DNA of 37,676 bases from Bacteroidota bacterium (lineage in GTDB: Bacteria; Bacteroidota; Bacteroidia; Sphingobacteriales; Sphingobacteriaceae). Below, in pieces: positions 1 to 37,676 of this stretch. The stretch lies in NCBI GenBank assembly GCA_016868395.1, contig VGGW01000004.1, positions 1-37,676 on the forward strand, read 5' to 3'. A model generated the notes under the pieces. The model worked only from the letters and a program-made list of their open reading frames with translations, did no database searches and was not told the DNA's origin. A program made the position numbers and the translations under genes. How positions within the stretch are numbered: the stretch's first letter is position 1; each line of letters begins with the position of its first letter.

Positions 1-1319
1 GTTTTATCGATCTCATCGAGCAGGTCGTCAACCTGATTTACTACAGGTCTGATTTCAATTTCAGGATCCAGGAGTCCGGTAGGGCGAATAACCTGTTCCA
101 CAAATACACCCTCAGTTTGTTCCAGTTCATAATCGCCGGGAGTGGCACTTACATAGATAGTTTGAGGGGCAAGTTTTTCAAATTCATTGAAGTTTAGTGG
201 ACGATTATCCAGTGCAGCCGGCAAGCGAAAACCGTAATCCACCAAGGAGATTTTTCTGGAGCGGTCGCCCCCATACATTGCCCGTATTTGTGGAACGGTC
301 ACATGACTTTCATCAATCACCATCAGATAGTCCTCGGGGAAATAATCCAATAAACAAAATGGACGCATTCCGGGTATTCTTCCATCAAAAAAACGAGAAT
401 AATTTTCAATTCCACTACAATAGCCCAGTTCCCTAATCATCTCCAGGTCGTAGTTAACCCGCTCTTCCAGCCGTTTGGCTTCCAGAAAACGGCTCTCATC
501 TAAAAATTGTTCTTTTCGATTTTCAAGCTCCTCCTGGATAGCCCAGATCGATTGAGTAAGCCTTTCTTTCGGTGTAACAAATAAATTGGCGGGGAAAATG
601 GCCAGATGATCCATTTTTTCCAGGGTTTTTCCTGTCGCAGGATCGATGGTACTGAGTTCTTCGATATCATCACCAAAGAAAGAAACACGATAGGCAAAGT
701 CCAGGTAAGCAGGATAAATATCGACCGTATCACCTTTTACCCTGAATGTTCCACGACGGAAATCCAGCGTTGTTCTGGAGTAAAGTATCTCAACCAAACG
801 GTGCAGAAAAGCATTCCTGCTGATCTTGGTACCAATAGCAAATCGGAAGATTGAGTTTGAAAAGTCCTCAGGATTCCCCATGCCATAAATACAGGAAATG
901 GATGATACCACAATAATATCACGTCTACCTGACATCAATGCAGAGGTAGTTCGAAGCCTGAGTTTTTCAATCTCCTCATTGATCTGAAGATCTTTTTCAA
1001 TGTAGGTGTTGGACGAGGCTATGTAGGCTTCAGGTTGATAATAATCGTAATAGGAGACGAAGTAATTCACTGCATTCTCCGGAAAGAATTGTTTAAATTC
1101 ACCATAGAGCTGAGCGGCGAGAGTTTTGTTGTGACTTAAAACCAGCGTTGGCTTTTGCGTTTGTTGTATTACATTAGCAATGGTGAAAGTTTTACCCGAG
1201 CCTGTAACTCCTAAAAGAGTTTGATAATTTTCGCCCCGGTTTATACCATCAACAAGTTGCCTGATCGCCTCCGGTTGGTCTCCGGTGGGAACGTATTCTG
1301 AAGTGAGTTTGAATTCCAT
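1..1319 (-). CDS. uvrB: UvrABC excinuclease subunit B, 5' part (runs off the left edge)
   Basis: This is the DNA-damage-binding helicase-like subunit of nucleotide excision repair, which takes over the lesion from UvrA and recruits UvrC. Reading the minus strand from the ATG at 1319 gives MEFKLTSEYVPTGDQPEAI, the canonical UvrB start. The Walker A motif GVTGSGKT (about residues 38-45) and the beta-hairpin used for strand separation (YYDYYQPEAYI, about residues 92-102) follow. Helicase motifs MVIDESHVT and YVSATP are also visible. About 439 of the roughly 670 residues expected are in the window, with no internal stop. The gene is divergent from upp. A TAnnTTTG-like box lies just upstream. Identification is very secure. 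Confidence 0.97.
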   Translation of the reverse strand, partial: MEFKLTSEYVPTGDQPEAIRQLVDGINRGENYQTLLGVTGSGKTFTIANVIQQTQKPTLVLSHNKTLAAQLYGEFKQFFPENAVNYFVSYYDYYQPEAYIASSNTYIEKDLQINEEIEKLRLRTTSALMSGRRDIIVVSSISCIYGMGNPEDFSNSIFRFAIGTKISRNAFLHRLVEILYSRTTLDFRRGTFRVKGDTVDIYPAYLDFAYRVSFFGDDIEELSTIDPATGKTLEKMDHLAIFPANLFVTPKERLTQSIWAIQEELENRKEQFLDESRFLEAKRLEERVNYDLEMIRELGYCSGIENYSRFFDGRIPGMRPFCLLDYFPEDYLMVIDESHVTVPQIRAMYGGDRSRKISLVDYGFRLPAALDNRPLNFNEFEKLAPQTIYVSATPGDYELEQTEGVFVEQVIRPTGLLDPEIEIRPVVNQVDDLLDEIDK

Positions 1320-1328
1320 GGAATGGTG

Positions 1329-1336
1329 CAAAGATA
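1329..1336 (-). promoter_or_regulatory. Possible -7 promoter box for uvrB
   Basis: On the minus strand the octamer TATCTTTG matches the Bacteroidota -7 element TAnnTTTG, ten bases upstream of the uvrB ATG. No TTG is found at the usual 17-20 base spacing, and the leader would be only a few bases long, so this is a weak call. Confidence 0.3.
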
Positions 1337-1360
1337 GGAAAGAAGTGGTTTAATTGGAGA

Positions 1361-1518
1361 ATGAGCAAATTAGCAAATGAGGAATTTGTCAATGAACGGA
1401 TCGGTCTATTGGTTGATTAGGGAATTAAGGAAATTGACAGAGTGATTTCTATGAATACCGACCGGAGGAAATTACAAGCTGAAGCATTCTTCGCGTTTGC
1501 TCATTTTCTCATTTTCAA
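1361..1518. repeat. AT-rich repeats related to the 10.75-11.37 kb array
   Basis: The uvrB-upp intergenic region contains AATGAGCAAATTAGCAAATG and AATTTGTCAATGAACG near 1360-1400, and GTTTGCTCATTTTCTCATTTT near 1495-1515 in the opposite sense. These words recur many times between 10754 and 11375. No open reading frame uses them. Confidence 0.55.
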
Positions 1519-1560
1519 AGGGTCTGATTCCTATTTCAACTTAATTTCTTAAATTTAAGG

Positions 1561-2205
1561 ATGACTTTCATACTGGACCAAAACAATTCCATTGCAAATC
1601 ATTTCCTGGCTGAATTGAGGGATGCGCAGATTCAGCAGGACAGCATGCGCTTTCGTAAAAACATGGAGCGCTTAGGCGAAGTTTTTGCATATGAAATAAG
1701 TAAAACCATGGGCTATAAAGAAAAGGCGGTTGAAACCAGTCTTGGCACTGCAAGGGTCCGGGTAATGAATGAACTACCGGTACTTGCAACTATTTTGAGA
1801 GCCGGTTTACCTCTTCACCGAGGTCTTTTAAACTATTTTGACCGGGCCGATTCTGCTTTTATTTCTGCTTATCGTAAAACAACCAAAGGACACCAGTTTA
1901 TAATTAAAATAGAATATATATCTGCGCCATCTCTGGATGGGAAAATTTTAGTTATCGCAGATCCGATGATTGCAACCGGCGAAAGCATGGTCTTGTGTTG
2001 TAAAGAACTGTTGGCTCGATATGAGATTAAAGAATTGCACCTGGTTGGAGTCATTGCCTCCAAGCTTGGTTTGGATCACATCGAAGCCAATCTTCCCAAT
2101 GCAAAGTTATGGATCGGTTCTTTAGACGAGGAACTCACCACAAAATCTTATATAGTGCCCGGTTTAGGTGATGCCGGGGATTTATCATTTGGAATAAAGG
2201 AGTAG
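1561..2205 (+). CDS. upp: Uracil phosphoribosyltransferase
   Basis: This is the salvage enzyme that joins uracil to PRPP to give UMP in the cytoplasm. The 214-residue length matches the family. The PRPP-binding loop is visible as DPMIATGES (residues 134-142), close to the classic DPMLATGGS, and the preceding PVLATILRAGLPLHRG stretch (about 73-88) is also typical. The C-terminal uracil-contacting part ends in PGLGDAGDLSFG, as in other members. A TAAATTTA box stands directly before the ATG and could be a degenerate -7 element with a very short leader. It stands alone: uvrB diverges and the phosphatase gene follows after 86 bases. Confidence 0.95.
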   Translation: MTFILDQNNSIANHFLAELRDAQIQQDSMRFRKNMERLGEVFAYEISKTMGYKEKAVETSLGTARVRVMNELPVLATILRAGLPLHRGLLNYFDRADSAFISAYRKTTKGHQFIIKIEYISAPSLDGKILVIADPMIATGESMVLCCKELLARYEIKELHLVGVIASKLGLDHIEANLPNAKLWIGSLDEELTTKSYIVPGLGDAGDLSFGIKE

Positions 2206-2291
2206 CAATTTTGAAACTAATAGGTAGATTATACTGTTCCTTTTCGTCTTTTATCCCTTACTTTGCAAGCAGAATCTAAGCTTTAAATCCA

Positions 2292-2984
2292 ATGCCCTAT
2301 AAGCATCTCTTCTTTGACCTTGATCATACAATCTGGGATTTCGATAAAAATGCAGAAGAGACCTTGAATGAGCTCTACCATACCTATAACCTAAGAGAAT
2401 TAGGTTTACATTCTGCAGATACTTTCATTGAAGTTTATACCAAGAATAATCATCGATTGTGGGCGGATTATCACACGGGTAAAATTACTAAGCAAATGCT
2501 GAGAGAAAGACGATTTTCTGAAACATTTATTGATCTCGGACTATCTCCGCATCGTATTCCAAAGAATTTTGAGGATGATTACGTAGCCCTTTGTCCTACA
2601 AAAACGAATCTATTCCCTCAGGCACATGAAACACTTCGCGATCTTAAGGAAAGGTACTCCTTGCATTTGATATCAAACGGATTTAAGGAATCAACAGAAT
2701 TAAAAATCCTCAACAACGGACTTCAAGTATACTTTGAACAGGTAATTATTTCCGAAGTGGTAGGATTTAATAAACCGGAAAAGGCTATATTTAAACATGC
2801 CTTGACCTTGGCTAAGGCAAGGGTTTCTGAAAGTATAATGATTGGAGATAGTATTGAGGCTGATATTCGCGGGGCTCAGGATTATGGCATGAAAGCCATT
2901 TATTTTAATCCTGAACGAAAGGAGAAACCCTCGGATGTTCAGCATGAGATTAGCTGTTTAAGTGAACTTAAAACTTTGTTATGA
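2292..2984 (+). CDS. YjjG-family HAD hydrolase (noncanonical pyrimidine nucleotidase type)
   Basis: A cytoplasmic haloacid-dehalogenase-superfamily phosphatase of 230 residues, the usual size for YjjG/YfnB proteins, which dephosphorylate pyrimidine nucleoside monophosphates and help clear damaged bases. All four HAD motifs are present: FDLDHT with nucleophile Asp9 and acid Asp11, ISNG with Ser128, Lys161 in FNKPEKAIF, and GDSIEAD with Asp186 and Asp191. The DHT variant after the nucleophile is typical of the YjjG branch. Its stop codon overlaps the start of the DinB-like gene by four bases, so the two are probably co-transcribed. A nucleotide role next to upp is plausible but inferred. Confidence 0.85.
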   Translation: MPYKHLFFDLDHTIWDFDKNAEETLNELYHTYNLRELGLHSADTFIEVYTKNNHRLWADYHTGKITKQMLRERRFSETFIDLGLSPHRIPKNFEDDYVALCPTKTNLFPQAHETLRDLKERYSLHLISNGFKESTELKILNNGLQVYFEQVIISEVVGFNKPEKAIFKHALTLAKARVSESIMIGDSIEADIRGAQDYGMKAIYFNPERKEKPSDVQHEISCLSELKTLL

Positions 2985-3508
2985 TCATGGAAAAGCATTA
3001 CAAATCCTTATTGAAAACTGTGGAGGTCTATGAAAATCTTCTATTGAAGATTTCTGAAGAAGATTTTATTAAAAGTCCACCGGGTGCAGCTTGGTCTTTT
3101 TCAGAGACCTATGCTCATATTTTTCAATCTAATCTGCTCTCCCTGATGGCCGCTGACCGATGTATTCTTAGTACGGGTTCACAGAATTTTAGCACAAAAA
3201 GAATCCATTGGATAGCGTGGTTAATTTTATTTTTTGGAAGATTCCCCCCAATAAAATTTAAAGCACCCGCAAATATTGGGGCTATGGTAAAAAAAATCAG
3301 TAAAGAAGATGCCCGAAACTTACTTGCAAAGTTTAAAATTAGGTTTCAGGAAGTGAGCTTAAAGATTGATCAGGCGGATCCACACCAAAAGGTAAAACAT
3401 CCCAGACTCGGACTTCTGAATGCGGTGCAATGGCTCAGATTTATAGAAGTCCACACATTCCATCATACCAAACAATTGAAGAGAATTGGGAGACAGTTGA
3501 AAATATAG
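2981..3508 (+). CDS. DinB-superfamily protein
   Basis: A 175-residue protein with the features of the DinB/YfiT four-helix-bundle fold: an early W-SFSETYAHIF stretch (about residues 38-48) that would supply a metal-binding His, and a late EVHTFHHTKQL motif (about 156-166) that would supply two more. The family holds metal-dependent thiol-transferase-like or uncharacterised enzymes, and no substrate can be assigned here. The ATG overlaps the upstream phosphatase stop in an ATGA arrangement, so translational coupling is likely; a second ATG two codons further is equally possible as the start. Confidence 0.7.
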   Translation: MIMEKHYKSLLKTVEVYENLLLKISEEDFIKSPPGAAWSFSETYAHIFQSNLLSLMAADRCILSTGSQNFSTKRIHWIAWLILFFGRFPPIKFKAPANIGAMVKKISKEDARNLLAKFKIRFQEVSLKIDQADPHQKVKHPRLGLLNAVQWLRFIEVHTFHHTKQLKRIGRQLKI

Positions 3509-3614
3509 ATCCGCAAGCTTCGGAAAACTTTGACAAAGAAATGCCGGCTCTCATGCTTATATTCTTTACAGATAGTTTCCTATAAATCCTCCAAACTAAG
3601 TACCAAACACTATC

Positions 3615-4595
3615 ATGATTAAGCAGTTCAGAAGTATCAATCCTTTAAACATCATCCTGCTGATTGGTATCTCTACCCTGCTAAGAATAGGGATTTTTAT
3701 AGATCTGCCGCTGCAAATTAGTTTTCAATTTTTGGAGCCTTTTGCCAGGCTTTTGCTTAATGCCCCATCCGAAAGTCCATTCAGCCCACTTACCAATGTA
3801 CTGATAGCCCAGGTTCTATTGATTATTCAGGCTTTATTATTCAATCAAATCATCAACACTCATGGCCTTCTGGGGAAACCCACATACCTGCCTTCTCTGA
3901 TGTATGTTACTGCAGGCAGTTTATTGAGCCCATTCTTGATTATAAGTCCGGGATTGGTCTGTAATTTTATGATCCTTTGGATGATTGAGAAATTCCTCAG
4001 CATTTATAAAAGAGATGAAGTACGGTCGGTCATGTATGATCTTGGAATGATCGTGGCCTTTGGAACCCTGATCTATTTTCCCTTTATTTCCATGCTTGTT
4101 GTGGTTTGGATTAGTTTAATCATTTTCAGACCCTTTAACTGGAGGGAGTGGTTCACCGTTATAACCGGCTTCATAACCATCTTTTTCTTTCTTGCGGTTT
4201 ATTATTTTTGGAATGATTCACTTGACCAATTTTATAACATCTGGGTACCTTTAACATCAAAATTTCCCAGAAATCTTCGTATCAATTTATATGATTCTTT
4301 GGTTCTGATACCTGTTTTTGTTATTTTGGTATCAGGGTTTTTCCAACTGCAGCAAAACTTTTTCAGGAGTGTAGTTCAGCTTAGAAAGTCGTTTCAGCTC
4401 TTATTTTTCATGTTTTTAATTGGGCTTTTATCTTTCTATTTAAAGCAAAATCTCGTTTTATATCATTTTTTGTTTTGTGTACCTCCGGCATCGGCATTAA
4501 TGGCTTATTATTTTCTCCATGCAAAACGACGATGGCTTTATGAGAGTTTGTATTTTGTATTGATAAGCTCCATTCTTTACTTTCAGATATTCTGA
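3615..4595 (+). CDS. DUF6427-type integral membrane protein
   Basis: A 326-residue, very hydrophobic protein starting MIKQFRSINPLNIILL, with about eight to nine predicted membrane segments spread over its length (for example near residues 14-30, 63-80, 95-125, 148-175, 178-200, 235-255, 260-280 and 285-325). The size, the N-terminal FRSINPLNIILL pattern and the position near coaX match a family of unknown function restricted to Bacteroidota (DUF6427, from memory). Nothing in the sequence identifies a substrate. It is preceded by 106 bases and followed by 178 bases holding the candidate coaX promoter. Confidence 0.65.
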   Translation: MIKQFRSINPLNIILLIGISTLLRIGIFIDLPLQISFQFLEPFARLLLNAPSESPFSPLTNVLIAQVLLIIQALLFNQIINTHGLLGKPTYLPSLMYVTAGSLLSPFLIISPGLVCNFMILWMIEKFLSIYKRDEVRSVMYDLGMIVAFGTLIYFPFISMLVVVWISLIIFRPFNWREWFTVITGFITIFFFLAVYYFWNDSLDQFYNIWVPLTSKFPRNLRINLYDSLVLIPVFVILVSGFFQLQQNFFRSVVQLRKSFQLLFFMFLIGLLSFYLKQNLVLYHFLFCVPPASALMAYYFLHAKRRWLYESLYFVLISSILYFQIF

Positions 4596-4635
4596 TAGTT
4601 CCTATGTTTTAACCTTTTTTAACAGAATTGGGCAC

Positions 4636-4663
4636 TTGCAGTTTATAAAATTAGATAGCTTTG
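4636..4663 (+). promoter_or_regulatory. Bacteroidota-type promoter for the coaX-lptC operon
   Basis: TTG at 4636-4638 is separated by 17 bases from TAGCTTTG at 4656-4663, an exact match to TAnnTTTG. Transcription would start near 4670 and leave a leader of about 100 bases before coaX. Confidence 0.5.
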
Positions 4664-4773
4664 TATCCTATGCCATGTGGTTTGATATATTTCTCCTTGT
4701 GCGCAGTTATCTTCTAATTCAACTGCCAAGGAATCCGAATGGACATCGTATATTGATTTTTTAAGAGCATTTA

Positions 4774-5511
4774 ATGGCGAATCTGGTAATTGATATAGGC
4801 AACTCACAAACTAAGTATGCTGTTTTTAATGGAACTAAAATTCTGGAAGCAGGTAAACTTGAACAGTCCGGACTTGTACAAATAAACAGGTTAATTGATA
4901 CCTATCACATTACTCATAGCATCATTTCTTCGGTAGGCGTCGAGATTGGCAACCTGGAAGAGCTGCTGAAGGAAAGAACCAAGTATTTAAGATTTTCGAC
5001 AGATATAAAGACAGGCATAATCAACAAGTATAAAAGTCCGAAAACCCTCGGTTTAGACCGGCTTGCAGGGGTAATTGCTGCGAAAAAGCTATACCCCAAG
5101 CAAAATTGTTTAGTGATTGATGCAGGCACATGCATTACCTATGATGCCATTGACCATAGGGGGATTTATGAAGGAGGAAGTATTTCTCCCGGCCTGAATA
5201 TGAGATTACAGGCTATGCACAAGTTCACCGGGCGATTGCCTGAAGTTGAGTTTTCAGATTATTCCGACTGGCAGGGCTATGATACAGCCACTGCTATGCT
5301 CTCCGGTGTATTCAATGGTTGTACCGAGGAGCTGAGGGGGATGATAGAGATCTATAGAACCAAATATCCGGGATTAATAGTTATACTGTGCGGAGGCGAT
5401 TCGATTTTTTTTGATTCTAGGCTTAAAAATAGCATCTTTGCCGACACTTTAAAAACCGAGCCCAATTTGGTATTAATTGGTTTGAATGAAGTTATTGAAA
5501 ACAATGATTAA
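4774..5511 (+). CDS. coaX: Type III pantothenate kinase
   Basis: Catalyses the first step of coenzyme A synthesis, ATP-dependent phosphorylation of pantothenate, in the cytoplasm. The 245-residue sequence shows the ASKHA-fold phosphate loop VIDIGNSQTKYAVF (residues 5-18), the pantothenate-site GLDRLAG motif (about 93-99) and the second phosphate motif VIDAGTCITYD (about 114-124), followed by GGSISPGLNMRLQAMHKFTGRLP, all typical of CoaX. It overlaps the start of the outer-membrane protein gene by a few codons, and lptC follows, an arrangement I recall as common in Bacteroidota. Confidence 0.95.
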   Translation: MANLVIDIGNSQTKYAVFNGTKILEAGKLEQSGLVQINRLIDTYHITHSIISSVGVEIGNLEELLKERTKYLRFSTDIKTGIINKYKSPKTLGLDRLAGVIAAKKLYPKQNCLVIDAGTCITYDAIDHRGIYEGGSISPGLNMRLQAMHKFTGRLPEVEFSDYSDWQGYDTATAMLSGVFNGCTEELRGMIEIYRTKYPGLIVILCGGDSIFFDSRLKNSIFADTLKTEPNLVLIGLNEVIENND

Positions 5512-6799
5512 AGTTTTAAACACGATATTCTTTCTTTTTCTGCTTGGATTTAATTTATCTGCAAGTGCCCAAGTGACTTCATCTTCCCCGTATTCGCAAT
5601 TTGGTTTAGGCGATCTCAGTGGCTCTCTTTTGCCTCAAAACCGGGCAATGGGTGGATTAAGCATGGGTATCCGCAAACCGGGTTTGTACGATAACATTAA
5701 TCTCGCAAATCCTGCTTCCTATTCAACGCTTCAGCTGACAACTTTTGATGTAGGGGCCTCCATGGACATCCGAAAATTAAGTAAAGCCGGGATTACCGGA
5801 AAAACACAGTTAAACTCAACACTCAGTCACATCACTTTTGGCGTGCCGGTGAATAAATTTTCGGCGGTTAGTTTCGGACTGGTTCCTTACAGTGACTTAG
5901 GATATCGATTCATGAATTCCGGCCTAGTTGATACCAGTAAAGTTAATTATGTGTACGGTGGTGAAGGAGGAATGTCTAAGGCCTATTTGGGATATGGTTT
6001 CAGGATCAGCAAAAATTTGAGCTTAGGTTTTAATTTAGCGTATCTGTTCGGTAGTCTGAAACAAACCAGAGCTTTTGAGTTTGTCAACGAAGCTTCAACA
6101 GCCTTTAACTCACGTACCCAATACAATAATTCTGTGGGCGGCCTGAGTTATGATTATGCTTTTCAGTATACGGCAGAGATCAGCAGTAAATCAAAATTTA
6201 TATTGGGTTATAGCGGAAACTCCGGCAATAGTTTAAACTCCAGAAGCAGCATCGTCACCACGAGGTATAGAAAGGATGTTCTTGGAGATGAGCTGGCTGC
6301 GGCCGACAGTACTTTTTTCGCTGAGGGGGCTAAAATTAAAATCCAAATGCCGCTATCGCATACTGCCGGATTTGCATTTGAAAAAACGAATGCCTGGCTG
6401 TTTGGAGCCGACTTTACCTACAGCCGATGGTCAGATTATAGGGAGGGGAATACCAACCCCGGACTAAATGACAGTTATGGGGTTATCGTCGGTGGACAGT
6501 TTATACCGGACGTTAATGCCATTAGCAGCTATTTTAAACTAATGGATTATCGTCTGGGAATTAAATATGATAAAACCTTTGTTAAAATTGGCGGAAATGA
6601 TATCAATCAATATGCCCTTAATTTTGGATTTGGATTCCCTCTACCCAGAAATCGATCCAGTTTCTACAAGATAAATCTCTCGGCAGAAGTGGGCCAACGG
6701 GGCACAGAAAAGAACAACCTGGTTCGTGATCGATATGTTAATATTCATCTGGGCTTCACCCTGAATGATAAGTGGTTCCTGAAAACCTATATTGATTAA
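5504..6799 (+). CDS. Outer-membrane beta-barrel protein of unknown function
   Basis: A protein of about 431 residues with a clear Sec signal peptide (MIKVLNTIFFLFLLGFNLSASAQ, cleavage after the final Ala) followed by SSPYSQFGLGDLSG and then alternating amphipathic strands rich in aromatic and Gly residues, ending in a strand-like GFTLNDKWFLKTYID. This suggests a FadL/PorV-like barrel specific to Bacteroidota. I chose the ATG at 5504, which puts the signal peptide at the very N-terminus and overlaps the coaX stop by eight bases; an upstream ATG at 5486 would add six residues. Lying between coaX and lptC, it may share the LptC envelope context, but no function is shown. Confidence 0.75.
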   Translation: MIKVLNTIFFLFLLGFNLSASAQVTSSSPYSQFGLGDLSGSLLPQNRAMGGLSMGIRKPGLYDNINLANPASYSTLQLTTFDVGASMDIRKLSKAGITGKTQLNSTLSHITFGVPVNKFSAVSFGLVPYSDLGYRFMNSGLVDTSKVNYVYGGEGGMSKAYLGYGFRISKNLSLGFNLAYLFGSLKQTRAFEFVNEASTAFNSRTQYNNSVGGLSYDYAFQYTAEISSKSKFILGYSGNSGNSLNSRSSIVTTRYRKDVLGDELAAADSTFFAEGAKIKIQMPLSHTAGFAFEKTNAWLFGADFTYSRWSDYREGNTNPGLNDSYGVIVGGQFIPDVNAISSYFKLMDYRLGIKYDKTFVKIGGNDINQYALNFGFGFPLPRNRSSFYKINLSAEVGQRGTEKNNLVRDRYVNIHLGFTLNDKWFLKTYID

Positions 6800-6802
6800 T
6801 CC

Positions 6803-7366
6803 ATGAAACTCCGGCGCTATATATCTGGTGCTGTTTGTTCTGTCGGAATCCTTCTGCTTTCTGCTTGTGAAAACGATCTGCGAAAGGTGGAGCAGTTATC
6901 TGCCAAGAAGTTGTCCATTCCGGTTGATAAGTCGACAGGTGTTGAAATTATTTACAGTGATTCCGCCGTCGTAAAGGCTAAACTAATCACCCCGGAATTA
7001 CTGAACTTCAAAACAGAAAAACCCTATATTGAGATGAGAAAGGGTGTAACTGTTATTTTTTATGATCAATACCACCAAGAGTCAAGTCGGGTAAAATCTG
7101 ATTATGCCATTCGCCGCGAAAGGGAAAATATTGTTGAACTGAAGAGGAATGTGGTCGCCACAAATATTAAAGGAGAAACATTCAAATCCGAAGAACTCAT
7201 TTGGGATGAGACCAAAAAGCGATTTTATTCGACCAGACTGGTTAGTATTACATCCAATCAAAATATACTTTTTGGCACGAGTTTTTGGGCAAATGAGGAT
7301 TTTTCGTATTATGAGATTGTGCAGTCTACCGGAGATTTGAGGTTGACCGGAGAGCAGGGGTTTTAA
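6803..7366 (+). CDS. lptC: LptC-family LPS export protein (lipoprotein form)
   Basis: LptC bridges the inner-membrane LptBFG transporter and periplasmic LptA during LPS export. This 187-residue protein begins MKLRRYISGAVCSVGILLLSACEND; the LLSAC lipobox indicates a lipoprotein anchor, as is usual in Bacteroidota instead of the single membrane helix of Enterobacteria. The rest is the expected OstA-like strand pattern, with lines such as EMRKGVTVIFYDQYHQESSRVKSDYAI and FKSEELIWDETKKRFYS that recur in this family. It starts three bases after the outer-membrane protein gene, so it ends the coaX operon. The next gene is 263 bases away. Confidence 0.85.
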   Translation: MKLRRYISGAVCSVGILLLSACENDLRKVEQLSAKKLSIPVDKSTGVEIIYSDSAVVKAKLITPELLNFKTEKPYIEMRKGVTVIFYDQYHQESSRVKSDYAIRRERENIVELKRNVVATNIKGETFKSEELIWDETKKRFYSTRLVSITSNQNILFGTSFWANEDFSYYEIVQSTGDLRLTGEQGF

Positions 7367-7629
7367 TTAATCGAGAGCTCATCGGTATCGGGTTGCGAAT
7401 GGATAGTAGAATTAATGCTGAAAAATTGATTTCTTAGCCATTAATTTGTAAGGGATTAGAGCTCATCCCGACGCTGAGGGAACTAAGCCACTGTTCAAGA
7501 AGGGTTCAATATTAAAATTGTAAGACTATAGCAATACGCTACTTTCTTCGATGTTATTATAGGAAATGAGCGAAACTATTGAAATTTAGGTTGATTTTAC
7601 GAACAAACAACAAGCATAAGCAAGAAACA

Positions 7630-8493
7630 ATGAAAGGAATTATACTCGCAGGAGGATCCGGAACCAGGTTACATCCACTTACCCTCGCAGTAAGTAAACA
7701 ATTGACGCCGGTTTATGATAAGCCGATGATTTATTATCCTCTGTCTACCCTGTTGCAGGCCGGGATACGTGAAATTCTGATCATCTCTACTCCGCATGAT
7801 CTTCCAAATTTTGAAAAGCTGCTGGGAGACGGTAGCCGTATCGGATGTAAATTTTCTTACGCAGAGCAAGCTGTACCCAACGGACTCGCGCAGGCATTTG
7901 TGATTGGAGCAGATTTTATCGGGGATGATGATGTTGCCCTGATTCTGGGGGATAATATTTTTCATGGGGATTCGATTAGTAACTTGTTGCCAACCATACA
8001 AAATCCAGAAGGAGGTGTTGTTTTTGCTTATCAGGTTTCCGATCCGGAACGTTATGGAGTGGTGGAGTTCGATCAAAATTTTAAGGCCTTATCGATTGAA
8101 GAAAAGCCGGAAAAACCGAAATCTAATTATGCTGTACCCGGATTATATTTTTACAATAATTCTGTAGTAGAAATTGCAAGAAATATCAAACCATCTGCGA
8201 GAGGAGAATATGAAATCACGGATGTCAACCGTGAGTATTTAGAAAAAGGGCAATTGAAGGTTGGGGTTTTAAGTCGGGGAACTGCCTGGCTGGATACCGG
8301 CACGTTCAATTCATTGATGCAGGCCGGTCAGTTTGTGCAGGTGATTGAAGAACGGCAGGGGCTGAAAATTGGATGTATTGAGGAGATTGCCTATCAGATG
8401 AAATTTATCAATTCAGATCAGCTGAGAAAAATTGCAGAACCTTTGGTAAAGAGTGGATATGGGGAGTATTTGCTGGGCTTGTTGAAGAATTAG
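7630..8493 (+). CDS. rfbA: Glucose-1-phosphate thymidylyltransferase
   Basis: Makes dTDP-glucose from dTTP and glucose-1-phosphate, the entry to dTDP-rhamnose and related deoxysugars. With the ATG at 7630 the protein has 287 residues and opens with the classical [18 protein letters not shown]; the frame is open upstream to 7579 but the extra 17 residues do not fit the family. Further signature parts are [20 protein letters not shown], the LGDNIFHGD metal-binding motif (about residues 108-116) and [22 protein letters not shown]. It stands alone, without rfbB, rfbC or rfbD beside it, and is followed by a repeat-filled gap. Confidence 0.95.
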
Positions 8494-8599
8494 TAGTGTC
8501 CGGGGAAATTCAAATTGTAAAGTAAAAGATCAAATTTTTTACTCCTAATTATTCTCTTTACTTTTTTCGCTTTTTTTTGTTGTTTTCATTTGTGCTTAA

Positions 8600-8866
8600 G
8601 CTTCCCTGCGGGAGGTTTCAGCTTTCGCTGGAATGAAGCGTTAAAACCATCTTTATTTTTATTGATTGCAACCTTGTTTGGATGATAAATTGGGAGGTTC
8701 CAGCTTTCGCTGGAATGTTAAGTTAAACGATTTAAAATTAGATTAATGGTGAGCATATCTGTAGAATATGCTAGGAGGTTCCAGCTTTCGCTGGATCCGA
8801 TAGCTATCGGATGACAATTGTTTTTGGGGAGGGCAAGGGGGTTCCAGCTCGGTGGCTGGAATCGAA
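8600..8866. repeat. Cluster of four REP-like hairpin repeats
   Basis: Four copies of a hairpin unit start near 8611, 8692, 8774 and 8838. Each has GGAGGTTYCAGC or a close form, a four-base loop (TTTC in three copies), and GCTGG. The third copy carries the palindrome CCGATAGCTATCGG inside its tail before ATGACAA; the fourth has a longer loop (CCAGCTCGGTGGCTGG). Spacing is irregular (about 60-80 bases) and the spacers are unrelated, so this is not a CRISPR. The family recurs at 12.7-13.4 kb. Confidence 0.75.
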
Positions 8867-9454
8867 GTTTGATTGATAGCTGCAATAATTGTTTTGATTT
8901 ACGTTTTAGGTACCACCCCTTTTAAATATTGACTTATCATCGTGATGGAGGCCGGGAAATCTTACCTATTGAGCAGTCACGGCATCTTGGCGGACTGTCC
9001 AGTCCGATGGAAAACAGCTCCGGGTTAAGTAAACCCGGGTGGCAGCTCTATCTTTTTTGCACTACTGAACCTTAAGATAACGATTTAATTTCCCGCAAAA
9101 AAATAGGGCAGAACACGGGACTGCCATAAGCCAGGAGCAAGAGACTCTGCTTTCCAAAAGCTGATAAAAATAATGGGGCTCAGGCAAGAGGTGTGATTGA
9201 TCTTCGCTTAAATAATGATGTAGAGTACACGGTTTAAGCGGTATAAGGATTCAAACCATAAACGTGTCAAGCGGCAAAGAGTACCTCATGCCTCTGTCTC
9301 CAAACCGGGAGGCTCCGTTCGCATAATTCAACCCTGCTATTTAAAACAAATCTCCTTAACTTCTTGCACTCTAATTAAAAAATCTCTTATCTTGTTTTAT
9401 GATTTGATTTAATCCCGCAATAGGGGATTGTTCCTGAAAACAAAAAAAATTCAA
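8867..9454. other. Non-coding gap before the hydrolase gene, with tandem hairpins
   Basis: No convincing gene is visible in this stretch. Between 8941 and 9060 there are three potential stems: CGTGA (8941-8945) with TCACG (8977-8981), CGGACT/AGTCCG around GTCC (8991-9006), and CCGGGTT/AACCCGG around AAGTA (9020-9038), followed by a run of T residues at 9053-9058. They could be a structured RNA, an attenuator or a terminator. The remainder to 9454 shows neither repeats nor an open frame; a possible degraded reading frame on the minus strand around 9100-9350 is interrupted by stops. Confidence 0.35.
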
Positions 9455-10753
9455 ATGAAAAACAATCGCAGAGATTTTTTGAAAGTAGCCGGTGTCGGTG
9501 TAGCCGGAATCGGTGTTATGGGCACCGGAATGTTAAGTACGTTAAGCGCATGTAATGAGTCCGCAACCGAAGGGTCTGTTCCACCGGTCACTGATGAGCC
9601 CTTTGACCCCACAAAGCAAAGCATTATTGGATTGTATGGTCCATGGGCGAGTTCACTCATGGAGAATAAGGTCCCTTCCCACTCTTTCAGGAACGCGAAA
9701 TGGCAAAATATAGATCAGTGGAAAGCGGCTGCCAATGAACGTATTCTCGACCGATTGGGCATACCTGAAATCGGGGCTACACCAAAGGTTACCGTTAAGA
9801 AGCAATATGAATACGATGGTTTATATGTTGAAGAACTCAGCTGGCAGTTGCCTTATGGCCGTGCTACCGAGGCCATCTTATTGAAACCTTTGAATGCCAA
9901 AGGGCCATTGCCGGGTATTTTAGGATTCCATGATCATGGAGCGAATAAGTATTTTGGAACCCGGAAAATCACGCGTACTTCGGATCAGCAACATCCGGAT
10001 ATGGTTGAACATCAGAAGAAATATTATAGCGGCTTTGCCTGGGCGAATGAAATTGCCAAAAGAGGCTATGTGGTCCTGGTCGCTGATGCATTCCCTTTTG
10101 CCAGTCGCAGGGTGATGATGGAAGACGTTCCGGCAAAAATGAGAAACGGACTTACCGATAAGGATCCCGAAAACTCTAAAAATATTGTAGCATATAATAC
10201 CTGGGCGGCTGCTCATGAACACATTATGGCCAAATCGCTCTTCTGTGCCGGTACAACCTGGCCGGGGGTTTTCTTTGCTGAAGATCAGAAAGCGCTTGAT
10301 GTGCTCTGTGCTCGTAAAGATGTGAATGCAGATCAGGTGGGTTGTGCCGGCTTATCAGGTGGAGGCATGCGAACCGTATTTATGGGAGGCTTGGATTCCA
10401 GAATTAAGTGTGCAGTTTGCGTTGGGTTCATGACTACCTGGAAAGACCTGATACTGAACAAATCCTTTACCCATACCTGGATGACCTATGTTCCGATTCT
10501 GCCAAATGAAATGGACTTTCCTGAAATTCTTGGCTTGAGAGCTCCACTTCCAACTTTGGTGCTGAACGATTCGGATGACGAGTTATATACCCTTCCGGAA
10601 ATGCAGAATGCAGATAAGATCCTTAAGGATGTCTATGCGAAGGCAAAAGCTGAAGATAAGTATAAGTGCTCCTATTATCCCGGTCCGCATAAGTTTGATA
10701 GCGATATGCAAAAGGAAGCTTTTGAATGGTTTGATAAGTGGTTGAAGGGGTAA
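9455..10753 (+). CDS. Tat-exported lipoprotein alpha/beta hydrolase (dienelactone hydrolase / acetyl-xylan-esterase-like)
   Basis: A 432-residue predicted esterase acting in the envelope. The ATG at 9455 gives a twin-arginine signal (NNRRDFLK) and a lipobox LSAC with Cys33; the frame is open upstream only through a TTG. The catalytic triad of an alpha/beta hydrolase can be proposed: Ser301 in GCAGLSGGG, an Asp in NDSDDELYT (about 372-375) and His412 in YPGPHKFD. A GFHDHG stretch near residue 157 would be the oxyanion region. Such proteins are often involved in carbohydrate ester removal, but the substrate is unknown. Its first 20 bases are almost identical to those of the Tat gene at 13642, hinting at a related role or shared origin of the signal region. 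Confidence 0.75.
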   Translation: MKNNRRDFLKVAGVGVAGIGVMGTGMLSTLSACNESATEGSVPPVTDEPFDPTKQSIIGLYGPWASSLMENKVPSHSFRNAKWQNIDQWKAAANERILDRLGIPEIGATPKVTVKKQYEYDGLYVEELSWQLPYGRATEAILLKPLNAKGPLPGILGFHDHGANKYFGTRKITRTSDQQHPDMVEHQKKYYSGFAWANEIAKRGYVVLVADAFPFASRRVMMEDVPAKMRNGLTDKDPENSKNIVAYNTWAAAHEHIMAKSLFCAGTTWPGVFFAEDQKALDVLCARKDVNADQVGCAGLSGGGMRTVFMGGLDSRIKCAVCVGFMTTWKDLILNKSFTHTWMTYVPILPNEMDFPEILGLRAPLPTLVLNDSDDELYTLPEMQNADKILKDVYAKAKAEDKYKCSYYPGPHKFDSDMQKEAFEWFDKWLKG

Positions 10754-11375
10754 TTTGTCGATGAGCTAATTTGTCTATTTGTCAATGAGCAAATGATGTA
10801 ATTTGTCAATGAGATAATTTGCCCATTTGTCAATGGCAGAGAATTAGCAAATTAGCAAATGGGGGTTCAGACTTACGAAATCACCTATGCGTTTAGAAAG
10901 TCGATTTCCTTAGTCACATCTGTTTTAGGAATTTGTCAATTAGGCAATTTGTCTATTTGTCGATGAGAAAGAATTAGCAAATTAGCAAATTTGGAAATGA
11001 GCAAATCGGCTCAGACTTACGAAACCTCATATGCGTTTAGAAAGTTGATTTCGTCACCCGATAATTATCGTTTCACATTAAGTTAAGGGATTTGGTGTTG
11101 AAAGTTAATTAGCAAACTTAAAGCCTCAGCCTATGTACGTAACTACTGGGTTCAGGTGTAGTACTGCCCCTCACCAAAGGAAAAGGTTTAGAGATTCTGC
11201 AAGGATATGTTGATGAGCGACCTGATAGCCATCGTGATGTCTATTTGTCGATAGCAGAGAGTTTGCCAATGAGCTAATTTGAAAATGAGCAAATTAGTGT
11301 TCAATTTGTCGATTAGCTGATTTGTCTATTTGTAGATGGCAGGGAATTAGCAAATTAGCAAATTTGAGATTGGGA
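10754..11375. repeat. AT-rich intergenic repeat array
   Basis: Some 620 bases without a gene hold many copies of short words such as AATTTGTCAATGAG, TTTGTCTATTTGTC and GAATTAGCAAATTAGCAAAT. On top of these is a longer imperfect direct repeat, 10839-10908 and 10971-11053, sharing GAATTAGCAAATTAGCAAAT and then TCAGACTTACGAAA followed by ATGCGTTTAGAAAGT. A further partial copy lies at 11221-11375. Related words occur between uvrB and upp. I see no coding potential, and no terminator hairpin for the upstream hydrolase gene. Confidence 0.7.
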
Positions 11376-11393
11376 GAACTTATAACTTAAGTC

Positions 11394-12529
11394 TTAAATC
11401 TTAATAAAAATCCTCTTCCTGTACAAGAAATAAATCATCGACCATACCAGAATCAATGCACCTAGTGCTTCCAGCGCGTCATGAAATTGTTCGGGTGCGG
11501 GAGCATACAAACCCGAGAAGATGATCCTGGAGGTATAGGCAAAGTCGATGAAATGATAAGCCAGGTAGATGGTCAGTGAGTTCATACCGATTACCTTGAG
11601 GAAAAATGCCCATTTCTGAAATTTCAGGACATCAATCACAAAATAGAACAGGCTGAGTATTAAAAAGGCCATTCCTGCGGTAAGAAGAATGAAAGAGCTT
11701 GACCAGAGGTGTTTATTGATCGGGAAGTGGAGCCCCAAAAAAGCCCGATACCAATGCCTGCAATTCCTGCCAGTACAAGAGTCTGCAATTTTTTGCCCTA
11801 TTTTCGATCTGAACGCAGAACATCGCCCGCCATGGAGCCCATGACGGTCAGGCAAAGAGCAGGAAGTTGAGTGATTAGTCCGGTTTCATCATAAATTTTT
11901 TGCAGGAGCCTCCCCGGGAGAAAATTTCTATCAATCCAACCAACCAAATTGCCCTCCATCGTTAGGTTTCCCGGGCCATAGCCCGGCACCGGAATGAGGA
12001 AAAGTGCGGCATAATACAGCAACAGAATACCGGCAACCCAAAATAGTCGCTGTTTACCGGAGAAGTTAAGGTAGAGGAGGCAGGCGAAGAATCCGGCGAC
12101 GCCGATACGGCCTAGTACGCTGGCCACCCGTATTTGTTCAGGTTCAAAGAATTTAACCGGTTGGTTTTTATCCAATATTCCAAGGACGATTAAGACCAGC
12201 ATTCGCCAGAAAGCTTTACGATACAATTCGGTTTTCGACAGGCCTTGTTCAATTCCTTTGTTCAGAGAAATGGCCATGGATACCCCGGCGATGAACAAAA
12301 ACAAGGGAAAGATAAAGTCATAAAAAGTAAATCCATTCCATGCAGGATGTTTTAGTTGTTGGGCAATCCAGTCGATCCATGCCAGTCCGGTTTGGTTTTC
12401 AAGCAGCACCAGGAAGGTGCCCCCACCCGAGATGAGTAACATGTCAAAACCTCTTAGGGCATCAATGGATAGGAGTCTCTGTGGTTTAGTGTCAACGGTT
12501 GTATTTGCTGTTTTGGGTTGAGTTTTCAT
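11394..12529 (-). pseudogene. Broken DUF5009 / NagX-like membrane acyltransferase
   Basis: The intact ancestor would be a membrane protein of about 378 residues related to heparan-alpha-glucosaminide N-acetyltransferases and NagX. The N-terminal piece (12529 to 11798, 243 residues) has the typical LSIDALRGFDMLLISGGG opening and TFYDFIFPLFLFIAGVSM. It ends at an in-frame TAG (11798-11800) after LRSDRK. The same frame then continues with KKLQTLVLAGIAGIGIGLFWG, an obvious membrane helix, until about 11733-11742. There a base appears to be lost in the CCCC/AAAAAA run of the plus strand, and the sequence resumes in another frame with LHFPINKHLWSSSF down to the natural end, IYFLYRKRIFIKI. Two separate lesions make decay more likely than one sequencing error. 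It may have acted in amino-sugar use with the neighbouring Tat enzymes. Confidence 0.85.
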
Positions 12530-12705
12530 ATTTATGACCTGGCTGTTTAGGATATTAAATTACAGTTTTTATCAAAATAAATAGACTATTTAACCTAAAT
12601 ATCATGCTGTGTAGGTTAAAAGGTCAGCTTATTGGTTATTCAGATAAAGCTGTTGAGTCAAAATTCGTTGATTTTGGAAATCAATACCTGTTATAACAAA
12701 TATGG

Positions 12706-12795
12706 TTGAGGTTGCCGCCTCCGCGGGATCCGATAGGGATCGGATGACAAATTGAAGCTAGTAAATAGGGAGATTCCAGCCTCCGCTGGAATCGA
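12706..12795 (+). repeat. Composite hairpin repeat, left copy flanking the GIY-YIG gene
   Basis: This has two parts. The first is GAGGTTGCCGCCTCCGCGG followed by GATCCGATAGGGATCGGATG and ACAA (12706-12750). After an 18-base linker comes the 27-base hairpin starting GGAGATTCCAGCC and ending GCTGGAATCGA (12769-12795), which is repeated inverted at 13187-13213. The whole unit recurs in the same order and orientation at 13273-13362, so the nuclease gene sits between long imperfect direct repeats. Confidence 0.75.
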
Positions 12796-12801
12796 TTCTG
12801 G

Positions 12802-13104
12802 TTACTTATTACCTTTCAGGTACCAATTCGAGGCAAGATCGCGCCATTCAGGGTTAAGCTTTTCAATTAAATTATTTTTCCAGGATCGTTCCCAGGTCTT
12901 TAATTGTTTTTCTCTGGCGATGGCTAAGTTCACATCAGAAAACTGTTCAAACCACACCAGTTTTGTACAATTGTACTTGCTTGTGAATCCATAAACGAGC
13001 TTTTGTTTATGCTCATAAACCCTTCTACGGATGTTGTTTGTAAAACCGATATACAATACATTATGATATTTATTTGTTAGCATATAGACAAAATATTCCT
13101 TCAT
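12802..13104 (-). CDS. Small GIY-YIG nuclease-domain protein bracketed by inverted repeats
   Basis: A 100-residue single-domain GIY-YIG protein of the UPF0213/YhbQ-like class. From the ATG at 13104 it reads MKEYFVYMLTNKYHNVLYIG. The GIY half is FVYML, the YIG half LYIG (residues 17-20), the conserved Arg lies in NNIRRRVYEH (24-32) and the metal-binding Glu is probably Glu65 in AREKQLK. The C-terminus has the NPEWRDL motif common in this class. The frame is open 27 codons upstream, but that part does not resemble the family. Its stop codon lies seven bases from one arm of a perfect 27-base inverted repeat (12769-12795 / 13187-13213). Family members cut DNA or act as structure-specific nucleases; mobility is my inference. 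Confidence 0.85.
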   Translation of the reverse strand: MKEYFVYMLTNKYHNVLYIGFTNNIRRRVYEHKQKLVYGFTSKYNCTKLVWFEQFSDVNLAIAREKQLKTWERSWKNNLIEKLNPEWRDLASNWYLKGNK

Positions 13105-13186
13105 TTGCCCAAATTGCAATTCTAGAAATATCTTAAAACAATAAATGAGTAAAGGTCCTACATCATTTATCATGCGGTTCCGCATT

Positions 13187-13362
13187 TCGATTCCAGCGGA
13201 GGCTGGAATCTCCTTTTATTAAGCAACCATTGTCATTCCCGCGAAGGCGGGAACCTTCGGCAACATTAAATAAGGAGGTTCTCGCCTACGCGAGATCCGA
13301 TAGCTATCGGATGACAAGTTGGAAGTAGCAAATAAGGAGATTTCAGCCTTCGCTGGAATCCC
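13187..13362. repeat. Hairpin repeat cluster right of the GIY-YIG gene
   Basis: Four units lie head to tail. 13187-13213 is the exact inverse of 12769-12795. 13231-13256 is TGTCATTCCCGC, loop GAAG, GCGGGAA. 13273-13318 has stem TCTCGC/GCGAGA with loop CTAC, followed by the palindrome ATCCGATAGCTATCGGAT and GACAA. 13336-13362 is GGAGATTTCAGC, loop CTTC, GCTGGAATC. The stems differ between copies but remain paired, which is covariation. From 13363 to 13641 I see nothing beyond AT-rich sequence and a TAAATTTA box near 13608. Confidence 0.75.
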
Positions 13363-13641
13363 CCGAGTATCCCACAAACAATTTTAAATTTCCCACAACA
13401 AAAATTTGTCAGCAGATATAATCGGATCCCATGAAAGCTGGAACCAAAGACCATAAGCTGACTCTTACATAATGAAAATGCTCATGCACAGGCCCGGGAA
13501 TTGAGTCAATTTGAACATGAATTGGTTAAGACTTTATATTGACCTCGCCTTAATTACATTTTATTCAAGTTCCTCTGTACATCCAACAGAAATTCTTCTT
13601 AAATTTACCTCCACACAATTCTTGTCAGAAAAAACATCAGG

Positions 13642-15060
13642 ATGAAAAACAATCGCAGAGACTTTCTTAAACTCGCCGGAGTATCCGGATTGGGGCTAAC
13701 GCTATCAGGTAATTTATCGGCTTTCACATCTAAACGAAATGAAAGCATAGATTCATCTGCTTATCTGAATGCGCCACAAAAATTCAACATGTCGGGGTAT
13801 GCAGCTCCTAAACTTGAAACCGTACGTATTGCATTTATTGGAACCGGAAACAGAGGTTCGAGTGCAGTGTTGAGGATGAGTAAGATTGCCGGTGTTGAAA
13901 TCAAGGTGCTATGCGATCTTCGTCCGGAGAAAGCCCGGGCCGCACTTAAGCGCATCGAAGCTTCCGGACAGAAACCTGAGCTGGTGACCGGGGACGCGGA
14001 AGCCTGGAAAAAAGTGTGCGAGCGTAATGATATTGACTTAGTTTATATCGCCACACCATGGATTATGCATACGCCTATGGCCGTATTTACAATGGATCAT
14101 GGGAAACATGCCTGCACCGAAGTTCCGGCAGCCACCACAATAGAAGAGTGCTGGCAATTAGTCGAAAGCTCCGAGCGTAACCGCAAACATTGCATGATTC
14201 TGGAGAATTGCTGCTATGATTTCTTCGAACTGCTGACCCTGAACATGGCTCGTCAGGGATTTTTTGGGGAGATTGTGCATGCCGAAGGAGCCTATATTCA
14301 TGATTTACTGGCAGGGGATTTTTCAAAGGAAAAATACTGGGATTTCTGGCGTTTGAGGATGGATGCCAGCAGAAAAGGTAATTTATACCCTACACATGGA
14401 TTAGGTCCGGTGAGTCAGGTCATGAACCTTAACCGCGGAGATAAAATGGATTACCTGGTCTCTGTATCCAGTAATGATTTCATGATGGCAGAACATGCTA
14501 TAAAACTCGCGGCGACCGACGAAGTTTATAAGCAATTCGTAGATAAGTCCTTTAATGGGAATATGAACACCACGACCATACGCACCGCCAAGGGTAAAAC
14601 CATCATGTTACAACACGATGTCACCTCCCCTCGCCCTTATTCCAGACTCCATTTGCTAAGCGGTACAAAGGGTACGGCACAAAAATATCCACTCCCGGGA
14701 AAGATCTCTACCGGGCATGAAGGATGGATATCCGAAGAAGAGTTCAAGAAGCTGGAAGCACAATATCAGCCTGCCATAGTTAAAAAAGTGGGCGAGCTGG
14801 CTAAGCAGGTAGGCGGTCATGGAGGAATGGATTTTCTGATGGACTGGCATAATATCGACTGCCTGCGAAATGGTTTACCTGTTGACCAGGATGTGTATGA
14901 TGCGGCATTATGGAGCTCCATTTTCCCATTAAGTGAATGGTCTGTAAACAATCGTTCCAATTCAATTGATGTTCCTGATTTTACCAGAGGTTCCTGGAAA
15001 ACGAATCAGCCGGTGGATATTACCTTAAGTAAGGGTGGTAATACGCAGGTGAAGATTTAA
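13642..15060 (+). CDS. Tat-exported GH109-like Gfo/Idh/MocA-fold protein
   Basis: A 472-residue protein with a twin-arginine signal (MKNNRRDFLKLAG) and an oxidoreductase-like Rossmann domain starting at FIGTGNRGS (residues 65-73). Features shared with glycoside hydrolase family 109 (NAD-dependent alpha-N-acetylgalactosaminidases, some with other specificities) are EVPAATTIEECWQLVE (160-175), KHCMILENCCYDFFE (182-196), EGAYIHDLL (215-223) and YPTHGLGPV (249-257). In that family the bound NAD takes part in an oxidation-elimination mechanism. The export signal places it in the periplasm with tightly bound cofactor loaded before export. A general Gfo/Idh/MocA oxidoreductase remains an alternative. 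It is monocistronic, with repeats on both sides. Confidence 0.8.
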   Translation: MKNNRRDFLKLAGVSGLGLTLSGNLSAFTSKRNESIDSSAYLNAPQKFNMSGYAAPKLETVRIAFIGTGNRGSSAVLRMSKIAGVEIKVLCDLRPEKARAALKRIEASGQKPELVTGDAEAWKKVCERNDIDLVYIATPWIMHTPMAVFTMDHGKHACTEVPAATTIEECWQLVESSERNRKHCMILENCCYDFFELLTLNMARQGFFGEIVHAEGAYIHDLLAGDFSKEKYWDFWRLRMDASRKGNLYPTHGLGPVSQVMNLNRGDKMDYLVSVSSNDFMMAEHAIKLAATDEVYKQFVDKSFNGNMNTTTIRTAKGKTIMLQHDVTSPRPYSRLHLLSGTKGTAQKYPLPGKISTGHEGWISEEEFKKLEAQYQPAIVKKVGELAKQVGGHGGMDFLMDWHNIDCLRNGLPVDQDVYDAALWSSIFPLSEWSVNNRSNSIDVPDFTRGSWKTNQPVDITLSKGGNTQVKI

Positions 15061-15474
15061 TAGGATTTTAGTTTTGACCCGATAGCTATCGGGTAGCGCA
15101 TATTGAGATCAGCGATTTTAGTTAATTGACAATTCACTTTGATAATTGACTTTGACAATCGACCGTTGATAAATACCGATCATTTGAACCATTTCCGATC
15201 CTCAACTCCCCGTCATTTCGAACACGCGGGTAGTATTACTCCATTTGCCTGGCAATTGTCGCGTGGAGAAATCTGTTGAAATGGGGTAGAATTAAACTAA
15301 GTTTTATTGAATTCATCTTACTGCAGCAACAGATTCCTCGTCGTGCCTCCTTCGGAATGACGGTAAAAACGGACATGCAGGAACAGATTCCTCGTCGTGC
15401 CTCCTTCGGAATGACAATAAACGTACCTCCTTCGGAATGACGGTAAAAACGGACAAGCAAATTCAAAATTTTCC
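15061..15474. repeat. Repeat-filled gap upstream of the capsule regulator
   Basis: No gene is supported. The gap contains the perfect palindrome CCCGATAGCTATCGGG (15078-15093), ATTGACAATT-type words (15121-15170), and a GTCATTTCGA...GAGAAATCT element (15212-15275). It also contains a near-tandem set of the element AGATTCCTCGTCGTGCCTCC plus TTCGGAATGAC: two full copies at about 15331-15361 and 15386-15415, and a truncated one at 15425-15442. A TAAAAACGGACA tail follows two of the three. Elements of this kind are dispersed widely in Bacteroidota genomes (general recollection). The minus-strand open frame here is only a translation of these repeats. Confidence 0.7.
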
Positions 15475-15504
15475 TTGGTAATCTGAAAATAACTTGTATT
15501 TTTG
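15475..15504 (+). promoter_or_regulatory. Promoter of the regulator-upxY capsule operon
   Basis: TTG (15475-15477), a 19-base spacer and TATTTTTG (15497-15504) match the Bacteroidota -33/-7 pattern, with TATTTTTG an exact TAnnTTTG. Transcription would begin near 15510, about 28 bases before the regulator's ATG. Confidence 0.55.
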
Positions 15505-15514
15505 GGATGTATAA

Positions 15515-15533
15515 TGAGTATTAAATATACTCA
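15515..15533. promoter_or_regulatory. Candidate operator: perfect inverted repeat between promoter and start codon
   Basis: TGAGTAT (15515-15521) and ATACTCA (15527-15533) are perfect 7-base inverted arms around TAAAT. The site covers the predicted transcription start and leader of a winged-helix regulator gene, as expected for autoregulation by a dimeric repressor. No binding data are implied. Confidence 0.4.
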
Positions 15534-15538
15534 ATATT

Positions 15539-16075
15539 ATGCTCGAAACACTAATCACATCCAAAACCAGAATTAAGCTTCTGCTTAAATTCTTCTTAAA
15601 CATCAATAATCAGGGCTATTTACGTAGTCTGGAGAACGAGTTTAATGAAAGTACCAATGGAATCCGACAGGAATTGAATCGTTTTGAGCAGGCCGGCTTA
15701 TTATTGGCCGAATCGGATGGCAAAAAGAAATTGTATCGTGCCAACACCTTCCATCCTTTATTCAAAGATCTGAACAGCATCATCCGAAAATTTATTGGGG
15801 TAGAAGAAGTGCTTGAAAAGGTGATCGATCGTTTGGGAAATGTGCGGCAGGTGTACCTGGAGGGGATGATTGCCCGCGGACTGGATTCAAGTATTCTGGA
15901 TCTGGTAATCATCGGCGAACAGATCGATCGCGATTACCTGAGTAATCTGGTGGAAAAGGTAGAACCTCTTATCGGAAGAAGAATCCGATACCTAGTTTTT
16001 GAAGGGCAGGATGCAGAAGTATATGTTGAAAAGTATCACAAGCAAATGGTGCTCATTTTTAATCATTCGGAATGA
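15539..16075 (+). CDS. ArsR-like winged-helix regulator with C-terminal nucleotidyltransferase-like domain
   Basis: A 178-residue cytoplasmic protein. The first 75 residues (ITSKTRIKLLLKFFLNINNQGYLRSLENEFNES and onward to RANTFHPLF) form a winged helix-turn-helix. The second half (about 85-175) has the alternating strand/helix pattern of a nucleotidyltransferase-like fold; ARGLDSSILDLVIIGEQIDRDYL sits where catalytic acids would lie, but the usual GS-x-AxGD motif is absent. Proteins of this build commonly stand directly before UpxY genes in Bacteroidota capsule loci (general knowledge). Here the next gene overlaps it by four bases. It has a good promoter and a palindromic site upstream, suggesting autoregulation. 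Confidence 0.75.
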   Translation: MLETLITSKTRIKLLLKFFLNINNQGYLRSLENEFNESTNGIRQELNRFEQAGLLLAESDGKKKLYRANTFHPLFKDLNSIIRKFIGVEEVLEKVIDRLGNVRQVYLEGMIARGLDSSILDLVIIGEQIDRDYLSNLVEKVEPLIGRRIRYLVFEGQDAEVYVEKYHKQMVLIFNHSE

Positions 16076-16566
16076 ACTGGTACGTGATCTATACGAAATC
16101 GCGATCGGAGAAAATGGTTGCAGATAAATTGGCTAAAGTCGGCGTAGAGGTGTTTTGCCCGGTATTAAAAAGAAAAAAACTCTGGAGCGACCGTTGGAAA
16201 TGGGTGGAGGAGCCCTTGTTTCGCTCTTATTGTTTCGTCAGGTTGGAGGATTGGCAAAGAGAGCAGGTCTTTAGCGTGCCCGGCGTGGTGCGCTACGTGT
16301 TTCATTGCGGGAAACCGGCCAGCATCCGCGAGAAGGAAATGAATCTCCTGAAAAATTGGCTGATTGAATTCGATCATGAATGCATTCAGGCTGAACAGCT
16401 GAATGTGAACGACCGAATCCGAATTCGTTCAGGAGCACTGATGGATAAAGAAGCAAAGGTTTTGGAAAACATGGGTCATTATGCCCTGTTATTCCTGGAA
16501 GATCTGGTTGTGCAAGTCAGGGTCGACCTGAGAAAGAATATCGTAGAGAAATTACAGGCCTCTTAA
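16072..16566 (+). CDS. UpxY-type NusG-family transcription antiterminator
   Basis: A 164-residue NusG paralogue. The NGN domain is obvious from MNWYVIYTKSRSEKMVADKL through FCPVLKRKKLWSDRWKWVEEPLFRSYCFVRL and SVPGVVRYVFHCGKPASIRE (residues 1-90). The C-terminal third (about 115-160: VNDRIRIRSGALMDKEAKVL...VQVRVDL) is the KOW-like part. In Bacteroides, UpxY proteins travel with RNA polymerase through their own capsule operon and prevent early termination. Its position before gmd and the export genes fits that role, and the 4-base ATGA overlap couples it to the regulator. No UpxZ-like inhibitor gene is seen in the window. Confidence 0.9.
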   Translation: MNWYVIYTKSRSEKMVADKLAKVGVEVFCPVLKRKKLWSDRWKWVEEPLFRSYCFVRLEDWQREQVFSVPGVVRYVFHCGKPASIREKEMNLLKNWLIEFDHECIQAEQLNVNDRIRIRSGALMDKEAKVLENMGHYALLFLEDLVVQVRVDLRKNIVEKLQAS

Positions 16567-16765
16567 AAGGCGCTGATATTGATCATTTTTTTAGGATGTC
16601 GCAAAGCCAATATGTGACTGAAAGGGCGGAGCCGTGAGCAGTTGACACCCGATAGCAATCGGGTTGACAGTTGACAATTGACAGTTGATGCGGACTTGTA
16701 GCTCTTGTCTTGTTGAAATTATATTAAATTTACTGGATGTTTAATTTATTGCTTCGCACAGAATC
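16567..16765 (+). promoter_or_regulatory. Leader region between the antiterminator and gmd
   Basis: This 199-base gap contains CCCGATAGCAATCGGG (16648-16663), an imperfect copy of the palindrome found at 15078. It is followed by three overlapping TTGACAGTTGACAATTGACA-type words (16664-16688). As the first untranslated stretch downstream of an UpxY gene it is the natural place for a terminator or recruitment site, but no U-run terminator or known recruitment element is recognisable. A TAAATTTA box near 16727 is a weak promoter candidate. Confidence 0.3.
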
Positions 16766-17902
16766 ATGAAAGTAGCATTAATCACGGGTATCACTGGACA
16801 AGATGGGGCTTATTTAACGGAATTCCTTCTGAAGAAGGGCTACATGGTTCATGGAATTAAACGTAGAAGTTCGCAACTGAATACCGACCGTATCGATCAT
16901 TTGTATCAGGATCCGCATGAACAGGGGGTTCGTTTGAAACTACATTATGGTGATCTGACTGATTCAACTAACCTGATTCGCATCATTCAGGAAACTCAGC
17001 CGGATGAGATCTACAATCTGGCTGCAATGAGTCATGTACAAGTGAGTTTTGAGACCCCTGAATACACTGCTAATGCGGATGGATTAGGTACTTTGCGTAT
17101 ACTTGAGGCTGTCAGAATACTTGGTTTAGAAAGAAAGACCAAGATTTATCAGGCATCTACCTCCGAATTATATGGTTTGGTGCAGGAAGTTCCACAAAGC
17201 GAAAAAACCCCATTTTATCCCCGTTCTCCATATGCCGTAGCAAAAATGTATGCTTACTGGATTACGGTCAATTATCGTGAAGCATATAATCTGTTCGCCT
17301 GTAATGGTATTTTATTCAATCATGAAAGTCCGGTTCGGGGTGAAACTTTCGTAACCCGTAAAATTACCCGGGCTGCAGCAAAAATTGCACTTGGCTTACA
17401 GAATTGCTTATACCTTGGAAATCTTTCGGCTCAGCGCGACTGGGGGCATGCCAAAGATTATGTGGAGGCGATGTGGTTGATCCTGCAACAGGAAAAGCCG
17501 GAAGATTTCGTGATTGCAACCGGCGCTACGACTACGGTTCGCGATTTTGTGAAAATGAGCTTTGCCGAACTGGGTATAGAAGTCGAATTCAGTGGGAAGG
17601 ATGAACATGAGAGGGGAGTTATCATTGATATAGACGAAGCTAAAGCTGCAAGCTTAAAGCTGAAAGAGGAAAATCTGAGGCCTGGGACTACTGTGGTCAA
17701 AGTAGATCCAAAGTATTTCAGACCTACTGAAGTGGATTTGTTAATCGGTGATCCAACTAAATCAATGACCAAGTTGAACTGGAAACCGAAATATGACTTG
17801 CCAGCACTCGTAAAAGAAATGGTTTTATCAGATCTCCATTTAATGAAGAAAGATGAATATCTAAAAGATGGTGGATTTAATACGCTGAATTATTTTGAAT
17901 AA
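16766..17902 (+). CDS. gmd: GDP-mannose 4,6-dehydratase
   Basis: Converts GDP-D-mannose to GDP-4-keto-6-deoxymannose, precursor of GDP-fucose, GDP-rhamnose, perosamine and related sugars. The 378-residue protein has the NADP-binding [10 protein letters not shown] (residues 8-17), [15 protein letters not shown] (33-47), the catalytic residues Thr132, Glu134 and the Tyr156-x3-Lys160 pair in STSELYG and SPYAVAK, and [24 protein letters not shown]. No GDP-fucose synthase, reductase or aminotransferase specific for this product is adjacent, so the final GDP sugar cannot be named from this window. Confidence 0.95.
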
Positions 17903-17914
17903 TCATAGGACTGC

Positions 17915-18016
17915 GTCATTTCGATGAGCGAACAAAATCGTGAAACTTAAAACAAGATTTAGCGCGAAGAGAAATCTACCACTTAAGATTTATCTTCGTG
18001 CCTCCTTCGAAATGAC
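17915..18016. repeat. Long inverted-repeat element (GTCATTTCGA family)
   Basis: The outer arms GTCATTTCGA (17915-17924) and TCGAAATGAC (18007-18016) are perfect inverses. Inside them GCGCGAAGAGAAATCT (17962-17977) pairs with AGATTTATCTTCGTGC (17986-18001) at 14 of 16 positions around an 8-base loop. It fills the gap between gmd and the export gene and resembles the element at 15212-15275. Confidence 0.65.
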
Positions 18017-18062
18017 GGGGAACCCAATAAAAACTTATATTCAAAATAACCGCAAGAATAAT

Positions 18063-18070
18063 TAGCTTTG
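18063..18070 (+). promoter_or_regulatory. Possible -7 box for the SLBB export gene
   Basis: TAGCTTTG matches TAnnTTTG 14 bases before the ATG at 18085. No TTG lies at the expected distance upstream, so the export genes may equally be read through from gmd. Confidence 0.3.
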
Positions 18071-18084
18071 CACAAATTTTAAAT

Positions 18085-20610
18085 ATGAAAATCAATAAAA
18101 TATTCAGCCTCTGCGTATTGATATTCTTTGTTGCTTTAACCTCACCCGTTTTAGCACAGGTAAACCCCCAAAACCTGAACAATATCCGCGTAGATGAACT
18201 GAGTGATGATCAGGTTAGGGCTTTTATGCGTCAGGCCGGGGCCAGTGGAATGGGTGATGCCCAGTTGGAGCAAATGGCTCAGGCAAGGGGAATGCGGCCG
18301 GAAGAAGTCAAGAAATTAAGAGAGCGTGTCGATAAGCTTAAAAAAGAAGATAAAAAGCAGGGTGGAGGATCAGATCCGAACAAAGTTCAAGCGAAGAAGG
18401 GAACAGAAGACAGAGAAATGAACTTTGATCAGGAAAGTGATAGCACTGATGTTCAAAAAGATCCCGAAACCGAAGCAGAAAAGGTATTCAATGAACTTCG
18501 CTCTAAAATATTTGGTGCCGATATATTTAAAAACTCTAAGCTAACGTTTGAGCCTAACTTAAATATTGCTACGCCAAAAAATTATGTCATCGGACCGAAT
18601 GATGAGCTCCTGATTGACCTATACGGAAATTCGGAAGCTTCCTATAATCTGAAGGTGAGTCCGGAAGGAACGATTAAAATTGAATACGTCGGGGTAGTAC
18701 CTGTCGGGGGACTAACGGTAGAGGCTGCCACTTCAAGGATCAGATCCCGCATGTCAGCTGTTTATGCCGGTTTGCGCAGCGGGAGTACGAAATTGAATGT
18801 AGCTGTGGGTAATATCCGGAGCATCAAGGTGATTCTGACCGGCGAAATTGTGAAACCGGGAACCTATACTTTGCCATCTCTGGCAAATGTTTTTAATGCG
18901 CTCTATTCTTCCGGCGGACCGACAGAAAGGGGTTCTTTCCGAAACATTGAATTGATCAGAGCGGGGAAAAAGATTGCCCTTCTGGATATTTATGATTTCC
19001 TGATGAAGGGTCAGCTGTCTGATGAGGTAAGATTGCAGGATCAGGATATCATTCGTGTTCCGGTGTATCAGTCGCGTATTGAAATTGTTGGAGAAGTGAA
19101 ACGCCCCGGAATATTTGAATTAAGAAGCGGAGAAACCTTGACCGATCTCCTGAATTTTGCCGGCGATTTTACTGAAAATGCCTACCGAGCCAGAGTGAAA
19201 GTGTTAAAGAATACCGATACCGAACGTAAAATAGCCGATATCAGTTCCGCTCAGTTCACGGGGTATCAGCCGAATACCGGAGATAAGTATTTTGTGGACA
19301 GGGTATTGGAAAGATTTGTAAACCGGGTACAGATTCAGGGTGCGGTATTCAGACCTGGAGCTTATGAATTGGAATCAGGCATGAAACTTTCTCAATTAAT
19401 CCGTAAGGCGGAGGGCTTAAAAGAGGATGCTTTTATGTCCAGAGGCTATATCACTCGTCTAAAATCAGATAATCAAACTCAAATGATTTCTTTTGATTTA
19501 GGGGCAATCATTTCGGCCAAAACACCTGATATCAACTTACAAAGAGAAGATATCATCAGCATTTCCTCCATCTTTGATTTACAGGAAGAGTTTAAGGTCA
19601 GCATCGATGGAGAAGTAAGAGAGCCCGGTGAATTTGACTATGCGCAGAACATGACACTCGAAGAGTTGATCATCCAGGCGGGTGGATTCTTAGAAAGCGC
19701 GAGTCCGCAGCGTGTTGAAATCTCCAGACGCGTCAAATCCTCCGATCAAAGTTCAGAGAAAGCCCAAACCGCCGAGGTGTTTCAAATCAATGTGGAAAAA
19801 GACTTGAACCTATCAGTCCCTAAGTTTGAGCTGCAGCCTTTTGACATCGTCTCGGTTCGTAGCTCCATTGGGTATGAAATTCAACGACAGGTTAAAATTG
19901 AGGGTGAAGTACTTTATCCCGGCATGTACACGATCAGCAATAAGAATGAACGCATTTCCGATTTAGTAAATCGTGCCGGGGGCTTAACCGCATTGGCCTA
20001 TACCAAGGGTGCTTCGCTAAAGCGAGAAGGGGCAATGAAACTCAGAGGTTTGGATAAAGATGATGCCAAAGCCCAGGCCGCCTTAGCCGAAGAAGAGAAA
20101 TTGAAGGTGAAGAAGCTACAGCGTTTGCAAGAAAGCGCTTTGGATTCAACGGCCACGGTAAAAGAAGAAGAAATTCTTAAAAATGTTTATGTGGGAATCG
20201 ATTTAGAGAAAATATTATTGGCACCCAAAACTGCTGCCGACTTAATTTTAGAGGAAGGGGATGTATTGCGAATCCCGAAAGAATTGCAAACCGTGAAGGT
20301 GAATGGGGAAGTGCTCTATCCGGTAACGACCAGCTATACCAAAGGAAAAGCCTTTAAATACTATGTTTCACAGGGTGGCGGCTTCTCGGAACGTTCTATG
20401 CGTAAACGTGCTTATGTCATTTATGCGAATGGTGCGGTGAAAAGTACCATTAAGGTGCTTTTATTTAATAAATACCCGAGCATCGAGCCCGGAGCGGAGG
20501 TCTTTATCCCTAAGAAAGAATCAAAGAGACCGGTAAGTGCAGGCGAAATTGTTGGAATTTCAAGTGCATTGGCTTCGACGGCGGTGATTATTTTAAATTT
20601 GGTTAAATAA
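18085..20610 (+). CDS. Polysaccharide export outer-membrane protein with multiple SLBB domains (Wza-like)
   Basis: An 841-residue exported protein, much longer than E. coli Wza, of the multi-SLBB form common in Bacteroidota. A signal peptide (MKINKIFSLCVLIFFVALTSPVLAQ) is followed by a charged linker rich in Lys, Asp and Glu, and the polysaccharide-export domain starts near residue 166 (YVIGPNDELLIDLYG). Six SLBB-like repeats begin near residues 246, 331, 414, 504, 602 and 737, each with a GEVxxPGxY or similar core. A terminal hydrophobic stretch (ISSALASTAVIILNLVK) ends the protein. It would form the outer-membrane exit channel for the capsule. Its stop overlaps the truncated wzz start, showing the original wza-wzz operon order. 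Confidence 0.9.
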   Translation: MKINKIFSLCVLIFFVALTSPVLAQVNPQNLNNIRVDELSDDQVRAFMRQAGASGMGDAQLEQMAQARGMRPEEVKKLRERVDKLKKEDKKQGGGSDPNKVQAKKGTEDREMNFDQESDSTDVQKDPETEAEKVFNELRSKIFGADIFKNSKLTFEPNLNIATPKNYVIGPNDELLIDLYGNSEASYNLKVSPEGTIKIEYVGVVPVGGLTVEAATSRIRSRMSAVYAGLRSGSTKLNVAVGNIRSIKVILTGEIVKPGTYTLPSLANVFNALYSSGGPTERGSFRNIELIRAGKKIALLDIYDFLMKGQLSDEVRLQDQDIIRVPVYQSRIEIVGEVKRPGIFELRSGETLTDLLNFAGDFTENAYRARVKVLKNTDTERKIADISSAQFTGYQPNTGDKYFVDRVLERFVNRVQIQGAVFRPGAYELESGMKLSQLIRKAEGLKEDAFMSRGYITRLKSDNQTQMISFDLGAIISAKTPDINLQREDIISISSIFDLQEEFKVSIDGEVREPGEFDYAQNMTLEELIIQAGGFLESASPQRVEISRRVKSSDQSSEKAQTAEVFQINVEKDLNLSVPKFELQPFDIVSVRSSIGYEIQRQVKIEGEVLYPGMYTISNKNERISDLVNRAGGLTALAYTKGASLKREGAMKLRGLDKDDAKAQAALAEEEKLKVKKLQRLQESALDSTATVKEEEILKNVYVGIDLEKILLAPKTAADLILEEGDVLRIPKELQTVKVNGEVLYPVTTSYTKGKAFKYYVSQGGGFSERSMRKRAYVIYANGAVKSTIKVLLFNKYPSIEPGAEVFIPKKESKRPVSAGEIVGISSALASTAVIILNLVK

Positions 20611-20933
20611 TGAGTACGAATAATCAGACAAACCATCCGAATAATGCCTCAGATGTTATCAGCTCTGTTCATGATGATGAAATTTCATTGAAGGAACTGA
20701 TCCTGAAGGTAAAGGAGTGGTGGCTTTTTTTGCTCAGTAAATGGAAATTGATTTTGGGCGTCGCATTTATGGGTGCGCTGTTAGGATTGGCCTATGCCTG
20801 GAATACCAAACCTAAATACAAAGCAGAATTTTCTTTTGTTTTAGAGGATGAAAAAGGCGGTGGCGGTTTAAGTGGCGCATTAGGTTTGGCGAGCCAGTTT
20901 GGTTTGAATATTGGAGGCGGTGAACTTGGATAA
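20610..20933 (+). pseudogene. Truncated Wzz chain-length determinant, N-terminal stub
   Basis: The frame encodes only 107 residues: a soluble N-terminus, LKELILKVKEWWLFLLSKWK, one membrane helix (about residues 43-64) and the start of the periplasmic Wzz domain ending GLASQFGLNIGGGELG. The complete homologue encoded at 21441-22652 continues after the equivalent GGGE with more than 200 further residues. Here the sequence instead passes directly into an SLBB gene fragment in another frame. It overlaps the preceding SLBB stop by one base, so it is the original partner of that gene, cut by recombination. It could still make a small membrane peptide, but not a functional Wzz. Confidence 0.85.
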
Positions 20934-20934
20934 A

Positions 20935-21438
20935 ATGGACACATTTCAGTGGTTAGAGAAAAGTGCAAATGTTAATACTTTTATATATTTAAAGGAAGAG
21001 TTATTAAAAAATGTCCATATGGGAATTAAGCTGGATAAGATTATTGAAAATCCGGGTACTCCATCTGATCTGATTCTGGAGGAAGGTGATGTTTTAAGAA
21101 TACCTAAACAATTACAAACTGTGAAAGTTAATGGAGAAATATCATATCCGGTTACTACTATTTTTAGTCAGGGGGAAGGGTTTAAGCACTATATTTCGCA
21201 AGGAGGAGGTTTTTCCAACAAATCTTTGAAAAGGCGATCTTATGTAATTTACGCGAATGGCTCTGTGAAAAGTACCTCCAAATTGTTCTTTTTCAATAAT
21301 TATCCTTTAATAGAGCCTGGTGCAGAGCTTTTTGTTCCTCAGAAAGAAGATAAGAGACCATTATCTGCTGCGGAGATTGTAGGTGTTTCAAGTGGATTGG
21401 CATCATTAGATGTAATTATATTAAACCTGGTTAAATAG
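20935..21438 (+). pseudogene. 3' fragment of a second SLBB export gene
   Basis: The frame aligns without a gap to the last 160 or so residues of the 841-residue export protein, with roughly 100 of the last 145 positions identical. Shared parts include DLILEEGDVLRIPK, LQTVKVNGE, YVIYANG, IEPGAE and VIILNLVK. It has no signal peptide and holds only the final SLBB unit and the terminal hydrophobic segment. Similarity to the intact gene persists upstream to about 20925 in the same frame, before the ATG at 20935, so the fragment begins at a recombination joint. The intact copy is the likely working exporter. Its stop lies two bases before the complete wzz start, the same order as in an undisturbed wza-wzz operon. 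Confidence 0.85.
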
Positions 21439-21440
21439 TA

Positions 21441-22652
21441 ATGGCGAAACAGGAAAATTCGGATTTAAATAAATCTTTATTGAAAGCTCAATTTGATCAG
21501 GATGTGAATGACCATTCCAAGTATACTAAGGCAGGAAGTGTTCAGGGTTCAGATAAATATAATACCGCACAGTTAGTAAGCGATTCACTTTATTCAGACT
21601 CTGATGAAACAACAATCAAAGAAATGCTTCTGAAAGTTATTGAATGGGGCACTTATTTATTTTCCAAATGGGTTATTATCTTGTTGTTTGGACTGCTGGG
21701 TGGAGGATTAGGCATCTTATATTCATTGTCTAAAAAGCCACAGTATATTGCCGAGCTTACCTTTGTTTTAGAAGGTGGATCCAAATCAGGGGGACTTGAC
21801 AGCTATGCTGGTTTGGCCAGCCAATTTGGAATTAACATGGGTAGTGGTGGTGGAGAAGGCGTTTTTGAAGGTGAAAGCTTCCTCGCATTAATGCGTTCTC
21901 GATTAATGATTGAAAAAGCTTTATTAACCCCTGTTATTGTTCGCGGCAATAAAATATCATTGGCAGAATTTTATATCGAGATTAAAAATTTACGTGAGCA
22001 ATGGAAGAATGACCCTAAGAAAGAAAACATTCAGTTTCTTCCAGGAGCTAATCCTTTAACTTTTACCAAAGAGGAAAATAGTTTGATTAGTGACTTTCAT
22101 GGCGCTCTGGTTACAAATAACTTAACTATTGATAAGTTGGATAAAAAATCGAATATAATATCCCTTAGAGTGAGTTCTGAGAATGAATTATTTTCAAAAT
22201 ACCTTGCTGAAGTTTTAGTGAAGGAGGTTTCTCAGTTTTATGTGGAAACTAAGACCAAGAGGTCTGTAGACAATGTTAGAATTTTACAGAACCAGACTGA
22301 TTCAATAAGGCTTGTTTTTAATTCATCTATGATTGGAGCGGCAGCCTCCATCGACGCAAATCCAAATCCTAATTTGGCTCGACAAGTATTAAAAGTCCCG
22401 GCACAAAGGAGACAGGGAGATGCACAGGTTAACCAAGCAATATTATCTCAATTGGTCCAAAATCTTGAAATAGCAAAAATGACTTTGAGGAAAGAAACAC
22501 CATTAGTTCAGGTGATTGATAGACCAGTTCTTCCTCTAGTAAAAAAGGAGTTTGGCAAAGCTAAGGGACTCGTTTATGGTGGACTTATTGGTGGTCTCGC
22601 TATCGTAATATTCCTAATTACACGAAGATTGTTTATCCAAATTATTGCTTAG
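21441..22652 (+). CDS. Wzz-family chain-length determinant / polysaccharide co-polymerase
   Basis: A complete 403-residue inner-membrane protein that would set polymer length. A roughly 65-residue hydrophilic N-terminus precedes a first membrane helix (about 75-95). The periplasmic Wzz domain follows with YIAELTFVLEG, then a Gly-rich GLASQFGINMGSGGGEGVF. A helical region comes next (about 230-290), then KETPLVQVIDRPVLPL before the second helix (GLVYGGLIGGLAIVIFLI). No tyrosine-kinase domain is fused. It is a divergent relative of the stub at 20610 and belongs with the SLBB fragment before it, so the pair came in together. Base composition is more AT-rich than left of 20930. Confidence 0.9.
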   Translation: MAKQENSDLNKSLLKAQFDQDVNDHSKYTKAGSVQGSDKYNTAQLVSDSLYSDSDETTIKEMLLKVIEWGTYLFSKWVIILLFGLLGGGLGILYSLSKKPQYIAELTFVLEGGSKSGGLDSYAGLASQFGINMGSGGGEGVFEGESFLALMRSRLMIEKALLTPVIVRGNKISLAEFYIEIKNLREQWKNDPKKENIQFLPGANPLTFTKEENSLISDFHGALVTNNLTIDKLDKKSNIISLRVSSENELFSKYLAEVLVKEVSQFYVETKTKRSVDNVRILQNQTDSIRLVFNSSMIGAAASIDANPNPNLARQVLKVPAQRRQGDAQVNQAILSQLVQNLEIAKMTLRKETPLVQVIDRPVLPLVKKEFGKAKGLVYGGLIGGLAIVIFLITRRLFIQIIA

Positions 22653-22786
22653 AACGAGTTATAATTCACAATTTAGGAATCTCAGTTGTATGAAACATTA
22701 CCTTCAGCGTAAACAGAACGTGATGTACAACGAAAATGATACTCATCACATATTGATTAATCCAACTATATCCTATTAGATTTTCT

Positions 22787-24064
22787 ATGCTTCAAAATAA
22801 TGATATCAAAATTGCTGTGATTGGCTTAGGATACGTGGGCTTGCCATTAGCCGTAGAATTTGGTCGTAAATACAAAACTGTTGGGTTTGATATTAATGAA
22901 ACTCGAATTCAGGAATTAACTGATGGAATAGATAATACACTGGAAGTAGATAACCTATATCTTGAGCAGGTTCTTAAAGATGGTCTATTTTCTGTTACTC
23001 ATAAGAAGGAACAAATTTCAGATTGTAATATTTTTATAGTTACTGTGCCCACACCTACGGATTTAAACAATAGACCAGTATTAATCCCATTAGAAAAAGC
23101 TAGCCAGACAGTTGGCTCCATTTTAAAAAAAGGTGATATTGTTATTTACGAGAGTACAGTATATCCTGGGGTAACTGAAGAGATATGCGTCCCGGTTTTG
23201 GAGAAGGTGAGCGGATTGAAATATAACATTGACTTTCATGTTGGATATAGCCCTGAAAGAATTAATCCTGGTGACAAACAGCATACAGTTACGAAAATTT
23301 TAAAAGTAACATCTGGATCCACGCCGGCTATTGCCGAAAAAGTTGACCAATTATACAATTCTGTCATTACAGCGGGAACGTTCAAAGCTTCCAGTATTAA
23401 AGTAGCAGAAGCTGCTAAAGTAATTGAAAACTCTCAGCGTGATATAAATATTGCTTTTGTGAATGAGCTTTCTAAAATTTTTAATCTACTCGGAATTGAT
23501 ACTAATGATGTTTTAGAAGCTGCATCTACAAAGTGGAATTTTTTAAATTTTAGACCTGGGTTAGTAGGAGGGCATTGTATTGGTGTAGATCCTTACTATC
23601 TAGCACAAAAGGCTCAGGAAGTTGGCTATCATCCTGAAATTATACTTGCGGGCAGACGACTAAATGATCAGATGGGTAAATACGTCGCAACAGAGTTGAT
23701 CAAACTCATGATTAAGAAGGATATTAAAGTGAAAGGGTCAAAGGTTTTGGTATTAGGCTTTACATTTAAAGAAAACTGCCCAGACGTGAGAAATACAAAG
23801 GTGATAGATATAATAGATGAACTAAAATCCTATAACATAAATGTCACTATTACTGATCCGTGGGCTAATCCACAAGAAGTACAGGAACATTATAAAATAA
23901 AGATTTTCAAGGAAACACCGCAGGAAAAGTTTGATGCTGTTATTTTATCTGTCAGTCATACTGCTTTCAGTGCTATAGATATCCCAGGTTTATTAAAAGC
24001 GACATCAGTTGTTTATGATGTGAAGGGCAGTTTATTAAGAAGTCAGGTTGACGGTAGATTATAA
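22787..24064 (+). CDS. UDP-N-acetylhexosamine 6-dehydrogenase (TviB/WbpO-like)
   Basis: Oxidises C6 of a UDP-N-acetylhexosamine (GlcNAc or GalNAc) to the uronic acid with NAD. The 425-residue protein has the NAD fold at [18 protein letters not shown] (residues 9-26), VPTPTD (87-92), [19 protein letters not shown] (153-163), Lys211 in [18 protein letters not shown] and the catalytic Cys264 in [12 protein letters not shown]. The [11 protein letters not shown] and [10 protein letters not shown] forms favour the TviB/WbpO branch over UDP-glucose dehydrogenase. Its stop overlaps the next gene's start by one base, coupling it with a TviC-like epimerase as in Vi and WbpO/WbpP loci. The 134 bases before it show nothing distinctive. 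Confidence 0.88.
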
Positions 24065-25038
24065 TGGATAAGCAGATAAAATTATTAATTACCGGAGGTG
24101 CTGGTTTTATAGGCTCGAATCTTGTTGAAAAATTTCTTCAAGATTCGCGTATTTCTCTTGTGCGTGTTGTGGATGATCTCTCCAATGGAAACTATTCTAA
24201 CATAGAGGAGTTCATTGGTAATCCGAGGTTTGAATTTATAAAGGCAGATATATGTGATTATCAAGTTTGTCTTGAAGTCACTAAGGATATTGATAAGGTT
24301 TCCCATCAGGCAGCTTTGGGATCAGTAACACGCTCAATAGAAAATCCTGTGCCTACTACTGAGGTGAATATTTTGGGTACCGTAAATTTGATGCATGCAT
24401 GTCACATCAACAAGGTTGAAAGAATAATTCTGGCTTGTTCGTCTTCAACTTATGGTGATAGCAAGGAACTGCCCAAAATAGAGAACAGGATCGGTGCACC
24501 ATTGAGTCCGTACGCTGTTACAAAATTAGCTGTCGAGGTGTTTGCGGATGTTTTCGCTAAGATTTATGGCTTAAACTATATCGGCTTACGATACTTTAAT
24601 ATATTCGGTCCCAAACAAAACTTGTTAAATCCATATGCAGCTGTTATCCCCCTTTTCTGTAAGGCATTTAATGAAAATGTGGAGCCATTGATCAATGGTG
24701 ACGGTGAAGCCAGTAGGGATTTTACTCATGTTAAGAACGTAATGCACGCTAATGATCTGGCTTTGTTTACTGATGATCCTAAGGCGATCAACGAAATTTA
24801 TAACGTTGCATGTGGGGATCAGATAAGTTTAAATCAAATGATCCTAATGCTGAAAGAGATTACTGGTAAAAATATTAGTCCAAAGTACGGTCCCGAAAGA
24901 TTTGGTGATGTTAAACATTCAAAAGCTGATATTTCTAAAATCAAAGAGCTTTTAGGTTACACAGTTAAATTGCCTTTTTACGAAGGGCTGAAGGAGACTT
25001 ACTACTGGTATATTGAACAGCAATTTAATGAAAAGTAG
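24064..25038 (+). CDS. UDP-N-acetylhexosamine 4-epimerase (TviC/WbpP-like SDR)
   Basis: An extended short-chain dehydrogenase/reductase of 324 residues. TGGAGFIGSNL (10-20) binds NAD; SSSTYG (126-131) and the Tyr150-x3-Lys154 pair form the active site. RYFNIFGPKQ and NGDGEASRDFTHV are typical of UDP-HexNAc 4-epimerases. HQAALGSVTRSIENP (81-95) corresponds to the WbpP motif HxAAxGSVPRSI. With the dehydrogenase before it the product would be a UDP-HexNAc uronic acid, probably UDP-GalNAcA. The ATG overlaps the upstream TAA by one base. Confidence 0.85.
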   Translation: MDKQIKLLITGGAGFIGSNLVEKFLQDSRISLVRVVDDLSNGNYSNIEEFIGNPRFEFIKADICDYQVCLEVTKDIDKVSHQAALGSVTRSIENPVPTTEVNILGTVNLMHACHINKVERIILACSSSTYGDSKELPKIENRIGAPLSPYAVTKLAVEVFADVFAKIYGLNYIGLRYFNIFGPKQNLLNPYAAVIPLFCKAFNENVEPLINGDGEASRDFTHVKNVMHANDLALFTDDPKAINEIYNVACGDQISLNQMILMLKEITGKNISPKYGPERFGDVKHSKADISKIKELLGYTVKLPFYEGLKETYYWYIEQQFNEK

Positions 25039-25046
25039 TTATTAAT

Positions 25047-25736
25047 ATGTTGGGTGTAATACAGGCCAGAATGTCTTCAAAGCGGTTTAGAGGAAAAATG
25101 CTAACAGACTTGGAGGGTGTTACAATCCTGGAAAGAGTTGTGAGGCAGCTTAATAAGGCTAAAAATATAACAAAAGTTGTAGTTGGTACTTCTGTTGAAG
25201 AATCTGATAATGAAATTCAAGCTTTTTGTGAAAGCAAGGGTATTTCCTATTATAGAGGTCCGCTGGAAGATGTAGCTTTAAGGTTTATTGAAATATTAAA
25301 AATGGAAAAGCCTGATGCATTTGTCAGGATTTCGGGTGATAGCCCAACGATAGATCCACAAATAATCGATCATGCTACAGATACTTATCGCAATGGAAAT
25401 TTCGATTTGGTAACCAATGTTTTCCCGCGGACGTTCCCAATGGGGCAGTCTGTCGAAGTATTGTCATCACAGAAATATTTAGACACATACGAATGTTTCA
25501 CTGAAGATTATCATTTTGAACATGTTACAAAATATTATTACGAAAATCAAGGAAAATTTAGCATCAAAAATTTTGAAAGCCCTGTCAATTATGCAAGCGT
25601 CAATTTATGTGTTGATACTCCTGGCGACCTCAAAATGATGGTAAAGATCCTTAAATTTTGTAAAAATGATTCACAGGATTTCAAGCATCTGGCAGAAGCA
25701 TATTTACATTTAAACAATTTATCGGAAGTTGAATAA
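25047..25736 (+). CDS. SpsF-like cytidylyltransferase-family protein
   Basis: A 229-residue nucleotidyltransferase-fold protein. It opens with IQARMSSKRFRGKML (residues 5-19), corresponding to the IIQARMGSTRLPGKVL motif of SpsF and KdsB-like enzymes that activate acidic sugars with CTP. The usual Pro before GK is Arg here. VRISGDSPTIDPQIID (about 94-109) supplies the conserved acidic residues for metal binding. Next to a NeuB-family gene it probably activates the sugar acid as the CMP form. It may instead act on another sugar phosphate; the substrate is not shown. Confidence 0.75.
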   Translation: MLGVIQARMSSKRFRGKMLTDLEGVTILERVVRQLNKAKNITKVVVGTSVEESDNEIQAFCESKGISYYRGPLEDVALRFIEILKMEKPDAFVRISGDSPTIDPQIIDHATDTYRNGNFDLVTNVFPRTFPMGQSVEVLSSQKYLDTYECFTEDYHFEHVTKYYYENQGKFSIKNFESPVNYASVNLCVDTPGDLKMMVKILKFCKNDSQDFKHLAEAYLHLNNLSEVE

Positions 25737-26742
25737 ATCAAAATTGAAAGTTGGAGTAATAGGATTGGGTGTTGGTGAAAGGCATGCCGATGTTTATGCC
25801 GCTGATTCGCGATGTGAATTAGTTTCTATTTGTGACCTTAATCCTGAAAAACTGGAGAGTGTCGGACAGAAATATAATTCTTCAGTTTTAACCACGGATG
25901 CAAGAGATATTCTTACAAATAGTTCGATTGATCTGGTATCCATTGCATCTTTTGATAATTTTCATTACGAACAGATTTTGCTTGCAATTGAAAATGACAA
26001 ACATATATTTGTTGAAAAGCCTTTATGCCTGCATGATAGCGAATTTGAACAAATTAGCATGTCGTTAAAAGACAAGCCAAACATTAAAATATCCTCAAAT
26101 CTAGTGCTAAGGACAGCACCACATTTTTTAAAAGTTAAGGAGAAGATCGATTCAGGATATTTTGGAAAATTATATTATTTTGAAGGAGACTATAACTACG
26201 GAAGGATTCAGAAGATAATTTCAAGTTGGCGAGGCCAGATATCATTTTATTCAGTGACACATGGTGGTGCTATACACTTAATTGATCTTATATTATGGTT
26301 GTCACAGGAAAAAATAACAGAAGCTATTGCAGTAGGCAATAAAATCAGTACAGCTGATTCAGAATTCAAATATCCTGATATGGTGACTGCTTTGTTGAAA
26401 TTCAGTAATGGTATGACTGCAAAGATTGCAGCGAATTTTGGATGCATGATGCCTCATCATCACGGTTTGTCGGTATTTGGATCAAAAGCATCATACATTA
26501 AATCATTTGCGACAGAGAAATACTATACATCAAGAGATTCAACTCTCATGCCAGAGGAGTTTACCTACGAGGAGAAGTTTCGAAAGGACGATATTTTGAA
26601 GTCTTTTGTGTCTTCGATAATAGAGGGCTCTGAGCCGTTAGTATCTTTATCAGACGTTTTTAATGCGATGTCGGTGTCACTTGCAATTGAACGATCTTTA
26701 AAATCTTTAAATTGGGAAAAAGTATCTTATTTAAATCATTAA
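25729..26742 (+). CDS. Gfo/Idh/MocA-family oxidoreductase
   Basis: A cytoplasmic NAD(P)-dependent sugar oxidoreductase of 337 residues. It has an N-terminal Rossmann domain (KVGVIGLGVGERHADVYA, 7-24), the family's EKP motif (VEKPLC, 95-100), and the central-domain catalytic HGGAIHLIDLILWL stretch (178-191) with His183 and Asp186. There is no ATG near the domain start: translation must begin at TTG 25729, inside the preceding gene's end, or at TTG 25744. It has no export signal, unlike the GH109-like protein at 13642. Just before a DegT aminotransferase, it probably makes the keto sugar that is then aminated. Confidence 0.85.
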   Translation: MNKSKLKVGVIGLGVGERHADVYAADSRCELVSICDLNPEKLESVGQKYNSSVLTTDARDILTNSSIDLVSIASFDNFHYEQILLAIENDKHIFVEKPLCLHDSEFEQISMSLKDKPNIKISSNLVLRTAPHFLKVKEKIDSGYFGKLYYFEGDYNYGRIQKIISSWRGQISFYSVTHGGAIHLIDLILWLSQEKITEAIAVGNKISTADSEFKYPDMVTALLKFSNGMTAKIAANFGCMMPHHHGLSVFGSKASYIKSFATEKYYTSRDSTLMPEEFTYEEKFRKDDILKSFVSSIIEGSEPLVSLSDVFNAMSVSLAIERSLKSLNWEKVSYLNH

Positions 26743-26752
26743 ACTATAGAAT

Positions 26753-27904
26753 ATGAATATACCTTTTGGGGTACCTATGATAGGGCCAGAAGAAAGAAAT
26801 GCAGTAGCTGAAGTATTGGCAGGACCAATCCTGGTACACGGACCTAAAGCAACTGATTTTGAAAGGGCATTTGCAGAATTTACAAAAGCTCCGCATGCTA
26901 TTAGCGTTTCCTCATGTACAGCGGGGATGCATTTAATCTATTTCACTTTGGGATTCGGACCTGGTGATGAGGTGATCGTACCTGCACAAACCCACGTGGC
27001 AACTGCTCATGCAGTTGAATTGACAGGAGCAAAAGCAGTTTTTGTCGAGGCTGAGACGGAGACCGGAAATATTGATATCGATAAAATAGAGGCTGCTATT
27101 ACATCTAAAACGAAAGCAATAGCAGTTGTACATTATTTAGGAGTACCTGTAGATATGCCGCGTGTAAAGGCCATTGCAGATAAACATAGTTTGTTTCTTC
27201 TCGAAGACTGTGCCCTGTCACCAGGTGCATCAGTAGACGGCATACACACTGGCCTTCATGGTGATGCGGGTGTATTCTCATTCTATCCGGTAAAGCATAT
27301 TACTACTGCTGAAGGAGGTATGATCATATTAAAAGATTCTGAGTTGGCAGCTAAATTAAAACTCAGAAAGGCATTTGGTGTAGACCGCACACATGGTGAA
27401 CGAAAAGTGCCGGGAGTTTACGATACTGTTGTATTAGGATTTAACTACCGGATGAGTGAATTACACGCTGCAATAGGCATTGAGCAAATTAAAAAGTTGC
27501 CAGACTTTTTAGCAAAAAGATTGGCAAATCATCAAGAATTATCAAGAAATTTAGCTAATGTAGATGGTTTGAATGTATTGCCCGCGCCGGTTAATGATAG
27601 ATTTACAAGTTGTCACTATTGTCTCTCTGTTATTCTGGATCCTACTTTGGCAGCAAGAAGGCCTGAGATTATGGATGAACTAACGAAAGCTGGAGTCGGA
27701 TCAAGTGTTTACTATCCTCAACCAGTTCCCCGTATGACATATTACAAGGAGAAATATGGCTATGATGAGACACTTTATCCTTATGCCACAATGTTCAGTG
27801 ATCAAACTATCGCGCTTCCAGTTGGCCCTCATTTGAATGCAAACGATATGAAAACGATAGCAGATACATTAATTAAAATCATAAAAAACATTAATAATGG
27901 GTAA
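26753..27904 (+). CDS. DegT/DnrJ/EryC1/StrS-family sugar aminotransferase
   Basis: A PLP-dependent enzyme of 383 residues that would transfer an amino group from glutamate or glutamine to a keto sugar. The PLP-lysine is Lys181 in SFYPVKHITTAEGGM, a retained Lys that favours transamination over the dehydratase branch. Asp152 in LEDCALSPGA contacts the pyridine nitrogen, and Asn in GFNYRMSELHAAIG (about 225-238) matches the conserved NYRM. It lies 10 bases after the oxidoreductase gene and overlaps the next SDR gene by 8 bases. Confidence 0.9.
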   Translation: MNIPFGVPMIGPEERNAVAEVLAGPILVHGPKATDFERAFAEFTKAPHAISVSSCTAGMHLIYFTLGFGPGDEVIVPAQTHVATAHAVELTGAKAVFVEAETETGNIDIDKIEAAITSKTKAIAVVHYLGVPVDMPRVKAIADKHSLFLLEDCALSPGASVDGIHTGLHGDAGVFSFYPVKHITTAEGGMIILKDSELAAKLKLRKAFGVDRTHGERKVPGVYDTVVLGFNYRMSELHAAIGIEQIKKLPDFLAKRLANHQELSRNLANVDGLNVLPAPVNDRFTSCHYCLSVILDPTLAARRPEIMDELTKAGVGSSVYYPQPVPRMTYYKEKYGYDETLYPYATMFSDQTIALPVGPHLNANDMKTIADTLIKIIKNINNG

Positions 27905-28937
27905 TATACCAATCAAAAATCGTCGCGTTTTAATTATTGGCGGCGGTGGCTTTATCGGCCATAATTTGGCTCTACATTTAAAAAGTTTAGAGGCTGAAGT
28001 AACTATAATTGATGGCCTTGAGGTTAATAATCTGACCTCTGTTTTAGGTAATTCTGATAATTTGCCCTATCCTCATTTATCTTACACTGTACTTAATGAG
28101 CGTCTCGATCTTTTGAGAAAATCAGGTATCCCTCTTTTTGTGCAGGATGCCAGAGATTATCATGCATTATCACATCTGATTAATAAAATTGATCCTCAAG
28201 TAATTGTACATTTGGCAGCTGTCTCTCATGCAAACCGTTCGAATAAAGATCCATATTCAACTTTTGATCATAGCCTCCGTACACTTGAGAATGCACTAGA
28301 TAATGCAAAAGATCGAGTTGAGCATTTTATTTACCTCTCGTCAAGCATGGTCTACGGCCATTTCAAAAATGATCAGGTTGATGAATCAACTATTTGCGAA
28401 CCTCTTGGAATATATGGTGCATTAAAATATTCTGGTGAAAAAATGGTAATAGCATACAACCAGGTCTTCAATCTTCCGTATACCATCATTAGGCCGTCTG
28501 CACTATATGGTGAAAGATGTATCAGCAGAAGGGTTGGGCAAATTTTTATAGAGAATGCTCTATTTGGAAATGAAATCACCATCAATGGTGATGGATCAGA
28601 CGGACTTGATTTTACCTATATCCAGGATTTAGTGAATGGATTAACAAATGTGATCACTAGTGAGGGATCTAAAAATCAGATATTCAATTTAACCTATGGA
28701 TCAGCCAGAAGTATATCGGATATGATTGATATTTTAAGAGGTTACTTCCCAAAAATATCTGTTAAAAGTATCGCTAAAGACGCTTTGATGCCGGATCGTG
28801 GAACACTTTCAGTAGACAAGGCAAGAGATCTGATAGGTTATAATCCAACATGGTCATTGGATCAAGGATATCCTAAATATATTGAATGGTATATGGATCT
28901 ATTTAATCGGAATCCTGAACTTGCTAATAAAAAATAG
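27897..28937 (+). CDS. NAD-dependent epimerase/dehydratase (extended SDR)
   Basis: A 346-residue sugar-modifying SDR. GGGGFIGHNL (15-24) binds the dinucleotide; SSSMVYG and the YGALK form of the Tyr-x3-Lys pair make the active site; NGDGSDGLDFTYIQDLV is the usual substrate-domain motif. VHLAAVSHANRSNKDPYST replaces the more common HLAA-x-VG stretch. There is an enlarged segment after strand 2 (about 40-85, with NSDNLPYPHLSYTVLNERLDLL). Epimerase, dehydratase and reductase activities cannot be told apart by sequence. Its stop overlaps the next GTG start by one base. Confidence 0.8.
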   Translation: MGNIPIKNRRVLIIGGGGFIGHNLALHLKSLEAEVTIIDGLEVNNLTSVLGNSDNLPYPHLSYTVLNERLDLLRKSGIPLFVQDARDYHALSHLINKIDPQVIVHLAAVSHANRSNKDPYSTFDHSLRTLENALDNAKDRVEHFIYLSSSMVYGHFKNDQVDESTICEPLGIYGALKYSGEKMVIAYNQVFNLPYTIIRPSALYGERCISRRVGQIFIENALFGNEITINGDGSDGLDFTYIQDLVNGLTNVITSEGSKNQIFNLTYGSARSISDMIDILRGYFPKISVKSIAKDALMPDRGTLSVDKARDLIGYNPTWSLDQGYPKYIEWYMDLFNRNPELANKK

Positions 28938-29635
28938 TGACTAAGGTGGTAATTCAGAACGATGCCTGGCTAACGGGATTGATAGGTTGTGATTCATACC
29001 ATCTTACAGGTCAATTGGAGAATTTAGAACCGGACTTAACTTTCGAGCCAAAATCTTTCATTGATGTAAAAATTCCTGTTAACCAGATCGGCCCGTTGAC
29101 CGCTCTCCAGAATTTGGGATTCCGTCTGATAGACACAAATGTTCAGCTTTTAAAGACTGCAGGTGAAATGAGGTTGGGTGGGTATGAATGCCGGTTTGCA
29201 TCAGAGCATGATTATGATTCTGTCTGTGATATTGCCGGTTCCTCATTTACCAAAAGTCGCTTCCATTTGGACCCTTTAATAAGTAAAGAGACCGCTGATC
29301 TTGTGAAAAAAGAATGGGCAGGTAATTTCTTTAAAGGTCTACGGGGAAAATGGATGGTTTTGGCCGAGGTGGAGGGTAAAGTAGTTGGGTTCCTTCAATT
29401 GCTTAAAAGATCTGATTCTGCCATCGTCATTGATCTTATTGCCATAGAACCAAATATGCAAGGCAGAGGAATCGCCGGATCGATGATTAGTTTTGCAAAT
29501 AGTGAATGCCTGGAAGCTCCGGGTGATATCATTGTAGGAACCCAAATTTCTAATATTCAGTCACTTGCTTTCTATGTTAAGCATGGCTTCAGAATTATTT
29601 CTGCAGATTATGTGCTGCATTTACATACAAATTAA
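28937..29635 (+). CDS. GNAT N-acetyltransferase, WecD-like
   Basis: A 232-residue acetyltransferase starting at GTG. The first 75 residues look like the N-terminal half seen in dTDP-fucosamine acetyltransferases (WecD), and SSFTKSRFHLDPLISKETADLVKKEW (102-127) resembles the SRF-x2-DP segment of that family. The GNAT acetyl-CoA loop is QGRGIA (175-180) after VIDLIAIEPNM, with the C-terminal SLAFYVKHGFR. It probably acetylates the amino group put on by the DegT enzyme two genes upstream. The one-base overlap with the SDR gene fits co-translation. Confidence 0.82.
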   Translation: MTKVVIQNDAWLTGLIGCDSYHLTGQLENLEPDLTFEPKSFIDVKIPVNQIGPLTALQNLGFRLIDTNVQLLKTAGEMRLGGYECRFASEHDYDSVCDIAGSSFTKSRFHLDPLISKETADLVKKEWAGNFFKGLRGKWMVLAEVEGKVVGFLQLLKRSDSAIVIDLIAIEPNMQGRGIAGSMISFANSECLEAPGDIIVGTQISNIQSLAFYVKHGFRIISADYVLHLHTN

Positions 29636-29647
29636 TAGGTATTCGGA

Positions 29648-30661
29648 ATGTTGATTGAAAGTTATAATACGGAAAAAAAAGTTTTTATAATTGCAGAGAT
29701 TGGCAACAATCACGAGGGTGATTTTGGCCTTGCTCAAGAAATGATTGCCCAGGCTGCACAAGCCGGGGTTGATGCAGTAAAGTTTCAAACAATTATCCCA
29801 GAACTCCTGGTTGATCGAAGTCAGCAGGAAAGAATCACAAGGCTAAAAAAGTTTCAGTTCACGTATGAGCAATTTGAATCATTAGCAAAAATTGCAAAAG
29901 AAAATAAAGTTATCTTTTGCTCTACTCCTTTTGATCTTCAGAGTGCTAATTTTCTCAATGGCATTCAGTCTCTATTTAAAATAGCTTCAGGAGATAATAA
30001 TTTCTTTCCCTTAATTGACCACGTGGCATCATTCTGTAAGCCTATGATCATTTCAACAGGTTTATCGAATATTGATTTATTGAGAAACCTTCATAATCGG
30101 ATTACAAGAATATGGGCTAAAGAAGGTATGAATCCAGGGCTAGCATTCTTACATTGTTTAACAAGTTATCCTACCCCGGTTGACCAGGCCGGACTTTCAT
30201 CCATCTATAAGCTTAGGGAAGAATTTCCAGATTTAGTGATAGGTTATTCTGATCATACTATGGGTATTAACGCCGCATTGTATTCGGTTGTGGCTGGTGC
30301 CAGGATAATTGAGAAACATTTCACAATTGATAAAAACTATTCAGACTTTAGGGATCATCAACTTTCAGCTGACCCAACTGATATGAAAAATCTGGTGGAT
30401 GGCGTACGTGAAATAGAGTCGATGTTTGGAGCTGGCCCTGGAAATGAATCACACTGTGAAAAGGATATGCATGAAGTGGCGCGGCGTTCAATTGCCGCCG
30501 CTGTCGATTTGCCAATTGGAACAATTGTCGAAATGGAGCATCTTACTTGGGTACGCCCCGGCACTGGAATGGCTCCTGGTGAAGAGTCAATTCTGGTTGG
30601 AAAAAGGGTAGTTACAGAAAAATTATCAGGGGAAATTTTCGCTCCCAAGGACGTCATTTGA
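29648..30661 (+). CDS. NeuB-family sugar-acid synthase (sialic / pseudaminic / legionaminic acid synthase type)
   Basis: Condenses phosphoenolpyruvate with a hexosamine-type aldehyde to make a 3-deoxy nonulosonic or related acid. The 337-residue protein has the TIM-barrel signatures FIIAEIGNNHEGD (13-25), AVKFQT (43-48), FCSTPFD, KIASGDNN, ISTGLS, LHCLTSYPTP and GYSDHTMG, then EKHFTIDKN. The C-terminal antifreeze-like SAF domain (about 285-337: RRSIAAAVDLPIGTIVEMEHLTWVRPGTG) is complete. Which sugar it uses cannot be decided: the hydrolysing UDP-sugar 2-epimerase (NeuC/LegG) or PseG that normally feeds such an enzyme is not encoded in the window. Confidence 0.9.
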   Translation: MLIESYNTEKKVFIIAEIGNNHEGDFGLAQEMIAQAAQAGVDAVKFQTIIPELLVDRSQQERITRLKKFQFTYEQFESLAKIAKENKVIFCSTPFDLQSANFLNGIQSLFKIASGDNNFFPLIDHVASFCKPMIISTGLSNIDLLRNLHNRITRIWAKEGMNPGLAFLHCLTSYPTPVDQAGLSSIYKLREEFPDLVIGYSDHTMGINAALYSVVAGARIIEKHFTIDKNYSDFRDHQLSADPTDMKNLVDGVREIESMFGAGPGNESHCEKDMHEVARRSIAAAVDLPIGTIVEMEHLTWVRPGTGMAPGEESILVGKRVVTEKLSGEIFAPKDVI

Positions 30662-30680
30662 TAAATATAAAATTAGGATT

Positions 30681-32513
30681 ATGTGCGGGATTGCCGGCTA
30701 TATAGGTAAAAAGATCATTGAAGATAAAACGATCCAGTTCACTCTTGCTCAAATGAGCAAGCGTGGACCGGATCAGCAGGAGGCAAGGCAATTTAGTTAC
30801 GGTGACTATTCGATTTTCTTACCTCATAGTCGACTTAGTATTATAGATTTGGATTCACGCTCCGATCAGCCTTACACTATTGGTGATTATGTAATAATTT
30901 TCAACGGAGAAATATATAATTACGTTGAGCTCAAGGAGAAGCTGGTAAAAGATGGTGTAGTTTTTCATACTTCCTCAGACACCGAGGTATTACTACAATA
31001 TTTTATCCGTTATGGTGAAAACTGCGTAGAGCATTTTGAGGGAATGTGGGCTTTTGCGATTTACAATACCGTAACGGGTAAAATCTTTTTGTCCAGAGAT
31101 CGCTTCGGGGAAAAGCCACTGTATTATTACTCGGATGATGAAAACGGATTTTATTTTGGATCAGAAGTGAAATTTCTGAGTGCTCTGTCTGGAATCAATT
31201 TTAAGGTTAACAAAAGACAGTTACAGCGATACTTAGGCCAGGGATATAAAGCACTTTATAAGAAAAGTGAAACATTCTTTGAAGATGTTTTCGAGTTAGC
31301 TTCAGGAGAAAACTGTATTATCAGTCCCGGATCTAAGCCCGAATTCAAGAAATATTGGAAACCAATTACTAAAATTAATCATTCGATGACCTTGACCGAG
31401 GCCATTGAAGGGAGCCGTGAGCGCCTGATCAATAGTATGAAGATCAGGCTTCGTGCAGATGTGCCCCTGGCATTTTGTTTAAGCGGCGGCGTAGATTCAG
31501 CGTCATTGGTTTCTATCGCGGCGAAAGTATTTAATTATAACGTAGAAACTTTCTCTATTATTGATTCTGATGATCGGTATAATGAATTGGATAATATACA
31601 GGCTACCATAGACGACACTGGTTGCAAACACACTATGATTAGCCTCTCGCATGATAATTCTTTGGACAGATTACAGGAATTAATTGCTTATCATGATGCT
31701 CCAATAGCCACGACTACGTTTTTTGTACACTCAATGCTGTCAGAGAAAATAAATGAATCAGGGTTCAAGGTGGCTTTTTCAGGTACTTCCGCAGATGAGC
31801 TTTTCACGGGATATTATGATCATTTCCTGTTGCACCTAAATGAAATGCATGATCATCCTGATTATGAAACGTATCTAAACGATTGGTATACACATACGGG
31901 TACATTTGTTAGAAATCCTATACTCAAAAATCCGGATCTATACAGAAAAACTCCCAATTTCAGAGAGCACGTATTTGATAATTCTAAGGAGTTTTGCGGA
32001 TATCTGAAGGGAGATTTTAAGGAGGAATATTCTGAAGCAAACTATACGGATAACATGCTTAGAAACCGAATGTTGAATGAATTATTTCATGAAGCTACAC
32101 CCGTTATCCTGCATGAAGATGATTTAAATTCAATGCTTTATTCAATAGAAAACAGAAGCCCGTTCCTGGATACTGAATTATTTCAGTTCGCCTTCTCTAT
32201 TCCAGCAGAACATTTAATAAAAGACGGCTATGGTAAGTATGTATTGCGCGAGTCTATGGCCGGGATTTTAAATGACCAGGTTCGTCTTGATCGCCGTAAG
32301 AAGGGATTTAATGCCTCCATAAATTCATTGTTTGACTTACAGAATGAGGAAACCAGGGCTTATTTTCTTGATCCTGCGGCATCTATTTTCGAGATAGTAA
32401 AAAGGGAGCCAATTGTTAAGTTATTTGATTTAAACCCGGCACCCAATGAATACAGTAAATTTTTATTCAATTTCATGAATGCCCGCATTTTTCTCGATCA
32501 GCACTCATTATAG
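30681..32513 (+). CDS. AsnB-like glutamine-dependent amidotransferase (asparagine synthase family)
   Basis: A 610-residue protein with an N-terminal glutamine amidotransferase domain, nucleophile Cys2 in MCGIAGYIG and NGEIYNY (75-81), and a C-terminal ATP-pyrophosphatase domain with LSGGVDSASLV (267-277). Such paralogues in polysaccharide loci often amidate sugars instead of aspartate. Here the gene sits nine bases before a WbpG/PseA-like amidotransferase and 19 bases after the NeuB-type synthase, so a role in sugar amidation or as ammonia supplier is likely but unproven. True asparagine synthetase remains possible. Confidence 0.85.
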   Translation: MCGIAGYIGKKIIEDKTIQFTLAQMSKRGPDQQEARQFSYGDYSIFLPHSRLSIIDLDSRSDQPYTIGDYVIIFNGEIYNYVELKEKLVKDGVVFHTSSDTEVLLQYFIRYGENCVEHFEGMWAFAIYNTVTGKIFLSRDRFGEKPLYYYSDDENGFYFGSEVKFLSALSGINFKVNKRQLQRYLGQGYKALYKKSETFFEDVFELASGENCIISPGSKPEFKKYWKPITKINHSMTLTEAIEGSRERLINSMKIRLRADVPLAFCLSGGVDSASLVSIAAKVFNYNVETFSIIDSDDRYNELDNIQATIDDTGCKHTMISLSHDNSLDRLQELIAYHDAPIATTTFFVHSMLSEKINESGFKVAFSGTSADELFTGYYDHFLLHLNEMHDHPDYETYLNDWYTHTGTFVRNPILKNPDLYRKTPNFREHVFDNSKEFCGYLKGDFKEEYSEANYTDNMLRNRMLNELFHEATPVILHEDDLNSMLYSIENRSPFLDTELFQFAFSIPAEHLIKDGYGKYVLRESMAGILNDQVRLDRRKKGFNASINSLFDLQNEETRAYFLDPAASIFEIVKREPIVKLFDLNPAPNEYSKFLFNFMNARIFLDQHSL

Positions 32514-32522
32514 AACACTTAA

Positions 32523-33656
32523 GTGAAATACTGTACAAATTGTATACTGCCAGATTCGCGCCCTGGAATCATTATTGAAGCAAATGGTGTTTGTAATGCC
32601 TGCAATAATTTTTCCGTTACTAAAAGCACAATAGATTTTGTCAAAAGAGAGGAACAGTTCCTTGAGGTTGTCAGAAAAGCCAAATTAAAAAGTACCGGGT
32701 ACGATTGTATAATTCCCGTTAGTGGTGGAAAAGATAGTACCTGGCAAGTGGTGAGGTGCCTTGAATATGGCTTAAATATTCTTGCAGTAACATGGAAAAC
32801 TCCAGGAAGAACGGGAATCGGGCAGGAAAATCTGGATAATCTGGTTTCCTTAGGAGTTGATCATATTGACTATACCATAAGCCCTAAGGTCGAAAGAAAG
32901 TTTATGTTAAAAGCATTTGAGAAATATGGGTCAACAGCTATTCCAATGCATATGGCAATGTTTGCCATACCTCCAAAAATCGCAGCTAGCTTTGGTATAC
33001 CCCTGATAGTTTGGGGCGAGAATTCAGCTTTTGAATATGGTACCGATGACGAGGCCTTAACTGGATTCAAAATAGATAGTAATTGGCTCAAGAAATTCGG
33101 AGTTACGAACGGTACTAGTGCCGAAGATTGGATATCTGAGGATCTAACTAAAAAGGAACTTACACCTTACTTCTCATTAAATGATAAACAAATCGATGAA
33201 GCAGGGATTAACGCAATTTTTCTTGGATATTATTTTAATTGGGACGTTGAGACAAGCTTGGCTGTAGCTAAGGATAATGGATTCAAGGTTTCAGACAAAG
33301 CTAAAACAGGAATCTATAATTATGCTGATATTGATGATGATTTTATATCGATTCATCATTTTCTTAAGTGGTATAAATTCGGAATAACCCGATCGTTTGA
33401 TAATTTATCTCTTGAAATTCGAAACAAAAGGATTAGTCGCGAAGAGGCGGTTAACAGGCTTGCCTCATTAGGTGATGAGACACCCTATGAGGACATTCGG
33501 AAGTTCTGTAAATTTGTCGGAATAACCGAGCGTAGATTCTTTGAAATATCAGAAAAATTCAGGAATGAAGAGATTTGGAAAAAGATTGATGGGGTTTGGG
33601 GAATTCCAAATTACATAAATGAAGAACAGGTATGGACGAATCCAATAAATAGTTGA
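32523..33656 (+). CDS. N-acetyl sugar amidotransferase (WbpG/PseA family)
   Basis: A 377-residue PP-loop ATPase of the family that converts an N-acetyl group into an acetamidino group on surface sugars. The protein starts at GTG with MKYCTNCILPDSRPGI. Two CxxC pairs (Cys4/Cys7 and Cys24/Cys27) form the zinc site, and PVSGGKDSTWQ is the pyrophosphate loop. TWKTPGRTGIGQENLDNL and PLIVWGENSAFEYG are typical. In Pseudomonas, WbpG works with HisH/HisF-like partners that supply ammonia; none is encoded here, and the adjacent AsnB-like protein could serve instead. Confidence 0.88.
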   Translation: MKYCTNCILPDSRPGIIIEANGVCNACNNFSVTKSTIDFVKREEQFLEVVRKAKLKSTGYDCIIPVSGGKDSTWQVVRCLEYGLNILAVTWKTPGRTGIGQENLDNLVSLGVDHIDYTISPKVERKFMLKAFEKYGSTAIPMHMAMFAIPPKIAASFGIPLIVWGENSAFEYGTDDEALTGFKIDSNWLKKFGVTNGTSAEDWISEDLTKKELTPYFSLNDKQIDEAGINAIFLGYYFNWDVETSLAVAKDNGFKVSDKAKTGIYNYADIDDDFISIHHFLKWYKFGITRSFDNLSLEIRNKRISREEAVNRLASLGDETPYEDIRKFCKFVGITERRFFEISEKFRNEEIWKKIDGVWGIPNYINEEQVWTNPINS

Positions 33657-33658
33657 GT

Positions 33659-34039
33659 ATGAAATTTATAGAAAAGAATCCACCACGTACTTTTGAGGTT
33701 GGATACGATAAAAAAGGTATTATTAGTGATTGCGGTTCCATGTATCTGGAAGCAGACGAGCAGATCACACTCTTTACAGAAGCTGGTGGAGAATATGATG
33801 TCACCAAAAAGGACTGGGGCTTCTATGCTACTCCCTCGCTTAACGGCAGACTTGCAGGGTTTAAATTGAAGGCGGTTTTAACAAAAAATAGATACGATCG
33901 ATATTTTATTATGATCCTCGAAGAAGGTAAAGAAGAAGCCTTTCAGAAATATGTTGATGAAGAGCCTTTGCAGATTGTTGCGTGGCTGGACAGTGCTGAA
34001 AACCTGAATGAATTGGACAGTAAATTAAATAGCAAGTAA
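33659..34039 (+). CDS. Small conserved-looking protein of unknown function
   Basis: A protein of 126 residues from the ATG at 33659; a TTG two codons earlier at 33653 is also in frame and overlaps the preceding stop. I do not recognise it. It has no signal peptide or membrane segment, is acidic, and alternates strand-like stretches (PRTFEVGYDKKGIISDCGSMYLE, WGFYATPSLNGRLAGFKLKAVL, YDRYFIMILEEG) with a helical C-terminus (AEEL-type pattern around NLNELDSKLN). Wedged between the amidotransferase and methyltransferase genes with gaps of two bases or fewer, it is probably translated with them and could be an accessory or chaperone subunit of the amidation step. Confidence 0.65.
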   Translation: MKFIEKNPPRTFEVGYDKKGIISDCGSMYLEADEQITLFTEAGGEYDVTKKDWGFYATPSLNGRLAGFKLKAVLTKNRYDRYFIMILEEGKEEAFQKYVDEEPLQIVAWLDSAENLNELDSKLNSK

Positions 34040-34040
34040 A

Positions 34041-34853
34041 ATGGAATGTCCGATCTGTGGGAATGATACCTTTCGGGTGATTTTTAAATTTACTGAGCCT
34101 CCAGCTATTGAAACTAGATATCCTGCCTTATCTAAGATTAGCTATTATCGGGAAACCCAGCAGTGTGAACAATGTTTACATTTTATTGCGGTGCAAGAAA
34201 TGGATTTGTCAGCCATTTACGAAGGAGACTACGTAAGCGCTACCTACAAGGATAAAGCAGGCGTTCAGGCTACTTTTGAAAAAATAATAAGCCTTCCTTC
34301 ACACAGATCTGATAATACTGGCCGGGTTAATAGTATCAATCGTTTTACAGCGGATTATTGGGGAGAATTTGAAAATAAATCGGTATTAGATGTAGGTTCA
34401 GGACTGGGCGTTTTTCCTTATCTTATGAAAACTAAGGGCTGGAATGTCACTGCCTTAGATCCAGATCAACGCGCCGCGCAACATATAAGTGAAGTTGTAG
34501 GAGTAGAAACCATTTGTGGCGACTTTTTTAATGTCAATTCTGATCAAAAATATGACCTTATTACCTTTAACAAGGTTCTTGAACATGTAAAGGATCCAAT
34601 TGCAATGTTAGCGAAAAGTAAGGATAACCTTGCAGAAGGAGGATTAGTCTATGTCGAAGTTCCTGACGGAGATATTGCGGCTCTTGATGGTTCTGAAAGA
34701 GAGGAATTCACAATCGATCATTTATACATATTTAGTTTTATTTCCTTAGCGATTACAGCAGATAAGGCTGGGTTTTATCCTATTATGATTGAACGTCTGA
34801 AAGAGCCCAGTACAAAATACACATTAAGAACTTTTCTAAAAAGGAAAGAATAA
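34041..34853 (+). CDS. SAM-dependent methyltransferase with N-terminal zinc ribbon
   Basis: A 270-residue protein with two CxxC pairs, CPIC (3-6) and CEQC (42-45), forming a probable zinc ribbon, followed by a class I methyltransferase domain. Motif I is VLDVGSGLGVFPYL (115-128), then VTALDPD (136-142), and KVLEHVKDPIAML marks the motif IV/V region. This build resembles sugar C-methyltransferases and related enzymes of surface-sugar loci. Acceptor and position of methylation cannot be deduced. The start is one base after the preceding stop. Confidence 0.82.
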   Translation: MECPICGNDTFRVIFKFTEPPAIETRYPALSKISYYRETQQCEQCLHFIAVQEMDLSAIYEGDYVSATYKDKAGVQATFEKIISLPSHRSDNTGRVNSINRFTADYWGEFENKSVLDVGSGLGVFPYLMKTKGWNVTALDPDQRAAQHISEVVGVETICGDFFNVNSDQKYDLITFNKVLEHVKDPIAMLAKSKDNLAEGGLVYVEVPDGDIAALDGSEREEFTIDHLYIFSFISLAITADKAGFYPIMIERLKEPSTKYTLRTFLKRKE

Positions 34854-34873
34854 GGCACTTTAAATCTAAAAAT

Positions 34874-35776
34874 ATGACAAGTTACGAAGAGGCAATTGCC
34901 CGTTGTTATTCCACCTGGGGTAAGACCTACTACGAAGAATACTATGGATCAAACAGTCCATACCCACCGGTTCATACAGAGCTGTTGCGCTCAATTTTGA
35001 AAGAAAATAAAGTTAATAATCTTCTGGACGCAGGATGTGGACCAGCCTCATTCCTTCGCGACGTTATCAAAGAAGGCTGGGATCTTTACGGTTTTGACCT
35101 CACTCCGGAAATGGTAGAAGAAGGGAAAAAAGTATTTGCTGATAATAATCTTGATCCTGAGCGTATATGGAAAGGAAGTATTATCGAAAAATCATCTTTT
35201 AGGATTCCAGTGGGAAACACACCGGAATTTGATGCAGCAGTGTGCGGAGGAGTTTTGCCTCACATTCCGGAGGAGCATGACGTTACTGTTATAGAAAATC
35301 TGCGCGATTCTGTTCGTCCGGGTGGTATTGTGGCACTTGAGGCGCGAAATCAACTGTTTGCTATGTTTACCATGAACAAGTATTCTTACGATCTTTTTGT
35401 AGAACAGTTTATCAGACCTGAAATTCTAAAGAAAAATCTTGGAGAGAATGCCGATAAAATAGATGAGGTGACCGAACAAATGAAATTTCAATTTCGTATG
35501 GATCTTCCTCCGGTTCGGAAAGGTAAGGCTGATGAGCCTGGTTACGACGAGGTTTTGTCGCGCACACACAATCCCTTTATTTTGAGGCAGCAATTTGAGC
35601 AAGCCGGTTTGAAAAATATAAAGACGATGTTCTATCATTACCATTGTGTACCGCCTATGTTTGCGGGGTCGATGGGAGGTGAGTTCATTCCGCAAAGTAT
35701 AGCTTTGGAGGATCCTAATGATTGGCGCGGGCATTTTATGGCTTCTGCGTTTTATATGATTGGTACTAAGGCGTGA
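34874..35776 (+). CDS. Class I SAM-dependent methyltransferase
   Basis: A 300-residue cytoplasmic methyltransferase. Motif I is LLDAGCGPASFL (50-61) and the acidic ribose-binding residue is in LYGFDLTPEMVEEGKK. FDAAVCGGVLPHIPEEHD and VRPGGIVALEARN are the post-I motifs. An insert between about residues 165 and 230 (MNKYSYDLFVEQFIRPEIL and on to GYDEVLSRTHNPFI) probably shapes the acceptor site. It follows the zinc-ribbon methyltransferase after 20 bases and overlaps the next GTG start by four bases. Confidence 0.82.
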   Translation: MTSYEEAIARCYSTWGKTYYEEYYGSNSPYPPVHTELLRSILKENKVNNLLDAGCGPASFLRDVIKEGWDLYGFDLTPEMVEEGKKVFADNNLDPERIWKGSIIEKSSFRIPVGNTPEFDAAVCGGVLPHIPEEHDVTVIENLRDSVRPGGIVALEARNQLFAMFTMNKYSYDLFVEQFIRPEILKKNLGENADKIDEVTEQMKFQFRMDLPPVRKGKADEPGYDEVLSRTHNPFILRQQFEQAGLKNIKTMFYHYHCVPPMFAGSMGGEFIPQSIALEDPNDWRGHFMASAFYMIGTKA

Positions 35777-36780
35777 TAGAACCTGTTAAATTACTTTTTT
35801 CGGAAGTTACAGATGACTCACGCACAAGGCATCATTTCTGTAATCTGTTAACAACTTCGTGGCTCCGACCAGAACGGGCACTACTTGATGCTTACATGGT
35901 GTCCGTTATAGAACCGTTTACGAAAAATTTGTCCGGAAACAGCCTTGATTGGGGATGTACAGATGCTAGTTTATCTTTTGCTATTCTTGGAGGAATATTT
36001 AAATTCGAGTATGACGACTATTTAGAAGTTGAATGGCTCAGCAAGCTGAATGAAATAAAAATCGGTTTAAATGTTGATTTTTTTGACAAAACATCTTCCT
36101 TATCCGTAGACCCTGTTCTAAAATCATCCGGTCGGAAATTTACACATGGGCTTTCGTGGAAGGAATCGCACGTACTTAAGGCAGAACGGTTTAAAATTCA
36201 TGATTTATTGAGCTTTCAGGAATTCGAAAGAAAACTTCCGTATACAGATAACTTTTTTAATTTCATACTAGCGACTAATTTATTTTGGATTGAAGGTGAA
36301 ATAGTTCTTAAGAATGTATTGGCAGATCTAAATGCAAAGTGCAAATTAGGTGCGAAGGTGTTAACAATATTTCCCCAAAAATCGGCTCCATTAACAATTG
36401 CTCAACAACTTGAAGGTGCTGACAAGGAATGGGTAAAAAAAATAGATAGGGGCATTAGTGCGAACCTACTAATGAATGCGATGACATTAGAAGAATTTAC
36501 TGTGCTTTTTGAAAGCACGGGATTTAAAATTACAAATGTAGTAGAATTTTGCCCCGCCCTGATTTCTACGATTTACCAGATCGGCTTTCGGCCAATGTTC
36601 CCAGTATTTTTGAACATGTATGAAAAAATAAAAAAGGTTTCACCGGAGAAATTGATGGAGATTAAACAGCAATGGATCAACACCGTTTCAGATTTTATGC
36701 TTCCTCTTTGTGACAGTGAGTGGATGTCTAAAACAGGTATGCAGAATACATGGTATTTCTTTGAACTCGAAACTATTTAA
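35773..36780 (+). CDS. Divergent methyltransferase-fold protein, first of a tandem pair
   Basis: A 335-residue protein starting at GTG, overlapping the previous gene by four bases. A WLRPERALLDAYM box (about 30-42) leads into LDWGCTDASLSFAILGG (about 58-74), a variant of methyltransferase motif I with Cys-Thr-Asp in place of the usual Gly-x-Gly ending. A long insert with SWKESHVLKAERF (127-139) precedes the later part, and NFILATNLFWIEG is where the motif IV region would be. The C-terminus carries GFRPMFPVFLNMYEKI. It is clearly paralogous to the next gene. Activity as a methyltransferase is an inference. Confidence 0.65.
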   Translation: MIEPVKLLFSEVTDDSRTRHHFCNLLTTSWLRPERALLDAYMVSVIEPFTKNLSGNSLDWGCTDASLSFAILGGIFKFEYDDYLEVEWLSKLNEIKIGLNVDFFDKTSSLSVDPVLKSSGRKFTHGLSWKESHVLKAERFKIHDLLSFQEFERKLPYTDNFFNFILATNLFWIEGEIVLKNVLADLNAKCKLGAKVLTIFPQKSAPLTIAQQLEGADKEWVKKIDRGISANLLMNAMTLEEFTVLFESTGFKITNVVEFCPALISTIYQIGFRPMFPVFLNMYEKIKKVSPEKLMEIKQQWINTVSDFMLPLCDSEWMSKTGMQNTWYFFELETI

Positions 36781-36782
36781 GT

Positions 36783-37676
36783 ATGGATGCCAGAGGAATG
36801 TTTCGATCTCTGTTGCCAGTATTGTGGTTGCGCCCAGAGAGCGCTATGTGGTATGGTTATATGCTTACACTTGCGAAAAAGTATTTGGGTGACCTAAAAT
36901 CTCCTTCACTTGATTTTGGGTGCATGGACGGAGTCAATAGCTTTATCCTTTTGGATGGTAAATTTGATGATCAGTTTGACGTTTATAACGAAGTTCAATG
37001 GGATAAAGAATCACATAAACGTGCAACCTTAAGCAATGATTACTTTGATACCTTTGACGATTCCGAAAGTGTTTCAATCGAACGTGCAGCTTCAAAGAAA
37101 TTTGATATGGGAATCGATTGGAAAGATTCCCACATTAGCAAATGTAAAAGGCTAGGCTTATATAACGAATTACAAAAGATAGATGTTGATCATCCTTTAT
37201 TTAATGCTTCAGATGGTTACTTCTCCTCTATCTGGGCCCCCAATATTTATTGGATGCGAAATCTGGAGCCAATTATTGCAGAATTATCCCGGGTACTTAG
37301 TTCTGATGGTAAAATCGTAACTATAGGCCCAGGACCTATGCAAACAGAATATATGTATTACAAATATGCCAATTCTGATAACGAGGAGTGGTTAAGGAAT
37401 TTAGATAGAGGGCGATATGAGAATTCATTGGCTTCCGGCAGAAGCTTAAAGGATTGGGAATTACTTTTTGAAGCAAATGGGCTATACGTCGAGAATTATG
37501 AAGCATTCATACCAGAAATTGTAGCTAAAGCATATGATATTGGGTTCAGGCCAATGTTTCCCGTTTTCATGAATATTTATGAGACCTTAAAGGTAAATTC
37601 TCCCGGAGACCTTATGGAACTTAAAAAGCAATGGATCGATACTGTGTACGATCTCGTATCCCCTTTATGTGATAGT
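36783..37676 (+). CDS. Divergent methyltransferase-fold protein, second of a tandem pair (3' end outside window)
   Basis: From the ATG at 36783, two bases after the previous stop, 298 codons stay open to the window edge. It has the same landmarks as its neighbour in the same order: WLRPESAMWYGYM (about 16-28), LDFGCMDGVNSFILLDG, IDWKDSHISKCKRL, NIYWMRNLEPIIAELSRVL, a WLRNLDRG counterpart of WVKKIDRG, and GFRPMFPVFMNIYETLK, then LKKQWIDTVYDLVSPLCDS at the edge. Motif I is again GCMDG-like. By comparison with the upstream copy only about 20 residues should be missing. Confidence 0.7.
   Translation, partial: MDARGMFRSLLPVLWLRPESAMWYGYMLTLAKKYLGDLKSPSLDFGCMDGVNSFILLDGKFDDQFDVYNEVQWDKESHKRATLSNDYFDTFDDSESVSIERAASKKFDMGIDWKDSHISKCKRLGLYNELQKIDVDHPLFNASDGYFSSIWAPNIYWMRNLEPIIAELSRVLSSDGKIVTIGPGPMQTEYMYYKYANSDNEEWLRNLDRGRYENSLASGRSLKDWELLFEANGLYVENYEAFIPEIVAKAYDIGFRPMFPVFMNIYETLKVNSPGDLMELKKQWIDTVYDLVSPLCDS

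Follow-up and report, generated by a model that had tools for sequence, protein, structure and literature searches.

How does an export gene come to be followed by the front of one co-polymerase gene, the back end of another export gene, and a complete co-polymerase gene? This arrangement lies in an environmental Daejeonella genome (Sphingobacteriaceae) that was rebuilt from mixed DNA and comprises 320 contigs (2.99 Mb, 96.8% complete, 3.4% estimated contamination); the stretch analyzed here, which we call the window, is one whole contig (C4) of 37,676 bp. The order gmd-wza-wzz, followed by variable sugar genes, is conserved in all relatives examined, and the UDP-sugar dehydrogenase/epimerase genes that follow wzz are also found in G003, G010, G019, G018, and G031. 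The Daejeonella relatives that we compared were Daejeonella sp. H1SJ63 (G004), JGW-45 (G003), DJPMRC01 (a MAG; G001), isolate C18 (a MAG; G019), and the MAGs G010 and G002. We refer to wza sequences like that of the nearest relative, G004 (with G019 and G010), as type A and to those like G001 and G002 as type B. By its domains (PF02563, PF10531, and PF22461, all above the cutoff) and by the adjacent PCP/wzz gene, wza1 is a Wza-type OPX protein gene, with a predicted role in polysaccharide export across the outer membrane.

Table 1. Features of the gmd-wza-wzz region, in window coordinates
Feature	Position	Strand	Basis or comment
gmd (GDP-mannose 4,6-dehydratase), conserved left neighbor of wza	16766-17902	+	PF16363; 94.7% identity to G004
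wza1, whole gene, open frame, 841 aa	18085-20610	+	Poly_export and SLBB domains
wza1 5' half, codon 1 to ~415, type A (resident type)	18085-19326	+	Groups with G004 (99/97); max-chi2
wza1 3' half, codon ~416 to 841, type B (imported in the preferred reading)	19327-20610	+	Groups with G001/G002 (100/99)
wzz1 stub, first ~105 wzz codons, 107-aa ORF, ends 2 codons past joint	20610-20933	+	PF02706 N-terminal match only
Illegitimate wzz/wza joint	About 20,919-20,932 (~20,925)	+	Both sides aligned with relatives; no shared word longer than 7 to 9 nt
Orphan wza 3' fragment, type A (last ~167 codons)	From ~20932 (possible start ATG at 20935) to 21438	+	Alignment to wza genes
wzz2, intact polysaccharide co-polymerase gene, 403 aa	21441-22652	+	Up to about 55% to relatives' wza-adjacent wzz
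UDP-sugar dehydrogenase and epimerase, start of variable sugar genes	22787-25038	+	Pfam

The start codon of wzz1 overlaps the stop codon of wza1 in the TAATG manner, and its frame passes TM1, runs up to GLASQFGLNIGGGE, and stops at 20933; the ORF ends in GLASQFGLNIGGGELG before the stop codon, with the wzz portion cut at GLNIGGGE. The possible start of the orphan fragment lies 1 nt past this stop. The fragment aligns without gaps with residues 674 to 841 of wza1 (64% identity over 167 columns), and the count of about 98 of 142 identical residues after the linker is close to the 100 of 145 reported in the first-pass annotation. That annotation had also described a truncated wzz joined to a wza 3' end at about 20925 to 20935 and, after the fragment, a complete, divergent wzz in normal spacing, and we find both: wzz2 starts 2 nt past the fragment stop, where the wza-wzz gap in relatives is mostly -1 to +44 nt. 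All along wza1-wzz1-fragment-wzz2, the ORFs abut one another (TAATG, TAAaATG, and TAGtaATG). The wza-wzz gap of G001 (from about 9381) is AT-rich and 367 nt long, versus -1 to 44 nt in the other relatives. Relics of wza or wzz were sought in the wza-wzz gaps of the other genomes, including this long one, and none were found, nor did a literature search for wza/wzz remnants at capsule loci find any. In a scan of 399 family genomes, no other stand-alone wza 3' fragment occurred among the matches listed, which were all but the weakest; every other listed match to the wza 3' end sits within a long ORF, with one frameshifted case (G026). The fragment is therefore not a conserved separate gene in the relatives checked.

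At the joint, the end of wzz1 shares no word longer than 7 nt with the wza linkers of relatives, and the start of the fragment shares none longer than 9 nt with their wzz genes, both figures having been measured on parent-like tracts from relatives rather than on the actual parents. An ordinary homologous crossover therefore does not account for the joint, and an assembly error at a shared k-mer would explain it only with difficulty.

Two adjacent and alignable wza 3' ends could also be what remains of an in-place wza-wzz duplication that later diverged and decayed, a reading to which we give virtually no weight because the fragment and wza1 group with different relatives. Their pairing was rejected by AU tests on residues 26 to 120 (P = 1e-6), on residues 26 to 167 (P = 2e-8), and on DNA (P = 9e-9), and a local tandem duplication was rejected on the same grounds, the copies not being each other's closest relatives. 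Derivation of the pieces from a second, divergent wza-wzz pair in the same genome (C117:1-8926) was rejected as well, since that pair shows only 38% identity to wza1. A similar second pair is present in most Daejeonella genomes searched.

The fragment is 80% identical to G019 and, over residues 26 to 120, 92.6% identical to G004. Within type A, G004 and G019/G010 are about equally near to it (23 versus 20 informative sites), and its last 47 residues are 89% identical to G019 but only 49% identical to G004. In the G004 Wza, the final ~45 residues (near 10360-10501) group with G003 (97/99) instead of with the relatives to which the protein is otherwise close. It is likely, from this grouping, that the G004 tail is the one that changed, which would make it a second case of wza 3'-end exchange.

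The SLBB gene to the left had been taken for the intact old gene; it is instead a mosaic, with a break that had been missed. In 60-codon windows, the nearest relative of wza1 is G004 up to codon 420 and G001 beyond, and the best max-chi2 break falls between 19326 and 19330, at codon 416 (chi2 of 206.6, versus a permutation maximum of 14). The tree of codons 1 to 415 joins the window to G004 and that of codons 416 to 665 joins it to G001/G002 (support values in Table 1). For codons 1 to 415, a grouping of the window with G001 was rejected (AU P = 0.0003), although a grouping with G001 and G002 together was not formally rejected (P = 0.06); for codons 416 to 665, a grouping with G004 was rejected (P = 5e-9). 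Codons 121 to 415 clearly favor G004 over G019/G010 (121 versus 37 informative sites). Among nine close wza genes, the codon-416 break is by far the strongest (the next best, at codon 26 of G010, has a chi2 of 80), and its location beside the scar is therefore unlikely to be due to chance. The switch is in frame and lies inside a conserved wza stretch; in the AlphaFold model of wza1 (mean pLDDT, 65), codon 416 is near the edge of an SLBB repeat and the joint is in a low-confidence linker. The type-B 3' half runs unbroken, with the native TAATG spacing, into the truncated wzz1. Judged by these groupings, wza1 is a chimera of a type-A 5' half and a type-B 3' half, despite its intact frame, and with the fragment being type A again, the order along the locus is A-B-A.

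A genome of 320 contigs with 3.4% estimated contamination might hold a contig chimerically assembled from two strains or species that occur together, and a crossover-like switch in a conserved gene, such as that at codon 416, could be a misjoin. We consider this improbable, however, as the joint at 20,925 shares a few bases at most, too few for a shared-k-mer join, and both the wza1 reading frame and the wza-wzz spacing are intact.

Because the fragment is of the organism's own type A and the type-B half is continuous with wzz1, one small insertion explains both breakpoints without replacement of the locus. The A-B-A order is shown, as are the codon-416 break and the nonhomologous right joint; from these we infer a single homology-facilitated illegitimate recombination (HFIR) that placed ~1.6 kb of type-B DNA in a resident type-A wza gene, an account to which we assign a somewhat better than even chance. 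The incoming DNA (window about 19,327-20,925) would have carried type-B wza codons 416 to 841, the TAATG overlap, and wzz codons 1 to 105. Its left end would have been anchored by homology inside wza, near codon 416, and its right end joined illegitimately, wzz1 to wza, at the cost of about 0.77 kb of resident sequence (about 257 type-A codons, ~416 to 672). The event would have left a Wza that is chimeric but in frame, a wzz1 stub that is dead, and an orphaned Wza tail; the resident wzz2 and the capsule genes to its right would have remained in place, and a Wza whose N-terminal part is the cell's own and whose C-terminal part is imported would work with Wzz2. Such a pairing is plausible, since relatives combine wza and wzz types freely (G001 and G002 are 83 to 86% identical in wza and 40% identical in wzz). 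Consistent with HFIR, the block has recipient-type flanks on both sides, one homologous end, and one illegitimate end at which recipient DNA was lost. The pS values relative to G004 (0.565 for fragment residues 26 to 120, 0.588 for wza codons 121 to 415, and 0.56 to 0.71 for flanking genes, with two left-flank genes at 0.56) fit descent of the fragment from the same resident gene, although with synonymous sites near saturation the test is weak, and the fragment could derive from another type-A strain. The wzz1 stub is 43% identical to the wzz of G001 and, over the N-terminal part, 64% identical to its best relative, and the true donor would thus be unsampled. The codon-416 break could be older than the joint. 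ComEC- and DprA-family genes occur in the genome, but both families are also present in most control genomes and the ComEC-family match (C116:3809-4612) contains an in-frame TGA, so that natural competence is only possible.

The same A-B-A order could have arisen in two steps, with a type-B capsule locus first replacing the resident one through a crossover in wza near codon 416 and a type-A locus (wza tail, wzz2, and sugar genes) arriving later by way of an illegitimate joint within wzz1. The first-pass reading was close to this, and we regard the two-step history as possible though doubtful. Capsule loci are often exchanged in other bacteria (PMC13043062), the sugar genes and wzz vary between all relatives, and the fragment is not clearly nearest to G004; on the other hand, two events are invoked where one suffices, and the second donor must match the wza type of the recipient's own 5' half. 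Fusion of two side-by-side export loci by a deletion running from the interior of wzz1 to the interior of a second wza, with loss of the sugar genes between them, we think unlikely. It leaves the codon-416 break unexplained, and tandem wza-wzz pairs were seen in none of the relatives examined; although the joint looks as a deletion end would and many relatives do have two wza-wzz pairs, the second pair in such genomes is a distant paralogue (38%) located elsewhere. Locus replacement and deletion between neighboring loci, the two origins proposed at first, are possible, but each needs an extra event compared with one small insertion. What stands of the first-pass annotation is the recombination scar itself, with its nonhomologous joint and with duplication rejected; the polarity assigned to it is doubtful, as the supposedly foreign fragment belongs to type A, the species' own. 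The channel gene taken as old is chimeric, with a type-B 3' half, and wzz2 would be resident under HFIR.

Base composition had also been cited for a foreign right side. The region to the right is indeed more AT-rich, with GC falling at the joint from about 0.44 to 0.34-0.37, but the intact wza gene of G004 shows the same drop inside one gene (0.428 to 0.351, versus 0.444 to 0.343 for the window pieces), and most relatives are alike. We therefore rejected GC content and codon use as signs of foreignness: such a drop is a general feature of the type-A wza 3' end and of the sugar locus. Nor do wzz and the sugar genes indicate an origin, as they vary too much among relatives to be assigned. GC content and the pattern of an intact gene versus a fragment can mislead as to which side is donor and which is recipient.

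Over residues 26 to 120, the dN/dS of the fragment is about 0.05, as low as between intact genes, a value that mostly reflects the time before truncation. Its first 25 codons show an excess of amino acid change, and its AlphaFold model has a mean pLDDT of 36. The wzz1 stub and the orphan tail are probably nonfunctional relics. The fragment may still be open because translational coupling into wzz2, which could persist through the abutting stops and starts, survives; the alternative is a recent origin. A further reading, which strikes us as a long shot, is that the orphan tail is alive: coupling from the wzz1 stub would have it translated, and it would be kept open as a ribosome relay into wzz2 or as an export modulator. 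Were this so, OPX proteins would diversify in the Rhs manner, by displacement of the C terminus, with the orphan tails retained under selection.

HFIR is known in pneumococcus, Acinetobacter baylyi, and Pseudomonas stutzeri, where the described products have on average gained 1 kb and lost 1 kb, mostly with 3 to 10 bp of microhomology (PMC3240628). The locus studied here is similar in its one homologous and one illegitimate end, its insert of ~1-2 kb, its recipient loss of ~1 kb, and its scant microhomology, and it differs in that the footprint is seen in a single genome and the common origin of the two ends is deduced. Displacement of a 3' end that leaves the old end as an orphan has been described for Rhs/CDI loci (PMC3150448) and proposed for type VI secretion system (T6SS) effector loci (PMC5361080). 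As in Rhs/CDI C-terminal displacement and T6SS orphan immunity arrays, the 5' part is kept, a new 3' end enters with neighboring DNA, and the old 3' end is orphaned downstream; here, however, the gene encodes an OPX protein, there is no toxin or immunity gene, the neighbor that came in is broken, and the orphaned end is probably a relic. In Klebsiella and pneumococcus, capsule (K/cps) exchange (PMC13043062) likewise changes surface genes by recombination at a variable polysaccharide locus, whereas the HFIR model would swap only ~1.6 kb of edge genes and leave the sugar genes untouched. The protein itself resembles the Wza/OPX family with its Wzz/PCP partner (PMC9601211) in its Poly_export domain, SLBB repeats, and predicted C-terminal helix but is a long multi-SLBB version with a chimeric sequence.

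As a trace of gene exchange, the scar is clear but ordinary: an uncultured bacterium has preserved, at the edge of a surface polysaccharide locus, a fossil that can still be read. An SLBB export protein, it suggests, can have one half exchanged at a time and keep an open frame beside its co-polymerase.

Elsewhere in the window, a frameshift near 11,830 divides an HGSNAT/DUF5009-like acyltransferase gene on the minus strand (11394-12529) into two ORFs that overlap; both halves are in one frame in G004, and the split is either a real pseudogene or a base-call error. Farther right (24064-33656), the sugar genes look like those of a pathway of the nonulosonic acid type and include genes for NeuB, a cytidylyltransferase, a PseC-like aminotransferase, a WecD-like acetyltransferase, and a WbuX amidotransferase.
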